This document shows positions 1 through 64,000 of a DNA stretch of 64,000 nt, piece by piece. How positions within the stretch are numbered: the stretch's first letter is position 1; each line of letters starts with the position of its first letter. This DNA comes from Exiguobacterium acetylicum (lineage in GTDB: Bacteria > Bacillota > Bacilli > Exiguobacteriales > Exiguobacteriaceae): the NCBI RefSeq assembly GCF_022170825.1, contig NZ_CP081878.1, forward strand, positions 1,886,001-1,950,000, read 5' to 3'. The notes below the pieces were generated by a model, which had not been told where the DNA came from, searched no databases, and saw only the letters and a program-made list of their open reading frames with translations. Made by a program: the position numbers and the translations under genes.

Positions 1-459
1 CTCTTCGTCCATCAATGCTAGTAGTTCCTCGTCCGTCTTTCCTGACTTCAGTCGGTATGCTGCCGCAATCGTCTTGTTCGTATTCTTCAGGAATTCTGCC
101 GTGTGCTGCATGTCACGATGGTCGCCCATTTGAATCGTCGAGGCGTTGTGAATCATCATCTGCGCCGTCGGAGTGATTCGAACGACCTTACCGGCCATCG
201 CAATGACAGATGCCGCACTAGCTGCTAGACCAACAATCGTGACCGTGACGTCTCCTGCATAACTTTTAAGAGCATGGTAGATTTCTGATGCATCAAAGAC
301 AGAACCGCCACCACTATTGATTTCGATATCGAGGGGTTCACCCTTCGCTTGCTCAATCAAATCGGCTACCCGTTTCGGGCTCGTCGCTTCCATCTCGAAG
401 TAGTCGTAAATCCATTGACTCGACGTCGGAATGATTGGTCCTTTGATATTAATTTTCAT
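1..459 (-). CDS. ClpP-like phage head maturation protease (3' end outside window)
   Basis: This is a ClpP-fold serine protease of the phage prohead type, which trims capsid or scaffold proteins during head assembly. The first 153 codons are visible and the gene runs off the left edge. Seen: an NSGGGSVF segment, the nucleophile region GLAASAASVIAMAG, and a MMIHNAS segment carrying the likely catalytic His. The start at 457-459 is preceded by a strong AAGGGAGGTGAAG site. The 5' end overlaps the portal gene by 11 bp, the usual portal-protease coupling. The assignment rests on the motifs and on its place directly after the portal gene. Confidence 0.9.
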   Translation of the reverse strand, partial: MKINIKGPIIPTSSQWIYDYFEMEATSPKRVADLIEQAKGEPLDIEINSGGGSVFDASEIYHALKSYAGDVTVTIVGLAASAASVIAMAGKVVRITPTAQMMIHNASTIQMGDHRDMQHTAEFLKNTNKTIAAAYRLKSGKTDEELLALMDEE

Positions 460-2026
460 CTTCTTCACCTCCCTTCTCGTCCTCTGTCACTACCAGTTGC
501 CCACTGGCGTCCGTCACCAGATTACCTTCGCGGCGTAAGCGTTCTTCTGCGACCCGCAGTTCATGATTCCGGAACCAATCGCCACCACCTAATGCGACCG
601 TTTCTTGTGTCCGTGTCGTGAAACCGTTGTTGACGCGCTTCTCAGCTGCGTTTACTTCTTTCAACGGATCGAGTTGTCCCTGTGAAGGACCATTCCATTC
701 CGCTTGGGCATAGGCTTTACGAATCAGTGGATCCGTGAAGAAGCCGGGAGCCTCTATGCGCCCTTTAGCGACCGCTTCAGCTAAGAACTCTTCGTAGATC
801 GGCTGACAGAAGGAATCTGCCATCCATTGCCGGCGCATCTTAAACATCTTCCACGCTTCAAGCAATGCGCCACGAGAGGCTGAATAGGACGACGTAAAGT
901 TCTTCATCAGGACTTCATACGGGATTTCGAGTGCAGCCCCGATTTGCCGGCACATCGCCGTAACAAACCCGTCAAAGTTAGCATTCGGTCGTCCCGGACT
1001 TGCTTCTTGTACCTTTTCGCCTTCTGCTAGAAAGTTCACCGTACCGGTCCCGAGTTCGATTTGTGTATCTTCGCCTCCAGCAAGCTCATCTTCAGGTGCA
1101 ATGCTTCCGAAATCATCGGTGTCACTATCTCCATCCGTCGTGATGAAAACAGAGTAGAAGGCGTTAATAACGGCAGCCATCAATTCAGCATCACTGTACC
1201 GTGCGAGTTGCTTCATCGTCTCGATGACAGGTGCTAAGACAGGTACGCCGCGTCGTTGTTCCGGTCGTTCCAGCTCAATCAGGTGCAAGACATTCGCACG
1301 TCCGGTCTTCTTGCCGAACTTCTCGATGCGTGTCCACTTGTTGATGTCACCTGCAATCGAATTCGGATGTCGATCCGCGATGTGATAGGCAACGACTTCA
1401 CCTGTCAGATTGATTTCAACCCCATTGACGACTTTCGTGTCGAACATGGAGATGAACTGATTCGGATCACTGACCCGGTCCGCTTCAATCAACTGGATGC
1501 GCAAGTCATACGGCATGTTCTTTCGTGGAATCAAGGGCAGCAAGCAGAACGTATCGCCACTCATCATCCAAGAGAGAAAGGCGAGTTGCTGCAGTTGATA
1601 AAAGTTACTCATGCGTTGTGAATCACAGTGGATCGAGTCTGCCCAAAGCGAAAACTCGCGTTCGACCTTCGTTTCCCATTGATCCGCTTGTTCTCGCGTC
1701 ATCCCGAGCAAATCGGAATCAATCTGTGCATTCAACTTCAGTCCAGATCCGATGACGTTCGTCCGTAACGTCTTCAGCGCACCTGTTGCTAACGGCGCTC
1801 CCATGTATAAATCGCGTGACCGTTCCCGTAAGGTGGGAATGTTACGTTCAATGTCTTCGAGTGCCGATCCGCTATTCGTCAACCAGCCAATCATGCTGTT
1901 CTTCTTCCCGCTAGCACCGTGATTCCCATATCCCTCGTTCAGGATGACTTGCTTCTTTCGTGCCAACGTTCGTTCCAGTCCAGCGCGTGGATTGAAATAA
2001 CTGATCACATTGTCAATTAGGTTCAC
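449..2026 (-). CDS. Phage portal protein, lambda gpB-like family
   Basis: The portal is the dodecameric ring at the capsid vertex through which DNA is packaged and later ejected. The 525-aa length fits lambda-type portals. Seen: an N-terminal YFNPRAGLERTLARK segment, then a RSRDLYMGAPLATGALKTL segment typical of this family, a central basic region and an acidic C-terminal tail. It lies between the DUF6148-like gene and the ClpP-like protease, the canonical terminase-portal-protease order. The family call comes from recognised sequence features and synteny; no alignment was run. Confidence 0.9.
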   Translation of the reverse strand: MNLIDNVISYFNPRAGLERTLARKKQVILNEGYGNHGASGKKNSMIGWLTNSGSALEDIERNIPTLRERSRDLYMGAPLATGALKTLRTNVIGSGLKLNAQIDSDLLGMTREQADQWETKVEREFSLWADSIHCDSQRMSNFYQLQQLAFLSWMMSGDTFCLLPLIPRKNMPYDLRIQLIEADRVSDPNQFISMFDTKVVNGVEINLTGEVVAYHIADRHPNSIAGDINKWTRIEKFGKKTGRANVLHLIELERPEQRRGVPVLAPVIETMKQLARYSDAELMAAVINAFYSVFITTDGDSDTDDFGSIAPEDELAGGEDTQIELGTGTVNFLAEGEKVQEASPGRPNANFDGFVTAMCRQIGAALEIPYEVLMKNFTSSYSASRGALLEAWKMFKMRRQWMADSFCQPIYEEFLAEAVAKGRIEAPGFFTDPLIRKAYAQAEWNGPSQGQLDPLKEVNAAEKRVNNGFTTRTQETVALGGGDWFRNHELRVAEERLRREGNLVTDASGQLVVTEDEKGGEEDEN

Positions 2027-2042
2027 CTAACATTCCCTCCTT

Positions 2043-2258
2043 TCATAAGTCACGTGGGATAATCCGCTTCGCACGTCGTCGTCTGACGCCTTGCATCGAG
2101 CCGACACGCTTTTCCCAATACGCGATTTGCCCTCGGATTTCTTTCAGGTTCGCCCGTGTCAACGAACGAGATCCAATCGTGTAGCTCTGTCCGGTTGAGA
2201 CCGCTAATTCTGCTTTATACCACGCGTCCAGATGTAACCGGGCTCGTTCTAATGGCAT
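2043..2258 (-). CDS. Small DUF6148-like phage head protein
   Basis: A 71-aa protein with the segment LDAWYKAELAVSTGQSY followed by a basic C-terminus. This resembles the DUF6148 family of small proteins found between the large terminase and portal in Bacillota prophages. It takes the position that lambda gives to gpW, so a head-tail joining role is possible but not shown. I chose the ATG at 2256-2258 because GGAGG lies five bases upstream; a GTG start 12 bases earlier is also open. It is separated from TerL by 13 bp, so the two are probably cotranscribed. Confidence 0.75.
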   Translation of the reverse strand: MPLERARLHLDAWYKAELAVSTGQSYTIGSRSLTRANLKEIRGQIAYWEKRVGSMQGVRRRRAKRIIPRDL

Positions 2259-2271
2259 CAATTCCTCCACA

Positions 2272-4089
2272 TCACGTCACTCCTCTCGTCGACTTCCGTC
2301 GTTTTTTCTTCCGTTTGACCGTCCCGACGGCATATTCTTTCTCCAAGTTCGGGTTCAGGATCTCTAATGCCGCAATATTGTAGACACGAACGTCGAGTGG
2401 TTCGTTTCGGTTTCTGACCTTACGCCATACCTTGTATGGAATCCCTTTTTCGTACCGCGTCTCGAGGCGTTCTGCCGTGAGTCCTTTGAAGTATTCCGTT
2501 CCATATCCACGTCCTTCTGGGAAGTGACAATAGTTCGGTCCTGCTTCTTCGAGTTGTAGATTGGACATGATCCGCGCCTTGCCGTCATCAACACCAAGAC
2601 TGACGAGTAGGGCTTTCGCCACCTTCGTCCGGGAATAACCTGCGACGAGTGGTGTGTAATCCCCCGGCTTCGCTGATTTTCCTTTGATGGCATAGATCCG
2701 ACGGGTTTCACGAGCTTTCGTGAAGCGATAGACCTCTTGCGTGAAGTGACCACCGGAGTCCATGCAGGTACAGCTAATCCCGAATCGACGTCCGTCTTGC
2801 TTCGACCACGTTCGTGAGAGGTATTCGTCGAGATCGTTCCAAATCTGCGGCTGGTTCAAGTCACCATATATGACTTGGTACTCGATGCCCCATGATTCTT
2901 TGCCACGTCCCCAACCGACGACTTCGATCTCGAACCGGTCATCCTGCGTATCGACGGCTGCCGTCAAGATGCTGACGCCCTCCGGTACTTCCGCAACGTA
3001 TCGTTCACGTCGTCCATCCAGTCCATCCGCGTCCACTTCTTCGCCCTCTTCTTCCCATGTCTCACCGAGTGAGGTGTTGACCCATACTTTCATCGCTTCC
3101 TGTCCTTTTTTCTTCGCTTCAAGGAATTCAGCGATGATTTCTTGCCATTTCTTCCACGGGGAAACGAGCTCGTTCAAATGAAAACCCCGGCTACGTGCGC
3201 CGGGGTTCTCTTGCACCCATTTACCGGGTTGCGATTTCCATTCATATTCATTGTGGACCGCTCCGCAATGTTCGCACGCAGCCGAATGTGAATCGAAGAT
3301 GATCTGTGCCCATTTCAACGGTTGGAACTCTCCGCAAGATGGACACGCTAGATTCCATCGTTCTTTCGTACTCAGTTCGTACTCGACCTCGATTCGTGAA
3401 CTCCCTTTGTTAGTCGGCGTCGATACGAAAATCTTTTTCCGGTTGTAGAAGTTGTTCGTCCGTTTCTCTGCTAGCGATAACGGGTCACCTTCTGTCCCTG
3501 CTGAGACAGGGAACCGGTCAATCTCATCGGCTAATAGGATTCGAATCGGACGAGACGCCAGTCCACTTGGTGCATTGGCTCCGACCATCGCGACGTAGCC
3601 ACCCGGAAACGATTTCTGCAACGTGGTGTTTCCACTGTCACGACTCTTTGCGTCCGAGACTTTATTTTTGATGGCTGGCGTATCCCGAATCATCGGCGCC
3701 AGTCGTTCTTTCGAGAAACTTTGTGCGAGTGCGACCGTCGGCTGCATGATCATGATCGGTGCCGGATCGAAGTCGATATGGTAGCCGAGTGTATTCAGGA
3801 TCAATTCTGTTTTTCCGACCTGCGCACTCGACATGATGACGATCTTCTCAAGTTCCGGATCATTGACGGCATCCATGATGGCACGTTGATACGGTGCCCG
3901 ATCCGTCCGCCATTGTCCGGGTTCTGCCGAGGATTCCGATGACAGCTTGCGATAGGCGTCCGCCCATTCAGAAACGGTAAGGTCCGGTGGAGGCGGTAGC
4001 GTGCCACGTATGATGTCACGAAACAACGCTTCCGTATTCTTACTTCTTCGTTTGGCGGCCACGAGGCACCGACTCTCCATCCGATTCAA
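2272..4089 (-). CDS. terL: Phage terminase large subunit, GpA family
   Basis: This is the packaging motor: an N-terminal ATPase drives DNA into the prohead and a C-terminal nuclease cuts it. Seen in the 605 aa: TVSEWADAYRKLSSESSAEP near the N-terminus (a GpA family signature), a MSSAQVGKTE Walker A-like loop, ILLADEIDRFP as Walker B, and a cysteine pair CPSC with a later CEHC, suggesting a zinc knuckle. The C-terminus is very basic. It overlaps the small subunit by 50 bp, and the true start may be a little inside the overlap because no good ribosome site precedes the first ATG. Confidence 0.95.
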   Translation of the reverse strand: MNRMESRCLVAAKRRSKNTEALFRDIIRGTLPPPPDLTVSEWADAYRKLSSESSAEPGQWRTDRAPYQRAIMDAVNDPELEKIVIMSSAQVGKTELILNTLGYHIDFDPAPIMIMQPTVALAQSFSKERLAPMIRDTPAIKNKVSDAKSRDSGNTTLQKSFPGGYVAMVGANAPSGLASRPIRILLADEIDRFPVSAGTEGDPLSLAEKRTNNFYNRKKIFVSTPTNKGSSRIEVEYELSTKERWNLACPSCGEFQPLKWAQIIFDSHSAACEHCGAVHNEYEWKSQPGKWVQENPGARSRGFHLNELVSPWKKWQEIIAEFLEAKKKGQEAMKVWVNTSLGETWEEEGEEVDADGLDGRRERYVAEVPEGVSILTAAVDTQDDRFEIEVVGWGRGKESWGIEYQVIYGDLNQPQIWNDLDEYLSRTWSKQDGRRFGISCTCMDSGGHFTQEVYRFTKARETRRIYAIKGKSAKPGDYTPLVAGYSRTKVAKALLVSLGVDDGKARIMSNLQLEEAGPNYCHFPEGRGYGTEYFKGLTAERLETRYEKGIPYKVWRKVRNRNEPLDVRVYNIAALEILNPNLEKEYAVGTVKRKKKRRKSTRGVT

Positions 4090-4651
4090 TGTCTTCTATC
4101 TTCGATTCGGTCTCCTCGTCATCATCGAGGAGCAATTTATCCTTACTCATATCGTAAAATGCCACCGGATCATATTCCGTCAGTTCCTCGAGTGCTTCGA
4201 ATGCTGCATTCTTCAAAATCGCTTTGATTGGCGGAATTTCCGTCTTTCCGACCAATTGCGGTGCGAATTTAGACGGAATCGACAAGATTCTTGCCCGAAA
4301 TGCTCCGATCATGTCGTTCATGACCCGTTTTACATCCTCCGAACGGTGCAAATCACCGCGCATGATCTGTAATTCAAGCTCCGTTTTCTGTCGTCTCGCT
4401 CGTGTCCACAACGCTTCTTCAGTCGTTTTATCGAGTTCACCGTCTTCCTGTTCCCTTGAAACACGAAAATCAATGTACGATTTGATGGAAGCTTTCAAGT
4501 CAAAATTGCCATGCGAAACGCGAACGAGGACACCCTCTTTCGCTAATTGCTGAATTCGACGCGTCGATACGTCGAGAATTTCGCTTATTTGCGCTGTCGT
4601 GACGACAGACGCCTGATTGTCTGATTCCTTACGCACCAACGGTTCACCCAC
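4040..4651 (-). CDS. terS: Phage terminase small subunit, Nu1-like
   Basis: This is the DNA-recognition subunit of the terminase. The 203-aa protein has an N-terminal winged-helix segment (TAQISEILDVSTRRIQQLAKEG), as in Nu1-type subunits that bind cos or pac. A helical oligomerisation region follows (ARRQKTELELQIMRGDLHRSEDV), then an acidic C-terminus that would contact TerL. It is placed directly before terL and downstream of a structured non-coding stretch (about 4879-5016) that could hold its recognition site. Confidence is high from order and domain pattern; the packaging mode cannot be read from the sequence. Confidence 0.88.
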   Translation of the reverse strand: MGEPLVRKESDNQASVVTTAQISEILDVSTRRIQQLAKEGVLVRVSHGNFDLKASIKSYIDFRVSREQEDGELDKTTEEALWTRARRQKTELELQIMRGDLHRSEDVKRVMNDMIGAFRARILSIPSKFAPQLVGKTEIPPIKAILKNAAFEALEELTEYDPVAFYDMSKDKLLLDDDEETESKIEDIESDGESVPRGRQTKK

Positions 4652-4878
4652 TCTCTATAAATTATTTCCCAAGATTTCAAATGCGAAAGCGAAACGACCT
4701 TTTTCAGAATGAAACTAGCGCGTTTTCGGGCTCGTATGCACCCGTAAGCCTTTTTATACCGTCGGAGGACCCAAAGCACCCCCTTACTGGCTAAACGTGA
4801 CGTTTCTTTCTGTCTATATGCTCCAAAGCAATCATGAAAGCGGTCCACGTCCGTCACGATCGCTTTGCAACATACAAA

Positions 4879-4898
4879 AAGACGCCCTAAGGCGTCTT
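4879..4898 (-). terminator. Intrinsic terminator upstream of terS
   Basis: A perfect 8-bp hairpin (AAGACGCC, four-base loop, GGCGTCTT) is followed on the minus strand by a T run. It would stop transcripts coming from 5.0-5.3 kb before the terminase genes, which therefore need read-through, antitermination or their own promoter. Confidence 0.8.
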
Positions 4899-4920
4899 CC
4901 CAGAGGTTGGAATGCATGAT

Positions 4921-5016
4921 GCAGGGAGAGTCCCCTGCTAGAGGCGCATGATACTGATCCGTGTATGATGGTTCGGCCGCCAGACCTGATTGAATGTGTT
5001 TAATCCATCATGCGCC
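4921..5016 (-). other. Structured non-coding segment before terS (possible RNA or cos/pac site)
   Basis: A stem formed by GGCGCATGAT (4943-4952) and ATCATGCGCC (5007-5016) is extended by a second helix, GCTA with TAGC, across a two-base internal loop. A smaller hairpin, GCAGGG with CCCTGC, lies at 4921-4938. On the minus strand the structure ends in the terminator at 4879-4898. The 385 bases between the terS gene and the 5037 gene hold no convincing ORF. The place fits a packaging site or a phage structured RNA; which of the two is not decided by the sequence. Confidence 0.5.
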
Positions 5017-5036
5017 ATTAGCAAGGGACTAACCGG

Positions 5037-5330
5037 TCACGACTTGAGCGTCGAACGTGCTCGCTTCATCATGCGTCGGTCTTGATGTGCTCGATCTCTC
5101 TTCTTCATCGCGATGAGCGTCGCATGTGGATGCATCATGCGTGACTTCTTCCATGTCTGCTCCCACTTCGCATCGACGGTGCGTCGCATGGATGATGTCT
5201 TCATCACTTGCGCTCGCTTGCGTAACCCTTCTAAGATCCAGTGAAGCACTCGCTTGATACGTCCCCACGCTTCCTTGAATGCTTCGGCGAAACGTTTGAA
5301 TACATTATTGATATCTCTTTGTTCCTGCAT
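5037..5330 (-). CDS. Small basic phage protein of unknown function
   Basis: A 97-aa, strongly basic protein with an amphipathic helical N-terminus (RFAEAFKEAWGRIKRVL) and a Met/Arg/Lys-rich C-terminus. I do not recognise a family. The ATG at 5328-5330 is preceded at eight bases by AGGAGG; a GTG at 5337-5339 overlaps that site and is less likely. It is the last gene before the terminase block and lies just downstream of the terminator at 5472-5498. A nucleic-acid-binding role near packaging or late control is only a guess from charge and place. Confidence 0.6.
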   Translation of the reverse strand: MQEQRDINNVFKRFAEAFKEAWGRIKRVLHWILEGLRKRAQVMKTSSMRRTVDAKWEQTWKKSRMMHPHATLIAMKKRDRAHQDRRMMKRARSTLKS

Positions 5331-5435
5331 ATCGCTCACCTCCTGTTGGGTTGGTACACATAACTATCCGAGCGAGCATGTAGCAAACGAGTGGGACTGG
5401 GGTAAGACTACAGGTATGCTACACGGATGAGACAG

Positions 5436-5648
5436 GGACCTCTTCTCGCCAGGATAATTACGGGTACCAAAAAACGCCCTGTCCGTTTCAGGGCGTTTCG
5501 TTCAATCATTTATGGTAGTAGCTCTATCGTAGAACAACGCAACCTCAGTCACGCCCGCTTCATTCCACGTACTTAGCATAGCACCAATCCGTCAAGGAAT
5601 CGTATCAACACTGTATCAAAAGAGTATTAAAAGTGTATCAACAAATTA
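5436..5648 (-). repeat. Copy 1 of a duplicated control segment with 11-bp tandem repeats
   Basis: This segment resembles 6662-6855 along its length: a leader (CTCGCCAGGATAATTA here), a hairpin built on CGCCCTG, a short open frame containing EAGVTEVALFY, and then tandem 11-mers ending in GTATCAA (four units here, one with GTATTAA, about 5601-5645). The 11-bp spacing puts each unit on one face of the helix, as for a cooperative DNA-binding protein. See the findings for interpretation. Confidence 0.75.
5472..5498 (-). terminator. Intrinsic terminator in copy 1 of the duplicated segment
   Basis: AAACGCCCTG and CAGGGCGTTT form a 10-bp stem with a seven-base loop and a T run on the minus strand. 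It marks the end of whatever transcript crosses the 5.5-5.6 kb segment. Confidence 0.8.
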
Positions 5649-5658
5649 AAGTATGTAT

Positions 5659-5895
5659 TCACGAATGCTTTTCTAAATAAGCCTTTCCTCTATGCCCAAT
5701 TGTGACGTCACGTGTATAAGTTTGATATAGAGTAGTCCTTCCACTAGGAGTTGCTTTATTACTTCCGCCTTTGATATACCTTTTGTTCTCAGCCTTTTTA
5801 AAAACTTCATACATAAAGAGCGATGAAAAACTTAGTTCGTGCGACAGTACATCTTGCTTCGGTTGGTATTCAGACGTTTTTATAATAGGAATCGT
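5659..5895 (-). pseudogene. Probable 3' remnant of an unrecognised gene
   Basis: An open frame of 78 codons ends in EKHS at 5659. It has protein-like composition, including SLFMYEVFKKAENKRYI and RTTLYQTYTRD segments, but no proper start or ribosome site. It is cut off upstream by a stop codon and by the terminator hairpin of the 5942 gene. An internal ATG at 5812-5814 would leave 51 codons without a good ribosome site. I read it as the tail of a gene broken when the accessory block was assembled. The family is not recognised. Confidence 0.4.
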
Positions 5896-5914
5896 TTATT
5901 GTTTAGGAAAATAA

Positions 5915-5940
5915 AAAGAGCACCCTGCAGGGTGCTCTTT
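5915..5940 (-). terminator. Intrinsic terminator of the 145-aa gene
   Basis: A fully self-complementary 26-bp hairpin (AAAGAGCACCCTG and its complement) starts right after the stop codon of the 5942 gene and continues into further T residues on the minus strand. Confidence 0.88.
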
Positions 5941-5941
5941 A

Positions 5942-6379
5942 TTAAAACAAAGTAAAACGTATTGCACGGTCAATACTATCCGGAAGAATCGTTTCTTCAT
6001 CGACTACCTCACCTTGATTGTCGAGCTCGTAGAACCTAGCTCCACTGTATGTTGGCTCAATTGACGCAATAGGTATTACTCTAGTTCCACGGGAACTATC
6101 AACGCTTCTAAATGCAATGATTCCGCCCCCCTCATTAAAATGAACTTGGAATCCTTTTTCTTGACCGTTCACTAATGGAAGTAAATATTCCACGGTCTCA
6201 TTATTGATTTCCCGCAATATGAGCGTACCCGAATCATTTGAGAGGTCCTGTAAATCCTCTCGTAATTCTTCAAGCTCTTCTCGTACATACTTGCTTAAGC
6301 TATCAAATGACGTAGTAGATTTCAAAAATATATTCATCTCGATATTTTGAGCTACTGTTTTTCTCCATTCCTTATCCAT
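5942..6379 (-). CDS. Unknown 145-aa protein, single-gene prophage accessory unit
   Basis: A 145-aa acidic protein. Residues about 25-55 form a charged helix (VREELEELREDLQDL), followed by a beta-rich part with FQVHFNEGGGIIAFRS and IPIASIEPTYSGARFYEL. I do not recognise a family. The gene has its own perfect terminator and is bracketed by the two copies of a duplicated control segment, the layout of an independently transcribed 'moron'. Superinfection exclusion, defence or host modulation are all possible, but nothing in the sequence selects among them. Confidence 0.65.
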   Translation of the reverse strand: MDKEWRKTVAQNIEMNIFLKSTTSFDSLSKYVREELEELREDLQDLSNDSGTLILREINNETVEYLLPLVNGQEKGFQVHFNEGGGIIAFRSVDSSRGTRVIPIASIEPTYSGARFYELDNQGEVVDEETILPDSIDRAIRFTLF

Positions 6380-6523
6380 TTAAATCAACTCCATTTTTCA
6401 AGATCGGCTAGACCGTCCTAAATATTGTATCACCACACCCTTATTTTCCCTAATAACATGTTATCTTAAAAACAATATACAATCATTTCGAGATTCTCTT
6501 AAAGACTATCATTTGTTTGTTTT

Positions 6524-6571
6524 TCAATTCTTGTCTACCTCCCAGCAGACTTTGAATTGCTTGTGTTTCAT
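6524..6571 (-). CDS. Very short ORF with a strong ribosome binding site
   Basis: A 15-codon frame (MKHKQFKVCWEVDKN) follows AAAGAGGAGCGAGACAT, a near-ideal ribosome site. It could be a leader peptide for the 5942 gene 145 bp downstream, or the 5' stub of a truncated gene. Its length gives little support beyond the ribosome site. The rest of 6380-6867 has no gene; it holds the second copy of the duplicated segment. Confidence 0.3.
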   Translation of the reverse strand: MKHKQFKVCWEVDKN

Positions 6572-6661
6572 ATGTCTCGCTCCTCTTTATGTACAAATAC
6601 CCGGATAAGAACGACAGCTGCAGGCATCTTGGGGACCGCAAGGAACTGTCATTATAATAAT

Positions 6662-6855
6662 CGAGGAGGTCTTCAACTCACCCGGATACTTCTGCATACA
6701 AAAAAACGCCCTGTTCGTTACAAGGCGCCTGCATTATGAGTAATGCTTATGTCCTGTAGAACAATGCAACCGTCGTCGCACCCGCTTCGTCTACATGGAA
6801 AGAACATCACTTATTTAGCGTTTTTTGTATCAATATTGTATCAAAAGAGTATCAG
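6662..6855 (-). repeat. Copy 2 of the duplicated control segment
   Basis: This matches 5436-5648: a similar leader (CTCACCCGGATACTT), a hairpin at 6706-6726 followed by seven T on the minus strand, an open frame with EAGATTVALFY, and three 11-mers ending in GTATCAA or GTATCAG (about 6824-6854). The two copies differ at many bases, often at third codon positions of the shared EAG-T-VALFY stretch, so the duplication is old or was acquired twice from related phages. Confidence 0.7.
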
Positions 6856-6867
6856 AAAAAATAAAAA

Positions 6868-7911
6868 TCATTTATTAGTAAATTTATTGTATCCAATAAT
6901 CATAAATTTATGTATAAAGTTTACAATTATTAAAATTGCTGAAGGTATTAAACAAAGCATAGATATTTGAATCATTATGGAAAAATTACCCCAGTTCACG
7001 CCATCATCAGTTACTCCATTTGCAAGAAGATTTCTAAATTCAAAATACTTATCAATAACCGCAAATGAAGTTACCGTAACAACTAATAAAATACTAAAAA
7101 AGACAGTTGGATGTTTGGCGGCAAATGAACAAGTACAATTTTTATCATTCTCGCTACAGGAACAGCTTCTTATTGGGAGATTTGACATTCTCGATAAACC
7201 ACTGAAAAGTAGAGAAAGGATTAATATTAACGATATGAACACAAACGAACCATGAATTAAAGCTACATCTAACGGGGTTTTGTTAAGTCCCTTAAAAACT
7301 TCTGCTAACAACTGCAAACCTCCAAATGCAGCAAAGATTATAGTTGTAAACATACCTAAAACAGCGACAAAATCTCTTTGATTATCTTTTTGTTTTTTTT
7401 CAATAGCATCTTGTTTTTCTTGTAACTTTGTCTGACTTTCATCAAGTAATCTTTGTTTTTCAATTAGCTCATCGGATTTTTGTTCAAATACTCTCATCAA
7501 ATCCTTACTATGTCTTACAATGGGTTTCACACCTTCCATAACCTGGTTTGAAATGCCATTCATCATTATTCTTTGGATTGAAACCAAATCAAAATGCATT
7601 CTAATTTCCTCTAAAATTAGCAATGCATTTTGTATTTTTTTAATTGTTATATCATCTAGCTCAATATTATCTCTAGCAATTAAGTCATCCTTGCAAGCTT
7701 TTAATATTGCGGAAATATCCGCTTCGAATGATGGATCTTTTGTAGATATAAAATTAGTAGTAGCAATAGCCAACATAGGCTTACTTAAATCAATAGGAGC
7801 TTCTAATAGTTGATGGATGATATTTTCTGATTCTGCATCTCTATCAACTCCATCAACTGCTTGAGCAGCTTTTTCAATAAATCCTAGTAGTTCATCAATA
7901 TAGTGGGCCAT
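6868..7911 (-). CDS. Four-helix membrane protein, candidate Panacea-linked toxin
   Basis: A 347-aa protein: a soluble helical N-domain (1-137), a Glu/Gln/Lys-rich coiled coil (about 138-180), and four hydrophobic helices near 181-203, 217-238, 268-286 and 310-333. A cysteine cluster (SCSCSENDKNCTCS) lies between helices 2 and 3. It follows the Panacea-domain gene with stop and start sharing one base (TAATG), so the two are translationally coupled. Panacea (PanA) antitoxins are known to pair with varied toxins, some of which act on the membrane. A membrane-acting toxin or abortive-infection effector is therefore likely, though this exact protein family is not recognised. Confidence 0.65.
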   Translation of the reverse strand: MAHYIDELLGFIEKAAQAVDGVDRDAESENIIHQLLEAPIDLSKPMLAIATTNFISTKDPSFEADISAILKACKDDLIARDNIELDDITIKKIQNALLILEEIRMHFDLVSIQRIMMNGISNQVMEGVKPIVRHSKDLMRVFEQKSDELIEKQRLLDESQTKLQEKQDAIEKKQKDNQRDFVAVLGMFTTIIFAAFGGLQLLAEVFKGLNKTPLDVALIHGSFVFISLILILSLLFSGLSRMSNLPIRSCSCSENDKNCTCSFAAKHPTVFFSILLVVTVTSFAVIDKYFEFRNLLANGVTDDGVNWGNFSIMIQISMLCLIPSAILIIVNFIHKFMIIGYNKFTNK

Positions 7912-8420
7912 TAGTTTGTACCTTTGAAAAACAAGTCAGGATTACTTTTCATTTCTTGAAAAATTTCATTATAGTCATAAGGAATATTTTGTTCACCATT
8001 TTTTATTTTATCTGAGTCAACCTTCCAACAATTGTGTTCATGAGTAAGATCAACTAAATCAAATCTTTCTGCATCAGTAAATTCATCAATCCATTCGTCC
8101 AATAACTCACTAGATATACCTTTATTCTCAGTTAATTCTCTAACAAAATCTTCTTTTTCCCAATAGAAAAATTGAGATGTTGGTAACATTGAAATATCCA
8201 TCGCTCCGAACAGCTTGTACTCATGGTATACCTCAGGTGATACCGGACCATATTTCCACTTCTGAAGTTGATCATCGAATAAAGGAACCGATTCATCTTT
8301 TTCCTGCATAAACTTAGCATTTACCAAGTATATGATTTTTTGCAGTGAAATCGTATTCGTTAAATTCCCGTTTTCGATTTGTTTTGTGACAATGTAATTA
8401 GCAACATCAATTGAATTCAT
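7911..8420 (-). CDS. Panacea/SocA-like antitoxin domain protein
   Basis: A 169-aa protein of the Panacea (SocA/GepA, formerly DUF4065) family. Seen: ANYIVTKQIENGNLTNT, the signature LQKIIYLVNAKFM, and the QKWKYGPVSPEVYHEY core that marks this fold, in order within the first 75 residues. Panacea proteins neutralise or restrain unrelated toxins encoded beside them. Here the partner is the coupled downstream membrane protein. A near-palindrome, TTTGTTTAACAAA, at about 8485-8497 in the promoter region could be an autoregulatory operator. The pair is AT-rich compared with the flanking phage genes, a sign of separate acquisition. Confidence 0.85.
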   Translation of the reverse strand: MNSIDVANYIVTKQIENGNLTNTISLQKIIYLVNAKFMQEKDESVPLFDDQLQKWKYGPVSPEVYHEYKLFGAMDISMLPTSQFFYWEKEDFVRELTENKGISSELLDEWIDEFTDAERFDLVDLTHEHNCWKVDSDKIKNGEQNIPYDYNEIFQEMKSNPDLFFKGTN

Positions 8421-8604
8421 GCATGTTACCCCCTCTTACTTCCCTCTAATCTCGAAATATCCCTCGTAGTTAATAATATACTTTTTGTTTAACAAACGGA
8501 ATGCAATCTAGTAAAACCTTACATTAATATTTCGAAACTATTTCAATCATATATTTTAAGTGGTTACTTTATTAATTCCCTTGTAAATCGGTCTAAAACT
8601 AAAA

Positions 8605-8644
8605 GGAAAGTAATTGTATTCATGATTGAAAACAATTACTTTCC
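8605..8644 (-). terminator. Intrinsic terminator of the early transcript
   Basis: GGAAAGTAATTGT and ACAATTACTTTCC form a 13-bp stem with a 14-base loop and T-rich sequence after it on the minus strand. It closes the early operon at the 8695 gene and separates it from the accessory block. The rest of 8421-8694 is AT-rich and holds only the presumed promoter of the Panacea pair. Confidence 0.75.
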
Positions 8645-8694
8645 CTTTAAAAAACGTCAATAAATTATTCTATATACTATCTTCTAGAAAGTTA

Positions 8695-9135
8695 TTAATT
8701 CTCCTTTAAATACTTCCGCCGTTCCGCAGGTGTCTCAAGCTTGTATTGTTTGAACCAGTTATGGACCGTTGTCGCGCTGCAGTGTTTCCGACGACCGATC
8801 TCTGCTAACGACATGCCATGTTTCACGACGAAGCGTTCCAGTTCTTCTCGAGAAGGTCTAGGTACTTTGTGCGCGATGATTGGAACGGTCTCTGGTTTCT
8901 TCGGACGCCACTCTGTTGCAGGCATTCGTTCGCGATCTTCTGGTGGCTGCGGGATGACCGTATCCCCTCCATATCCCGGACACGGTACCCATTCATTGTT
9001 GATCCGATACGCCATGCCGAACGGATGATGGAAGTAGCGCTTCGTTCCTTCTGGCATTGCTGGTTCTGGTCGCTTGTCTAACCGTTGAATCGCTGTATTG
9101 TGCGAAATGTGATCAATCAGCTGAGTATGACCCAT
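8695..9135 (-). CDS. Phage protein with C-terminal helix-turn-helix
   Basis: A 146-aa protein. Its first 100 residues contain FHHPFGMAYRINNEWVPCPG and Pro-rich stretches. The C-terminal 45 residues form a helix-turn-helix (MSLAEIGRRKHCSATTVHNW) like those of transposase-type or homeodomain-like regulators. The start follows a GGGGGATT ribosome site and overlaps the preceding gene. As the last gene of the early operon, directly before the terminator at 8605-8644, it could be a late-gene regulator, but the function is not known. Confidence 0.65.
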   Translation of the reverse strand: MGHTQLIDHISHNTAIQRLDKRPEPAMPEGTKRYFHHPFGMAYRINNEWVPCPGYGGDTVIPQPPEDRERMPATEWRPKKPETVPIIAHKVPRPSREELERFVVKHGMSLAEIGRRKHCSATTVHNWFKQYKLETPAERRKYLKEN

Positions 9136-9448
9136 CGCTTGAATCCCCCTGTGAATGGTTAGTGGTGTAATCCTCCGTGTGTATCGGAGGGCAGTAGAGT
9201 GTTTCTCTCGTGGATGTCGTGCGTGTCGTAATCGGTGGTTGTGCCCGGAACGTCTGCTTGATTTCCGTCCGCTTCGCTTCCGTCTCTTCGCGGAGTCGTG
9301 TGAACGTCTCTCCGAACACGCGGTCGTTTGCTGCGTCCTTCTTCGCTTTCCGTTGCTTCTTCTCTTCGATCAGTCCTTTGATCAAGCCGATCAGAAGTAA
9401 GCCGAATAGGAAGACGAGTGTGATGATGAGTAGCCATTGCGATAACAT
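9113..9448 (-). CDS. Single-pass membrane phage protein, unknown
   Basis: A 111-aa protein with one N-terminal transmembrane helix (WLLIITLVFLFGLLLIGLI, about residues 5-23) and a charged cytoplasmic-type tail with a Lys/Arg/Glu helix, then a low-complexity Thr/Ser end. Function unknown. It overlaps the downstream gene by 23 bp, which supports its place in the early operon. The ribosome site is weak. Confidence 0.6.
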   Translation of the reverse strand: MLSQWLLIITLVFLFGLLLIGLIKGLIEEKKQRKAKKDAANDRVFGETFTRLREETEAKRTEIKQTFRAQPPITTRTTSTRETLYCPPIHTEDYTTNHSQGDSSDGSYSAD

Positions 9449-9525
9449 GATTCAATCCCACTTTCTGAACGTTGTAATGAAGAACAGCCAGGACGTTCGC
9501 CTGGCATGTTCGGTTGGTAGATGAT

Positions 9526-10239
9526 TTAGGCGATGATTGTGACTTTCTCCGCATCGAGTACGTCACTTAATTCTTCTGCGAGGTACCGTTCGATGTTCTT
9601 GATGGCTTCATTTTTCCAGGCGCCACCGTCTGCTTCGAACAAGGCGACTCTCGGTCCGGACTGCATCCGGAGAACGAATTTACTCTCTGGTTGCGCGACT
9701 TCGATGAATGTCCGGTATGGAGCGAGCGTGACAGGGTTGATGACCTTGGCATCCCCGACAGTTGCGACACCTGTTTTCACCGTGACCGCTTGCGAGATAC
9801 CGTCATCTCCGATTGTCCGGACATTATCTTCTTTCATCGTGCCGACGATTTTCAGGATGATTTCCTGATCGCGGTTCGGAACGAAGATCGATTGTAGTTT
9901 GATGTTGAAATCTTCCGTGTCATAGTACGAATCGTATCGGAATGATGGGACGTAAGCGTGGGCTTGAATGAAGTGGCTGCGGTTCATATCATCGTTGAGC
10001 TTGTTCATGACCGTGACCGTCTCTGGATCCTTGATGTGGATCAGTAGACCTTCGCTCGTGTCGAACTCACTTTTAATGTATTCAACGAGTGCCGTCAGTG
10101 TATGAACTTTCAACGCGCTTGCTGTCGGTGCAGTGATGGCGTGGAGGTCACGGTCGGAAACCGTGCGACCGTGTACCAGTGTAGTTTGGAATTGACCGTG
10201 ATCCTTGATCCAGTTGAAAGCGTCTTTGAGTAATGACAT
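9526..10239 (-). CDS. Conserved-type phage early protein, unknown (possibly DUF2303/YfdQ-like)
   Basis: A 237-aa soluble protein. Seen: TTLVHGRTVSDRDLHAI near residue 20, a central FRYDSYYDTEDFNIKLQSIF, and a C-terminal FVLRMQSGPRVALFEADGG. The N-terminal half suggests the YfdQ-like DUF2303 group, but I am not sure. It is preceded by GGGAGATACAAAC before the ATG. It lies next to the 'replication terminator' family gene, as in other Bacillota phages, so a role in phage DNA metabolism is plausible. Confidence 0.6.
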   Translation of the reverse strand: MSLLKDAFNWIKDHGQFQTTLVHGRTVSDRDLHAITAPTASALKVHTLTALVEYIKSEFDTSEGLLIHIKDPETVTVMNKLNDDMNRSHFIQAHAYVPSFRYDSYYDTEDFNIKLQSIFVPNRDQEIILKIVGTMKEDNVRTIGDDGISQAVTVKTGVATVGDAKVINPVTLAPYRTFIEVAQPESKFVLRMQSGPRVALFEADGGAWKNEAIKNIERYLAEELSDVLDAEKVTIIA

Positions 10240-10317
10240 GTTTGTATCTCCCTTTGTGTTGGATTTGGTTGGTTGATGCGTCGGGTGAATCCGTCGTTCG
10301 AATCGTGAGTGCAGGCA

Positions 10318-10767
10318 TTACTGCTGTGCGGATGATGGTGCGCGGAAGTCGATGACGTTCCCGTCATGAACCAGCTCGGCATCCGGTAAATCATGCGCTT
10401 GTTCGACCATATCGATCGGTGTTCCGATATCGTTGACGATTTCACCGTCTGGCGAGATCATCATCTGTCCAGGTGAACCCGACTTGAGTTCTTGGCCAAC
10501 GACCTGACCTGCAGCATTCGTATCGATGATGATTTTCGAGCCGACCGATCGTGCTGGTGTCAACGCCGTCTTGACTTCGATGTCGACCATCGCGAGGTCG
10601 CGTTCTTCATCTGCCGATAAGACCATCGTGATGACGACCTTGCGTTTCTTCGTTGGATCCGTGTTCTGGTCCGCAATGTTCGCGTAGACCTCGTTCATGG
10701 CGATGTTGACACGTTCAGCGAGTGCGCCGTTCGCGAACTCATTCAGGTTGATTTTAGGTTGTGACAT
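10318..10767 (-). CDS. Phage 'replication terminator protein' family member
   Basis: A 149-aa protein with the N-terminal signature INLNEFANGALAERVNIAM and then ADQNTDPTKKRKVVITMVL. These identify a phage family commonly annotated as 'replication terminator protein' in Bacillus and Listeria prophages. That name is historical and a true fork-arrest role is not established. The C-terminal half is acidic. GGAGG lies eight bases before the ATG. It is flanked by the KilAC protein and the 237-aa early protein. Confidence 0.75.
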   Translation of the reverse strand: MSQPKINLNEFANGALAERVNIAMNEVYANIADQNTDPTKKRKVVITMVLSADEERDLAMVDIEVKTALTPARSVGSKIIIDTNAAGQVVGQELKSGSPGQMMISPDGEIVNDIGTPIDMVEQAHDLPDAELVHDGNVIDFRAPSSAQQ

Positions 10768-10782
10768 GATGATTACCTCCGA

Positions 10783-11094
10783 TTAGTTTAATTGGTTGTG
10801 GATGATGTCATGGATCAGGAGTCGTCCGATCTGAGTCCATTTCATCGTGACGGTCGCATCCAGTTGACCGTTCGAATGCATGAAGGGAAACTCATTGATC
10901 GTGACGAGTCCGCGTTGTTGATGCGCGGTACAAAGTTCCCAGTTCCGATCGACCTTGCGCTGGATGCCGGCTGTCTCGAGTAGCTGGTTCAGCTTTCGAG
11001 CGGTCATCCCGTATTCCCGGGCGACGGCTGTCGTCGTCATCGTCTTTCCGCTCGACATGATGTGTTCGAGTTGTAGGTCCTTTGGCATCTTCAT
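10783..11094 (-). CDS. KilAC (Ant C-terminal) domain protein
   Basis: A 103-aa protein that is almost only a KilAC domain, the C-terminal DNA-binding part of many phage antirepressors. Seen: TTAVAREYGMTARKLNQLL, GIQRKVDRNWELCTAH and a closing TMKWTQIGRLLIHDII. It has no N-terminal AntA, KilA-N or Bro-N domain. A Bro-N/ORF6C antirepressor is encoded separately at 15800, so the prophage has two antirepressor-type proteins. The start follows GGAAGGG. Confidence 0.8.
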   Translation of the reverse strand: MKMPKDLQLEHIMSSGKTMTTTAVAREYGMTARKLNQLLETAGIQRKVDRNWELCTAHQQRGLVTINEFPFMHSNGQLDATVTMKWTQIGRLLIHDIIHNQLN

Positions 11095-11140
11095 GAGTGG
11101 TACCCTTCCTTTTGGGATTAAAAGTACGGTAGTCGAAATA

Positions 11141-11377
11141 TTAGGTTGGCGTGTTCAGCGTCATAGGTGGACTCGGTTGCGTGTTGACCTTGATCCAGTG
11201 CTGCCACGTGCCGGTCTTGTGCAACTTGTGGCTCATGGAGCGGACGCTGGCGTGGGAGCGATCGTATCGCGCCGCATGGTCGAACAACGCACCGCCTGCT
11301 GCCTTCCCCGATTTGATGAGATGCGAGAGTGCGACCAGCTCGACGACCGTCCACGCCTTGTATCGTCCCTGTTTCAT
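11141..11377 (-). CDS. Small phage protein, possible Myb/SANT-like
   Basis: A 78-aa basic protein with YKAWTVVELVALSHLIKSG and RYDRSHASVRSMSHKLHKT, which look like the helices of a SANT/Myb-type DNA-binding fold where segregation and choice of target are governed by an [Arg-Ser-x-x-S-V] helix. Support is modest. Its stop lies in the early operon and its start overlaps the upstream gene by four bases (ATGA), suggesting coupling. Confidence 0.55.
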   Translation of the reverse strand: MKQGRYKAWTVVELVALSHLIKSGKAAGGALFDHAARYDRSHASVRSMSHKLHKTGTWQHWIKVNTQPSPPMTLNTPT

Positions 11378-11682
11378 GCACTCACCTCTTCACCGCTTGA
11401 AATCTGACGTAAGGTAGTGACCAGCTGCAACGTGAACGTGCGATCCTTGTTGAACCGGATGCCATGCATGTCATTCAGGAGTTGTTCGAGACGTTCAATC
11501 GCGGATTCGAACTGCTGCAAATACTCGCTCTCTGTCCGTTTCGTTTCCAGTGCCCGATCGAGTAACGCCATCGCCTCGACGAGGATCATGCGTTGTCCGA
11601 CCGTACCGCTTACCCCGAGTTCTAAATACGTGTCTTCGACGTATAGCCGCCCCCGTCGAAGCATCTTCTCTGCTGTGATCAT
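11374..11682 (-). CDS. Phage early protein of unknown function, helical
   Basis: A 102-aa, mostly helical protein: MITAEKMLRRGRLYVEDTYL, then a GQRMILVEAMALLDRALETK segment and a coiled-coil-like SEYLQQFESAIERLEQLL. No family recognised. The stop overlaps the next gene's start by four bases. Position between recU and the KilAC gene fits an early regulatory or replication accessory role. Confidence 0.55.
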   Translation of the reverse strand: MITAEKMLRRGRLYVEDTYLELGVSGTVGQRMILVEAMALLDRALETKRTESEYLQQFESAIERLEQLLNDMHGIRFNKDRTFTLQLVTTLRQISSGEEVSA

Positions 11683-11744
11683 GTGTGTTTCCCCGTTTCA
11701 TGATGAATTTGTTCGTTTTCGTCGTTCTGCTGACTGACCCGTGC

Positions 11745-12308
11745 TCACTTGACTTTGCCTGTCGATTCTTGCGCATCGAACGCCTGTTCCTGCTCGTTGC
11801 GTAGGTCGATGATGGCTAAGTAGTCTAAAAGGACGTGACGACCTTGTAGGACACGTGACGTGTGATTTTTGAACCACTCGTAGGGAATCGACTTCCGTTC
11901 GGTCTGATTCGCCCAGTCCAAGGCGTCGTTGGCAAACAGGTAATATGTCTCGTTGAGTGTTTCGAAATGGATCAACAAGAAGCTGATGCCTCCGTAGTCT
12001 TGCACCCGTCGCAGTTCGTCGAATTGATGTACCTCGACGTTCGCGAGTGGGAATGAGGTCTTGCTTTGCGTCGACTTGGCATCGAAGCTGATGAAGCGGT
12101 TGGCGTACAGTCCGATGTAATCGAGTCCACCTGATCGCTCGAACCAGTATTTCCGTACCTGCCCCTTAGGACCGAGTAGGAGTTTCACTTCTGGGAACGT
12201 CTTGCGGAAGTGCGCTCGTTTTTGTAAGGCATACGTCCGGATCGTGTTGTCGAGCATCGTCTCGAAGCGTTTGCCGCGGTTCTTGTAATTCACGTGTGTC
12301 AGATGCAT
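11745..12308 (-). CDS. recU: RecU-like Holliday junction resolvase
   Basis: A 187-aa protein of the RecU family, which resolves four-way junctions made during recombination and phage replication. Seen: NYKNRGKRFETMLDNTI (the RecU N-terminal signature), GGLDYIGLYANRFISFDAKS with the Asp and D-x-K of the nuclease core, then VEVHQFDELRRVQDYGG and FLLIHF. The start follows AGGAAGGA. In B. subtilis the host recU-ponA pair lies just beyond the nth end of this region, where this prophage is inserted, but the early-operon context shows this copy belongs to the phage. Confidence 0.88.
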   Translation of the reverse strand: MHLTHVNYKNRGKRFETMLDNTIRTYALQKRAHFRKTFPEVKLLLGPKGQVRKYWFERSGGLDYIGLYANRFISFDAKSTQSKTSFPLANVEVHQFDELRRVQDYGGISFLLIHFETLNETYYLFANDALDWANQTERKSIPYEWFKNHTSRVLQGRHVLLDYLAIIDLRNEQEQAFDAQESTGKVK

Positions 12309-12420
12309 GCATTCCTTCCTGCGGATAGAGATATGACAGATCAGCTAGTTCTTGAGCGCGTTCCTTGGATTCACCGAGGACGACCTTACGCCAGAGATAA
12401 GTTTCGACGTCAATGATCAT
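12166..12420 (-). CDS. Short phage ORF coupled between the ArpU-like gene and recU
   Basis: An 84-aa frame whose first 35 residues (starting MIIDVETYLWRKVV and containing ELADLSYLYPQ) look like protein. The remainder overlaps the start of recU by 143 bp and looks like an out-of-frame reading. Its start overlaps the end of the upstream gene by 11 bp, as in a coupled pair. Either it is a small protein with a long non-functional tail, or a stop codon was lost. Function unknown. Confidence 0.45.
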   Translation of the reverse strand: MIIDVETYLWRKVVLGESKERAQELADLSYLYPQEGMHASDTRELQEPRQTLRDDARQHDPDVCLTKTSALPQDVPRSETPTRS

Positions 12421-12862
12421 GTGCGTCGTTCCAGAGGTTGAACCGATCCGCGATGATGCCGAGTAGTTTGTCCTTCGCCTTGTAGTAGGCGTTCCGGTTG
12501 CCGTAGCAGAGACTCGACATGACGACGAGGTCCGTATGCCGGAGACGTGGTCGGTACCGTAAGTCCCAGATGTCGATCAGTTCCGGTGCGATTTCCTCGA
12601 GTTCCGTCCGGATTCCGACGAGCAGCCGATACTCGGCTTCCGCCAATCGGATTTGATCGAGGACCATGACCGCCTTCTCGACGTTTGAGGTCGGGCGGCT
12701 ATTGCGTTGGACTTCACTCGCCTGATAGCCTGCCGTGATCGATGTTTCCGACTGCAGTTGCAAGGATGAGATGCGTGCCGGGAGCGAGAAGTAGTGTCTC
12801 AACTTCGTTTCAGCCGCAGCCCGTTGCACTTTGGTGAGTTTATGCGTGACTAGTGGTTCCAT
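12410..12862 (-). CDS. ArpU/RinA-like phage transcriptional regulator
   Basis: A 150-aa protein. The N-terminal half is helical; the C-terminal half has IDIWDLRYRPRLRHTDL and then VMSSLCYGNRNAYYKAKDKL, the pattern of a sigma-region-4-type helix-turn-helix seen in ArpU and RinA late-gene activators. Such proteins switch on packaging and structural genes. Unusually for a late activator it lies amid early genes rather than directly before terS. The tandem 11-bp repeats at 5.6 and 6.8 kb would be candidate binding sites, which is inference only. Confidence 0.65.
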   Translation of the reverse strand: MEPLVTHKLTKVQRAAAETKLRHYFSLPARISSLQLQSETSITAGYQASEVQRNSRPTSNVEKAVMVLDQIRLAEAEYRLLVGIRTELEEIAPELIDIWDLRYRPRLRHTDLVVMSSLCYGNRNAYYKAKDKLLGIIADRFNLWNDAHDH

Positions 12863-12900
12863 TCTGCGCTCCTTCTTGCTGATGCCCAGCAGTGGTGTAG

Positions 12901-13239
12901 TTAACGGCCGTCACCGACTTTCATGTGTGACCGAAGTGATGCATGCGCCGAGTCTCGAAGCAAACCCTCCGCCCGGAGTTGTAGGATGACGTCGTGTGTC
13001 TCGAGCAACATACCGTCGTAGGTCCATCCCGAAAGATTGGACAGGATCGAATATGCCGCGCTGATCGGTTTCACATCTTCCTCGATTCGGACGATCTGTC
13101 CGGCTCGTGTCGTGAAGCGGCGAATCTGATTCGATATTAGGACGAGCGTTTCTTGCTCCTGTTCTCGCCGCTTGAACACGTAGGTCTTACTGTGCGAAGG
13201 TGATGCGTTCGACAGTTTCGTCTGTCCCGTGCTATTCAT
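12901..13239 (-). CDS. Phage early protein of unknown function
   Basis: A 112-aa protein with a basic start (KTYVFKRREQEQETL) and a YSILSNLSGWTYDGMLLETH segment. No family recognised. I chose the ATG at 13237-13239 because GGGGAGG lies six bases upstream; an upstream ATG at 13275 would add 12 residues and span that site. Part of the early operon. Confidence 0.55.
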   Translation of the reverse strand: MNSTGQTKLSNASPSHSKTYVFKRREQEQETLVLISNQIRRFTTRAGQIVRIEEDVKPISAAYSILSNLSGWTYDGMLLETHDVILQLRAEGLLRDSAHASLRSHMKVGDGR

Positions 13240-13290
13240 GTCGTGCCTCCCCAGTTCGTTTGACTTCGTTGCCATCTTTTCAAGAGTCCA

Positions 13291-13521
13291 TCATTTTTTG
13301 CTACTGGATTGCGGTTCGACCGTCCAGTTCGCCTCGTACTCCGATTGAGAGAGTCCTTGGAATGCTGCCTTGTAGAATCGATCATCCCCGTGATGACGGA
13401 CACGTTTCGTCAATGTGCCTTCTGCATCGAGTTCCATCCGGATCGTACCGTCCGGCAGTTCGAGTTGTGCCCATTTCAAGACACCGATCGTGATGCCTTT
13501 CATCGCGTCGAAGATGTCCAT
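13291..13521 (-). CDS. Small phage early protein, unknown
   Basis: A 76-aa acidic protein starting MDIFDAMKGITIGVLKW. The middle (LPDGTIRMELDAEGTLTKRV) is beta-rich. The ATG at 13519-13521 has GGAGG eight bases upstream; the longer frame from 13551 overlaps the replication gene's stop and has no clear ribosome site. It lies directly downstream of the DnaD-type replication gene. Function unknown. Confidence 0.55.
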   Translation of the reverse strand: MDIFDAMKGITIGVLKWAQLELPDGTIRMELDAEGTLTKRVRHHGDDRFYKAAFQGLSQSEYEANWTVEPQSSSKK

Positions 13522-13547
13522 GTGCGTTCCCTCCGGTTTGTGAGTCT

Positions 13548-14549
13548 TCATCGCTGCTCCATTCCCTTCAAGTCTTGCAAGATGGCGTTGAGTTCTTCTT
13601 CGTCGGGTACCGTGGCTGCGGCTTCTGCTTTTTGCTTCGCTTCATGCTCTTGCTGTTTTTTCTTCTCGCCTTCGAGCCATGATGGTGCTTTCATGCCAGA
13701 TGAGCCACCTTGTCGTTTGTTGCCCCGAGTCCTTTGTCGTTCCCTGAACTCGTTCGCCTGATGACGTGCCTGTTCGACCGTCTTGATCCCTGCTTGCTCC
13801 CAAGTCGTGAGGATGCCGGCGATGTAAGAATACTTTCGGACGTTCGACAGTGTCGCTGTCTCGATGGCGAACCGAACCAACTCGACGCCGTAGCTTTCGA
13901 TGTCATCGAGGATCTTTTCAATCGTGAACGGTGGAGCAAGGGGTTCGATGTTTTGCTTGTAGAACTCAATCAGTTCCGTCGTTGCGTCCTGCTTCGCGCC
14001 CGCGTCTACTACTACTTCTTTTTTTAGTTCTTTTGGTTCTTTAGTACCTTTATTACTTAGTAGTGGCGGGTTATCCAGATCTGGTTTTCCCACTTCTGGT
14101 TTTTCCAGTTCTGGTTTTCCCGATTCTGGTGGAACCACTTTCGGGTTTTCCGATTCTGGTGCATCAGGTTGCTGCTGTTCAGGTGGATCCACCCGATTCG
14201 ATTCTTCTCCTTCGGGAGAGTCAATCTCTTCAGATTGTTCTGCTGGTTCATCGTCGAACGTCGGAACCTCGTAGACGACGAATTCCCAAGACTTGAACTT
14301 GCCCTTTTCTCGCACCGCAACTCGTTTGATGTACCCTGCCTCAGTCAATTCCTTGATTGCCGATCGTGTACTTTCCTTGCCATCTTTGGAACGTTTGACG
14401 AGATCCGTTTCTTGGACTCTCCAGTCATCTGGTAAGGACATCAGGTAACTATGCAGCCCTTTCGCTTTCCAACTGAGCTCTCTGTTGTTCAAGAGCGTCT
14501 TGTCGATGACGACATAGTTATCTTTTTTCTGTATTCGCATGATGGACAT
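13548..14549 (-). CDS. Phage DnaD-domain replication protein
   Basis: A 333-aa replication initiator-type protein. The N-terminal winged-helix (residues about 1-95, with LSWKAKGLHSYLMSLPDDW) is that of phage replisome organisers. A low-complexity linker follows with repeated Pro-Glu-Lys-Gly units (for example SGKPELEKPEVGKPDL). A C-terminal DnaD domain has VRKYSYIAGILTTWEQAGI, the YxxxIxxxW motif of this fold, and a basic Gln/Lys/Glu tail ends it. It would bind the phage origin and recruit the host helicase loader. No ATPase loader gene is seen after it. The start is set by GGGGTG before ATG 14547-14549. Confidence 0.85.
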   Translation of the reverse strand: MSIMRIQKKDNYVVIDKTLLNNRELSWKAKGLHSYLMSLPDDWRVQETDLVKRSKDGKESTRSAIKELTEAGYIKRVAVREKGKFKSWEFVVYEVPTFDDEPAEQSEEIDSPEGEESNRVDPPEQQQPDAPESENPKVVPPESGKPELEKPEVGKPDLDNPPLLSNKGTKEPKELKKEVVVDAGAKQDATTELIEFYKQNIEPLAPPFTIEKILDDIESYGVELVRFAIETATLSNVRKYSYIAGILTTWEQAGIKTVEQARHQANEFRERQRTRGNKRQGGSSGMKAPSWLEGEKKKQQEHEAKQKAEAAATVPDEEELNAILQDLKGMEQR

Positions 14550-14574
14550 GTAACTCACCCCAGTCTTTCAAAAA

Positions 14575-14895
14575 TCAGTTGTTCGGTACGATGATGTGTT
14601 CCACGCGACGGACGAGTGGTGGATCCAGTCGGTCCGTCTTCGGAATCTGATGTATGATCTTGATGTGCGTCGATGACTGTTCGATTCGTCTAAGGTCGTG
14701 CCTGATGACGTCCAGCATCGCCTGATAGGGCGAGTATTCCCCGAGGACATATTCCAGGTCATCGAGACGTTTCTGGATCACAGTCGACGTGTTATCGATG
14801 ATGTTCAGTTCTTGCTGCACTGCCTGCACCGGTTCGTTTTCCTTCCGGAGAGACAGCAGTTGTTTCAATTTGATCAATCGTTCTTTCGTGCGCAT
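14575..14895 (-). CDS. Small coiled-coil phage protein, unknown
   Basis: A 106-aa helical protein starting MRTKERLIKLKQLLSLRK, with long charged heptad-like stretches (IQKRLDDLEYVLGEYSPYQ). No family recognised. It lies 25 bp upstream of the replication gene in the early operon and has a GAAGGAGGAA ribosome site. A structural or regulatory partner of the replication protein is possible but not shown. Confidence 0.55.
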   Translation of the reverse strand: MRTKERLIKLKQLLSLRKENEPVQAVQQELNIIDNTSTVIQKRLDDLEYVLGEYSPYQAMLDVIRHDLRRIEQSSTHIKIIHQIPKTDRLDPPLVRRVEHIIVPNN

Positions 14896-14950
14896 GGTCT
14901 TCCTCCTTCGTCGAAGGCGTGATACACTTAAATTCCTAGGTCTAAGTGTG

Positions 14951-15100
14951 TCATCGCTCTTTCGAGTGATGGCATTTTTTCATTTCCTGCCGTTTGTCGT
15001 CAGCACGTTCTGCTTTATGCTCGTACCACATCATCGGGGTCAAGAACACGACGCCGATCACCCAAGCGACTGAAAGCATGTACGTCAGTTCCGGTGACAT
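14951..15100 (-). CDS. 49-aa single-pass membrane phage protein
   Basis: A 49-aa protein starting MSPELTYMLSVAWVIG, with one hydrophobic helix (about residues 6-23) and a basic/acidic tail (EHKAERADDKRQE). The ATG at 15098-15100 follows an excellent AAAGGAGGTGAGG site; a longer in-frame reading upstream is spurious. It is almost contiguous with another tiny membrane gene (15105-15206), so the two may act together. Function unknown. Confidence 0.6.
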   Translation of the reverse strand: MSPELTYMLSVAWVIGVVFLTPMMWYEHKAERADDKRQEMKKCHHSKER

Positions 15101-15104
15101 TTCC

Positions 15105-15206
15105 TCACCTCCTTTCCCGTCTACTCTTCCGTTCGTCCCACCACCAACCACCGAATGCGATGGTGCAGGCAAACCATGCCACACCGTAAATCAGATAAGC
15201 ATTCAT
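15105..15206 (-). CDS. 33-aa membrane micro-protein, coupled to its neighbours
   Basis: A 33-aa frame starting MNAYLIYGVAWFACTIAF with a WWWDERKSRRERR end: one transmembrane helix then a strongly basic tail. Its start overlaps the upstream gene's stop in an ATGA junction, and its end carries the ribosome site of the next membrane gene four bases away. This tight packing supports a real gene despite the length. Function unknown. Confidence 0.5.
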   Translation of the reverse strand: MNAYLIYGVAWFACTIAFGGWWWDERKSRRERR

Positions 15207-15499
15207 TTCAGGAGAAACAGATCCATTCGCAATGCGTGCATCTGGTGCGTACCCGGCATGATATGGAGCACGTGTTTTTTATTGACGGCGTCGATGATGA
15301 AGACAGGATTTTCTTCGACCATCCGGTCAAAGTAGATCATCGCGTCCGGTTCGGCTTCTCCGACCATCTCACGGGTTACATAAGCCACGATGCTCGATAC
15401 AGCGTCCTCGACGTTGATCAATGGTTGAAGCGTTGGGTTTTCGTGGAATCGTTCCACTAGCGTGTTCGCTAACACATCAAGATTTTTATAAAGTGACAA
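15203..15499 (-). CDS. Phage early protein of unknown function
   Basis: A 98-aa acidic protein: LDVLANTLVERFHENPTLQ, AVSSIVAYVTREMVGEAEP, and YFDRMVEENPVFIIDAVNK. No family recognised. It lies one base from the excisionase-like gene and overlaps the 33-aa micro-protein by four bases, so it is part of one translationally linked early operon. Confidence 0.55.
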   Translation of the reverse strand: MSLYKNLDVLANTLVERFHENPTLQPLINVEDAVSSIVAYVTREMVGEAEPDAMIYFDRMVEENPVFIIDAVNKKHVLHIMPGTHQMHALRMDLFLLK

Positions 15500-15500
15500 G

Positions 15501-15779
15501 TCAGTTCACCCTTTCGATTGTTCTATTCCAGTCATTGCATTCGACCCGCTTATCTAGCCACTCGTATAAATGCTCTCGGCGGATGATGATCTTTCCATCA
15601 ACACGAGTGATCGGTAAACCGTTCTCACGGATTTGCTTATCAATCGTGCTTCGGCTACAGCGAAGTTCACTGCATACTTCCGGAACTGTTAAATATTCAC
15701 GTTGCTTGATGATTGCCGCCAAAGATTCAGCGACACCTTCAGCGATCATGCGTTTAAACTCGATCTCATTGAAGAGCAT
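15501..15779 (-). CDS. Excisionase-family helix-turn-helix protein
   Basis: A 92-aa protein with a MerR/HTH_17-type winged helix typical of excisionase-like regulators: EYLTVPEVCSELRCSRSTID, then GLPITRVDGKIIIRREHLYE. It may act as Xis in directing the integrase toward excision, or as a control protein. The ATG at 15777-15779 is preceded by GAGGAGGGAACGAC. It lies between the antirepressor and the membrane genes, far from the integrase gene itself. Confidence 0.7.
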   Translation of the reverse strand: MLFNEIEFKRMIAEGVAESLAAIIKQREYLTVPEVCSELRCSRSTIDKQIRENGLPITRVDGKIIIRREHLYEWLDKRVECNDWNRTIERVN

Positions 15780-15799
15780 GTCGTTCCCTCCTCCATAAT

Positions 15800-16477
15800 T
15801 CAGACAAGCGATGGTCGCCATGATTTGACATAGGCAAGTGCTTCTTCGAACTGGCTCTGTTTGATATCCCGGTAAGACGCGACAGCGAATGCACGCTTGA
15901 TGTCACTTCCGAAGCGACCGTACACCTTCGCCTTCGACGGGTAGAGTTCTGAGTTCGTTTGCGAGATTTCATCCCACAGGGCTTCCGCACGTGATTTCTT
16001 CGCACTCTCGATCGCAAGTTGTTGACCGTAGTCCAGCGTCATGCGTTGATCAATCTTATCGTTGAGTGTCGTAATCGCGACCTCTGTCTCTTGTTGCTTC
16101 AAAAGCATCTGCGCCGTCGAGGCAAACAATTCAGCGAATGGGATACCTTTTGGCATCTCGTATGATCCAGTGCTTCGGATGGAAGGAAGAACGTCTTCCA
16201 TGATCCAGTTTTCAAAGTCTTGCGCTGCAGGTAACTTAGAGTTGATGACCAAGCGATACACATCTGATTCTCGAATGACACGTACCTCTTGAATTCGATT
16301 AAGCGAGTCGGTGATACCCCGTTTTAGGGCAACACCCTTGCAATGACGATTAATTGCGTTGTTTGGTTTTTGATAACCAAGAATCATCGCCACATCAGTC
16401 GCTACGAAAAGTGGCGCTCCATTTTCCTCAATCAATCTAATTTCCTTGCCTTCAAATACTTTTGTAAGTTGTTTCAT
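15800..16477 (-). CDS. Phage antirepressor, Bro-N and ORF6C domains
   Basis: A 225-aa antirepressor. The N-terminal Bro-N domain (about residues 1-105) has VFEGKEIRLIEENGAPLFVA, DVAMILGYQKPNNAI and the closing ESDVYRLVINSKLPAAQDFE. The C-terminal ORF6C domain has SELYPSKAKVYGRFGSDIK and VASYRDIKQSQFEEALAYV. Such proteins counter the CI-type repressor and help the lytic switch. It is the first gene after the cro-like gene. I set the start at ATG 16475-16477 (GGGGG nine bases upstream). An operator-like site (16501-16515) lies just before it. Confidence 0.85.
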   Translation of the reverse strand: MKQLTKVFEGKEIRLIEENGAPLFVATDVAMILGYQKPNNAINRHCKGVALKRGITDSLNRIQEVRVIRESDVYRLVINSKLPAAQDFENWIMEDVLPSIRSTGSYEMPKGIPFAELFASTAQMLLKQQETEVAITTLNDKIDQRMTLDYGQQLAIESAKKSRAEALWDEISQTNSELYPSKAKVYGRFGSDIKRAFAVASYRDIKQSQFEEALAYVKSWRPSLV

Positions 16478-16500
16478 CGACGATAACCCCCTGTTGTGAT

Positions 16501-16515
16501 TTTCAGTTTTAGAAA
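16501..16515. promoter_or_regulatory. Operator-like site O1 (TTTCAGTTTTAGAAA)
   Basis: This site lies between the antirepressor start and the cro-like gene's stop. It is a variant of the TTTCTGTTTTAGAAA motif found four more times in this region, so it probably binds the CI-like or Cro-like protein. Confidence 0.6.
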
Positions 16516-16543
16516 TCGGGTATTTATAATACACAACCCTTAA

Positions 16544-16558
16544 TTGCTATTTTAGCAA
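16544..16558. promoter_or_regulatory. Operator-like site O2 (TTGCTATTTTAGCAA)
   Basis: A perfect palindrome (TTGCTA, three bases, TAGCAA) that overlaps the end of the cro-like gene. It is the best-formed of the operator set, and its position suggests control of transcription into the antirepressor. Confidence 0.65.
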
Positions 16559-16780
16559 GTTATCAATAAAAAAATTTTCTATTGGCTGATCATACAATTT
16601 TGCTAAGAAGAACAACTCTTCGATAGAGAATTTGTAAATGCCATTTTCCCGCTTCGACAACATGGATTCGCTTTTAAATCCAAGCTTTTCTGAAACTTCT
16701 CTTAGCATCATTTTTTTATCTTCCCTTGCTTTCTTCAATAAGGAAGGATCAATTCTCGGTTGCTCTGAAATCGTCATCAT
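16547..16780 (-). CDS. Cro-like XRE helix-turn-helix protein
   Basis: A 77-aa XRE-family DNA-binding protein with the helix-turn-helix in KMMLREVSEKLGFKSESMLS, followed by ENGIYKFSIEELFFLAKLYD. It is divergent from the CI-like gene and shares a 141-bp control region with at least four operator-like sites, which is the lambda/Lactococcus switch layout. It should repress the lysogenic promoter in lytic growth. GGAGATAGACG precedes the start. Confidence 0.82.
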   Translation of the reverse strand: MMTISEQPRIDPSLLKKAREDKKMMLREVSEKLGFKSESMLSKRENGIYKFSIEELFFLAKLYDQPIENFFIDNLLK

Positions 16781-16791
16781 CGTCTATCTCC

Positions 16792-16894
16792 TTTCTGTTT
16801 TAGCATGTCTACAACCTAATAATAATTGCTAATTCAGCAATTGTAAAGAACTATTATTGCTTTTTTAGAAATTTTATTTTTTCTGTTTTAGAAA
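16792..16894. promoter_or_regulatory. Divergent switch region with four operator-like 15-mers
   Basis: Four related sites lie here: TTTCTGTTTTAGCAT (16792-16806), TTGCTAATTCAGCAA (16826-16840), TTGCTTTTTTAGAAA (16857-16871) and TTTCTGTTTTAGAAA (16880-16894). Together with O1 and O2 they form a six-member family with half-site TTGCT or TTTCT and centre T-rich. They sit in the intergenic region where the divergent promoters must lie. Confidence 0.72.
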
Positions 16895-16921
16895 AAGTAT
16901 AAACTTTAAGGTGGGGATGAT

Positions 16922-17314
16922 ATGGAGTTGATGATGATGGAAAGGCGATTCCGGAGTGAGCGACTTAGAGAATGTAGAATAAAGCGCGGGATGCAACAAG
17001 ACGAGATGGCTCGGCATTTAAAAACGAACACAAGTACAATGTCTAGAATTGAGAACGGGAAAAAGCAACCAGACCCAGAAATGATAATTATGATGGCTGA
17101 ACTCTTCAACGTGTCTACTGACTATTTGCTTGGTCTTGTCGAAGATCCTCAATCGACGCATGATGAATATTTAAGAGACGCATTAAAAAAATATGAATTT
17201 ATCGGTACATTTTTCAGTGAGGACAAATTAAAAGAACTTCCCCAAGAACGCCTAGAAAATATTATTAAATATATGGATGAGCAATACAAATTAGCAAAAA
17301 TTGAAGAAAAATAA
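16922..17314 (+). CDS. CI-like XRE repressor
   Basis: A 130-aa lysogeny repressor. The N-terminal XRE helix-turn-helix (about residues 10-65) has LRECRIKRGMQQDEMARHL and MSRIENGKKQPDPEMIIMM, ending in the FNVSTDYLLGL signature. The short C-terminal helix has no LexA/UmuD-type peptidase, so it cannot self-cleave in the SOS response in the usual way. This makes the convergent LexA-box mini-ORF (17323-17493) of interest. It ends at a hairpin terminator at 17315-17347. Confidence 0.85.
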   Translation: MELMMMERRFRSERLRECRIKRGMQQDEMARHLKTNTSTMSRIENGKKQPDPEMIIMMAELFNVSTDYLLGLVEDPQSTHDEYLRDALKKYEFIGTFFSEDKLKELPQERLENIIKYMDEQYKLAKIEEK

Positions 17315-17347
17315 CCCCAACGTCATCTTGACCGTTGGGGATTTTTT
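17315..17347 (+). terminator. Intrinsic terminator of the CI-like gene
   Basis: CCCCAACG and CGTTGGGG form the stem, followed by a run of six T. The hairpin begins right after the stop codon. The last codons of the convergent mini-ORF (17323-17493) lie inside it on the other strand. Confidence 0.85.
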
Positions 17348-17493
17348 GCATATTTTTTAAATTTAATTATTTCTTCGATGTCTTTATTCGGGAAAACTAG
17401 GTACTTGTTTTGTTCTTCATTCCAAAATGCAGTAACCTCTGTTCGGATACCATGCATTACTAACGTCATCTCTTTCATTTGTCGCTCAATCAA
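17323..17493 (-). CDS. 56-aa mini-ORF behind a possible LexA box, convergent with CI
   Basis: The frame starts at a TTG (17491-17493), about nine bases after GGGAGGG, and reads LIERQMKEMTLVMHGIRTEV, then FWNEEQNKYLVFPNKDIEEI and a basic end. The frame stays open upstream, so a longer product is possible. It lies on the minus strand, convergent with the repressor, and its 3' end overlaps the repressor's terminator. The promoter (see 17513-17555) overlaps a LexA-like site. Function unknown; an SOS-made regulator or antirepressor is a hypothesis. Confidence 0.5.
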   Translation of the reverse strand: MIERQMKEMTLVMHGIRTEVTAFWNEEQNKYLVFPNKDIEEIIKFKKYAKNPQRSR

Positions 17494-17512
17494 ACGTAGC
17501 GCCCTCCCGTTA

Positions 17513-17555
17513 CGAACCTGTGTTCTTATTAATATAATTAGTATGCCTTATGCAA
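17513..17555 (-). promoter_or_regulatory. Putative promoter with LexA-like box
   Basis: On the minus strand TTGCAT (17550-17555) and TAATAA (17526-17531) are spaced by 18 bases. CGAACCTGTGTTCT (17513-17526, + strand) abuts the -10; the consensus is CGAAC-N4-GTTCG, and this site differs at the last base. This would give DNA-damage control if LexA binds. The rest of 17494-17825 is AT-rich with no gene; it has a palindrome TTCTGTT-TC-AACAGAA at 17688-17703 that may control the downstream lipoprotein. Confidence 0.5.
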
Positions 17556-17825
17556 ATCTTATTTTCAAGTATCATCCTGTTCTTTACAATCGTAATAATT
17601 CGACAATTTATGACATTTCAATCAGCATTATAAATCTGTTTTTCAAAACTATAAATCATTACTGGTACAGATATTTGTCGAACGTTTTTCTGTTTCAACA
17701 GAATCTTTCTGTCGAATTGTGTCATACGATAATTTTATATAATTGTCTTTTTGTTAAAAATATACCTTCTTAAACATCCAAACATTGGTAATATTATACG
17801 GATGACTAGAAAGGGAGGAACTATT

Positions 17826-18473
17826 ATGAAACACTTAGTAATTGGAACATCTATCACTGCAGCATTATTGCTTTCTGGATGTGGAGAAGAATCTTCTGTC
17901 ACAACAAAAGAAGATAAAACGACTGTCAAAGCAGATGAAAAAACTGACACAAGTTCAGTAAAGTCGGAGGACAAAAAAACGGATCCTGCCGAGACGAAGG
18001 AAGCGAATAAAGTCGAAAAAAGTGAAATCGGCGAAAAGACTGTTCAATTCACGAACAAGAAGCTGGGTATCAGCACCAAACTTGGACCAATTAATTTCAA
18101 AATCAATAAGGTCCAGACTTCTCGCCTAAAAATTAATGAAGGTTACAAAAAGATGTTCGAGGATAAAGATGAAGTCACTTTAATCGTTCTAGAAGCTGAT
18201 GTTGAGAACACAAGCGGTGATTCTGTAAATTTCTATCCGAATCAAGCAAAACTCACAACAAACACTGCTGAACAAATTGACGCAGCGATTGTTTTATCTG
18301 ATGATATCGGCGGAGAATTTATTGGTAAGGTAAAGAAGTCTGGGAACATTATTTTTCTAGCAGAATCTGATCCGAAAAAAATTACTAATGTTAAATTTAT
18401 TGCTGAAGGTCCAAGCGATGCTAACTTCACCTCTCTAGCAGAACGCTATACAGTTGAGATTCCTACAAAATAA
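17826..18473 (+). CDS. Prophage-encoded lipoprotein, DUF4352-like
   Basis: A 215-aa exported lipoprotein. A short signal peptide ends in the lipobox LLLSGC; a long charged Lys/Glu/Asp/Thr linker (about residues 25-75) follows, then a beta-rich domain that resembles the DUF4352 immunoglobulin-like fold (FKINKVQTSRLKINEGYKKM, VTLIVLEADVENTSGDSVNF). Its location between the repressor and integrase matches lipoprotein genes that block superinfection in streptococcal phages, a role only inferred here. The start is set by AAGGGAGGAA before ATG 17826. Base use is AT-rich. Confidence 0.7.
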   Translation: MKHLVIGTSITAALLLSGCGEESSVTTKEDKTTVKADEKTDTSSVKSEDKKTDPAETKEANKVEKSEIGEKTVQFTNKKLGISTKLGPINFKINKVQTSRLKINEGYKKMFEDKDEVTLIVLEADVENTSGDSVNFYPNQAKLTTNTAEQIDAAIVLSDDIGGEFIGKVKKSGNIIFLAESDPKKITNVKFIAEGPSDANFTSLAERYTVEIPTK

Positions 18474-18494
18474 AATTTAACTTCCAGAAACAAA

Positions 18495-18519
18495 AAGACG
18501 TTGCTGTCAGCAACGTCTT
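18495..18519. terminator. Shared intrinsic terminator, lipoprotein and 65-aa gene
   Basis: AAGACGTTGCTG and CAGCAACGTCTT form a 12-bp stem with a one-base loop between convergent genes. The T run is strong on the minus strand (AAAAAG complement) and weak on the plus strand. Confidence 0.8.
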
Positions 18520-18530
18520 ACAAAGTTTAT

Positions 18531-18728
18531 TTAAAATTTACCGTTACGAAGAGCATCGAACCAAGGACTTTGAGAAACGTTATTCGGAAGGTCATCTGAT
18601 TTTTCATTCGCTCGCTGATTAAATCGGTCTTGAGCTGCTGATTGAAAATCATCATAAGCTTTATCAACTTTTTTACTATGTTGTTCAAAAGCTTTCTTTT
18701 CCTTTTTGTAACGTTTCAACAATTTCAT
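18531..18728 (-). CDS. Small charged protein divergent from the 310-aa gene
   Basis: A 65-aa protein starting MKLLKRYKKEKKAFEQHSKK, helical and basic at the N-terminus and neutral later (DDLPNNVSQSPWFDALRNGK). No family recognised. It is divergent from the 310-aa gene with only 36 bp between starts, so their promoters must overlap or lie inside coding sequence. It has an AAGGGTGA ribosome site and a terminator, which support it as a gene. Confidence 0.5.
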   Translation of the reverse strand: MKLLKRYKKEKKAFEQHSKKVDKAYDDFQSAAQDRFNQRANEKSDDLPNNVSQSPWFDALRNGKF

Positions 18729-18764
18729 TTATTTCACCCTTTTCGAAATAAATTGGAGGAAATC

Positions 18765-19697
18765 ATGTCAAAATCGGACAAACAACTTCAATCCAAAAAT
18801 CGTCAAGATCAGCATCTATCAATGCAACATTATCTTTACGCAGACATGGATTTTATCAATTCCTTTTTAGCACAAAGCGGTCAGGGACTTCACCTTTCTT
18901 CTTTTCAAACAAATTCTAACACAAAAAGCAAGTACGAGGATAGAAGTAGTTCGTTAGTCAATGCAAAAGGAAATGCCTTTAAAAAAAGTAACCCTACATT
19001 AGAATTAGGAGCCCTCGGTTCAAAATTAGGTGTAGGTGGTGATGAAAAGAGCAACGGCGATGTCACAGTCACAATTGAAGGACTTGAAAGAGGAGACAAC
19101 TCAAATATTTATACTGGACATGCTATTCAAGTAGCAATGCATGACTATGCGATCAATCTATTCATTGAGTCTATTAGACAGCAAATTGATAATGGTGGTA
19201 ACAAAAGCGATTATTTTTTAGCATCTGACGTTGAATGGGAACTATTGGACTACTCAGATACATTAACTGAAAAGTTAGAAGCCTATTCAGAATTAATGGC
19301 TACGGATTTACTATCAGGATTGGATGATGAATCAGCTGATATAATTAAACAATTCGCACCCCAAGCTAGAGCTGTACTTAAAATCATGAATTCAACATTC
19401 CCTACTCCATATGCAATTAGAAGGAATAACAAACAAGGAAATCTTGAAGAACAATGGATGCGCTACACTATGAAATCAATTATAAATGACTTTGGTATGA
19501 AGCCGAAATTTAGTGTACTCGGAATTAAAACATCGAGTAATAAAATTCTAATTAAAGAAGATGCATTAGATGATCCCAAATCAATACTAACCGGGCTTTC
19601 ACAATTCCTTGATCAAACTTTCCTTCCATTTGTCACTAAAACTACTAACGGCGATCAAATCTTTAAACCAATTGTCATCTTTAGAACTTTGAAATAA
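18765..19697 (+). CDS. 310-aa prophage accessory protein, possibly DUF6414
   Basis: A soluble 310-aa protein. Early residues QHYLYADMDFINSFLAQSGQ resemble the 'Y-D-(E/M)-D-FINS-L-Q' start of DUF6414 proteins; a central Gly/Asn/Lys-rich loop and then GHAIQVAMHDYAINLFIESI and FGMKPKFSVLGIKTSS follow. I cannot confirm the family. Its function is unknown; relatives occur in prophages and mobile elements. The start is ATG 18765 after GGAGGAAATC. It lies in the lysogeny cargo block, and an excalibur-domain remnant begins three bases after its stop. Confidence 0.55.
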   Translation: MSKSDKQLQSKNRQDQHLSMQHYLYADMDFINSFLAQSGQGLHLSSFQTNSNTKSKYEDRSSSLVNAKGNAFKKSNPTLELGALGSKLGVGGDEKSNGDVTVTIEGLERGDNSNIYTGHAIQVAMHDYAINLFIESIRQQIDNGGNKSDYFLASDVEWELLDYSDTLTEKLEAYSELMATDLLSGLDDESADIIKQFAPQARAVLKIMNSTFPTPYAIRRNNKQGNLEEQWMRYTMKSIINDFGMKPKFSVLGIKTSSNKILIKEDALDDPKSILTGLSQFLDQTFLPFVTKTTNGDQIFKPIVIFRTLK

Positions 19698-19699
19698 AG

Positions 19700-19882
19700 A
19701 AAGCCGAGCAAGAACGCATCGCTCAAGAGGAAGAAGAAGCCGCTGCCGAAGCTGTTGAAACAGATTTTGCGAACTGTACGAATCTTAGAACTGTATACCC
19801 AGATGGGGTTCCGAGTGACCACCCTGCTTACCAAGATAAGATGGATCGAGATAAAGATAATTTTGCGTGTGAGCAGAATTGA
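19700..19882 (+). pseudogene. Remnant of an excalibur calcium-binding domain gene
   Basis: In one frame the sequence reads a Glu/Ala-rich stretch and then DFANCTNLRTVYPDGVPSDH and AYQDKMDRDKDNFACE, which is a full excalibur domain: two Cys flanking a D-x-D-x-D-N Ca-binding loop. It has no start codon and no signal peptide or other domain upstream; the frame opens only at 19685, inside the previous gene's end. It is therefore the 3' end of a truncated gene, probably an extracellular or surface protein. Confidence 0.8.
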
Positions 19883-19904
19883 TTAATTCATTGGAGGTTT
19901 TTTT

Positions 19905-20801
19905 ATGAGTGACTATTCTATTGATCATATTAAGACACGAGTATATGATGCAGTAACAAAAACATACGATGAACTTTTAAGTAGTAATTATGTATCGGTA
20001 TATTCTGTAGATCCAACACCTTTTCGTATGCGTGACTCCTCAAATATTAAAGGAGTAGTTGTGAATACAATCGAATATTTCCCTAGTCTTTCTAGAGATT
20101 TATTTTTTATATATTTACCTAACGAGGGAAATTCTATAGAAGAATTAGTTTATCCACAAAATCTTATCGATACTCACTATAACTTTAAATATGGTTCTCA
20201 ATTTGTTACTTCGGCTATCACTCAACAGTTTGGCATCAGTGAGGAAGATATTTTATACAACATCCCCCTCTTGCCTTTTTACGTGGACAATGAGGAGTAC
20301 TTAATTCCAAGAATAGAATCTGACATAGATTTGTTAATCAGATCAGAACTTCAAGCTTTCCATCAACATGTTAATCATCAGGCAAGTTATTATGCAAAAA
20401 ATGCAGCAAAATATTCTTATTCATTACTAGATTTAGGTGAAGTAATTGAAAAAGTAGCTGACGAAGATTTTGAATATCAACTCAATGAAGCCATTGCCGC
20501 GTATGATAATTCATTGTACTTAGCAAGTACTGCCACATTAGGAGTGTCCCTAGAAACTTTATGTATTAAGATTCTTAAGAATAACAATGTAAAACTTAAA
20601 GATAGTGATTCTACAGTCATAAAAGTATTAGCAAATACGTTGAAGCAAAATGCATTGATTAACCGCAAAGAACATCAACGTATTTGTGTAGCTTACGATA
20701 TAAGAAATTTAGCTTCACATTCTAGTAGAGGTCAAATGATACAAGCTGACTGTAATTATTTGATAAGTGTTATTCATGATCTAGCTTTAAGCCATTTTTA
20801 A
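19905..20801 (+). CDS. HEPN-like prophage accessory protein
   Basis: A 298-aa protein with an N-terminal region of unknown fold (1-145) and a helical C-terminal domain. Near the end lies DIRNLASHSSRG, giving an R-x4-H pair (R267, H272) within RNxxxH, the ribonuclease signature of HEPN domains; preceding helices (YDNSLYLASTATLGVSLETL) fit the fold often found in DUF4145-type proteins. HEPN proteins serve as RNA-cleaving toxins in defence systems, but some only bind partners. No clear antitoxin is adjacent. It has a GGAGG site and terminator. Confidence 0.6.
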   Translation: MSDYSIDHIKTRVYDAVTKTYDELLSSNYVSVYSVDPTPFRMRDSSNIKGVVVNTIEYFPSLSRDLFFIYLPNEGNSIEELVYPQNLIDTHYNFKYGSQFVTSAITQQFGISEEDILYNIPLLPFYVDNEEYLIPRIESDIDLLIRSELQAFHQHVNHQASYYAKNAAKYSYSLLDLGEVIEKVADEDFEYQLNEAIAAYDNSLYLASTATLGVSLETLCIKILKNNNVKLKDSDSTVIKVLANTLKQNALINRKEHQRICVAYDIRNLASHSSRGQMIQADCNYLISVIHDLALSHF

Positions 20802-20806
20802 ATACC

Positions 20807-20829
20807 AAAGCACCCATCCAGGGTGCTTT
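20807..20829 (+). terminator. Intrinsic terminator of the HEPN-like gene
   Basis: AAAGCACCC and GGGTGCTTT form a 9-bp stem with a five-base loop and six T, six bases after the stop codon. Confidence 0.85.
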
Positions 20830-20842
20830 TTTGTACAAAAAA

Positions 20843-20882
20843 AGCTTGATCGAAAAGGGGCTGCACCCTCATCCATCAAGCT
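20843..20882 (-). terminator. Intrinsic terminator of the 52-aa gene
   Basis: AGCTTGAT and ATCAAGCT close a hairpin with an inner GGGTGCAGCCCC arm; seven T follow on the minus strand. It ends the 20888 gene. Confidence 0.75.
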
Positions 20883-20887
20883 GTTGA

Positions 20888-21046
20888 TCAATCTTCCGTT
20901 TCGTTTTCAAGTTCATCCACTGGGATGAACCATGCTTTATATCCGTAGGTCTTCGCCCACATTTTTTGCTGAGTTTTTGGGTTAATCCGCCAAGGACGGA
21001 ACACCCCGTAACATCCGTGTTTTTCACTGTAATACAATTTAGCCAT
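20888..21046 (-). CDS. 52-aa phage protein, unknown
   Basis: A 52-aa frame starting MAKLYYSEKHGCYGVFRPWR and including WAKTYGYKAWFIPVDELE. Codon use is regular, and it has an AAGGGA ribosome site and its own terminator, which supports a real gene although it is short. It has no known family to me. It lies between the HEPN-like gene and the hairpin element at 21079-21197. Confidence 0.6.
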   Translation of the reverse strand: MAKLYYSEKHGCYGVFRPWRINPKTQQKMWAKTYGYKAWFIPVDELENETED

Positions 21047-21078
21047 TTATATCATTTCCCTTCTTCAACAAGTTAGTA

Positions 21079-21197
21079 CTTGTAGAAGGGCCGAATATTT
21101 TGTTATCATAAATTTGTACACGACTCGGCAAAGTATGTACAAGATAATGATGCAGCAAACAAAATGATGTATCACTTCTTCGTCGGCCCTCTACAAG
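21079..21197 (+). ncRNA. Long nested hairpin locus, candidate structured RNA or inverted-repeat element
   Basis: CTTGTAGAAGGGCCGA (21079-21094) pairs with TCGGCCCTCTACAAG (21183-21197) with one extra base, and inside lie further matched pairs: ATTTTGTT/AACAAAAT, ATCAT/ATGAT and TTGTACA/TGTACAA. The right end overlaps a small terminator (GCCCT/AGGGC with seven T, 21186-21207). No ORF occupies it. Either it is a plus-strand RNA or a MITE-like inverted repeat; the sequence does not decide. Confidence 0.5.
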
Positions 21198-21207
21198 GGC
21201 TTTTTTT
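21186..21207 (+). terminator. Small terminator at the right end of the hairpin locus
   Basis: GCCCT, loop CTACA, AGGGC and seven T. It would terminate a plus-strand transcript crossing the hairpin, before the ImmA-like gene coming from the other side. Confidence 0.65.
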
Positions 21208-21227
21208 CGTTTCCATTCATCTTCTCC

Positions 21228-21749
21228 TCATTTCTTTGAATTATTGTATCGATGCTTCGCTGCTTCACTTGATAAATTGAATCTAAGCATGATTTCATTT
21301 TGCGAAAGCGTCCCAATCAAGTGCGCGGGAGCTAGTAGTTCACCAGCGAATTCGTTCGCCTGCCATTCAGGATCTTTGTATGCAGGAATGGACACGGCGA
21401 ACTCTCCTCTAGCCAAGCGCTTGATATTTTGATGTAAAAATACATGCCCTATTTCGTGAGCCAGCGTAAATCTGTGTCTTGGATTTCCATTTAGTGCAGC
21501 CTCATAAACATCTTCTCGAATCCATAGCTCATTTTTTTCTGGAAGAAAAAATGCGTATTCATACATTTTATCCTTAGGAATTATTCTTAATGAAAAATCT
21601 TTGAATATTTCAGGTAGACCGTACTCGATCAGTCGAAATATGTCTATGTTTTCATCATCCGGAACGTTGAAAAGATTTCGAATGAACAACGCAAACGCTC
21701 TGATTTGTTTTCTTGACATGGGGCTTGCTACAAAATGCGGCTGACTCAC
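21228..21749 (-). CDS. ImmA/IrrE-family metallopeptidase
   Basis: A 173-aa zinc peptidase of the ImmA/IrrE family, with the HExxH motif in FTLAHEIGHVFLH and downstream acidic residues (EWQANEFAGELLAP) for the third ligand. In ICEBs1 and several phages ImmA cleaves the adjacent ImmR repressor after DNA damage. Here it lies next to the XRE gene at 21761, with a GTG start 11 bp after that gene's stop. The two fit an ImmR-ImmA pair, but the target is not proven. Confidence 0.85.
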   Translation of the reverse strand: MSQPHFVASPMSRKQIRAFALFIRNLFNVPDDENIDIFRLIEYGLPEIFKDFSLRIIPKDKMYEYAFFLPEKNELWIREDVYEAALNGNPRHRFTLAHEIGHVFLHQNIKRLARGEFAVSIPAYKDPEWQANEFAGELLAPAHLIGTLSQNEIMLRFNLSSEAAKHRYNNSKK

Positions 21750-21760
21750 TAGGCATCACC

Positions 21761-22114
21761 TTACTTTCTATCGAATATATTTAAAATCTCCTTTAATTCA
21801 TTTGGACTAATGTCACTTTGTTTTCTGGCCAACGCCATTAAAACTTGTTGATTATTCTCGCCAATTTCTTCGGTTTTGAACTTTATTAGCCCCTCTGTTT
21901 CATAAACACTTTCCTGAAGTAAAAATCTTTCATCCTCATTAAGGTTATACAATTCGGTTATTCTACCGACCCAGTCTTCTGGAATTGCACGTTTTCCATT
22001 TTCTACTGCAGATAGATAAGAAAGCGTAACTCCCAATTTTGTAGACATGTCTTTTAAAATTTCATTGTGGTCAATTCTAATTTTTCTGCAGAATTTACCA
22101 AACGGAGTTATCAA
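21761..22114 (-). CDS. XRE-family repressor, ImmR-like
   Basis: A 117-aa XRE protein with its helix-turn-helix in LKDMSTKLGVTLSYLSAVEN and a helical C-terminus with LLQESVYETEGLIKFKTEEI. It is followed by an ImmA-like peptidase gene. The 243 bp between it and the integrase contains AAAACA-N7-TGTTTT (22194-22212), a possible operator that could control the divergent integrase. The prophage thus has a second repressor system beside the CI/Cro-like one. Confidence 0.8.
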   Translation of the reverse strand: MITPFGKFCRKIRIDHNEILKDMSTKLGVTLSYLSAVENGKRAIPEDWVGRITELYNLNEDERFLLQESVYETEGLIKFKTEEIGENNQQVLMALARKQSDISPNELKEILNIFDRK

Positions 22115-22193
22115 TGTTACCCCTCCCTCTCAATTCAACCTCTTCATCCGATCCCCTCGGTGTTATTACAATCCTTATATTACACAATAAACG

Positions 22194-22212
22194 AAAACAA
22201 TTCAACTGTTTT
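22194..22212. promoter_or_regulatory. Operator-like palindrome between the ImmR-like and integrase genes
   Basis: AAAACA, seven bases, TGTTTT, then TATAAT two bases after on the plus strand. The site lies in the 243-bp divergent intergenic region and could be bound by the XRE protein to control integrase expression. Confidence 0.5.
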
Positions 22213-22357
22213 GTATAATTTTTTTCGGTATTTAATCTTTTTTTCGTCTTATCACACTAAACGATTACTGATAAATGAAATTCTTACGAACTATATGGAT
22301 AATTTTGATAAGATGAAGAATGAGAACAGTATTTGTCGTGCAGGAAGGGGAAGCTAT

Positions 22358-23479
22358 ATGACGAATATAAAAAAGAACCCCACTACAGGTAAATGGGAAA
22401 CGAGGGTCAGCCTCGGCTTTGATGAGCGAGGAAAGCGAATCCAGCGATTTAAACGCGCGGATACGAAGCGAGAACTAGAGTATTGGATGGCCAACCTACT
22501 CAAGGAACGCGAGGATGGATCCATCAAACGACGAAAAACGAAAATGAAGGTAGCAGATCTGATTGCGGTCTATTACGAACGTCGTGCTCCTCAACTTGCA
22601 AAAGCAACACTCTACAACCGTCGTAAGATTTCCGGACTGCTCGAGAAGGAACTCGGTAAGATGCTGCTCGAAAATGTCCGGACACACCATCTGGCGGACG
22701 TAATGATGAAATATGCGGAGTTGCGGGACTGGAACGCAAACAGTTATAATACGATGCTACAACAAGTCCGCGCCTTCTTCCGGTATGCCGTCGAGATGGA
22801 GTACCTGAAGGAAGATCCAAGTGCCGGACTTGCACAAGACCGTCGTCGCGCTGTCAAGAATCATCAGGTATGGAGCCAGGAGGAATGCGAGCTCTTTATC
22901 GAGACACACGAAAAAGAACTCCGCGCCCTTCCGATCATCTTGATTCTGCATACTGGGATGCGGATTGGTGAAGCTATCACCTTGCGATGGTCGGATATCG
23001 ATTTTGAGGAACGTAAGGTACTCGTGAAGCGTTCCGTCTCCGATCATAACCGCTCAGCTCACCAAAACGAGAAAGCGCCTAAAAACGGTCTCTCTCGTCT
23101 CATCGTACTCAGCGATGCTGCAGTCGATTATCTGAAGAGCATGAAACGAGTCCAAGCATCGCATCAATTAAGCAAAGGTTATCGGAATGATGAAGACTAT
23201 GTCTGCCTGAATACGCTCGGAAGACCGTTCAGCGCGACCATCGTGCATCGTTCCTTCAACTGGTTGACGGAGCTCGCCGGTGTTCCACGGATCCGGATCC
23301 ACGATCTGCGTCACACCCATGCCACCCTACTGCTCGAGCAGGGTGTGCATCCGAAAGTTGTGCAAGAAAGACTCGGTCATGCGAGTTATACGATAACGAT
23401 GGATTTATACAGCCATGTCAGTGTAAAGTTGCATCATGAGGCTGCCGAAATGCTCGTTTTCAAAAAAAGTGTGCAATAA
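22358..23479 (+). CDS. int: Prophage tyrosine-type integrase
   Basis: A 373-aa site-specific recombinase that integrates and excises the prophage. Seen: an N-terminal AP2-like arm-binding domain (KNPTTGKWETRVSLGFDERG), a SAM-like core-binding domain (LENVRTHHLADVMMKYAELR), and the catalytic domain with R in LHTGMRIGEA, H-x-x-R in IHDLRHTHA, LGHAS, and the nucleophile Tyr in TMDLYSHVS. The ATG at 22358 follows AGGAAGGGG; the long reading upstream lacks a ribosome site. The attachment site should be just past its end (about 23.48 kb or later), but the other end is out of the window. Confidence 0.95.
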   Translation: MTNIKKNPTTGKWETRVSLGFDERGKRIQRFKRADTKRELEYWMANLLKEREDGSIKRRKTKMKVADLIAVYYERRAPQLAKATLYNRRKISGLLEKELGKMLLENVRTHHLADVMMKYAELRDWNANSYNTMLQQVRAFFRYAVEMEYLKEDPSAGLAQDRRRAVKNHQVWSQEECELFIETHEKELRALPIILILHTGMRIGEAITLRWSDIDFEERKVLVKRSVSDHNRSAHQNEKAPKNGLSRLIVLSDAAVDYLKSMKRVQASHQLSKGYRNDEDYVCLNTLGRPFSATIVHRSFNWLTELAGVPRIRIHDLRHTHATLLLEQGVHPKVVQERLGHASYTITMDLYSHVSVKLHHEAAEMLVFKKSVQ

Positions 23480-23502
23480 TTGTGCAATCGGAGGAGATTT
23501 GA

Positions 23503-24417
23503 TTGAATAAGAGAGAAACAAAAAACGTGAAATACGTTGATACAAAAGGGTTTCCGAAGGTTAACAACACTGTTCCTAAAAAATATGTCATGTTCGTCGA
23601 CGAAACTGGGACGCCCAAGGGGAATACACAATTCAACTTAACGGGCGTCTTGATGGAATATAAATATGCCATTGATTCGGATGAGACAGGTGAACCAAGT
23701 CCGCTTCGCAAACGCTTGATGGATTTCAAGGCAAAGGTCTTTGAAGATCCACATATTCCGCTTCATCTCAAAGAAATCTTAAAAGCGGAGCATCCTTACG
23801 GTAAGGAAGACGGCATCACGATTGATATGTTGCGTCACTTTTGGATTGCCTTGCCGGAATTTTTAGTTGATATCGATTGTACGATCGTCAGCGTCGAAGT
23901 CGATAAACAGAAGCTACAAGACTTTTTCTCGACTCCAAAGGATCCGTATGTCGTCGCTTTCGCTCATTTGATGAAATCATTTTATTCGTTCCTCGATGAG
24001 ACAGAAGCAACGAGTGCCCGAGTCGTCCTTGAGAGTCGTGATGATTATCAAAACTTGCTGATTCAAAAGGCGTTCTTCGACATCTTCAATTCTGGAACGG
24101 TCCATCTCGACGTCGAAAAAAGTCGTCAAAAAATCAAGGGCTTCATCTTTGCTGAAAAAGACAGCGACCTCTACCAATCCGGTCTTGAGATTGCCGATTT
24201 GGTCTGCTTACCTTTATCCCGCGTTCGTCGAGGTGTCATCGAGGTAAAACCACGGTTTGTCCATTATGGGGACGAAAACCGGATTTTTAAGGCCATCAAA
24301 GATAAAATTTATATTCGCCGCGATAGCCCAGACCAAGATTTCCGAAACTGGGGTTTCAAGAAGGTACCGATCACGAAAAAGCGTCGTGAGTGGTCTGATA
24401 CACCTTGGAATGGATGA
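23503..24417 (+). CDS. DUF3800 domain protein
   Basis: A 304-aa protein of the DUF3800 family, with the N-terminal motif KYVMFVDETGTPKG (RNase H-like first acidic strand) and a later GLEIADLVCLPLSRVRRG. Members are found near mobile elements and in defence islands, and are thought to be nuclease-like; the function is open. The TTG start at 23503 follows GGAGGAG. It could be the last prophage gene or the first host gene, because the att site is not identified. Base composition resembles the host genes more than the AT-rich cargo. Confidence 0.85.
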   Translation: MNKRETKNVKYVDTKGFPKVNNTVPKKYVMFVDETGTPKGNTQFNLTGVLMEYKYAIDSDETGEPSPLRKRLMDFKAKVFEDPHIPLHLKEILKAEHPYGKEDGITIDMLRHFWIALPEFLVDIDCTIVSVEVDKQKLQDFFSTPKDPYVVAFAHLMKSFYSFLDETEATSARVVLESRDDYQNLLIQKAFFDIFNSGTVHLDVEKSRQKIKGFIFAEKDSDLYQSGLEIADLVCLPLSRVRRGVIEVKPRFVHYGDENRIFKAIKDKIYIRRDSPDQDFRNWGFKKVPITKKRREWSDTPWNG

Positions 24418-24423
24418 TATGCA

Positions 24424-24463
24424 AAAAAACAGTGAATCCGGTCTCGGATCCACTGTTTTTTTT
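24424..24463. terminator. Bidirectional terminator between the DUF3800 gene and nth
   Basis: AAAACAGTG and ATCCG pair with CGGAT and CACTGTTTT around the loop GTCT; T runs occur on both strands, so it serves both convergent genes. Confidence 0.85.
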
Positions 24464-25119
24464 TATGGTGTGGCTAGTCCTTTTGTTCGTTTTTTTCCTT
24501 CTCGACACATGTCGAGTAACGGGCATGCTTCACAGTTCGGACGTTGTGCCTTACAGTGATACCGTCCAAAAAAGATGAACTGATGATGCAGTTTCGACCA
24601 ACGCTCCCGCTTGAAACGACGCATCAAGGTCGCTTCGACCTGTGTGACGTTATCTTTCCAGCGACAGATCCCGAGGCGTTTTGAAACACGTTCAACATGC
24701 GTGTCGACAGCAAATGCCGGGACATCAAAAGCGACAGACAAAACGACGTTCGCCGTCTTACGTCCAACACCAGGCAATGCCTCTAGCCCCGCTCGCTCTG
24801 TCGGAACTTCACCATCGTGTCGTTCGAGTAATTGTGCCGCAAGTGCCTTGATGTTTTTCGCTTTATTCCGGTACAAACCAAGACGTTTAATTTTATCTTC
24901 GATCTCCTCGACCGGTGCCGCAGCAAGCGAAGGTGGATCCGGATAAGCTGCAAATAATCCAGGCGTCACCTGATTGACAAGTACGTCGGTCGCTTGTGCA
25001 CTCAGTGCAACGGCGACGACGAGTTCAAACGGATTGCGGTGAATCAACTCACAAAATGCATCTGGAAACATCTCTTCTAACGTCGCTTCAATCCGATCGA
25101 TTTCAGCCTTTCGTAACAT
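24463..25119 (-). CDS. nth: Endonuclease III (DNA glycosylase/AP lyase)
   Basis: Nth removes oxidised pyrimidines and nicks the abasic site in base excision repair. The 218 aa has the helix-hairpin-helix LEALPGVGRKTANVV with the catalytic Lys, the catalytic Asp in FAVDTHVERVSKRLG, and a 4Fe-4S cluster (C-x6-C-x2-C-x5-C, CKAQRPNCEACPLLDMC). Length fits the family. It lies four bases from dnaD, as in B. subtilis. In that organism ypoC and recU-ponA follow nth; here the DUF3800 gene and the prophage do. Confidence 0.96.
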   Translation of the reverse strand: MLRKAEIDRIEATLEEMFPDAFCELIHRNPFELVVAVALSAQATDVLVNQVTPGLFAAYPDPPSLAAAPVEEIEDKIKRLGLYRNKAKNIKALAAQLLERHDGEVPTERAGLEALPGVGRKTANVVLSVAFDVPAFAVDTHVERVSKRLGICRWKDNVTQVEATLMRRFKRERWSKLHHQFIFFGRYHCKAQRPNCEACPLLDMCREGKKRTKGLATP

Positions 25120-25123
25120 CTAC

Positions 25124-25702
25124 TCAGCCTCCTCGCCCGGCAAGATCCTCAAGTGTCTTGATGCCTTCGCGTTCCCATGTCCGTAAAATTTGATTGATAT
25201 AAGTCATCTTGCGAACGTTATGATAGACCGCTTCTCGAAGTGCAGCAAGCACGAGCTCTTCCGAAATATTCTCGATCGTCAACCACTGGATGATCTGCTC
25301 CATTTGGAACGGTGACATCATTCCGAGTTCTCGCTCGAATTGTTGGAAGACAGACGGATTGATCGTATCAAAGTTCGGGGCTTCCTGTTCTGGCGGTGCC
25401 ATTAACTTTTCATAAAGCGGTACGAGCGAATAGCGTTCTGATCCACTGACGTTCTCCATCGCAAGCAGCCCTTTTTGTAACAGGCCGAGTGTCGTCTCAA
25501 TGGTTTCTGTCTCAGATAATCCGAGACGATTACTTAACTCTTCCGGAGAGGGCATTTCCATCCCTTCTGCCCGACAAGCGAAAAGTTGACCAATTAACGT
25601 GAATTCGACAAAACTAATACCTAACCGTTTTGCCTCCGTGAACAATCGCTTCGGTAAGACGACCGTTCCTTCCTCGAATAATTGCACTAAATTATGATTC
25701 AT
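25124..25702 (-). CDS. dnaD: Chromosomal DnaD, replication initiation protein
   Basis: DnaD is an essential primosome protein that works with DnaA, DnaB and the DnaC helicase at the origin and at stalled forks. The 192 aa shows an N-terminal winged helix (FVEFTLIGQLFACRAEG) and a C-terminal DnaD domain with VRKMTYINQILRTWEREGIK. The shape matches the phage replication protein at 13548, which carries the same C-terminal module. ATG 25700-25702 follows GAGGAAATACA. It lies between nth and asnS as in B. subtilis. Confidence 0.92.
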   Translation of the reverse strand: MNHNLVQLFEEGTVVLPKRLFTEAKRLGISFVEFTLIGQLFACRAEGMEMPSPEELSNRLGLSETETIETTLGLLQKGLLAMENVSGSERYSLVPLYEKLMAPPEQEAPNFDTINPSVFQQFERELGMMSPFQMEQIIQWLTIENISEELVLAALREAVYHNVRKMTYINQILRTWEREGIKTLEDLAGRGG

Positions 25703-25736
25703 TGTATTTCCTCGATTCTCTAGTCTAAACAAGAAA

Positions 25737-25761
25737 TCGACCCGTCGAGACGATGGGTCGA
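25737..25761 (-). terminator. Intrinsic terminator after asnS
   Basis: TCGACCC and GGGTCGA form a stem 16 bp after the asnS stop on the minus strand; T-rich sequence follows. It separates asnS from dnaD. Confidence 0.65.
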
Positions 25762-25777
25762 TGTTTTTCCTTACGGC

Positions 25778-27076
25778 TTAAGGATAGAGGCGGTTCAGCA
25801 AACGTGGGAACGGAATCGTTTCCCGAACGTGCTCGACACCTGTAATCCAAGCGACTGTCCGCTCTAAACCAAGACCGAAGCCACTGTGTGGAACAGAACC
25901 GTATTGGCGTGTTTCGAGATACCACTTATAAGCACCCGTTTCATCAAGACCATGTTTCTTCATCTCAGCGAGGAGTTTCTCATGATCTTCTTCACGTTGC
26001 GATCCTCCGACGATTTCCCCGTAGCCTTCAGGGGCAATCAAATCATCACATAGAACGAAATCAGGGTTTTCCGGATCTTCTTTCATGTAGAACGGTTTAA
26101 TTGCTTTTGGCCAGTGCGTGATGAAGACAGGACGTGCAAAGCTGTTCGCGATTGCAGTCTCGTGTGGTGCTCCGAAATCGTCTCCGAATTCGATATCGTC
26201 GAATCCTTGCTTTTTGAGCATATCGATCGCTTCCGTGTACTTGACGCGCGGGAACGGTGCGTTGATGTTTTCAAGGACCGTCAAGTCACGACCAAGCAAC
26301 TCGAGTTCAGCACGACAGTTTTTTAATGCCGATTGAACGAGATGCGAGACGTAGTTTTCCTGAACCTCGAGGTTCATCTCATGGTCGTGGAACGCCATCT
26401 CAGGCTCCATCATCCAGAATTCGATCAAGTGACGGCGTGTCTTTGATTTTTCAGCACGGAACGTCGGTCCGAACGAGAAGACTTTCCCAAGTGCCATTGC
26501 TGCCGCTTCCATGTAGAGCTGACCTGATTGTGACAGGTAGGCATCTTCATCGAAATATTTCGTGTGGAACAATTCTGTCGTTCCTTCTGGTGCACTACCA
26601 GTTAAGATTGGTGGGTCAACTTTGATGAATCCTTCTTGGTTGAAGAATTCGTACGTCGCCCGAATCAATTCATTTCGGACGACCATGACAGCGTGCTGAC
26701 GTTTCGAACGCAACCAGAGGTGGCGGTTATCCATCAAGAAGTCTGTACCGTGTGCTTTTGGTGTAATCGGATAATCAACTGCTTCATGGATAAGTTCAAT
26801 CTTTGAAATTTCCATTTCATGACCGATTGCTGTCCGACCACCATCTGATTTGATGACACCTGTCACCCAAAGTGATGATTCTTGCGTTAAGCCTTTCGCT
26901 TGTTTGAATAAGTCTTCGCCGACCGTTTCTTTGACGACGACCCCTTGCATGAAACCAGAGCCATCCCGTAGTTGGAGAAAAGCAATTTTACCGCTTGAGC
27001 GTTTGTTCGCTAACCAACACCCAATCGTCACTTCTTCTCCTACATGTTTGCTTACATCCCGAATCATTGCTTTCAA
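25778..27076 (-). CDS. asnS: Asparaginyl-tRNA synthetase
   Basis: AsnRS charges tRNA-Asn with asparagine; it is a class IIb enzyme. The 432 aa has an N-terminal OB-fold ([20 protein letters not shown]) and a class II core with [20 protein letters not shown], the motif 2 region [20 protein letters not shown], and motif 3 [16 protein letters not shown]. Length fits. It is flanked by dnaD and aspB as in Bacillus. No T-box leader is seen in the 20 bases before it, so it is likely transcribed with aspB. Confidence 0.97.
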
Positions 27077-27096
27077 CAGTCAACATCCTCTCTCTA

Positions 27097-28278
27097 TTAA
27101 ACGGCTGTATGTGCCGTGATGAATCCTTCAATCCGGTCGAGTGCCTCTAAGACACGTGCCGGATCTGTCGCGTAAGATAGACGGACATAGTCCGGTGCTC
27201 CGAATCCTGAACCTGGAATCAAGGCGACTTTCGCTTCAGATAATACAGCTGTACACCAGTCATCGACATTATCGAATCCACACATCTCGGCAGCTTGCTT
27301 TGCATGTGGGAACAAGTAGAATGCTCCTTCTGGCTTCAGACACGTCAATCCTTTGATTTCGATGAGTCGTGCATAAATTTTTTCAAGTCGTTCCTCGAAG
27401 ATGACACGCATCGCTTCGACCGGTGCATCACCCTCTGCATACGCAGCAACCGACGCGGCTTGCGCAATCGATGTCGGATTCGACGTCGAGTGACTCGCTA
27501 AGTTCGTCATCGCGGAGATGATTTCTTTCGGTCCAATTGCATATCCGATACGCCAACCTGTCATCGCATGTGATTTTGAGACACCATTGATGATGACCGT
27601 CCGTTCGCGCATTTCTGGTAAAGAAGCGATTGAGATATGCGTCACACCGTTATAGAGCAACTTCTCATAAATCTCATCACTAATGACGAGTAAGTCATGC
27701 TTGATCGCAACATCCGCTACCATCTCAAGCTCTTCTTTTGAATAGACCATTCCCGTCGGGTTCGATGGCGAATTCAGGACGAGTGCTTTCGTTTTTGGTG
27801 TGATGTGTTGCTCGAGCAATTCCCGTGTCACTTTGAAACGAGACGATTCATCTGTCTCGAGAATGACAGGAACGCCGTCACTGAGTTTGATTTGTTCCGG
27901 ATAACTGACCCAGTATGGTGCTGGGACGATGACTTCATCGCCTGGATCAAGAATCGCTTGGAACAACGTCGAAAGAGCGTGTTTTGCTCCTGAAGCCACC
28001 ATGACTTCTGAGCGATCGTATGGCATCCATAAGTCACGGCGCGTCTTTTCGATGATGGCATCTTTCAAGGCAACCGTTCCGCCAGACGGCGTATACTTCG
28101 TATCGCCTGCTTCTGCTGCCTCAAATGCTGCTTGGATGATGAATTCCGGTGTATTGAAGTCGGGCTCTCCCGCACCTAAACCGATGATGTCTTGACCTTC
28201 TTCACGTAGTGCCTTGGCTTTCGCTGTGATGGCTAGCGTCGTAGATGGTGTCAATTGTCGTACGCGTTTCGATAACAT
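27097..28278 (-). CDS. aspB: Aspartate aminotransferase (class I/II)
   Basis: AspB interconverts aspartate and oxaloacetate with glutamate as partner, linking the TCA cycle with Asp/Asn metabolism. The 393-aa PLP enzyme has GLGAGEPDFNTPEFIIQAA, LNSPSNPTGMVYSKEELEMV, and the PLP Lys in VSKSHAMTGWRIGY. The start used is ATG 28276-28278 after AAGGGAG; an alternative GTG nine bases upstream is possible. It lies upstream of asnS in the same direction, in the common Bacillales order. Confidence 0.95.
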   Translation of the reverse strand: MLSKRVRQLTPSTTLAITAKAKALREEGQDIIGLGAGEPDFNTPEFIIQAAFEAAEAGDTKYTPSGGTVALKDAIIEKTRRDLWMPYDRSEVMVASGAKHALSTLFQAILDPGDEVIVPAPYWVSYPEQIKLSDGVPVILETDESSRFKVTRELLEQHITPKTKALVLNSPSNPTGMVYSKEELEMVADVAIKHDLLVISDEIYEKLLYNGVTHISIASLPEMRERTVIINGVSKSHAMTGWRIGYAIGPKEIISAMTNLASHSTSNPTSIAQAASVAAYAEGDAPVEAMRVIFEERLEKIYARLIEIKGLTCLKPEGAFYLFPHAKQAAEMCGFDNVDDWCTAVLSEAKVALIPGSGFGAPDYVRLSYATDPARVLEALDRIEGFITAHTAV

Positions 28279-28292
28279 GTCGCCCACTCCCT

Positions 28293-28760
28293 TTACTTGA
28301 TTCGTAATCGTTTGATGAAAGAACCTTCTTGATACGTGTAATACGAATAATCATAACCTGTCGTCGTTTTTGAAACGACCTCGATGACAGCGCGGTCTTC
28401 AAAACCATATTTAGCAGACACGATGTCTCCTAGTTCCGGATGATCCGCGATGACCGTTTTGATGGCAATCCCATCTGCGACCGGTCGTGTCTCAATCGTT
28501 CCTTTTTTCGGAACGAACGCCCGTACCGCCTGTCCGTTCTGCTTCATCGTAAATACGACATATTGGCGTTTCCCGTTAAAGACAGACTCGAACCGGACGT
28601 CCGTCGGTTTGAGTTCTTTTTTCAGACGCGTCTCTGCCTGCTCGGCGACGCTTTGTTCCCGGTCTTTTGCCTCAGCGATCGTCACCTGATAAACGGCTGT
28701 TCCCAGAACAGCCAAGAGGATGAGTGCACTCAGCAGACCAAGCGTGACTTTCCACTTCAT
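28293..28760 (-). CDS. ypmB: YpmB-like DUF5590 protein, membrane-anchored
   Basis: A 155-aa protein with a single N-terminal membrane helix (WKVTLGLLSALILLAVLGTAV) and an extracellular beta-rich domain (VVFTMKQNGQAVRAFVPKK) of the DUF5590 family. The function is unknown. It lies between ypmA and aspB as in B. subtilis and overlaps ypmA by four bases. The signal segment acts as anchor since no cleavage motif is seen. Confidence 0.85.
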   Translation of the reverse strand: MKWKVTLGLLSALILLAVLGTAVYQVTIAEAKDREQSVAEQAETRLKKELKPTDVRFESVFNGKRQYVVFTMKQNGQAVRAFVPKKGTIETRPVADGIAIKTVIADHPELGDIVSAKYGFEDRAVIEVVSKTTTGYDYSYYTYQEGSFIKRLRIK

Positions 28761-28927
28761 GTGCGGTAGATGGTGAAGACCATCTGCTCTTTGTCTTTTT
28801 CATCGAGAGCAAGACCGAACATTAAATCTTCCGTTTTCAGTGTCCGATTCAACAAGTCGACGATTTTATACGTATCGTCATGGCGGTTCACTTTGACGGT
28901 CGCAAGTGTTTCAATTTTTGAATCCAT
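28757..28927 (-). CDS. ypmA: YpmA, DUF4264 family
   Basis: A 56-aa protein starting MDSKIETLATVKVNRHDDTY, of the YpmA/DUF4264 family of unknown role. The ATG at 28925-28927 follows GAGGGAGGA, so I exclude the six residues of the longer frame. It overlaps ypmB by four bases (ATGA) and lies 62 bp from dinG. Confidence 0.85.
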   Translation of the reverse strand: MDSKIETLATVKVNRHDDTYKIVDLLNRTLKTEDLMFGLALDEKDKEQMVFTIYRT

Positions 28928-28989
28928 CTGTATGTCCTCCCTCATTTTTCTTTATCTATTATAATGCGATAGGGTTTATCTGAATAGAC

Positions 28990-31806
28990 TTAATCGCCAT
29001 CATTCAAGAACAATTCGAGTTCTGCTGTTAGTTCGTCGAGCGGTTTTGATAAAACGGGCACTTTCGGCAGACTCGTGACGAACCGTTTTCCATAGCGTGT
29101 CGTCTCAATCCGGCGATCGAGTACGAAAACGACACCACGATCGTTTGTCGTCCGGATCAGGCGACCAAAGCCTTGCTTAAAGCGAATGATCGCTTGCGGT
29201 AGACTGTATTCGAAGAACGATGATTTCCCGAGTTTCTCAATTCGTTCTGACCGTGCCTGAACGATTGGTTGATCCGGTGGCGCGAACGGTAACCGAACGA
29301 TAACGAGACAACTGAGGTCATCTCCAGGAATATCGACACCTTCCCAAAAGCTCGCTGTTCCGAATAAGATACATGCATCGAGTTGCTTGAATTGCTTCAT
29401 CAGTCGTTGCCGCGAGCCTTGCGTGACCCCTTGCGATAACAGTGTAAATCGATCCGGAAGCAACGGTTTCGTTGCCTCGTGCGTCAGTCTTAATAAATCG
29501 TTTGACGTAAATAAGACGAGCATTCGCCCTTCCGTCACCTCAGCGATTTGTAAAATTGCTTCCGCAATCGTCTCCGCGAATTCCGGCAACGGAACATCTT
29601 GCAGTAGCGGGAGGTCCGTTGGAATCATTAATCGTACATTATCCGCATACCCAAACGGTGACGGGACGACGAAACGTCGTGTATCAAAAGCGTCGAGACC
29701 TAATCGATTCTCAATGAATTGAAACTTGTTCGAGACGGTCAACGTCGCAGACGTCAGGATACATGTTCGTTTCGAAAAGACATCGCGTCGCAGTCGCTCT
29801 GAAATATCGATTGGTTGTGTATACACCCGTGTCAGTTTCCGGTTCTTAACAGACGTCTCGATCCAAGATACCGTTTCGTCGTGTGGGGCAAGCATCGTCT
29901 CGAAGATAGCGAGTTCCGCTTCTTCGATTTGTGACGTAATGGCTTTCAAATCGGCAACGAGCGACCGTTCGCGATAGCTCATCTGTTCCCGATGTTCATG
30001 GAACAGTTTGTGAATCGCACGGATAGCCTGACGTAAACGCCGCAAGACCAATTCAACACGTTTGGCACTCTCTTGAACGGCACGCATTGAGCGATCGAGT
30101 CGCTTAAAACGAATGCTGACAATCCCTTCCCGTCGTGCTTTGCGGGAAGCCAGTTCAAGTCCATATGCTTGAATGATCATTAGCAATCCGTCTGCTTCTT
30201 CGAGCAGCGTCGTCAATGCCTCATCCACCGTCTCACTATGCGCTTCGACCATCTCGGAAATATCCCATTCCTCCGACAGATCAAGCAAGCGGTGTAACAG
30301 TTTTTTATCTGACGAGTAACCGAGCTGTCGGAATAGACGATCAAACGTGTGTCCATCAAAGACGAGACCAAAATGATGACTCGCGACTTCTTCGATTTGG
30401 TGCGCCTCGTCGAGGATCAACGGACTCCCTTTTGGTAAGACCCCTGCCTCGAATTGCAAGTCACTAAACAACAAAGCATGGTTCGTGACGATGATCGTCG
30501 CATCTTTTGCCTGTCGAATCGCATGTTGGAAGAAGTCCCGGCTGTACCATGGATCAAACCGTCCAAGCTGTGACTGACTATCCGACTGAATCAACTGTTT
30601 GATACCGATATTTCCTTGTGCCGCACCACCCGGTAAGCTGACTTCTTCTAAATCCCCTGTTTCCGTCTCCGTCAACCAGACGAGTAGAATCGCTTTAGCG
30701 AGCGTAAAGTTGTAGGCATCTTCTTGATCATTTAAGAAAAACTCGAACTTCCGTAAATCGATATAGTTACTCCGTCCTTTAAGCAGCGCAATCTGGACCG
30801 GCGCATCGAACAATTGACGCAACAACGGTAAATCGCGCGCAAAGAGTTGTTCTTGTAATTGAATCGTATGCGTACTGACAACGATCGGTACTTCGTGTTC
30901 GAGCGCGTAATGCGCTGCTGGCACTAAATAGCCAAGTGATTTGCCGGTCCCCGTTCCTGCTTCGACGAGTAACGGTGCTTCTTGATCAAGCGACTGATAA
31001 ACATGTCGCATCATCTCGAGTTGCCCACGACGCTCTTCATATCCTTCGAACAGACGAGGAAACGTGACAGCATTTAATTCGTCAACGAATGGTCCGAACG
31101 GTTCAAGAACGGGCGGATGTGTCAGGCGTTCGATCGTCTGGCGCTTTTTTAAGGCAATTTTTCGGAAGCGATCGAATCGTACATCCTCTTCGATACCAAC
31201 CGAGCGAATCGCATCGTCGATTTCCTCTTCGATGGCGCTGAACAGACGTGGTGATAAACGTCTTAAGTGCTTCAACGTCTCAAGCGGCAACGTATGTAGT
31301 CGTTTGAGTAGTTCAAGTAACAATTCAGCCGTCGCTGAAGCATCACTTCCTGCTCGGTGCGCTTCTTGATGAGCAAGACTTAAAAACTCTGACAGATGCG
31401 ACAAGGCATGACTTTCCGCTGTAGGAAGTAAGATTCGTGCAAGCTCGACTGTGTCAATGACAGGTCCCGAATACGGTAAGTATCCTTCCTCTTCTAACGC
31501 ATCGTTTAAGAAATTCAAATCGAACTGCACATTATGGGCAACGAAGACACCACCATCAAGTAATGATAAGACGCGTGGTGCGATGACATCGAATGTCTCG
31601 GCATCTTTGACATCATCATCTGTAATACCCGTTAACTGGGAAATGAACGGAGGAATCGGTTGTGTCGGACGAACGAAGGCTGACAATTGTTCTGTCAATT
31701 GTCCATCTTCAATGACCGCCATCCCGATCTCAATCATCTCATCGCCAGCCTTTATGGAATGACCTGTCGTTTCCAGGTCGACTACGACGTACTTTTTCTT
31801 CAACAC
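28990..31806 (-). CDS. dinG: DinG-type helicase with N-terminal 3'-5' exonuclease
   Basis: A 938-aa protein. The N-terminal DEDDh exonuclease (residues 1-170) has VVDLETTGHSIKAGDEMIEI and VFVAHNVQFDLNFLNDAL. The helicase core has Walker A GTGTGKSLGYLVPA, the DEAH box LILDEAHQIEEV, and a closing FKQGFGRLIRTTNDRGVVFV. Bacillus DinG has this exonuclease fusion and works in repair of replication damage. No iron-sulfur Cys cluster is apparent, as is usual for Gram-positive DinG. It is followed by ypmA and preceded by panD in the same direction. Confidence 0.94.
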   Translation of the reverse strand: MLKKKYVVVDLETTGHSIKAGDEMIEIGMAVIEDGQLTEQLSAFVRPTQPIPPFISQLTGITDDDVKDAETFDVIAPRVLSLLDGGVFVAHNVQFDLNFLNDALEEEGYLPYSGPVIDTVELARILLPTAESHALSHLSEFLSLAHQEAHRAGSDASATAELLLELLKRLHTLPLETLKHLRRLSPRLFSAIEEEIDDAIRSVGIEEDVRFDRFRKIALKKRQTIERLTHPPVLEPFGPFVDELNAVTFPRLFEGYEERRGQLEMMRHVYQSLDQEAPLLVEAGTGTGKSLGYLVPAAHYALEHEVPIVVSTHTIQLQEQLFARDLPLLRQLFDAPVQIALLKGRSNYIDLRKFEFFLNDQEDAYNFTLAKAILLVWLTETETGDLEEVSLPGGAAQGNIGIKQLIQSDSQSQLGRFDPWYSRDFFQHAIRQAKDATIIVTNHALLFSDLQFEAGVLPKGSPLILDEAHQIEEVASHHFGLVFDGHTFDRLFRQLGYSSDKKLLHRLLDLSEEWDISEMVEAHSETVDEALTTLLEEADGLLMIIQAYGLELASRKARREGIVSIRFKRLDRSMRAVQESAKRVELVLRRLRQAIRAIHKLFHEHREQMSYRERSLVADLKAITSQIEEAELAIFETMLAPHDETVSWIETSVKNRKLTRVYTQPIDISERLRRDVFSKRTCILTSATLTVSNKFQFIENRLGLDAFDTRRFVVPSPFGYADNVRLMIPTDLPLLQDVPLPEFAETIAEAILQIAEVTEGRMLVLFTSNDLLRLTHEATKPLLPDRFTLLSQGVTQGSRQRLMKQFKQLDACILFGTASFWEGVDIPGDDLSCLVIVRLPFAPPDQPIVQARSERIEKLGKSSFFEYSLPQAIIRFKQGFGRLIRTTNDRGVVFVLDRRIETTRYGKRFVTSLPKVPVLSKPLDELTAELELFLNDGD

Positions 31807-31874
31807 TGATCCTCCACCTTTAATCCATCCTCTCCATGATCGGATGGCATCTCATTCTTCATCTTAACAAAAAA

Positions 31875-31902
31875 AGAGACCCGCTGACATGATCGGGTCT
31901 CT
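31875..31902 (-). terminator. Terminator of the pan operon
   Basis: AGAGACCCG and CGGGTCTCT form a 9-bp stem seven bases after the panD stop; seven T follow on the minus strand. Confidence 0.88.
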
Positions 31903-31908
31903 AAAATT

Positions 31909-32292
31909 TCATAAGATCGTGTGGGCGATTTCTTGAGACAACATTTGTGTGATGTCATTTTGTTCGTTTAGAACAGCCACTTTTGGTACGTGCGTCGCGA
32001 TTTCTTCCGTTGACAGTTGTGCATACGCCATGATGATGACTTCATCCCCGACTTGGAAATGACGAGCTGCTGCACCGTTCAAACAGATGACACCTGATCC
32101 ACGGGCACCTTTGATGGCATACGTTTCGATCCGCGCTCCATTTTGATTATTCGTTACTTGTACTTTTTCATTTTCCAAAATTCCGACAGCGTCGAGTAAA
32201 TCCTCATCAATCGTAATCGAGCCAACGTAGTGTAAGTTCGCCTCAGTTACCCGAGCCTTGTGTAATTTAGCGTGCATGAATGTGCGTAACAT
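31909..32292 (-). CDS. panD: Aspartate 1-decarboxylase, pyruvoyl enzyme
   Basis: PanD makes beta-alanine from aspartate for pantothenate. The 127 aa is synthesised as a pro-enzyme that self-cleaves before Ser25: the motif [14 protein letters not shown] is intact. [15 protein letters not shown] and [20 protein letters not shown] also match the family. I used ATG 32290-32292 after AGGAG, giving the family length. It is the last gene of the panB-panC-panD operon and starts two bases past the panC stop. Confidence 0.97.
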
Positions 32293-32294
32293 CG

Positions 32295-33125
32295 TCATGC
32301 TCCTCTCGTATATAGTAAGTTATCGATCAACCGTGCCGATGCAAACTGCACGGCGACAGCTAAGAGAATCGTCGTTGTTTGTTCAGTGACGGGTCGTAGT
32401 GATGGATAGTCGACGGCTTCGACGTAATCAATCGTCGTACCATCAAATTGTAGCGCATCGCGCGTCTGCCCGAGAACTGTTTCGATGGTTTCCCCTTGGT
32501 CAAGCGCTTGTTTCGCTTGCTGCAGTGCCTGCTGGATACCTGGGGCTTGCGTGCGTTCCGTATCCGAGAGATAGACATTACGTGACGATTTCGCTAGTCC
32601 ATCCTCTTCGCGAATGATTGGGCAACGAACGATCTCAACCGGAACGAAATAGTCAGCGACATACGCTTCAATCAACGCGAGTTGCTGGGCATCTTTTAAC
32701 CCGAAATACGCACGAGTTGGGCGAACGACGTTTAATAGTTTACTGACGACCGTCAACACACCGTCAAAATGCCCTGGTCGTGACGCGCCGCATAAAACAT
32801 CCTCTCCTGACCGGACTGTGACACGGGCCATATCGAGCGGATACATCGTCTCATTCGTCGGATAAAACAGATAATCGACCCCTTCTGCTTCCGCAATTTT
32901 CTGGTCTCGTTCTGCGTCTCGTGGATAACGATCCAAATCTTCATTCGGTCCGAATTGCGTCGGATTGACGAAAATACTTAAGACGACGACATCATTCTCT
33001 TGGCGTGCTTGCTTGAGCAATGAGGCATGTCCTTCATGCAAAAATCCCATCGTCGGTACGAAACCGACAGAATCATGTCCAGATAAGACGTCCCGTAACG
33101 CTTTTACATCTTGAATGATCTTCAT
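32295..33125 (-). CDS. panC: Pantothenate synthetase
   Basis: PanC joins pantoate and beta-alanine with ATP. The 276-aa nucleotidyltransferase-fold protein has [20 protein letters not shown] (with the HxGH motif HEGH), [19 protein letters not shown], and the ligand-binding [11 protein letters not shown] region. It overlaps panB by four bases (start-stop coupling). Length fits the family. Confidence 0.97.
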
Positions 33126-33961
33126 TCCTTGGTTCCTCCGTAAAGTGCGCCAATCAGCTCTTCATCCATTTGGAATGAATGGGCAAGTTCCGGGAACGTT
33201 CCTGCTTTTACGTCTTGTACGTAAGCAGCAATTGCTTCTGTCCCTGAAGCATTCCAGTCCGTGTACGCTTTGACGAACTTCGGTAAACGACCAACCCCAT
33301 ACGTTAAGATGTCATGATAGACAAGGACTTGACCGGCAACATCGGCTCCTGCACCAATCCCGATGACAGGAATCGCAACGAGTTCTTGAATCCGTTTCGC
33401 GAGCGGGTGTGGCACACACTCGAGAACGAGCATCTTCGCACCGGCACGCTCTGCTTCCAAACTATCTGCAATCAGTTGTTCGGCTGCTTCTAATGATTTC
33501 CCTTGGACTTTGAATCCTTCAAGAACCCCAACGGATTGAGGTGTTAATCCAAGATGCGCGACACAAGGCATTCCAGCATCCGTCAAACGACGAATCGTTT
33601 TTAAGATCTCTCCTGCTCCTTCGAGTTTCAAGGCATCTGCCTGCGATTCTTGGAAGATACGAGCTGCGGCTTCAAGTGTTCGATCAAATGAACCGTGATA
33701 ACTGGCGAACGGCATATCAACGATCATGAACGTTTGTGGTGCTCCACGGCGTACCGCGCGCGCATGATGAACCATATCGTCGACGGTGACGGCAATCGTT
33801 GAATCATAGCCGAGGATGACGTTCCCGAGGGAGTCCCCGACGAGCAGCATATCAACACCTGCTGCTTCCGATAATTTTGCTGAAGGATAGTCGTACGCCG
33901 TCAACATGACGAGCTTTTCCCCAGCTTGTTGTTTTTTTAATAGTGGACCCATTGTGTGCAT
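33122..33961 (-). CDS. panB: 3-methyl-2-oxobutanoate hydroxymethyltransferase
   Basis: PanB transfers a formaldehyde unit from methylene-tetrahydrofolate to ketoisovalerate, the first step to pantoate. The 279-aa TIM-barrel has [36 protein letters not shown], and [20 protein letters not shown]. It is first in panBCD and has a structured leader of about 190 bases. AAGGAGAGAAC lies before the ATG. Confidence 0.97.
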
Positions 33962-33974
33962 CGTGTTCTCTCCT

Positions 33975-34153
33975 TACATGTGTAGGGAGGACAAAAGGAA
34001 AACGCCTTTCTTTCCAAAATAAATGCATGCGGAAAGAAGGCGGAATAATTGCATATCGTCCTTCTGTCCCTGTCCGTTAAGATCAAGGCAGTTGAAACAG
34101 CTAAAACTGGCACCTGTCAATACGGTATGATTCCGACAAGCGGATACCATCCG
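33975..34153 (-). promoter_or_regulatory. Structured panB leader, candidate pan RNA motif
   Basis: The leader RNA has small hairpins in series (GGTAT-CCG/CGG-AATC-ATACC near 34110-34150; CAGTT/AACTG with bulges near 34090) followed by a long stem near panB built on GCCTTTCTTTCC/GGAAAGAAGGC (about 33999-34055). A pan RNA motif is known upstream of panB in Bacillota, including B. subtilis, and takes tandem hairpins with bulged bases. I could not confirm its consensus by eye. Confidence 0.45.
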
Positions 34154-34160
34154 TGGCTTT

Positions 34161-34190
34161 ATTATACATGACAGTAAAAGCTCCCTGCAA
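34161..34190 (-). promoter_or_regulatory. Sigma-A-type promoter of the pan operon
   Basis: On the minus strand TTGCAG (34185-34190), 18 bases, and TATAAT (34161-34166). It would start transcription near 34154 and give the leader above. Confidence 0.7.
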
Positions 34191-34208
34191 ACCGTCTGAT
34201 TCGAGAAC

Positions 34209-35180
34209 TCACTCTTTTTCCCAGTAAACGAGCTCTGCTGAGTGAAAACGAGTCTCGCCCGCATCGGTTTTGATTCGAATCGTTCCGGTCTCGTCGATTC
34301 CGAGCAGTGTTCCGGAAGCAGTTGTTTGGCGGGTCCGTAATGTCACGGTTTCGTGCAATCGATCAGCAAGGTCTTCCCAGTCGGCAACAAACGAACCAAA
34401 TCCTAGTTCGAGCCATTGTGCATAAAGCAGTTCGAACTGATTCAGGAATCGACCGACAATTTCCGCTCGACGAAACGACTGACCCGTCTCTTTTACGAGC
34501 GAAGTCGCCCGATTCTCGATTCCTTCAGAGAACTGTTGATGGTGCACATTGATGCCGATACCGATGATGACAGAACTAATTCGATCTGCCTCGGTCTGCA
34601 TCTCAGTCAAGATGCCGGCGACCTTTCGACCGTTAATCAGGATGTCGTTCGGCCATTTAATAGTGACTGGTGTATCAAGCGAACGTAATGTTTTTGCCAG
34701 TGCAATTCCGGCTACAAGCGTTAATTGTCCCGCTTGATGCATCGGTACATCCGGACGGACGAGCAGACTCATCGCGATGCCCTCGTTTTTCGCTTCATGC
34801 CAGGTTCGTCCCAATTGTCCCCGCCCATTCGTCTGATGATCGCAGACGACGAGTGTTCCTTCAGGTGCTTGCTGCTGTGCTTGTTCGTGTGCAATCCGCT
34901 GCGTTGTATCGAGTTCGTCAAAATGAAGGATTCGTCGACCAAGACGTGATGTCGTTAACCATTGTTCAATTGCAATGGATGTCAATAAATCACCTTCATC
35001 GACTAATTGATAGCCTTGTTTTTTATTGGAGATGATGTGATATCCTTCGTCCTTCAATGTTTGCATATGTTTCCAAATAGCGGTACGTGAAATATTTAAA
35101 GTCTCTGCCAATTCCTGTCCTGAATACCATGTCCGCTTGCGCAGCGCCATCAGGATTTGTTCTCGGACTGTATGTGCCAA
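34209..35180 (-). CDS. birA: Biotin protein ligase and biotin repressor
   Basis: BirA attaches biotin to carboxylases and, with biotinyl-AMP, represses biotin genes. The 323 aa has an N-terminal winged helix (YSGQELAETLNISRTAIWKH) which marks the regulatory type, then the ligase core with NGRGQLGRTWHEAKNEGIAM, VTIKWPNDILINGRKVAGIL and a C-terminal SH3-like domain. It overlaps cca by 31 bp. Length fits class II BirA. Confidence 0.96.
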   Translation of the reverse strand: MAHTVREQILMALRKRTWYSGQELAETLNISRTAIWKHMQTLKDEGYHIISNKKQGYQLVDEGDLLTSIAIEQWLTTSRLGRRILHFDELDTTQRIAHEQAQQQAPEGTLVVCDHQTNGRGQLGRTWHEAKNEGIAMSLLVRPDVPMHQAGQLTLVAGIALAKTLRSLDTPVTIKWPNDILINGRKVAGILTEMQTEADRISSVIIGIGINVHHQQFSEGIENRATSLVKETGQSFRRAEIVGRFLNQFELLYAQWLELGFGSFVADWEDLADRLHETVTLRTRQTTASGTLLGIDETGTIRIKTDAGETRFHSAELVYWEKE

Positions 35181-36283
35181 CGTTTTACCTCCTCCATCAA
35201 TGTGGCTTGATCATTTTGGAAGGCATGTACGACAACACCGTACTCTAAATGCAACAGCGCTTCTTTGATCTGTTGTTTTCGAAGACCAAAACGAATCATA
35301 TCTTTTCCGTCTACAGCAAGCTCTTTTCTTCCTCGAATCGGTAAGTCCGATCGATCCGGATAATCGATTCCTGTCATTTGGCGCAGAATGTCCAGTTCCT
35401 CATCCGCTAACTGATAACGATCCCAATCCGTTAAAGGACGATGTAGCAGTGGTGCGAGGCGCGCAGCGAGCTGCACTTGTTGTTTCGACCGTTTCCAACG
35501 CGTCAATTGATCACGCGTTAGACCGGCATCGAGTGCGAGTGTCCAGACGGCGTCCTTTGAGACACCTTGTAGTGATTGCTTAGCTAGAGCTTCTATAATC
35601 TCCGCGTCCATCCCAGGTAAATACTGTTCAATACGAGTGCGTAACATGACACGAAGTGCCTGCTGCTTTCCTGGTCCGAGTAACAGCTTTTCAAACTCGA
35701 TCGCAATCCGCTCAATCGCAACAGCAGCTAGATGCGGGGCGAGTTCCGTAATCGCTTGTTCAGTCGCTGGATCAAGGTCGAACTCGAGTTGACTCATGAA
35801 CCGGAAAGCCCGCATCATGCGAAGTGCATCCTCATCAAAGCGTTCCTTCGGCGCACCGACCGTCCGGATGATCCGCTCTTTGATATCATGTTCTCCGCCA
35901 AATAAATCGACGCGCCCCGTAGGTCTGAGCGCCATCGCATTGATCGTGAAGTCACGTCGTGTCAAATCTTCTTCCAAACTGACGCCAAGCGTCACCGCAT
36001 CTGGACGCCGGCGATCGCTATATGTCGCTTCGGAGCGGAACGTCGTGATTTCATATGGCACGTGTTCTAAAACGACTGTCACCGTACCATGCTCGAGTCC
36101 TGTCGGAATGACGACAGGAAACAACTCGATGATCTGTTCTGGTAACATCGAGCTCGCTAAATCGTAATCTCCTGGTGTCCGGTCGAGTAACATGTCGCGG
36201 ACGGCACCGCCCACGATATAGGCTTCACCACCCGCTTGTTCAATCGTTTCAATGATGTGATGTGCGCCTTCAAGCAAGTTCAT
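35150..36283 (-). CDS. cca: CCA tRNA nucleotidyltransferase
   Basis: Cca adds or repairs the CCA end of tRNAs without template. The 377-aa class II enzyme has the beta-polymerase-type core YIVGGAVRDMLLDRTPGDYD, the DLTRRDFTINAMA segment, and RFDEDALRMMRAFRF. I started at ATG 36281-36283; the longer frame upstream has no ribosome site. It overlaps bshA by 14 bp and birA by 31 bp, so the three genes share an operon, as in Bacillus. Confidence 0.95.
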   Translation of the reverse strand: MNLLEGAHHIIETIEQAGGEAYIVGGAVRDMLLDRTPGDYDLASSMLPEQIIELFPVVIPTGLEHGTVTVVLEHVPYEITTFRSEATYSDRRRPDAVTLGVSLEEDLTRRDFTINAMALRPTGRVDLFGGEHDIKERIIRTVGAPKERFDEDALRMMRAFRFMSQLEFDLDPATEQAITELAPHLAAVAIERIAIEFEKLLLGPGKQQALRVMLRTRIEQYLPGMDAEIIEALAKQSLQGVSKDAVWTLALDAGLTRDQLTRWKRSKQQVQLAARLAPLLHRPLTDWDRYQLADEELDILRQMTGIDYPDRSDLPIRGRKELAVDGKDMIRFGLRKQQIKEALLHLEYGVVVHAFQNDQATLMEEVKRWHIQSENKS

Positions 36284-37412
36284 GACGTGCACACACCCGT
36301 TCATAGACTTGTTCATAACGACGGACGATCTCATTCGAATCAAAACGACGACGCGTATCGCGAATGCCCTCTTCTCTCATCCGTTCGCGTAACAGCGGAT
36401 CATCTGCGAGTTCACCAATTCGTGCTGCAGCCACTTTGACGTCGTAAGTTGGAACGATATATCCTGTTACGCCATCCTGTATGACTTCGGGTAATCCACC
36501 TGCTGTCGAGACGACACTCGGGACACCAATCGCCATCGCTTCAAGAACGACGAGTCCGAACGCCTCTTTTTCTGACAACAAGACATGAATATCACTAATC
36601 GCAAGCAACTGCGCGACATGTTCCTGTTTACCAGCAAAAATTACCTTGTCATAAATACCGAGTTCCTTCGCCCGCCGTCTCGTTTGTCCCATCTCTGGAC
36701 CATCCCCGACGAGCAACAGACGCATTTTTCGGTCCTTCGCTGCGATTGCAAACGAAGCGAGCGTATCATCAATCCGTTTGACCGGTCGGAAGTTCGAGAT
36801 ATGAATGACGACGACTTCATCCGGTTCGATGCCGTAATGGCGCTTCAAACGTTCGTCACGCATCGGATAATAGACACTTTCATCAATCGAATTCGCAATG
36901 ACATCGATGTCGTAGTGGGCATTAAGTGTTGCATTCGTCTCAAGCGCTAGACTCTCTGAGACGGCCGTGACCGCATCCGATCGTTCGATGCCGTACCGGA
37001 TTGCTGGTTGCATTTCTAAATCTTGTCCAATGACCGTAATATCCGTTCCGTGTAACGTCGTCACGACGGCGACGCCTTTTTTCTTCGCCATGTTCCGACC
37101 GAGATCAGCACAGACCGCGTGCGGAACGGCGTAATGGGCATGGATGACATCGAGATCGAATAAATCAATGATTTCTGCGACTTTTGACGCCAGTGTAATG
37201 TCATAAGGTGGATATTTAAAAACGGAATACTGGTTGACTTCCACCAAGTGTACCGTGATGTTTGGACGATATTCCGTCAGTCGAAACGGCATGCTCGACG
37301 TGATGAAGTGAACGTCATGTCCACGATCCGCCAGTTTCATACCGAGCTCTGTTGCGACGACCCCACTCCCGCCGACGGAAGGATAACAAAGAATTCCAAT
37401 TGCTTTTTTCAT
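36270..37412 (-). CDS. bshA: N-acetylglucosaminyl-L-malate synthase (bacillithiol pathway)
   Basis: BshA is the GT4-family glycosyltransferase that makes GlcNAc-malate, the first step of bacillithiol. The 380 aa starts IGILCYPSVGGSGVVATELG with the family's nucleotide-donor loop, then HAHYAVPHAVCADLGRNMAK and a catalytic E-x7-E-type EKEAFGLVVLEAMAIGVP. In B. subtilis bshB1 and mgsA follow; here they are absent from this locus. ypdA (61.7 kb), a bacillithiol disulfide reductase, supports an active pathway. Confidence 0.93.
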   Translation of the reverse strand: MKKAIGILCYPSVGGSGVVATELGMKLADRGHDVHFITSSMPFRLTEYRPNITVHLVEVNQYSVFKYPPYDITLASKVAEIIDLFDLDVIHAHYAVPHAVCADLGRNMAKKKGVAVVTTLHGTDITVIGQDLEMQPAIRYGIERSDAVTAVSESLALETNATLNAHYDIDVIANSIDESVYYPMRDERLKRHYGIEPDEVVVIHISNFRPVKRIDDTLASFAIAAKDRKMRLLLVGDGPEMGQTRRRAKELGIYDKVIFAGKQEHVAQLLAISDIHVLLSEKEAFGLVVLEAMAIGVPSVVSTAGGLPEVIQDGVTGYIVPTYDVKVAAARIGELADDPLLRERMREEGIRDTRRRFDSNEIVRRYEQVYERVCARHELA

Positions 37413-37582
37413 GATAAGACCACACTCTCTATATGACTTCTATTCGTCTCTATTCTAAGCAATATCGATCGGAATGACCATACTGATCACTTTTCGACTG
37501 ATTTTCCGAGGAAAAGCTAGTCTTTTTCCGACCGTGCCGTTACCCTAGAGAAAGAGTCTTGATTTGAAAGGAGCATACGGAA

Positions 37583-38470
37583 ATGGCACCTCCATTCCAG
37601 TTTCCGATTCGGATCCAGAACATCCTCTGGATTTTAGTCGGATCATTTATCTTTGCTTTTGGAATTTATCATTTTAACGTGCAAAATGAATTAGCTGAAG
37701 GCGGTTTTACAGGGATCACCTTAATCTTAAAAGGATTGTTTGGGTTATCTCCGTCAATTACGAACTTAGTATTAAACGTTCCACTCTTTTTCGTTAGTTA
37801 TAAAATTCTGGGTCGGACGACCTTCGTCTATACGTTAGTTGGAACATTCAGCTTTTCCTTTTGGTATGGCTTGATCGCGAAGTACTCACCGCTCGTCATC
37901 GACCTTCGCGACGACATGGTCCTCGCTGCTTTATTTGCTGGTGTTTTCATCGGCGTCGGTCTTGGCATCATCTTCAACAATGGTGGTACGACAGGTGGTG
38001 TCGATATCATCGCCCGTTTGACGAAGCGTTACTTCGGATGGTCAATCGGTCGCACGTTCCTGATTTTCGACTTCTTCGTCATCATCGCTTCCTTGACGTA
38101 TCTCGACTATAAGCAGGCGATGTATACGTTACTCGCCGTCTACGTCGGTGCTCGTGTCATCGATTGGATGCAAGAAGGCACATACGCCGGGAAAGCAGCA
38201 ATGATCATCAGTGATCACCGGACGGAAATCGCGGATGGGATTCATGCGACGATGAATCGGGGAACGACACGTTTGATCGCGAAAGGCGGTTATTCGGGAC
38301 GCGACCTCGAAGTGTTGTACGTCGTCGTCGCTCGCAATGAAATCAACCGCTTGAAGACACTCGTCAAAAGTGTTGATCAGCATGCCTTCATCACCTTACA
38401 TGACGTCTATGAAGTGACGGGAGAAGGATTTACGTTTGATGAAAATCGGGTCCCGATCAAAGAAACGTAA
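37583..38470 (+). CDS. ypjC: YitT/DUF2179 membrane protein (YpjC-like)
   Basis: A 295-aa membrane protein with five N-terminal helices (for example ILWILVGSFIFAFGIYHF) and a C-terminal DUF2179 domain with RDLEVLYVVVARNEINRLKT. These proteins are of unknown transport function. A YitT-family gene (ypjC) lies in this region in B. subtilis. It faces the opposite way to its neighbours and has a GAAAGGAG ribosome site. Confidence 0.9.
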   Translation: MAPPFQFPIRIQNILWILVGSFIFAFGIYHFNVQNELAEGGFTGITLILKGLFGLSPSITNLVLNVPLFFVSYKILGRTTFVYTLVGTFSFSFWYGLIAKYSPLVIDLRDDMVLAALFAGVFIGVGLGIIFNNGGTTGGVDIIARLTKRYFGWSIGRTFLIFDFFVIIASLTYLDYKQAMYTLLAVYVGARVIDWMQEGTYAGKAAMIISDHRTEIADGIHATMNRGTTRLIAKGGYSGRDLEVLYVVVARNEINRLKTLVKSVDQHAFITLHDVYEVTGEGFTFDENRVPIKET

Positions 38471-38509
38471 AAAAACACGGATCGCTCGTTTGAGCGATTC
38501 GTGTTTTTT
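38470..38509. terminator. Bidirectional terminator after ypjC and yugP
   Basis: AAAAACACG-ATCGCTC pairs with GAGCGAT-CGTGTTTTTT around a GTTT loop; T runs on both strands serve the two convergent genes. Confidence 0.88.
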
Positions 38510-38511
38510 GG

Positions 38512-39192
38512 TTAATCATCACTTGAAGGGTTAAAAACGAGCAATGCAAGACGAAGAAACTCGGCAACTGCAACGAGAGTTGCTGCGACATACGTCCAAG
38601 CCGCTGCGTTTAAGACGCGGCGTGAACCACGCTCTTCTTCGGCATCAATGATTCCGTGCTCCGTCAACTGTGCCATTGCCCGGTTTGAGGCATCGAACTC
38701 GACCGGTAACGTGACGAGTTGGAAGATGACGGCACCGAGCATCAAGACGACACCAAGCATCGCAAGACCACTGAAGCCAGCAAATAGACCAATCAACAAC
38801 AGTGGAAACGATAAGTTTGACGTGATCGACGCGACTGGCGCAATCCGGTGACGGACACGCATCATATTGTAATCCGTCGCATCTTGAATGACGTGACCGA
38901 TTTCGTGCGCTGCGATCGAAACAGCAGAGACCGTCGAACCGTAGTAGACGTCTTCCGACAAACGAACGACTTTATTGGTTGGGTCATAATGATCGGACAT
39001 CGTTCCACCAATCGGCTCGAGTCGGACGTTTGTGATGCCGTTTTGCTTCATGATGAAGTCTGCGACCTGCGCTCCCGTCACCCCACTCTGAATCGGAACA
39101 TCTTGATATTTTTTATAGGTGCTCCGCACCCGCATCTGAGCCCAGATCGGGACGATGATGATGATCGCGAGATAGATCAAATAGTTTGCCAC
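38512..39192 (-). CDS. yugP: Membrane zinc metallopeptidase, YugP-like
   Basis: A 226-aa membrane peptidase with helices at both ends and the HExxH motif in SIAAHEIGHVIQDA. The N-terminal MANYLIYLAIIIIVPIWAQM anchors it. YugP-like proteins are widespread in Bacillota with unknown substrates. In B. subtilis yugP lies elsewhere, so its place here is a local rearrangement. The 45-bp gap to the ypjA-like gene suggests cotranscription. Confidence 0.88.
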   Translation of the reverse strand: MANYLIYLAIIIIVPIWAQMRVRSTYKKYQDVPIQSGVTGAQVADFIMKQNGITNVRLEPIGGTMSDHYDPTNKVVRLSEDVYYGSTVSAVSIAAHEIGHVIQDATDYNMMRVRHRIAPVASITSNLSFPLLLIGLFAGFSGLAMLGVVLMLGAVIFQLVTLPVEFDASNRAMAQLTEHGIIDAEEERGSRRVLNAAAWTYVAATLVAVAEFLRLALLVFNPSSDD

Positions 39193-39237
39193 GAGACATC
39201 GTTCCTTTCTTTTTTTGATTATAGGTCTATTTTATGT

Positions 39238-39849
39238 TCAAGTGATCTTATTGTCAATTGAATCGCGTGCGACAAGGAGATATCCCATTAAAAGACATAA
39301 TCCGGTCAACCAGAAGGAACCATACCCGATCCACTGGATATGCTCCGCAAGTGCCGGGTAGCGCGGCCATTGACCAAGAACATAATCGACGACATCGTTA
39401 TGAATGACCCAGATCGCGACGAGGACAAGTTCCTTGACGCGAAACGTCATCAGTGGACTGTATAATAATGCTTGGAACGCCATCGCACCATGCGATACCA
39501 TCAACATCAGCGCCATTGCTGTTAAGAACGAATCCTCCGTTCCGAGTTGATTCAACATCAAGGCGTTCATGACGACTGCCCAGACCCCGTATTTGATCAA
39601 TGTTACGAATGCTAACGCTTCAAACAGGCGCGAACGTCGTCCGAAAATCCAGAGAAAGACGATAATCGTAAAGAAGAGGGATGCTGTCGGGCTATCCGGA
39701 ATGAACGGATAGTAATACCACTTCGATGTCGCAAGTTGTGGTTCATACCAGTAGTAACCGTATAATGTGCCTGCTAAGTTGATTAATCCAATGATCCAGA
39801 GTACTGCTTTATGGCGGAGTAATGTCAAAATACCTTGCAATCGTTTCAC
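39238..39849 (-). CDS. ypjA: DUF1405 membrane protein, YpjA-like
   Basis: A 203-aa protein with about five to six membrane helices (WIIGLINLAGTLYGYYW, LFFTIIVFLWIFGRRS) of the DUF1405 family; function unknown. ypjA lies just upstream of the qcr genes in B. subtilis, as here. A terminator lies between it and qcrC. Confidence 0.88.
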   Translation of the reverse strand: MKRLQGILTLLRHKAVLWIIGLINLAGTLYGYYWYEPQLATSKWYYYPFIPDSPTASLFFTIIVFLWIFGRRSRLFEALAFVTLIKYGVWAVVMNALMLNQLGTEDSFLTAMALMLMVSHGAMAFQALLYSPLMTFRVKELVLVAIWVIHNDVVDYVLGQWPRYPALAEHIQWIGYGSFWLTGLCLLMGYLLVARDSIDNKIT

Positions 39850-39861
39850 CTCATCATCGAC

Positions 39862-39891
39862 AAAAGCCGGAGGATTGCTCCCCCGGCTTTT
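39862..39891 (-). terminator. Terminator after qcrC
   Basis: AAAAGCCGG and CCGGCTTTT form the stem four bases after the qcrC stop on the minus strand; it separates qcrABC from ypjA. Confidence 0.75.
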
Positions 39892-39894
39892 GGC

Positions 39895-40686
39895 TTATTT
39901 ATTATTTTCGCCGCCTTCACCGTATGAAGCGATGAATTTCGCGAGTTCTTTACGATCCGCATCTGATCCTTTGTACTGACCAGCAGGCATCGAACCGATC
40001 CCTTTGTCTGCGATATCATAAATCTCTTCTTCTGTCTTCTTCGTACCGACGAGTGCCGGAGCTGCTGCTCCACCCTCGAGGTTCTTACCATGACAGTTGA
40101 CACACGACTGGTTCGAATAAATTTCGTATCCTTTTGCCGATGTATCAATTTTTGGTCCTTCGTTCATCGTCAATTCACCTTGTTTATGGATGGTATCCCA
40201 GTGAGTCGTTTGAACAGATTCCCACGTCAAGAAGACGATCGAGACGACTGCGAGGAGCATCATGCTGACTGCGATCGGACGTTTCGCAGGACGACGTTCA
40301 AGACCTTGGTCGAGCCATGGCGCGACGAGAAGTGCTGTGAACGCAAGACCTGGGAGGATGACCGTACCCATCAAAATGTATGGACCTGCAGCGAATTGGT
40401 ATTTCAAGAGCTGATAGAGGAATAGGAAGTACCAGTCCGGAAGTGGAATGTACGACGTATTCGTCGGATCGGCAATGTTTTGAAGTGGTGCTGCTTCTAC
40501 GATTGTCAGTGTCATGAAGCCGATCAAGAAGACCGCTCCAACCATCCATTCGCGAAGTAAGAAGTTTGGCCAGAACGCTTCCGTTCGACCTGGATATTCC
40601 GAGTAGTCTTTCGACTTGTTCGGCATCCGGTTGTTGATCGACACCCGTGAATCGGTGACGAATTTCATTCCTTTACCACGATGCAT
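39895..40686 (-). CDS. qcrC: Menaquinol-cytochrome c reductase, cytochrome b/c subunit
   Basis: QcrC is a fusion of a short cytochrome b C-terminal part and cytochrome c, the electron exit of the bc complex. The 263 aa has two to three membrane helices including YQLLKYQFAAGPYILMGTVI, the quinol-site segment PDWYFLFLYQLLKY, and heme c binding SCVNCHGKNLEGGAAAPALV (CxxCH). The length matches Bacillus QcrC. Genes are ordered qcrA-qcrB-qcrC. Confidence 0.96.
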   Translation of the reverse strand: MHRGKGMKFVTDSRVSINNRMPNKSKDYSEYPGRTEAFWPNFLLREWMVGAVFLIGFMTLTIVEAAPLQNIADPTNTSYIPLPDWYFLFLYQLLKYQFAAGPYILMGTVILPGLAFTALLVAPWLDQGLERRPAKRPIAVSMMLLAVVSIVFLTWESVQTTHWDTIHKQGELTMNEGPKIDTSAKGYEIYSNQSCVNCHGKNLEGGAAAPALVGTKKTEEEIYDIADKGIGSMPAGQYKGSDADRKELAKFIASYGEGGENNK

Positions 40687-40726
40687 CGTGTTCTCCCCCT
40701 TTTTTGTTGTCTAGATGATAGTCGGT

Positions 40727-41398
40727 TTAAAGTGGTCCAGAGATCCCTTGTTTACGGATCATCATGAAGTGGGCCCCGAGCAAGACGAACAATGCTGCAG
40801 GAAGGAAGAAGACGTGAATCGCAAAGAATCGAGCGATTGTACTTGCGCCGACGATTTCTCCACCCGCAAGGAGGGTCTTCGCGATACCACCGATGACCGG
40901 AATACTTTCAGCAATCTGAATCGTAACTTTTGTCGCGAACAACGCTTTCATGTCCCAAGGCAATAGGTATCCTGTCAGACCGAGAGCTAAGACGACGAAG
41001 AACAAGAGAACTCCAACGACCCAGTTCAATTCACGTGGCTTTTTGTATGAACCAGTGAAGAAGACACGTAATGTATGTAGGAACAACATTACGATAACGA
41101 CGGATGCACCCCAGTGGTGCATACCACGAACGATTTGTCCGTGTGCGACTTCGTTTTGAAGATAGTAGACGGACGCGTGTGCGTTGATGATGTCCGGTAC
41201 ATAGTACATCGTCAAGAACATCCCCGAAAGAATCTGGATGACGATCGTAAAGAACGTCAATCCGCCAAAACAATAAACGAAAGCTGAAAAGTTATGTGCC
41301 GGGTTGACGTGCTCCGGTACTTCATGGTCGGCGATATCTCGCCAGAGCGGCGTAATATCAACGCGCTCATCGATCCAATCATAGATTTTTTGCATCAT
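40727..41398 (-). CDS. qcrB: Menaquinol-cytochrome c reductase, cytochrome b6 subunit
   Basis: QcrB binds two b hemes and the menaquinol sites. The 223 aa has four membrane helices with the His pair patterns around RGMHHWGASVVIVMLFLHTL and FFAIHVFFLPAALFVLLGAH. GYLLPWDMKALFATKVTIQI is also typical. It is four bases from qcrA. Length fits the short b6 form. Confidence 0.96.
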   Translation of the reverse strand: MMQKIYDWIDERVDITPLWRDIADHEVPEHVNPAHNFSAFVYCFGGLTFFTIVIQILSGMFLTMYYVPDIINAHASVYYLQNEVAHGQIVRGMHHWGASVVIVMLFLHTLRVFFTGSYKKPRELNWVVGVLLFFVVLALGLTGYLLPWDMKALFATKVTIQIAESIPVIGGIAKTLLAGGEIVGASTIARFFAIHVFFLPAALFVLLGAHFMMIRKQGISGPL

Positions 41399-41401
41399 CG
41401 C

Positions 41402-41908
41402 TTACGCACCTCTTTCGACTGGTTTACCAAGGTAGAGGAAACCATCTTTCTGCTGCATTTCATAACCATCGAGTGGTTTCGTCGGAGGCGTTCCTGGAAC
41501 GTTGACGCCATCCTTCGTATACCGACCGAAGTGACATGGGCAATAGAATTGCTCCGGGTGCGTCGGATCTGAACCGAAGCTGACTTGGCAACCTAAGTGT
41601 TTACAAATTGGTGAGAGGGCTAGAATTTCTCCCTTTTCATCTTTGAACACCCAAGCAGACAATGTTTCTTCGAACTCATACCATGCATCTTGCGTTTGTT
41701 TCTTGAAGTCGACCCGTTTTGGTTCTGTCGTGATATCCGACAACTTCATTACTTTTACTTTATCGCCTGCTCCTGATTTCTTCAGGACTGGATCAACTGC
41801 GAAGTTGACCATCGGCATGACCATCGTCGCCGCCATGAAACCACCGACGCCTGTCAATGTATACGTCAAGAACTGACGACGTGTTACGTTAGACCCGTTT
41901 TGAGCCAT
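41402..41908 (-). CDS. qcrA: Menaquinol-cytochrome c reductase, Rieske iron-sulfur subunit
   Basis: QcrA is the Rieske 2Fe-2S protein. The 168 aa has an N-terminal membrane helix and twin-Arg-like segment (VTRRQFLTYTLTGVGGFMAA), and the cluster motifs CKHLGCQVSFG and CPCHFGRYTKDG. The start is ATG 41906-41908 after AAGGGGGG; 17 residues of the longer reading were left out. It leads the qcrABC operon. Confidence 0.96.
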   Translation of the reverse strand: MAQNGSNVTRRQFLTYTLTGVGGFMAATMVMPMVNFAVDPVLKKSGAGDKVKVMKLSDITTEPKRVDFKKQTQDAWYEFEETLSAWVFKDEKGEILALSPICKHLGCQVSFGSDPTHPEQFYCPCHFGRYTKDGVNVPGTPPTKPLDGYEMQQKDGFLYLGKPVERGA

Positions 41909-42012
41909 CTCGATCCCCCCTTGTGATGTACGCTGTGCCCCAAGACGACAGTACTTCACACAAATTTCTCACATGGTAATAGTATCTTAATAAAATCATT
42001 GCGTCAACCGCT

Positions 42013-42453
42013 TCATAGCGCGGTCCAACGGTTTCCTAACTGTTCTAGAACTTGTCCAACAAAATTCCCGACCATCTGACCTTGTTGGTCACGACTCATC
42101 GTCTCAAGAGCTAGACGTGGCACGTAGATAATCTCTTCGGCGGCAGTCTCCTTCCACCTTAAATCAGCGGTGATGAAGGTGATGAAACGGAATTGCCCGG
42201 AAGCAGCCGCTTGACGCCATCCTTCCAACTGTCCGATCGACGGTGCATCGATGTAAGTCATGGCAGGAACGAGCAAAGCCCGCCCAGATAGCTGGCGTTC
42301 GACTTCGGACGCCACCGTCAATGTCATGTCTGCGCATTCCGCATAAGCATGCATCGCCTCATCGAAACCGACCGGAAGCAAAGGCACGATCAGCGTATCG
42401 ATGTACGCTTGCTCGCTTCGTGTCCGCTGTACGTCGGATGGTTTGAAACGCAA
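42013..42453 (-). CDS. ypiF: DUF2487 protein, YpiF-like
   Basis: A 146-aa protein of the DUF2487 family, starting MRFKPSDVQRTRSEQAYIDT, of unknown function. It lies between qcrA and ypiB as in B. subtilis and has a GAAAGGGGG ribosome site. Confidence 0.85.
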   Translation of the reverse strand: MRFKPSDVQRTRSEQAYIDTLIVPLLPVGFDEAMHAYAECADMTLTVASEVERQLSGRALLVPAMTYIDAPSIGQLEGWRQAAASGQFRFITFITADLRWKETAAEEIIYVPRLALETMSRDQQGQMVGNFVGQVLEQLGNRWTAL

Positions 42454-42636
42454 GTCATTTCCCCCTTTCTTACGTACTTACAATTCGTCACATTTAATGT
42501 ATCATATCCGCATTTCCTCCCGCCCTCTTAATGTGAACGTTTTATGAAATTCCACTCTATTTTTCTTCATATTTTGCACAAATCTTCACATACGAAAAGG
42601 ACCTCATCACCTTCATGAGGCGATAAGATCCTTCGA

Positions 42637-43167
42637 TTAAGGAAGTTGACTTCGAACGAGCCGTAACTGTTCGGAAAGGGAGTGGAAACGGTGTTGATCG
42701 CGTGCATCGAGTGCTTCATCAATCAAGCGGACCAATCGTTCTTCTTCCTGCCGATTAACTGTGACCGCAATGAAATGCGTTGCCTCATCTGCTAAGCGCG
42801 GTTCAACAGCAACCTCTGGGCGAAATGGATTCTCTTCGAGAAGAGACAGATATTCATCATCCATCATCATACCTTGGAAATTTAACTCGATATAAATGTC
42901 TTCCGACGTCAGGCGAATGTCATGATAGGCTTTTTCTGGATCGAGCGTCGTGACATCTCCTTTTTTGAAGAGAAACGGTTCTGCATCGAATCCATATGTC
43001 GTCATGATGATCGCTTTCGGAGCGAACGTCGCATTTTGAACGAAGTGAACCTGCTCGAGTTTTGCTTCATTGCGCAACCAGTAATCGATGATCCATTTCG
43101 CTTCCCGTCGCTTTAATGTGTAATAGGTCAAGATGCGGCGTAAGAATCGCTGCTTTCTCTCTATCAT
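42637..43167 (-). CDS. ypiB: UPF0302 protein, YpiB-like
   Basis: A 176-aa protein with two parts: an N-terminal UPF0302 region (YTLKRREAKWIIDYWLRNEA, VHFVQNATFAPKAIIMTTYG) and a C-terminal IDEAL domain (LVRLIDEALDARDQHRFHSL). The function is unknown. The start chosen at ATG 43165-43167 has AAGGGAG; a longer frame would overlap the TPR gene. A weak hairpin (CCTCAT/ATGAGG, 42602-42620) lies after it. Confidence 0.86.
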   Translation of the reverse strand: MIERKQRFLRRILTYYTLKRREAKWIIDYWLRNEAKLEQVHFVQNATFAPKAIIMTTYGFDAEPFLFKKGDVTTLDPEKAYHDIRLTSEDIYIELNFQGMMMDDEYLSLLEENPFRPEVAVEPRLADEATHFIAVTVNRQEEERLVRLIDEALDARDQHRFHSLSEQLRLVRSQLP

Positions 43168-43195
43168 CTCAATCCTACTCCCTTCTCCCGTGAAG

Positions 43196-44458
43196 TCATC
43201 CATCCATTCGTTCAACATAGTCGACGAGTTCGTTATCTTCTGGTGTCAACTGGGCAGCACGACGGAGAAGACGTTGTCCTTCTTCACGCCGACCTTCCTC
43301 GACGAGTGCAAAACCATACTCTTTCAAGAAGAGTGCGTCTTCTGTAAATGCGCCCTCGACTATCGCATAATTCTCCATCGCTTGTGTATATTCCTCTAAG
43401 GCATATAATGCACGCGCCCGGTACCATGTTAGAATCGGAGCCGTCACGTGTTCTTCGATGGCTGAGATCGTCTCAATCATCGCTTCATGGTCCTCATCTT
43501 CAGCGAGTAACGACAGCAAACGTTCCGCAGCAACGATCGATTCCGGATTCAAGGCAAGCGCCTCACGCAGAGCTTGGACACTTCCTGCGCGATCACCGAG
43601 TTTCAGAAGGAACAAGGCTTCCATCGTCCGCAGCTCGTCATTGTAATCGTCGCGTTCCATCCCTTGCTTGATCACGTTTAGTGCTTCTTTTGTCAGACCA
43701 AGTTCGGCTTGGCTTTCCGCATATGGAACGTACGCAGACGTATAATCCGGATCCTGTGCAATCAATTGTTGGAATGTCTCAACCGCTTTTTGATGTTGCC
43801 CGACTCGGTGAGCCGTCATCGCAAGACCAAACAGCGTATGCAAGTCAGATCGTTCCGCCACCGCACGTTCATACAGTGGAATCGCATCTTCAAACTGCCC
43901 TGTCATCGCGAGTGACTCCGCATAAAGCGCATCGAGCGGCAATTCAGCACGTAACTCCGGGCGTTCTGCGATTTCAGCGAATAATGGTACCGCTTGATCG
44001 AAGGCTCCAAGCGTCATATAGAGCTCAGCGAGTCCGTACGCGAGCAACGGCTCTTCCGGTGCCAGATTGCGCGCTTCTTTCAATTTCGCTAATGCCACTT
44101 CGTCGAGTCCTTGTGACTGATAGAGATCCGCAAGTAACACGAGCGAACGGGGACCGTATTCCATGTCCGACGTATCAACCTGCTCGAGCACGGAAATCGC
44201 TTCCTCTTCGCGATCCAAATCGATATAACACTCTGCCAGTAACAAGGCAACTCCTGCGTTACCCGCGTATTCGACATAAAGCGGAGCTAAGAGATCAACC
44301 GCCCGGTCAGATAATCCGAGTTCGATATAGAGATCGGCAACGGCGAGGCGGTCCTCATCCGTACCTGTCTTTTCAAGTTGTTCTAATGCTGCTAAAGCTT
44401 CCGAAGTATGACCATGTTCCAATTCTTCGATGATGCCATTCAATAATTGTTCATTCAA
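43196..44458 (-). CDS. ypiA: TPR repeat protein, YpiA-like
   Basis: A 420-aa soluble protein made of about 11 tetratricopeptide repeats (ALEQLEKTGTDEDRLAVADL, DQAVPLFAEIAERPELRAEL, KAVETFQQLIAQDPDYTSAY). TPR arrays bind partner proteins. YpiA lies here in B. subtilis, between ypiB and aroA, and its role is not clear. The sequence is strongly acidic. Confidence 0.88.
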   Translation of the reverse strand: MNEQLLNGIIEELEHGHTSEALAALEQLEKTGTDEDRLAVADLYIELGLSDRAVDLLAPLYVEYAGNAGVALLLAECYIDLDREEEAISVLEQVDTSDMEYGPRSLVLLADLYQSQGLDEVALAKLKEARNLAPEEPLLAYGLAELYMTLGAFDQAVPLFAEIAERPELRAELPLDALYAESLAMTGQFEDAIPLYERAVAERSDLHTLFGLAMTAHRVGQHQKAVETFQQLIAQDPDYTSAYVPYAESQAELGLTKEALNVIKQGMERDDYNDELRTMEALFLLKLGDRAGSVQALREALALNPESIVAAERLLSLLAEDEDHEAMIETISAIEEHVTAPILTWYRARALYALEEYTQAMENYAIVEGAFTEDALFLKEYGFALVEEGRREEGQRLLRRAAQLTPEDNELVDYVERMDG

Positions 44459-44493
44459 GGCAAGCGCCCCACTTTCTGTTATCCACCTGTATC

Positions 44494-45759
44494 TTATTCA
44501 GAACGGTCGGATTGAAGTTTCTTTAAATCATCATAGAACGTTGGGTAGCTGACTTCAACTACTTCGCGTCCATGAACCGTAATTTCCGGGTTGATCGTCG
44601 CCGCAATCGTCAACATCATCGCGAGCCGGTGATCGCCTGCACTATCCACTTCAGCTGCTTGCAAAGGTGTTGGACCTTCGATGATCATGCCGTCATCCGT
44701 CGCTTCGATGTTTGCCCCGAGACGTTGTAATGCCGTCACGACCGTCTCGATCCGGTCCGTTTCCTTAACGCGGAGTTCTTCCGCATCGCGAATGACCGTT
44801 CGTCCTTCCGCTTGTGTCGCAAGCAGAGCAAGTAGCGGGATTTCATCGATCAAGGAAGGGATCTGGTCCCCTTCGACCGTGATCGCTTGCAGCGATGTCG
44901 TCTCAACCGTCACGTCTGCCGTCTCTTCGCCGCCCGCTTCCGAGCGATGATCGATTTCGACACTTGCACCCATTTGTCGTAACGTCTGTAAAAAACCGAC
45001 ACGCGTCGGATTCATCAAAACGTGTGTCGTCGTGATGCGACTATCTTGACCGATGGCGGCAGCAGTCCACCAGAATGCAGCTGACGACGGATCACCTGGA
45101 ATGTCGAGTGACGTCGCTTGCAGACGAACAGGACCTTGGAGGCGAATATGACGACCATCTTCGAAGTCGTCAATCGATACGTCGACACCAAATTGTGGCA
45201 ACATCCGCTCCGTATGATCGCGAGATAAAATCGGCTCGATGACTGTCGTTTCTCCTGTCGCATGTAGACCCGCGAGCAAAACAGCACTTTTCACTTGAGC
45301 ACTCGCAACCGGTAACGTATACGTCGTTCCGACTAGTGGAGTGCCTATGATACGGAGTGGTGCGGTTTCACCAGTTACGTTCGCCCCGAATAAGGCAAGT
45401 GGTTCCGTGATCCGTTTCATCGGACGTCTGCGTAAGGAAGCATCTCCATCGAGCGCATACGTCGCTTGACCGCCCGCTAATATACCACTCAAGAGACGAA
45501 TCGTCGTCCCTGAATTTCCGCAGTCGATCGTCGCTTCTTGAAATGTATCCGTTCCGGTGATCCGAATTTCCTCTGGTGTTCGCTCGATTTGTGCACCAAG
45601 TGACTGCATCGCTTCTAGTGAAGCGAGACAATCGGCTCCTTCGAGTGCATTTCTAACACGTGTCGTTCCTTCAGCAATTCCTCCGAACAAGAAGGCGCGA
45701 TGTGTCATTGATTTATCGCCTGGTACTTGTACTGTTCCTCTTAAGCCCATTCTAAACAC
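44494..45759 (-). CDS. aroA: EPSP synthase (3-phosphoshikimate 1-carboxyvinyltransferase)
   Basis: AroA joins PEP to shikimate-3-phosphate, the sixth shikimate step, and is the glyphosate target. The 421 aa has [20 protein letters not shown], the substrate loop [19 protein letters not shown], and [20 protein letters not shown]. The PEP-loop residues look class II-like. It overlaps aroB by 19 bp. In B. subtilis the equivalent gene (aroE) stands at the end of the trp-his-tyrA cluster; here those genes are not present and it directly follows aroB. Confidence 0.96.
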
Positions 45760-46802
45760 CTCACAGTTTGATTAAATGCTTGGCGCAATCGTTCTTCGCT
45801 CATCGCCTCTAGAACGAATCGTCCTTCTTTCTCAAGAACGAATCGAATCGTTGCGTGTTGGTTCTTTTTGTCGCGACGCATCAGTTCAAGATACGTTGCA
45901 AATGATTTCCGCTTCGGTAATACCGTACCGAGACGGTGGAGCAATCGTCCGAGTTGTTCCGCCTGCTTTTCGTTTCCTTCAAGGAATTTGACGAAGACGA
46001 GTCCAATTCCTACTGCCTCTCCATGCGCAAGACCAGGACTCGCATATTCAACAGCATGACCGAACGTATGCCCATAATTCAAAAACGCCCGCATCCCTTG
46101 TTCGGTCTCATCTTGCTCGACGATGTCGCGCTTGACACTGATGCCGCGAGCAAGCCAGTTTTCTAAATCGAGCCCTTTAATATCTTCCAGCGAGACATCA
46201 AATAACGTGTCTGCAAACGATGGACGTGCGAGGAAGCCATGCTTGACTAACTCAAAGAAGCCACTTCGCCATTCCCGGTCCGGTAATGTCTGAAGAAGCG
46301 TCAAATCATACACGACACCACTCGGTTGATAAAATGCACCGACCAAGTTTTTCCCAAGGGCTAGGTTCAGACCAACTTTTCCACCAACACTTGAATCATG
46401 CGCTAATAGTGTCGTCGGAATTTGAATGAACGGGATACCACGCAAGAAAGTGGCGGCGACGAATCCTGCTAAATCGCCAATCATGCCCCCACCAAATGCA
46501 AGGATGATGCTGTGTCGCGTCATTTCGAATCGGATTCCTTCTTCTAATAACGAACCATAGACCGCTAACGACTTACTCTGTTCCCCAGCCGCAACCGTGC
46601 TAATATGAACAGCTGTCGAAACAGATGTAGCTGCTAACGCCTGTTGTAATGTGTTCAAGTGCAACTGATGCACCGTTTCATCCGTGATGATCCAGATCCG
46701 ATCCGCAGCTTGAAGCGCCGGGAGATGCGCCAAGCGCGATAACGTACCGGTTCCGATAAGTACGGGGTATGACGCCTTCAACCGAATATCGAGCTCGATC
46801 AA
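45741..46802 (-). CDS. aroB: 3-dehydroquinate synthase
   Basis: AroB closes DAHP to dehydroquinate with NAD and Zn. The 353 aa has the NAD loop [56 protein letters not shown], and the Zn residues in [20 protein letters not shown]. It overlaps aroC by four bases. Length is normal for the family. Confidence 0.96.
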
Positions 46803-47962
46803 AACGTCCGAACCTCCTCTTTGTAGGCAGCGACAGCAGCTTGAAGACGATCAAGTGTAGATGTCCCGAACATTTCAAGGATCGCGACCGCAATCTCAAA
46901 CGCAACGACGGCTTCTAGGACGACGGATGCAGCAGGGACCGCACAGGCATCACTTCGCTCGATTTGTGCCGTGAATGCTTCCTTCGTCTCGATATCCACT
47001 GATTGAAGTGGACGATAGAGCGTCGGAATCGGCTTCATCGCTACTTGGACCCGAATCGGCATCCCTGTCGACATACCACCTTCGATTCCACCTAAATGGT
47101 TGGTTCGTCGCTGATACCCTGATGCATCATGAATGATTTCATCTTGGACAGTACTACCCTTACGACGACCAAGTTCATATCCATCCCCAAAGCCGACTGA
47201 TTTCATCGCATTGACACTGATGACGGCTTGTGCGATTCGACTGTCGAGTTTGAGATCGTTTTGCGTGAAGGAACCGACGCCTGGCATCATGCCCGTCACG
47301 ACGATTTCAATCTCCCCCCCGAGTGTATCTCCTTCTTTTTTAGCTGTATCAATTTCTTCCATCATCCTTTGTCCTGCCGCCTCATCTGCACAACGAACAG
47401 GTGAAGCATCGATTGTTTCCTGATGTTCAACTGGATCCTTCCAAGGTGCGTCGATGCCGCCAATCGACCGTACGTGCGAGAACACTTCGATCCCGAGTTC
47501 ATGAAGTAATTGTTTAGCGAAGGCGCCGACGGCTACACGTGCTGCCGTCTCACGAGCTGAGGAACGTTCAAGTACGTCGCGTAGGTCACGATGACCGTAC
47601 TTCAATCCACCGACGAGATCAGCATGTCCGGGACGTGGACGTGTCAGCGTCCGAGGACGCTCTAGTTTTTCTTCTAGCGGTTCTGCCTGCATGACTTGAG
47701 TCCAGTGCGTATGATCCTTGTTTTCGATGAACAAACTGATCGGTGATCCCGTCGTGTATCCATGACGAATCCCGCCACGTGCATCAATTTGATCTTGTTC
47801 GATTTGCATCCGTCGTCCGCGTCCATATCCACCTTGGCGACGTGTCATCTCGCGCTGAATGGCTTCGAAATCAATCGTGAGTCCTGCCGGCATCCCATCG
47901 ATGATGACGGTCAACCCTTTTCCGTGTGATTCTCCTGCTGTCATGTAACGCATTCGCTTCAT
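46799..47962 (-). CDS. aroC: Chorismate synthase
   Basis: AroC makes chorismate from EPSP with reduced FMN. The 387 aa has [40 protein letters not shown], and [20 protein letters not shown]. It is first in an aroC-aroB-aroA run and lies 10 bp from cheR. Length fits the family. Confidence 0.96.
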
Positions 47963-47972
47963 CCCTTTCTGT

Positions 47973-48767
47973 TCAACCGATTTTTTCGTAAAAGAAGCTT
48001 TGCTTCATCTTTAATCCAAATCGTTCCGGTTGGAAAATTTGCTCCGTTCCGCCAACGAATAGGATACCGCCCGGCTTTAAGGCCTCGACGAACGAACGAT
48101 AGACATGTGCTTTCGCTTCTTCCGTAAAATAAATCAGTACGTTGCGGCAGATGATTAAATCAAACCCCGTATCGTACCGGTCTCCTAATAGATTATGTTT
48201 ACTAAAACGAACGAGTCGTTTAATTTCCGGCACGACTTCAAACGTCTGCTCCTGCTCGATGAAATATTTCTTTTTTCGCACCTCTACGACTTCATTCAAA
48301 GCGGAGGCGCCGTATCGACCAAGCTTTGCCTTTTCAAGGACAAGATCATCCAAATCCGTTGCTTGAATCGTAAAAGCGGACGGGTCGAGTCGTTCACTTA
48401 AGATCATCGCTAAGGAGTACGGTTCTTCTCCGGTCGAACAAGCTGCACTCCACGTCCGGATGCGTCCATGTGCTCGTGACTCTAGGAGCGGTAAGATGTC
48501 TTGCTCTAATTGTTGCCAACGTATCGGATTGCGGAAAAATTCACTGACATTGATCGTCATTCGATCTAAAAACTCTTCGTATAACGATGTGCTCTTATCC
48601 ATTGCCTGCATATAAGACGCAAATGTACTGTAGCCTTTTTTATCACGTAACGCTGTCAATCGTCGTTTCATCTGTGCTTCTTTATACTGACCGAGATCAA
48701 TCCCTGATTTGGTCTTGAACCGTTGAATGAAAAGTTCATAATCTTCCAATTGGCACACCTCGCTCAC
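47973..48767 (-). CDS. cheR: Chemotaxis protein methyltransferase CheR
   Basis: CheR methylates chemoreceptor glutamates with SAM. The 264 aa has an N-terminal helical domain and the C-terminal SAM fold with TWSAACSTGEEPYSLAMILS, IQATDLDDLVLEKAKLGRYG, and FDLIICRNVLIYFTEEAKAH. It implies the cell is motile. It lies between aroC and ndk as in B. subtilis. Confidence 0.95.
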   Translation of the reverse strand: MSEVCQLEDYELFIQRFKTKSGIDLGQYKEAQMKRRLTALRDKKGYSTFASYMQAMDKSTSLYEEFLDRMTINVSEFFRNPIRWQQLEQDILPLLESRAHGRIRTWSAACSTGEEPYSLAMILSERLDPSAFTIQATDLDDLVLEKAKLGRYGASALNEVVEVRKKKYFIEQEQTFEVVPEIKRLVRFSKHNLLGDRYDTGFDLIICRNVLIYFTEEAKAHVYRSFVEALKPGGILFVGGTEQIFQPERFGLKMKQSFFYEKIG

Positions 48768-48890
48768 TCTCGATATCGAATGGTCATCTCCATGACCGCT
48801 TCAACTTATTTTCTATAGTAGCATAAAGCTATAGGCATTCCAAAAAGCAATTAAGTAATCTGGTCATTCCGTTTTATAAGAATACGACAA

Positions 48891-48917
48891 AAGGGATTCG
48901 ATCAGATCGAATCCCTT
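48891..48917 (-). terminator. Terminator after ndk
   Basis: AAGGGATTCGAT and ATCGAATCCCTT pair around a three-base loop after the ndk stop on the minus strand, with T residues after. It separates ndk from cheR. Confidence 0.75.
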
Positions 48918-48941
48918 CCCCGTTGTCTTTTTTTTCATGTA

Positions 48942-49358
48942 TTACGCGTTGACTGGCTGTCCTTGAAACCAAAGCGCAAGCTCACGCTCCGCACTTTCGA
49001 TACTGTCCGAACCATGAATGACGTTCTCACTCATCGTGTTCGCAAAATCACCACGAATCGTTCCAGGTGCTGCTTCAAGTGGTTTTGTCTTCCCGATCAT
49101 CAAACGAGAAACGGCAACGACGTCTGCGCCTTCGACGCGAAGTGCGACGACAGGACCCGATGTGAGGAAAGTGACCAACTCTCCAAAGAATGGTTTCTCA
49201 GCATGCTCTTCGTAATGTGCTTTTGCAAGCTCTTCGGTAACATTCATCATTTTCATTTCCCGAATGATAAACCCTTTGCGTTCGATCCGTCCGATGATTT
49301 CCCCAATCAATCCACGTTCTACGCCATCCGGTTTAACCATTAAAAATGTCTGTTCCAT
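48942..49358 (-). CDS. ndk: Nucleoside diphosphate kinase
   Basis: Ndk balances NTP pools by transferring a phosphate through a His. The 138 aa has [20 protein letters not shown] and the catalytic His in [26 protein letters not shown] also matches. It lies between hepT and cheR, as in Bacillus. AGAGGGGGAACTAG precedes the ATG. Confidence 0.97.
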
Positions 49359-49451
49359 CTCTAGTTCCCCCTATGAAATGCTTTTAGAAAAGCGCTTACA
49401 TAGTAAGTTTAATGGCTTTTGAAAAGAACAGCAAGAAATTTTTTACAATCT

Positions 49452-50414
49452 TCAACCTTTTCGTTTTCCAACGTAGCGCGCTACTTCTTCAAGCGAACGC
49501 TTAGCTGAGGATTTAGGTAATGGTTCAAGACGTTTGATGGCACGATGGATATAATGATCGACCGTCTGTTGCGTCCGTTCGAGGGCACCTGAAGTTTGAA
49601 GAAACGATAGTAAGGGTGCTACTTCTTCATGTGTTGGCATGCTCTCGATTTGCGAAAGACGTTCATAAAAGGCAGCGTTCTCTGCACCATAAAAGACGGG
49701 TAATGTTTTATGTCCATGACGCAGGTCCTCTGCTACCGGCTTACCGAGTTCTGTACGGTTCGCTGTGAAATCAAGCAAGTCGTCAGCAATTTGAAAAGCG
49801 AGTCCGATATCTCGCCCAAACAACCGTAACGCTTTCGTATCGGCTGCAGAACAATTCGCAACAATCGCACCAAGATGACAACTCGCCTCAATGAGAATAG
49901 CTGTCTTTCGTTCAATTCGTTTGATATATCGTTTAATCGACTGTTCCCAATCGTATTGGTCATAGATTTGCTCAATCTCACCCTCACAAATTTCACGCAT
50001 CGTATGAACCATGACTTGGACAAGTTCCGGCTTGCCGACCTCACCAATCAATCGGACGGCTTCTCCGAACAAATAATTACCCGAATATAGCGCCACTTCC
50101 TCATCAAAATATTGCATGACGGTCGGTTTTCCTCGACGTAGTTCCGCGTCATCAATGACATCGTCGTGGACGAGTGATGCCATATGGACAAGTTCAAGGC
50201 TTGCCGCTACACGAATCAGTTCATCTCGATCTGCCTCACCGAACTTGGATGCGAGCAATACGAACGCTGGTCGAATCCGTTTCCCACCAGCTTTCAGCAG
50301 TTGTTTTCCTGCCGCATCGATTGTTGGTTCTTCAGAAGCGATATGACTGATCAGAAAGCGATCGACTAAATTAACTTCCTTCGTGACATCACGGTAGATG
50401 GAATGCAGTGACAT
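49452..50414 (-). CDS. hepT: Heptaprenyl diphosphate synthase, large catalytic component
   Basis: HepT is the catalytic subunit that makes the C35 chain for menaquinone. The 320 aa has the first Asp-rich motif HDDVIDDAELRRGKP and the second in IADDLLDFTANRTELG. It needs HepS, encoded upstream. The start is ATG 50412-50414 with AAG-rich site; the longer reading overlaps menG. Order hepS-menG-hepT matches B. subtilis. Confidence 0.95.
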   Translation of the reverse strand: MSLHSIYRDVTKEVNLVDRFLISHIASEEPTIDAAGKQLLKAGGKRIRPAFVLLASKFGEADRDELIRVAASLELVHMASLVHDDVIDDAELRRGKPTVMQYFDEEVALYSGNYLFGEAVRLIGEVGKPELVQVMVHTMREICEGEIEQIYDQYDWEQSIKRYIKRIERKTAILIEASCHLGAIVANCSAADTKALRLFGRDIGLAFQIADDLLDFTANRTELGKPVAEDLRHGHKTLPVFYGAENAAFYERLSQIESMPTHEEVAPLLSFLQTSGALERTQQTVDHYIHRAIKRLEPLPKSSAKRSLEEVARYVGKRKG

Positions 50415-50415
50415 C

Positions 50416-51123
50416 TCACCACTTCTTCCCAAGGTGCATCGCAGCAGCCCCACCCGCGAATGCTTTGACTTCCACTTGCATGAAGCCTGCCTGTTCGAAG
50501 AGTTGTTTCAGTTCGACGCGGTCGAGGAATACTTCCGTCGATTCTTGTAGCCAGTTGTATTGGTCATATGATTTTGCAAGCAGGCGACCGACTTGTGGCA
50601 TGATTTTTCCGAAGTATAACGAGTACGCTTCGCGGAAAATCGGAGCAGTCGGTTGACTCGTCTCAAGACAAACGACCGTTCCACCTGGTTTTAAGACACG
50701 ATGCATCTCTTTGATGACTTGAAGATAATCTGGTACGTTCCGTAAGCCAAAGCCAATCGTGACGTAATCAAACGAGTTGTCACCAAATGGTAGATCCATC
50801 GCGTTCCCGTGGATCAACTCGATGTTTTTCATATCGAGCGCTTCTACCTTCTCCACACCGACTTTTAACATGTTCTCTGAAAAATCGAGTCCTTTGATGA
50901 CACCCGTCGGACCGGCTGCTTTCGCTAGTTGAATCGTCCAGTCTGCCGTTCCACAACAAAGATCGAGACATTTGGCGCCAGGGAAGACTTGCATTCGGCG
51001 CATCGTCTCGCGTCTCCATAATTTATGCAATCGGAAACTGATGACTGAATTCATTTGGTCGTAGTTCGTTGATATCGATTGGAACACTTCATATACTTTT
51101 TTTTCTTTATCTTTTGTCTGCAC
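50416..51123 (-). CDS. menG: Demethylmenaquinone methyltransferase
   Basis: MenG (UbiE) methylates demethylmenaquinone, the last menaquinone step. The 235-aa SAM protein has the motif [40 protein letters not shown], and [16 protein letters not shown] started at the GTG at 51121-51123, with AAGGGTG seven bases before; this gives the usual length (B. subtilis MenG has 233). The longer ATG reading overlaps hepS. Confidence 0.93.
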
Positions 51124-51145
51124 ACCGCTCACCCTTTCCAAGATC

Positions 51146-51724
51146 TTATGCAACCGCCATCTGTTCGAGATGCGATAACAGTAATTTCTGTGCGACTAGA
51201 TCTAATTGTTCTGCCTGTTGCTGAATGATCTGTCGCCCTTGTCGTGTCAGCCATTCTCGTTTGGTGATTGTTGCGAGTCCTTGCATTAATCCGAACTCTG
51301 CCGTTAACCATAAGAGAACCCGTTCTTCCGTCGATGCATAATTCATTTCGTGTAAGGCACACTTCGCTTCATTGACACGTTGAATGGTCCGTCCGAATGA
51401 GACGAGAATCTCTTTTGGCAACCCGGCTAACTGTTCGAAGAAGTAGCTCGAAAATAGATCTCCTGCTAATACAAGAAGCTGTCGCTCCTTCGAACCACGT
51501 AGCGTCTCATTGACACGTTCATGTAGACGTAGCGCGACTTGTGCGAAGTGAATCGCTTTGACGAGTGCTTCAACATCCAGCGTGTCATGCTGAGCGACAT
51601 CAATCAACCAACTGATCTGTTCACGATCGATGGAAGGGAAATCCACATGTCGAGCCAATCGTGTCGTTTGTTTAGTGGTGAGTGCAGTGATGATTTCATC
51701 CACGCGCAGCTCATGTTGTTCCAT
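51146..51724 (-). CDS. hepS: Heptaprenyl diphosphate synthase, small component
   Basis: HepS is the non-catalytic partner that sets the chain length of HepT. The 192-aa helical protein has [20 protein letters not shown] and [20 protein letters not shown]. Weakly conserved, it is identified largely by its motifs and place. The ATG at 51722-51724 has GGGGGG before it. In B. subtilis mtrA-mtrB lie between hbs and hepS; here they are missing. Confidence 0.88.
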
Positions 51725-51827
51725 GCTTTTACCCCCCGATCTCCAGTGCCATCTCGTTGATGGACGTTCTTCTTTTTTAATATACCATAATCGGCGGGTT
51801 TTCACGCTTCTGAATGTCCACAAAAAA

Positions 51828-51852
51828 GCCGCCCGAGAAAATCTCGGGCGAC
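51828..51852 (-). terminator. Terminator after hbs
   Basis: CGCCCGAGA and TCTCGGGCG pair around a three-base loop 14 bp past the hbs stop with six T on the minus strand. Confidence 0.88.
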
Positions 51853-51864
51853 TATGTAGCCGGA

Positions 51865-52137
51865 TTACTTCACAGCATCTTTCAATGCTTTACCTGGTTT
51901 GAAGGCAGGTACTTTGCTTGCTGGAATCTCGATATCTTCTTTCGTACGTGGGTTGCGACCTTTACGGGCTGCACGCTCACGGACTTCAAAGTTACCAAAT
52001 CCAATCAATTGGACTTTTTCTCCAGACTGAAGTGTCTCAGTGATCGATTCGAATGTTGATTCGACAACTTTCGTCACGTCTTTTTTCGTAAGACCTGATT
52101 TTTCGACGACTGCTTGAATGAGTTCAGTTTTGTTCAT
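51865..52137 (-). CDS. hbs: DNA-binding protein HU
   Basis: HU is the main nucleoid protein. The 90 aa starts [20 protein letters not shown], has [20 protein letters not shown] with the Pro in the DNA arm and ends [16 protein letters not shown] 52135-52137 follows GAGGGGGTGAAAGTA. It has its own terminator. In B. subtilis spoIVA lies next to it; here it is absent. Confidence 0.97.
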
Positions 52138-52222
52138 TACTTTCACCCCCTCCCAATCACTTCTTCGAGGGTAATCATACCCCATAAACGTTGCTATTAC
52201 AACATTTTCGTGTAAATAACGT

Positions 52223-52957
52223 TCAATTTTCAGATTCTTCGATCGATTCCTCTGAAAACACAGGTTCGCCTTTTTCGTTTATCGTGTAGCTTTGGGAATA
52301 GGCAGGAACAAAAGGTTGATCTTCATAGAGCAAATACCGAATATCTTGACCAACTTTCGGCTTTTTCTTCGCAGTTTGGACAGCTTTCTTCAACTCTGGT
52401 AAATAGTTGATGAAGAGTCGTCCTTGACCATCGACATAGATCGATAATTTTTCATCCGAGTACGGACTTGGGACAGTCGGTTCCTTTTTGATGAATAATT
52501 TTTTGTAGTCAAGCGTAAACTGGTTCTTACCAAACGATCCTTTGAAGGGATACTTATCATTCTTTTTCCGATAAGCATCGATTCGGACTTGGAGCTTTTG
52601 TAGCTCTTCCGCAACAAGTAAATCCATCAACTTAACAGTCGGTTTCGTCTCGACATCGACTAACAAGTAGATGAACGTTCCCCCACCTTCAAAACTATTC
52701 GATGGTGGATCGCTCATATAACGCGGTATTAACCGCCCGAGTTCAATTTGGTACCGCTCCATGAGCGGTGTATCTGCCTCCATCGTTTTGATTGGTAAAA
52801 CACCTGTGTCTTTTTGGTAAGCCTCAACGGCCTCCTGAACGGTACGTAATTGTTGCGGATACGGCACACGGTTCGACGGCTTCTGACTGTCTGGAAATAG
52901 ACAACCGGACAACAACGTCACCGGTATGAGCATGAGGATGACAAACCACTTCTTCAT
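52223..52957 (-). CDS. yphF: YphF-like lipoprotein
   Basis: A 244-aa exported lipoprotein: signal [19 protein letters not shown] with a lipobox, then a soluble domain with a Y-rich beta pattern (FQ-type stretches YDDGK-like segments are not resolved) and [20 protein letters not shown]. It belongs to the YphF family of unknown function. The start at ATG 52955-52957 gives the signal peptide; the long upstream reading is spurious. It overlaps yphE by four bases. Confidence 0.85.
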
Positions 52958-53160
52958 GCGCTTGGCCCCGCCATGACGATGAATACCATGATGATCGACG
53001 CGACGATGAAACAGACGAATGCCAAGGTCGATACGAGAACCTGCCATATCCCTTTCAACTTCGTCCGACTGACCGTAACCAGCAAGACACTGATCGCAAA
53101 GAGTCCGATGCCAGCGAACGAAATCCACATTTTTATTAATCCTGGACTCAAGGTTTCCAC
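52954..53160 (-). CDS. yphE: DUF2768 membrane protein, YphE-like
   Basis: A 68-aa protein with two membrane helices (KMWISFAGIGLFAISVLLVT and LAFVCFIVASIIMVFIVMAG) and the short loop SRTKLKGIWQ; DUF2768 family. It lies between gpsA and yphF as in B. subtilis. Function unknown. Confidence 0.87.
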   Translation of the reverse strand: METLSPGLIKMWISFAGIGLFAISVLLVTVSRTKLKGIWQVLVSTLAFVCFIVASIIMVFIVMAGPSA

Positions 53161-53169
53161 CCCACTCCG

Positions 53170-54195
53170 TTAATCTTTCGTCGTGAAGAGATGCTCGATT
53201 TCATTTTTCTGTGGTCGTTGCATCAACTTTTTGACTTCTTCTTCCGGTGTATGACCGTCAAAGAGAACATGATAGAGGGCAGAAGTGATCGGCAATTCAC
53301 ACTGTTTCGTCTCCGCCAAATCATACGCTGCTTGAGTCGCACGAACGCCTTCAACGACCATTCCCATGTTTTCAAGCACAGTCTCTAATTTTTCCCCTCG
53401 ACCGATTGCATTCCCCGCACGCCAATTTCGACTATGAACCGATGTACACGTAACGATCAAGTCACCCATTCCCGTCAAACCAGTGAACGTCATCGGATTA
53501 GCTCCAAGTAACGTACCGAGACGAGCAATTTCGACCATTCCACGCGTAATCAAAGCTGCTTTCGCATTGTCTCCATAACCGAGACCATCCGTCATACCTG
53601 CGGCAAGAGCAATGATGTTCTTCAGGGCACCACCCAGTTCTGCTCCGATGATGTCCGCATTCAGATAGACACGGAAGTTTTCGTTCGTGAACAATTCCTG
53701 TACACGACCGGCCTCTTCTAAATCATCTGATGCGATCGTCACTGTCGTTGGTTTACGTAATGCGACCTCTTCGGCATGCGAAGGACCTGTCAATACACAA
53801 ACGGCTTTACGTTTCGCAGGATCGACCTCTGCTTCGATTAATTCTGACAATCGAAGATGTGTCTTTGGCTCGATCCCTTTCGATGCATGGATCAAAACAA
53901 CTGGTTCCGTCAGCAACTCATTGAGTTGACGAGAAACCGCTCGAATGGCGGATGACGGTGTCACAATCAAGATATGCGTTGCTCCATCAACCGCCACTTT
54001 GAGATCCGTCGTCGCCTTCAGTGATTGCGGTAACACGACACCCGGCAAAAACTGCGCGTTTTCATGATGTTCATTGATGCGGTCGACGTTTGTTTGTTCA
54101 CGACCGTAAAGCATGACTTCCTGATCATTATCGGCTAAGACGAGCGAGAGGGCTGTTCCCCAACTTCCCGCTCCGATGACAGCGATTTTGGTCAT
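53170..54195 (-). CDS. gpsA: Glycerol-3-phosphate dehydrogenase (NAD(P)+)
   Basis: GpsA makes sn-glycerol-3-phosphate for phospholipids. The 341 aa has the NAD fold IAVIGAGSWGTALSLVLADN, VLTGPSHAEEVALRKPTTVT, and the catalytic Lys region ELGGALKNIIALAAGMTDGL. It lies 14 bases from der. Confidence 0.97.
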   Translation of the reverse strand: MTKIAVIGAGSWGTALSLVLADNDQEVMLYGREQTNVDRINEHHENAQFLPGVVLPQSLKATTDLKVAVDGATHILIVTPSSAIRAVSRQLNELLTEPVVLIHASKGIEPKTHLRLSELIEAEVDPAKRKAVCVLTGPSHAEEVALRKPTTVTIASDDLEEAGRVQELFTNENFRVYLNADIIGAELGGALKNIIALAAGMTDGLGYGDNAKAALITRGMVEIARLGTLLGANPMTFTGLTGMGDLIVTCTSVHSRNWRAGNAIGRGEKLETVLENMGMVVEGVRATQAAYDLAETKQCELPITSALYHVLFDGHTPEEEVKKLMQRPQKNEIEHLFTTKD

Positions 54196-54209
54196 ACTGA
54201 CTCACCTCA

Positions 54210-55520
54210 TTATTGTTTTTGACGAGCTAAAATCCGAATTGGTGTACCTGTAAAATCAAATGCTTCCCGAATCCGGTTCTCGAGATATCGTTTATAAGAG
54301 AAGTGCAGCAATTCTGGATCATTGACGAACAAGACGAACGTTGGCGGACGTGACGCGACTTGAGTCGCATAGTTAATCCGAAGACGAACTCCTTTATCTG
54401 TCGGCGCAGGGTTCATCGCGACAGCATCAACGATGACATCGTTCAAGACGCTTGTCTGAATCCGTTGGGCATGACTGTGCGCTGCTTGTTGAATGACCGG
54501 TAACAACGTCTGCAAGCGACGTTTTGTTTTCGCTGAGACGAAGACGATTGGTGCATAGTCAAGGAATCGGAATTCTTCCCGAATCTCCTCTTCCATTTTC
54601 TTCATCGTCTTATCATCTTTTTCGACAGCATCCCATTTGTTGACGACGATGACGATCGCACGTCCTGCTTCATGAGCATAGCCGGCAACTTTTTTATCTT
54701 GTTCAATGATACCTTCTTCACCGTCAAGCACGACACAGACGACGTCTGCCCGCTCGATTGCTTTTTGTGCACGCATGACACTAAAACGTTCCGTCGATTC
54801 ATAGACTTTTCCTCGTTTTCGCATCCCTGCCGTATCAATGATGACGTATTCTTGTTCATCTCGCGAAAACGGTGTATCAATGGCATCACGTGTCGTACCT
54901 GCGATGCTCGAGACGATGACACGTTCTTCACCAAGAATCGAGTTCGTCATACTTGATTTCCCGACATTCGGGCGACCAATCAAGGCAAACTTAATCGTGC
55001 CTTCATCGTATTCCAACTCTTCTTTATCTGGTGCTAGTTCAAGGACACGGTCCAGTAAATCACCGAGACCAAGACCATGCGTACCAGAAATCGGGAACAA
55101 GTCTCCGAATCCAAGAGAGTAGAATTCATACATTAAATCACGCATTTCAAAATTATCCACTTTGTTGACAGCTATGACGACTGGTTTGTTCGAACGGAAT
55201 AACATGTTCGCGACTTCCTCATCTGCTGCTGTGATTCCTTCGCGTCCGTTCACCATGAAAATGATGACGTCCGCTTCATCAATGGCGAGCTCCGCCTGAT
55301 GACGCATCATTTGAAGTAGGGGCTCATCCCCAACTTCGATTCCACCTGTATCAATCAAATGAAAATGACGATTCAGCCATTCTCCAGTTCCGTAAATACG
55401 GTCGCGGGTAACGCCTGGCTTGTCTTCTACGATTGAAACCCGATCTCCAATCACCCGGTTAAAAATCGTCGACTTTCCGATATTTGGGCGACCTACGATC
55501 GCCACGACTGGAATTGCCAT
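54210..55520 (-). CDS. der: Ribosome biogenesis GTPase Der (EngA)
   Basis: Der has two GTPase domains and a KH-like end, and assembles the 50S subunit. The 436 aa shows G1 twice ([14 protein letters not shown] and [14 protein letters not shown]), DTGGIE and [10 protein letters not shown] (G3), and NKVD and NKWD (G4). The C-terminal KH-like domain has [20 protein letters not shown]. Length fits the family. Confidence 0.97.
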
Positions 55521-55607
55521 CCCAACACCTTCTTTCTCTTCTCTCGCTTCATAGCCGTTCTATTGTATCAAATCAAACTCTCATATACCATAACAAACCG
55601 CATATAA

Positions 55608-55633
55608 AAAGCGGACACGCTTGTGTCCGCTTT
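55608..55633 (-). terminator. Terminator after rpsA
   Basis: AAAGCGGACAC and GTGTCCGCTTT pair around GCTT, 11 bp past the rpsA stop on the minus strand. Confidence 0.85.
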
Positions 55634-55643
55634 GTGTCATTGC

Positions 55644-56777
55644 TTATTCTTTCTTGTCAGAATCGTCCTCAGTCAAGTCAGCGACCGAGAAACCTTCTGA
55701 TTGATTCGTATAATCCGAGTAGTCGTCAGCGGATGATTCTTCCTCTTCAAGGACACGTGTTGACAGCGAAATCTTATGCTCATCGAGACGCACTTCCAGT
55801 ACTTTCGCTTCAATTTCTTGCCCTTCTTCGAGTACTTCCGAAGGCGACCCGATATGACGGTTTGCGATTTGTGAAATATGCAAAAGTCCTTCTACTTGCG
55901 GCGCAAGTTCGATGAAGGCACCGAACTGGACGAGACGACGCACACGTCCTTTGACGATATCGCCAGCTTCGATCTTCCCTTCCATCTGTTGCCATGGACC
56001 AGGTTGTGTTTCCTTGATCGATAACTTGACCTTTTCCGTATCACGGTCGACACCAAGTACTTTGACTTCGACTTTTTGACCTTCCGTGACGATATCTGAA
56101 GGACGTTCGACACGGTGGTGTGCCATCTCCGAGATATGAACGAGACCGTCGACGCCACCGATATCAACGAAAGCACCAAAGTCCGTTAAACGTTGGACTG
56201 TACCTTCGAGGATTTGACCTACTTCTAAATTTTCGAGTGTCTCTTTTTTCTTCGCGTTCAATTCGCCTTCAACGACGGCTTTGTGCGAGAGAATGACACG
56301 GTTCTTCTCTTGATCGAGTTCAACGACCTTGACTTCAATCGAACGACCGATATAGTCCGAGAAATCCTCGACGTAATGCCGCTCAACAAGTGACGCTGGA
56401 ATGAACCCTCGAACACCGATATCAACAACGAGACCACCTTTGACGATGTCTTTGACGACAACTTCAAAGATTTCGCCTGATTTATACTTTTCTTCTACTT
56501 GCTCCCACGCTTTGAGCGCGTCGATTTCTCGTTTTGAGACGACGACCTCTTCATCCGTGATTTTCTTGACCTTCACTTGTAGTTCATCTCCGACGTTCAA
56601 CACGCCGCGAATGTCATCGAGATGGAGACTCGATACTTCGCTAATCGGTAAGATGGCTTCTGTTTTATATCCGATATCAATGAGTGCTTGCTTGTCTTCA
56701 ATTTTCACGACCATTCCGGTAACTACCTGGTCCCGATGAATTTCAAAATCAGGCATATCTTTCATTTCTTCGACCAT
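55644..56777 (-). CDS. rpsA: S1 RNA-binding protein (RpsA/YpfD homologue)
   Basis: A 377-aa protein with four S1 domains, each beginning with G-x-V-x-(K/E/R)-(I/L) patterns (VTGMVVKIEDKQALIDIGYK, FEVVVKDIVKGGLVVDIGVR, LEGTVQRLTDFGAFVDIGGV, VKGRVRRLVQFGAFIELAPQ). It is the Gram-positive relative of ribosomal S1 and is shorter than the E. coli form. It is upstream of der, with yphB-fni type genes of B. subtilis missing from this locus. An acidic tail ends it. Confidence 0.93.
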   Translation of the reverse strand: MVEEMKDMPDFEIHRDQVVTGMVVKIEDKQALIDIGYKTEAILPISEVSSLHLDDIRGVLNVGDELQVKVKKITDEEVVVSKREIDALKAWEQVEEKYKSGEIFEVVVKDIVKGGLVVDIGVRGFIPASLVERHYVEDFSDYIGRSIEVKVVELDQEKNRVILSHKAVVEGELNAKKKETLENLEVGQILEGTVQRLTDFGAFVDIGGVDGLVHISEMAHHRVERPSDIVTEGQKVEVKVLGVDRDTEKVKLSIKETQPGPWQQMEGKIEAGDIVKGRVRRLVQFGAFIELAPQVEGLLHISQIANRHIGSPSEVLEEGQEIEAKVLEVRLDEHKISLSTRVLEEEESSADDYSDYTNQSEGFSVADLTEDDSDKKE

Positions 56778-56879
56778 TCCAAAACAACCTCCTCACGATG
56801 AGTACAAGAAACGCCTGACATATGTCAATGCGTTTATCCTGCTTCTAACTTCTTACAATTCTGACTATTTGTCAAGGTA

Positions 56880-57479
56880 TTAAGCGTGATTGAAGTAGAC
56901 GGATTTGATTTCGTCCATGATTCGGTCAGAAATCGATTTCGCTGCGCCGCGTTGATCGCGTAAATCCGAAATATCAACCGGTTTTCCGATCGCGACGTGC
57001 ATCCGTTTAAATGGACGATATGATCCGATGATGGCAATCGGTAAAATCTGAGCAGTCGATCGTAACGCAAAGAACCCGACACCCGGTTGAGCTGATGTGA
57101 ATTCACCTGGTGCAGAACGTGTTCCTTCCGGGAAAATACCGACCGTCTCATCCGAATTCAACAGCTCAATCGTTCGTTTCAAGGCTTGACGATCTCCTTG
57201 ACCGCGACCGACGGGATATGTTCCTGCCGCAATCATCAACTGTTTTAAGGCAGGAACTTTAAACAATTCTTCTTTTGCCATGTAACGAACCGCACGTTTC
57301 GGTGGAATCGCACTGACGAGGAAGACCGGATCCCAGTTTGAACTGTGATTGGCACAGACGAGTAAAGAACCGTCCTTTGGGATGTTCTCTTGCCCCGTCA
57401 CCTTCACTCGGAAGACTGTTTTGGCAATGACCCAGACAACGAACCGCGCAATTCGATAAACGGTATCTTGACGTTTCAT
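56880..57479 (-). CDS. plsC: 1-acylglycerol-3-phosphate acyltransferase
   Basis: PlsC makes phosphatidic acid. The 199-aa protein has the H-x4-D motif in VCANHSSNWDPVFL and the FPEGTRSAPGEF motif. An N-terminal hydrophobic helix (VYRIARFVVWVIAKTVF) places it at the membrane. It overlaps cmk by four bases. Length is typical. Confidence 0.93.
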   Translation of the reverse strand: MKRQDTVYRIARFVVWVIAKTVFRVKVTGQENIPKDGSLLVCANHSSNWDPVFLVSAIPPKRAVRYMAKEELFKVPALKQLMIAAGTYPVGRGQGDRQALKRTIELLNSDETVGIFPEGTRSAPGEFTSAQPGVGFFALRSTAQILPIAIIGSYRPFKRMHVAIGKPVDISDLRDQRGAAKSISDRIMDEIKSVYFNHA

Positions 57480-58150
57480 TTTAAAACACCTTCTGTTAGT
57501 TCCATCAAACGCACGACGACATCATCAATCGTCATCTCTGTCGTATCCAGATAAAGCGCATCGTCAGCTTGGCGTAATGGCGAGACTTCACGCTCACTGT
57601 CTCGTTTATCACGTAACGCGATCTCGTCTTGAAGAATCGTGAGGTCACTATCCATCCCACGCGCGATGTTTTCGCGATGTCTACGAGCTGCACGCTCTTC
57701 CACGGTCGCTGTTAAGAAGACTTTTAATTCCGCCTCCGGTAACACGACTGTACCGATATCACGTCCATCCATGACGATGCCACCGTGTTCAGCTAATTTC
57801 CGTTGTGCTGTAACAAGCGCAGCCCGGACTTCTTTTTGTCGAGCGACGAACGAGACATTATTCGTGATCTCGATCGAACGAATCGCATCCGTCACTTCGC
57901 GATCACCAATAAAGACACGTTGCCCGTTTTCGCCTGGTGTTAAACGAATATCAAGCGATTTCATCAATTCGCCGAGCACTTCACCATTGTTGAGATCAAG
58001 CGATTGTTCAAGTGCTGCCAGCGTCACGGCCCGGTACATGGCTCCTGTATCGATATATACATAGTCAAGGCGCGCTGCCAATTGTTTTGCGATCGTACTT
58101 TTTCCAGCACCCGCTGGTCCATCTAAAGCAATTTGAATCTTTTTCATCAT
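57476..58150 (-). CDS. cmk: Cytidylate kinase
   Basis: Cmk phosphorylates CMP and dCMP. The 224 aa has the Walker A loop LDGPAGAGKSTIAKQLAARL, VYIDTGAMYRAVTLAAL, and DGRDIGTVVLPEAELKVFLT. It is coupled to plsC. Length fits the family. Confidence 0.97.
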   Translation of the reverse strand: MMKKIQIALDGPAGAGKSTIAKQLAARLDYVYIDTGAMYRAVTLAALEQSLDLNNGEVLGELMKSLDIRLTPGENGQRVFIGDREVTDAIRSIEITNNVSFVARQKEVRAALVTAQRKLAEHGGIVMDGRDIGTVVLPEAELKVFLTATVEERAARRHRENIARGMDSDLTILQDEIALRDKRDSEREVSPLRQADDALYLDTTEMTIDDVVVRLMELTEGVLK

Positions 58151-58226
58151 CCATCCTGTCCTTCCATCTTCCCCATGATTGATAGGGATTCATTCTTCCG
58201 AACGTTATCATAGCAAAAAAATACGG

Positions 58227-58883
58227 TCAGGTGAATGGATTCATGCCCCTTCTTGAACTTTTCATTTGCATTTGATAACAATGACGCAATACAAGTTCAC
58301 GACTTCGATCAGGAATCATCGTAAATTGGAACGCTAATTCATACCTTTCTTCGCGACGATCGATTCGAACGAGCTCAGCAACGACGTCTAGAGTACTTGA
58401 TACCCCTTCACCGGTAGGTAGGATGAATGTCATCTCTACCTCTTCGTCTTTTTGAATCGGTAGTTGATCCGACAATATCATCATTCCACCTGCTGATAGG
58501 TCAAGCGTCACCGTCGTGAACGGTTTGAATTGCGTTTTATGCGGATGTACGGCGACGTCCAAAATTTGAGGCACTCGGACGAACTGACGCCGTTGGATCC
58601 GCTCGATTTGATCGTCCTTCGGTCGTCTTAAAGCATATCGTTGACCACGAAGTGGATCATTTTGTCGTTCGACGACTACTGTATCAAACCCAAATAATTT
58701 ACCTTTCTCCTTGAAGAAATAAAAAGATACTTCCTCCTGCTCTGACAAGATGAATGTTTTGAGCGTCGCGACCTCACTCGGCGCTTCAATCCAAATCAAC
58801 CGGTTTGTCACGGCCGTCACCTTTGAGCGCCCCTGCCGATCCTCACTATTCGAAAGCATTACCAAATCCCCGATTTCCATCAT
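58227..58883 (-). CDS. ypfA: PilZ-domain c-di-GMP receptor (YpfA/DgrA-like flagellar brake)
   Basis: YpfA binds c-di-GMP and slows flagella. The 218 aa has an N-terminal YcgR-like part and the C-terminal PilZ domain with the RxxxR segment QRRQFVRVPQIL and D-x-S-x-x-G motif LDLSAGGMMIL. It lies between cmk and prsW. Consistent with cheR, it suggests c-di-GMP control of motility. Confidence 0.9.
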   Translation of the reverse strand: MMEIGDLVMLSNSEDRQGRSKVTAVTNRLIWIEAPSEVATLKTFILSEQEEVSFYFFKEKGKLFGFDTVVVERQNDPLRGQRYALRRPKDDQIERIQRRQFVRVPQILDVAVHPHKTQFKPFTTVTLDLSAGGMMILSDQLPIQKDEEVEMTFILPTGEGVSSTLDVVAELVRIDRREERYELAFQFTMIPDRSRELVLRHCYQMQMKSSRRGMNPFT

Positions 58884-58902
58884 ACTACTTCGCTCCTACT
58901 CT

Positions 58903-59580
58903 CTATTTGATGCCATCTGAATGTTGCTTGTTTCGTTTAAATCGTCGATTCAAACGATTGGCACCTCGTACTTGAAATAATCCAATCGTCCATAAGATGA
59001 CCATGAAGACGATTGGCAAAAAGGATATACCACCATTTTCCAATATTAACAAATTAAATAAGATATGCGCAAATACCGGAAGCGCAATTGAGAGCGACAA
59101 CCATCGATAAGGATGAGGCGAAAATTTTGCCATCCCCATGAAGAATCCCATGATGACCGCAAACAAGGCGTGACCGGATACGGGCAACAAGGCTCGGAAG
59201 AGCATATGTTCAACCGTTCCGTTCACCATTAGATATAAAATATTCTCAAGCGTTGCAAATCCAAGAGAACAGGCGACTGCATAGATGATGCCGTCATAAT
59301 AATCATTAAAACGTTGATGAATATAAACCGTATAAAAGACGACGAACCATTTAGCGAACTCCTCCGTGACTGCTGTTCGGATCAATTGCACCTCTTCACG
59401 TCCACCAAACTCTGTCTGGACAATGTAATCGATGAACATCAAAGGAAAGACGAGTAAAATGCCAAAGATGAAGCTACGAAGGATATATCCGACTGGCTCC
59501 GATTCATGTTCGTGACGTAGGTAAAAATAAGTTAGGAGTGCGATACCTGGGGCAACTCCGGAGAAAACGATTTGAACCAC
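58903..59580 (-). CDS. prsW: Intramembrane glutamic protease PrsW
   Basis: PrsW cuts anti-sigma factor RsiW at the membrane to release SigW in B. subtilis. The 225 aa has about seven membrane helices and the EE-type site in VTEEFAKWFVVFYTVYIHQR. In B. subtilis sleB and ypeB lie near it; they are not present here. It starts at ATG 59580 with a GAGGAAG site. Confidence 0.9.
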   Translation of the reverse strand: MVQIVFSGVAPGIALLTYFYLRHEHESEPVGYILRSFIFGILLVFPLMFIDYIVQTEFGGREEVQLIRTAVTEEFAKWFVVFYTVYIHQRFNDYYDGIIYAVACSLGFATLENILYLMVNGTVEHMLFRALLPVSGHALFAVIMGFFMGMAKFSPHPYRWLSLSIALPVFAHILFNLLILENGGISFLPIVFMVILWTIGLFQVRGANRLNRRFKRNKQHSDGIK

Positions 59581-59647
59581 GCTTCCTCTCCCCCTTTCTT
59601 CCTCTTAATAAGAATAAAGGTTTCTTGAAAAAAAGAAAACGTCCTCG

Positions 59648-59675
59648 TTGTTTCAAAAGGGAAAAAGGTTACAAT
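59648..59675 (+). promoter_or_regulatory. Putative ansA promoter
   Basis: TTGTTT (59648-59653), 16 bases, TACAAT (59670-59675) lie 72 bp before the ansA ATG. Confidence 0.5.
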
Positions 59676-59747
59676 ATGGAAGAACAAATCGAATCCGTTA
59701 TAGAAAGTAGGTGAAGGTCTTCTGTCTTTTGACACAGACCCTTTAGC

Positions 59748-60716
59748 ATGAAATCATTATTACTCATTCATACGGGTGGAACGATTGCCATGGCACAAGA
59801 TCATTCTGGTCACGTCTTACCAAATGATATCAATCCACTCGATGCTTCACTCCCACGAGCAACCGATATCGCCAACATCACGACGCGTCACTTCGCAAAT
59901 TTACCTTCTCCGCATATGACACCTGACATCATGCTCCGTCTAGCGCATTTCATCGAGGGAGAGCTCGCGAAAGAACACTATGACGGCGTCGTCATCACCC
60001 ACGGTACGGATACGCTTGAAGAGACGGCTTACTTCTTACATTTGACACTCGGGGCACCTGTTCCGATCGTCTTGACGGGAGCGATGCGTTCTTCTAATGA
60101 AGTCGGCTCCGATGGCGAGTTTAATTTGATCACAGCCCTTCGTGTTGCTGTCAGTCAAGCTGCTCGTGAAAAAGGTGTCCTTGTCGTCTTCAACGGGGAA
60201 ATTCATTCGGCATTCAATGTCACGAAAACGCATACGTCATCCGTTGATACGTTTAAATCCGTTCATTTCGGAAATCTCGGGATGGTGACGAAGGACCATG
60301 TCTACTTATTCAATACACCGCTTCTGAAGCAAACACATATGGTGACGTCGCTCTCAAAACGGGTTGCGGTTTTAAAAGTCTATGCCGGCATGGAACCGGA
60401 TCTATTGCTTGCTGTCAAACAACTCGGTTATGACGGACTCGTCCTAGAAGTTCTCGGTCAAGGGAATGTTCCTCCAAGTATCGTTGATGCGATTGCTGAA
60501 TTAATTACCGTCATGCCGATCGTCATCGTCAGTCGCTGTTTTAACGGAATCGTTCAAGACGTTTATGGTTATACGGGTGGAGGACAACAATTAAAAGAAC
60601 TCGGCGTCATTTTCTCGAATGGTCTGAATTCACAAAAAGCGCGGCTTAAACTGATGGTCGAACTCGAAATCGATGCGTCACAACCAGAACTTGAAGAATC
60701 ATTCCGCGTTGAATAA
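59748..60716 (+). CDS. ansA: L-asparaginase, type I
   Basis: AnsA hydrolyses asparagine to aspartate and ammonia. The 322 aa has the first Thr motif LLIHTGGTIAMAQDHSG and the second TITHGTDTLEETAYFL-like THGTDTLEE, with the catalytic Lys region. No signal peptide is seen, so it is cytosolic. It is one of the few plus-strand genes here and shares a terminator with the convergent ypdA. Confidence 0.94.
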   Translation: MKSLLLIHTGGTIAMAQDHSGHVLPNDINPLDASLPRATDIANITTRHFANLPSPHMTPDIMLRLAHFIEGELAKEHYDGVVITHGTDTLEETAYFLHLTLGAPVPIVLTGAMRSSNEVGSDGEFNLITALRVAVSQAAREKGVLVVFNGEIHSAFNVTKTHTSSVDTFKSVHFGNLGMVTKDHVYLFNTPLLKQTHMVTSLSKRVAVLKVYAGMEPDLLLAVKQLGYDGLVLEVLGQGNVPPSIVDAIAELITVMPIVIVSRCFNGIVQDVYGYTGGGQQLKELGVIFSNGLNSQKARLKLMVELEIDASQPELEESFRVE

Positions 60717-60721
60717 ATGAA

Positions 60722-60766
60722 AAAACCTCTCGATCCGGAAAGTAGATGTCCGGATCGAGAGGTTTT
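60722..60766. terminator. Bidirectional terminator between ansA and ypdA
   Basis: AAAACCTCTCGATCCGGA pairs with TCCGGATCGAGAGGTTTT around nine bases; T runs on both strands serve both convergent genes. Confidence 0.9.
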
Positions 60767-60768
60767 GT

Positions 60769-61758
60769 TTAGGCTTGGATTGATGCACCACGTAATCGTT
60801 CGACAAGATGATTTGCAATGTTTGCACCGTGAAAACGCCCATTTTCAATGAATATTTTATTGGCGTCATATCCTGCTGCCACGACACCTGCAATATAGAT
60901 ACCAGGTACGTTCGACTCCATCGTCTCTTCATCATGACTCGGAATTCCGGTCTCGCGGTCGATCGTGATGCCTGTGTCAGCGAACAAACCGACGTCTGGT
61001 GTATATCCAGTCATCGCAAATACAAAGTCGGCACGGACGGTCCGGTTATCGCCATCTATTTGATAAACGACCTCTTGCTCCGTAATTTCTTCGATCGTTG
61101 CATCAAAAATCATCTTGACCTTTTCTGAACGAACGAGTGATTCGAAGTTCGGTAACACCCATGGTTTGATGGACGGACTATACTCCGGTCCGCGGTAAAG
61201 AACGGTCACACGCGCCCCCGCTTTTTCAAGTTCGATTGCTGCATCAACACTTGAATTCTTCCCACCGATGACGACGACATCCTGATCAAAATATGGATGC
61301 CCTTCCGTGAAGTAGTGCGATACATGAGGTAATTCCTCTCCAGGGACGTCCATTCGGTTCGGTAAACCGTAATAGCCTGTCGCAAGCACGACGGAGCGCG
61401 CTTCCCGGCACCTCTTTTCCCCGGAACGTTCTGAATGGATGATGAAATGATCGGCTTGACGGTCAATTTTCTCGACTGTCTCAAATGGACGAATCGTCAA
61501 CTGTTTTCGTTTGACGACTTCTCGGTAGTAGACAAGAGCATCGAGACGTCGCGGTTTTAATTCCTTATTGATGAACGGTACACCACCGATTTCTAATTTT
61601 TCACTACTTGAAAAGAACGTTTGATGTGTCGGATAACGATAGATCGCTTCGACAATATTTCCCTTTTCGAGCACTTCGACGTCTAGTCCTCGATCTTGCA
61701 TTTCGATCGCTGCAGATAACCCACACGGTCCAGCACCGATTACGATACAATCTAACAT
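60769..61758 (-). CDS. ypdA: Bacillithiol disulfide reductase YpdA
   Basis: YpdA reduces oxidised bacillithiol with NADPH and FAD. The 329 aa has the FAD fold CIVIGAGPCGLSAAIEMQDR, the NADPH loop VVVIGGKNSSVDAAIELEKA, and the family's Cys14 in GAGPCGLS. It fits with bshA at 36.3 kb. It lies next to gudB, as in B. subtilis. Confidence 0.92.
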   Translation of the reverse strand: MLDCIVIGAGPCGLSAAIEMQDRGLDVEVLEKGNIVEAIYRYPTHQTFFSSSEKLEIGGVPFINKELKPRRLDALVYYREVVKRKQLTIRPFETVEKIDRQADHFIIHSERSGEKRCREARSVVLATGYYGLPNRMDVPGEELPHVSHYFTEGHPYFDQDVVVIGGKNSSVDAAIELEKAGARVTVLYRGPEYSPSIKPWVLPNFESLVRSEKVKMIFDATIEEITEQEVVYQIDGDNRTVRADFVFAMTGYTPDVGLFADTGITIDRETGIPSHDEETMESNVPGIYIAGVVAAGYDANKIFIENGRFHGANIANHLVERLRGASIQA

Positions 61759-61837
61759 TCGAATATCTCCTCTTCCGGTTGCTTTTTTTATATCTTAGCA
61801 AATCTCACCCAGAGACGAAAGAAATTGCAACAGGAAA

Positions 61838-61868
61838 ACACCCGTTCCTCATCATCAGGAACGGGTGT
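61838..61868 (-). terminator. Terminator after the glutamate dehydrogenase gene
   Basis: ACACCCGTTCCT and AGGAACGGGTGT pair around seven bases after the gene's stop on the minus strand, with a short T run. Confidence 0.75.
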
Positions 61869-61881
61869 AGCACATATTACG

Positions 61882-63147
61882 TTAGACCCAACCACGGAAA
61901 CGAGATGCTTCCGCCATCTTCCGGACACCGACCATGTAGGCTGCAAGACGCATATCAACATTTCGCGTCTGTGCTGTCTGATAGACTTGGTTGAATGAGT
62001 TGACGAGAACTTTTTCGAGTTTCTCGTGAACTTCCTCTTCTGTCCAATAGTATCCTTGATTGTTCTGTACCCATTCGAAGTAAGAAACCGTTACGCCACC
62101 ACTCGAAGCTAGAACATCTGGAACGATCAGAATGTCACGTTCAGCGAGAATCTTCGTCGCTTCGTTCGTCGTCGGACCGTTAGCCGCTTCGACGACAATC
62201 GCCGCTTTGATATCATGCGCGTTGTCTTCTGTGATTTGATTCTCGATTGCAGCTGGGACAAGAATATCACATTCGAGCTCAAGCAATTCTTTGTTCGAGA
62301 TCGTATTTTTGAACAGTGTCGTCACTGTTCCAAACGAATCGCGACGGTCGAGAAGATATGGAATGTCAAGTCCGTTCGGATCATGAAGTGCTCCATAAGC
62401 GTCACTGATCGCGATGACCTTTGCACCTAGGTCATACATGAACTTCGATAAGAAACTTCCTGCATTTCCGAATCCTTGAACGACGACACGTGCGCCTTCA
62501 AGCGAAATGCCCTTTTTAGCAGCTGCTTCACGGATCATGATTGCGACACCTTTCGCTGTTGCTGTCTCACGACCATGTGAACCACCTAGAACGAGTGGTT
62601 TACCTGTAATGAATCCTGGCGAGTTAAATTCATCGATTCGACTGTATTCGTCCATCATCCATGCCATGATTTGTGAGTTCGTGAAGACATCAGGAGCTGG
62701 AATATCCTTGGTCGGTCCCACGATCTGACTGATGGCACGAACATACCCACGGCTGAGACGTTCAATTTCACGGAAACTCATCTCACGCGGATCACAAATG
62801 ATTCCGCCTTTCCCGCCGCCATATGGTAAGTCAACGATACCCGCCTTTAAACTCATCCAGACGGATAACGCCTTGACTTCGACTTCCGTCACGTTCGGGT
62901 GGAAACGGATCCCACCTTTCGTTGGTCCAACGGCATCGTTATGTTGCGCACGATATCCTGTGAAGATTTTTGTCGAACCGTCATCCATCCGCACCGGAAT
63001 CCGGACTGTCAACATCCGGAGTGGTTCTTTAAGTAATTCATACATCTCGTCCGGATAACCTAGTTTTCCTAGTGCTTCCTTGACGATTTCTTGTGTCGCT
63101 TCCAGTACGTTCTTGCGGTGATTCGCATGTTGTTGGTCAGTGATCAT
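61882..63147 (-). CDS. gudB: NAD-specific glutamate dehydrogenase
   Basis: The enzyme converts glutamate to 2-oxoglutarate and ammonium. The 421 aa has [20 protein letters not shown], the catalytic Lys region [18 protein letters not shown], and the NAD fold [20 protein letters not shown]. It is the RocG/GudB type. The start used is ATG 63145-63147 after GGGGAGGAAC; a longer reading adds nine residues. Order ypdA-gudB agrees with B. subtilis. Confidence 0.94.
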
Positions 63148-63281
63148 TCCAACGTTCCTCCCCATAAGTGGCATCCCCTATGCCGTTTCCTTGTTCGGAT
63201 AAAGTATACTCTTTTCTCGAACGTAATGAAAGGGGTTACGCCTATATTTGTAAGCGCTTTCTCACTTCTTTTATTAGGATA

Positions 63282-64000
63282 TTATTGATTCGGCTGTTTT
63301 GTTTGACGATGGCGTTCAATCGCAAGTTCCATGAAATATTCGACCAATTCCGGATATTCGATCCCTACTGCTCGTGCACCGTCCGGGAATAAACTTGTCG
63401 AAGTCATACCAGGTAGTGTATTCGTCTCCAAGATGACGGGATTTCCGGATTTCGGAACGAGGAAATCAGATCGTGAATATCCTGCACAACCGAGCACTTG
63501 ATGTGCTTTAACAGCCCATTCCTGGAGTTTCGCTGTCGTTTCTTCGTTCAGTTCAGCCGGACAAATATGTTCTGAACCTCCGATGGCGTATTTTGACTCG
63601 TAGTCATAAAAAGCGTTCTTCGGAATGATCTCGATGACTGGTAATGCTTTTTCTGCCCCTTTATGACCAACAACTGGAACAGTCACTTCGCGTCCTTTAA
63701 TGAATTGCTCAACAAGCACTGCATCATCTGCTTCAAATGCCTTAGCGATTCCTTCGCGTAACATCGTCTCATCTTGGGCAATCGTCAGTCCATTCGATGA
63801 TCCTTCCTGCGCTGGTTTAACGACACAAGGGAATTGTCCATTCCATTCCGCGATTTTTGCTTCGATATCATCTTGCCGCTCTAACAATACGTCACGCGCG
63901 ATCGTGATCCCTGCTTTATCAAAATGAACTTTTGATCGTGCCTTATCCATCGCAAGTGCTGACGCTAAAACACCTGAACCTGTGTATGGAATATCTGCAA
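63282..64000 (-). CDS. ddl: D-alanine-D-alanine ligase (5' end outside window)
   Basis: Ddl makes the D-Ala-D-Ala dipeptide of peptidoglycan with ATP. Seen, from the edge: IPYTGSGVLASALAMDKA, the ATP-grasp VVKPAQEGSSNGLTIAQDE, EQFIKGREVTVPVV, and the metal-site segment VILETNTLPGMTSTSLFPD. The N-terminal domain lies beyond 64000. It is not in the usual murF pairing within the window. Confidence 0.94.
   Translation of the reverse strand, partial: ADIPYTGSGVLASALAMDKARSKVHFDKAGITIARDVLLERQDDIEAKIAEWNGQFPCVVKPAQEGSSNGLTIAQDETMLREGIAKAFEADDAVLVEQFIKGREVTVPVVGHKGAEKALPVIEIIPKNAFYDYESKYAIGGSEHICPAELNEETTAKLQEWAVKAHQVLGCAGYSRSDFLVPKSGNPVILETNTLPGMTSTSLFPDGARAVGIEYPELVEYFMELAIERHRQTKQPNQ

Follow-up and report, generated by a model that had tools for sequence, protein, structure and literature searches.

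The window (the whole 64-kb stretch of DNA analyzed here) includes a prophage in which an unannotated frame of 56 codons, hereafter the mini-gene, lies tail to tail with the gene for a CI-like repressor (Table 1). A sequence-only reading of this DNA had pointed to the frame and to its GGGAGGG site, and both are present. It had also described the repressor as having no self-cleavage domain, in agreement with our domain searches, which gave helix-turn-helix matches and no peptidase match. Indeed, at E 0.01 no peptidase family was found in CI of the window or of the eight relatives described below, and helix-turn-helix domains were the only ones above Pfam cut-offs. Because all of these CI proteins are without a peptidase domain, the SOS response must reach CI via another product.

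Table 1. Features around the CI-like repressor and the mini-gene, in window coordinates.
Feature	Position	Strand	Description
Bro-N/ORF6C phage anti-repressor (Ant)	15800-16534	minus	lytic side; domain matches
Cro-like HTH protein	16547-16780	minus	77 aa; divergent from CI; start of lytic side
CI-like repressor	16922-17314	plus	130 aa; helix-turn-helix only, no cleavage domain; convergent with mini-gene
Bidirectional terminator hairpin (predicted)	17315-17340	both	common to CI and mini-gene; contains mini-gene stop codon
Mini-gene	17323-17493	minus	56 aa, TTG start; ORF reading, profile search, BLASTP, predicted structure
Shine-Dalgarno GGGAGGG	17502-17508	minus	8 nt 5' of TTG start; GG kept in 8/8 aligned leaders
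LexA-type box	17513-17526	both	core GAAC-N4-GTTC perfect, 17514-17525; 9/9 loci
Promoter TTGAAA-17-CATACT (predicted)	17568-17540	minus	TTGA and AT..T invariant in 8/8 aligned loci
DUF4352-like lipoprotein	17826-18473	plus	below Pfam cut-off; query that gave the first relatives
M78 (ImmA-type) metallopeptidase	21228-21749	minus	domain match; beside integrase
HTH partner of M78 protease	21761-22114	minus	domain match

Relatives and coding evidence

Conservation of the frame in relatives had been named beforehand as the check to be run against it. We found a homologous small frame in eight relatives from Exiguobacterium-type prophages, one of them an isolated phage, each in the same slot and convergent with a short CI. 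The nine loci (the window, L021, L023, L028, L030, L031, L034, L035, and L114) were gathered via neighboring genes, and none was picked for its LexA-type box. The lipoprotein search led to four viral contigs, L021, L022, L023, and L024 (the last at 25% identity); in L021 and L023 the mini-gene slot is filled by a small frame on the minus strand, with a motif around Trp in common and a perfect box upstream. With the CI protein, we reached genome G001 (L028, 48% identity), which has both the frame and a perfect box, as do L030, L031, L034, and L035 from a CI profile search, for which the best 80 of 340 confirmed loci were used. The six top rows of that search (L030-L035, E up to 1e-22) all carry the perfect box, L032 and L033 being the same contigs as L021 and L023, while the next three (L036-L038) have none within 700 nt. 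A DNA search with the L035 CI yielded Exiguobacterium phage vB_EalM-137 (L114), in which the mini-gene frame is present and unannotated.

The mini-gene is rare: of 38 genomes examined from the bacterial family, two carry it, and two scans of genome contigs gave no confirmed relative. Single-protein searches with the 56 residues likewise yielded no real relative; the relatives surfaced only via neighboring genes. A match in genome G028 (E = 0.013) was rejected as an alternative frame inside a 210-aa frame, and one in G019 (E = 0.024) lies inside a 534-aa open frame. Searching all viral contigs for a pattern from box to Shine-Dalgarno site returned three stretches, two on the known L034 and L035 contigs and a third (L160) rejected as a chance match on a contig of unrelated long frames. 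A looser pattern gave six matches in the 38 genomes: two are the mini-gene family, and four are alike at another host site (three of the four were read). At L034, an insertion element that is transposase-like by eye (5418-7063) lies between CI and the mini-gene, inside the 3' end of the latter; the box, the Shine-Dalgarno site, and most of the frame survive it.

The mini-proteins form a small family with an invariant Trp. The window member is not close to any of the others, sharing 16-31% identity with them. Its BLASTP match to the L035 protein covers 44 residues at 32% identity (E = 3e-8), and the alignment begins at residue 1 of both proteins, in support of the TTG start; the match to L021 has E = 2e-5. 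A profile built from the eight relatives, with the window member left out, placed the mini-gene at the top of the 1917 segments from a six-frame translation of the window (E = 2.4e-6, versus E = 1.0 for the runner-up). Two subset profiles also placed it first, one at E = 2.1e-5 and the other (L021/L023/L030/L031) at an insignificant E = 0.041. Between close pairs of mini-genes, third positions account for 18 of 21 changes in L035/L114 (dN/dS 0.035/0.79), 9 of 14 in L030/L031 (0.035/0.30), and 21 of 37 in L021/L023 (0.146/0.80). Judged by this third-position bias, the mini-gene evolves as protein-coding sequence, and on the comparative evidence the 56-codon frame is a real gene.

The structure predicted for the window mini-protein is beta-beta-beta-alpha with a mean pLDDT of 69.8, which is not a confident model, and that of L030 likewise combines three strands with a C-terminal helical region, at a mean pLDDT of 59.2, again not confident. 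Pfam, PHROGs, NCBIfam, and PDB gave no meaningful match for the mini-protein; a PHROGs search with eight members returned nothing below E 0.018, and fold searches had no match at E<0.001 and none that backs an antirepressor function. The HExxH metallopeptidase motif of an ImmA-type protease was not found in the 56 residues. Several of the weak PDB fold matches (E about 1-3, insignificant) are UvrD, Mfd, and CarD. All three have Tudor-like RNA-polymerase-interaction domains, a domain kind that thus recurs among the weak matches.

Box, promoter, and terminator of the mini-gene

The LexA-type box reads CGAACCTGTGTTCT on the plus strand and AGAACACAGGTTCG on the mini-gene strand, and its core, GAACCTGTGTTC, is a perfect GAAC-N4-GTTC. 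In all nine loci the box is perfect and lies between the promoter and the Shine-Dalgarno site, while the N4 has seven forms among the nine. Aligning the leaders of eight loci left as invariant the TTGA of the -35 element, the AT..T of the -10 element, GAAC, GTTC, the GG of the Shine-Dalgarno site, and scattered single bases. In L035 and L114, whose mini-proteins are 93% identical, the promoter stretches differ and the box is perfect in both. The predicted promoter comes from a scan that gave 14 promoter-type sites versus 7.9 in shuffles. Its -10 element had been said to abut the box, but the box begins 13 nt downstream of it, and the -35 element falls just outside 17323-17555, the interval first described.

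By number, such boxes are not unusual. Across the 3.36-Mb genome, GAACNNNNGTTC has 71 sites versus 68 for the reversed control, which is chance level, and CGAACNNNNGTTCK counts 8+5 versus 10+12 for its control. The sequence-only reading placed the palindrome correctly, but the box count alone is what chance would give, and the weight of the box comes from its position and conservation. Had a LexA-like palindrome fallen beside an open frame by chance, this genome-wide frequency and the single-protein searches that gave no real relative would both fit. However, frame, box, and layout are kept in nine of nine loci, the third-position bias is present, and the leave-out profile recovered the window member; we regard chance as scarcely credible. 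A near-identical box, CGAACCTGTGTTTT, lies at window positions 52255-52268 inside a 301-aa open frame and is itself most likely due to chance.

Known SOS genes of the host have boxes of this type upstream. Host lexA is preceded by two that are perfect and two with one base off, and recA by a single one-off box. At the yolD loci examined in the bacterial family, a perfect box is found at most 1.5 kb upstream in 28 of 31, with distances in two classes (6 near -84 and 22 near -1380). Together with the GAAC-N4-GTTC box at the mini-gene promoter of all nine loci, this indicates that the mini-gene is very probably a LexA-controlled (SOS) protein gene. YolD (PF08863), an SOS-operon protein common in the bacterial family, is also encoded by a small LexA-boxed gene, but it is a different protein: a YolD identity for the mini-protein, suggested by the SOS control, was rejected at an hhalign probability of 0.2%. 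On the smaller replicon of G000, a weak yolD-type match (C2:176088-176363, L002; 21.9 bits, below the cut-off) has a perfect box 81 nt upstream.

The hairpin between the mini-gene and CI can form on either strand (-15.6 and -15.2 kcal/mol). L021, L028, and L114, the relatives chosen for folding, each have a strong hairpin at the equivalent position on the mini-gene strand, so that folding covered four loci including the window. Most likely, the mini-gene transcript would end in this shared terminator without running into CI. The transcript had been proposed to cross the CI terminator, which it probably does not do, as the hairpin folds both ways and holds the mini-gene stop codon. A related proposal concerns antisense RNA or transcriptional interference, in which a damage-induced transcript would enter the 3' end of CI and lower CI, the frame being incidental. 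The convergent layout speaks for this, and a LexA-boxed promoter exists under either reading, but purifying selection acts on the mini-protein, and the stop codon lies within a two-strand hairpin in the window, with strong mini-gene-strand hairpins in the three relatives. Because the transcript likely stops at the shared hairpin and selection acts on the protein, the antisense proposal is weak, and we consider it very unlikely.

A proposed route from DNA damage to CI

An SOS-made small protein had been put forward as an induction route. What stands of this is a conserved, LexA-boxed coding gene that faces a non-cleavable CI; that its product disables CI is plausible. The coding test and the leader alignment place a small protein gene directly under a LexA box, and the cognate repressor has no self-cleavage domain, as expected of LexA-controlled small antirepressors of the Gifsy, 186, and N15 kind. 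Homology to a described antirepressor family, which the kind does not require, was absent from the Pfam, PHROGs, NCBIfam, and PDB searches. Three observations lead us to think it fairly probable that the mini-protein is an antirepressor of CI, and probably the damage-induction switch of the prophage: where the gene lies, a CI that cannot cleave itself, and one case in which CI type and mini-gene type change together.

LexA binding, damage induction, and CI binding by the mini-protein are what we infer from the sequence, and they would combine as follows. In the lysogen, the mini-gene would be kept silent by LexA bound at its box, a short way 3' of the -10 element. Upon DNA damage, RecA would trigger LexA self-cleavage, and the mini-gene promoter would fire. 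The 56-aa protein, with its predicted beta-beta-beta-alpha fold, would then be made from a transcript that stops in the terminator common with CI. This protein would bind CI, most likely at its C-terminal oligomerization part, and take it off its operators, whereupon the Cro/Ant lytic operon would start.

The joint type change is seen in L022 and L029 (genome G026), which are copies of one prophage type. Here, the lipoprotein is kept (60% identity to that of the window), and CI differs from the window's (27% identity). A second, unrelated small frame of 67 aa with a one-mismatch box occupies the mini-gene slot (L022 5572-5775, L029 4538-4741). Mini-gene type thus follows CI type and not the lipoprotein, as observed in this one prophage type only (L022/L029 versus the window, L021, and L023). 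Over the nine loci, mini-protein and CI distances are correlated (Mantel r = 0.96, p = 2e-4), though plain linkage alone could give the same result.

The slot of the mini-gene, between CI and the DUF4352-like lipoprotein, falls in a zone where accessory genes are common. Its product might be an SOS-driven accessory protein behind CI, LexA-controlled yet acting on the host or on other phages rather than on CI, for example by tuning RecA or LexA (as do DinI and GIL01 gp7), stopping division, or excluding superinfecting phages. The mini-protein has no match to antirepressor families, which is in line with such a role. There is also a Gram-positive precedent in phage GIL01, which is described as repressed by LexA itself and as encoding gp7, a small protein that acts on LexA (PMC4551915, PMC9700832, and PMC11323111). 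On the other hand, mini-gene type tracks CI type rather than the lipoprotein, and a CI without self-cleavage needs an SOS route in the relatives where the M78 motif is missing. We therefore hold an accessory role to be possible but rather unlikely.

Damage induction of the prophage could also run via the M78 (ImmA-type) protease and its HTH partner (21228-22114), leaving the mini-gene only a side role. Both have domain matches, and in Listeria phages A118 and A006 and C. difficile phage phiCDKH02 an HTH repressor-type gene is followed by a metalloprotease gene. However, the pair is about 4 kb from the mini-gene, is adjoined by the integrase, and has its own HTH protein, and the M78 motif was not found in the eight mini-gene relatives (8-12 kb per locus, not whole phages). 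We consider this route improbable. The ImmR/ImmA system of ICEBs1 and the Listeria phages A118 and A006 resemble the window in that damage induction must reach a short HTH repressor of a Gram-positive element by some separate route. In A118 and A006, though, the metalloprotease gene comes after the repressor on the same strand, whereas the window has a convergent, LexA-boxed mini-gene without a protease motif. To our knowledge, many Gram-positive prophages have a CI without a cleavage domain and are nevertheless induced by damage, by a mechanism that is mostly open beyond the ImmA protease route. The mini-gene makes one answer to this question directly testable, and it gives a name to an unannotated protein family.

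As antirepressor of CI, the mini-protein would join the LexA-controlled antirepressors that disable non-cleaved repressors in Gifsy, 186, and N15 (PMC3121763). GfoA, GfhA, and GftA of the Gifsy prophages of Salmonella are likewise small proteins, with a non-canonical start reported for gftA (GUG), are directly under LexA, and act on a repressor that is uncleaved on induction (PMC3121763). The Gifsy hosts are Gram-negative, however, and their antirepressor gene is placed next to dinI, not within the immunity region and at a relatively large distance from it (PMC3121763), whereas the mini-gene is inside the immunity region and tail to tail with CI. A PHROGs search with eight members, which gave no match at E<0.018, showed no sequence relation between the mini-protein and the Gifsy proteins. 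Tum of 186 and AntC of N15 are also LexA-controlled proteins, and Tum is reported to bind its cognate repressor (PMC3121763, PMC10432266), but Tum has 146 aa with a DinI-like half, while the mini-protein has 56 aa and matches no known family. Tiny, sequence-unrelated proteins that inactivate a cognate CI are also described for TF-smORF modules and for Qtip of phage-plasmids, whose expression is reported to depend on phage transcription factors or quorum sensing and not on SOS (PMC10432266, PMC11323111), in contrast to the LexA-boxed mini-gene. By title or start of abstract, none of the matches listed in our literature search, which mostly left subscription journals outside, described a LexA-controlled antirepressor gene facing CI in a Gram-positive phage, and we do not claim its absence from print. 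Altogether, the mini-gene is a well-supported SOS-boxed gene, for which a role as antirepressor appears likely.

Small frames behind CI in other phages

The arrangement of LexA box, small frame, shared terminator, and CI offers a rule by which to search for unrelated SOS inducers in other phages. Under a broader and quite tentative reading, which we consider rather unlikely, Gram-positive phages whose short CI cannot be cleaved would often have a LexA-boxed mini-gene facing it tail to tail as SOS inducer. Box, mini-gene, bidirectional terminator, and CI would then make up a cassette that can be exchanged, with unrelated mini-proteins filling the slot. Candidate fillers are the Trp family described above, the L022/L029 type, and, as leads only, a 43-aa protein of L100 and a 45-aa protein of C. 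difficile phage phiC2.

Among 58 non-redundant CI loci, the 0-300 nt behind CI hold six perfect boxes, where the remainder of these loci would predict 0.68 (P = 8e-5). Four of the six belong to the mini-gene family and the others to L045, which has no mini-frame, and L100, so that there is no clear excess outside the family. Boxes with one mismatch behind CI (L040, L059, L091, and others) are individually weak, with about 0.13 expected per 350 nt; no small frame is listed behind the L040 box, and L059 has only one, without a Shine-Dalgarno site. The perfect boxes in L045 and in L052 and L083, the latter two more than 450 nt from CI and without a Shine-Dalgarno site, do not fit the cassette pattern. 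The M78 motif occurs in 0 of 8 boxed and 4 of 50 unboxed CI loci (P = 1).

At L100, a 43-aa frame (about 5356-5520) with the perfect box AGAACAAGTGTTCG and an AGGGG site is convergent with a short CI. In phiC2, an unannotated 45-aa frame between p50 and p49 (L115 3031-3165, minus strand; L070 about 5427-5618) has the box GAACGTATGTTT, an AGGGG site, and a terminator-like repeat at its end, and it is convergent with a CI-type repressor. Phage copies of the phiC2 type carry the same 45-aa frame and are uninformative on its conservation. PMC4234289 includes GAACnnnnGTTT among the motifs that it looked for in C. difficile. By eye, the L100 and phiC2 mini-proteins resemble the C-terminal hairpin of CI.
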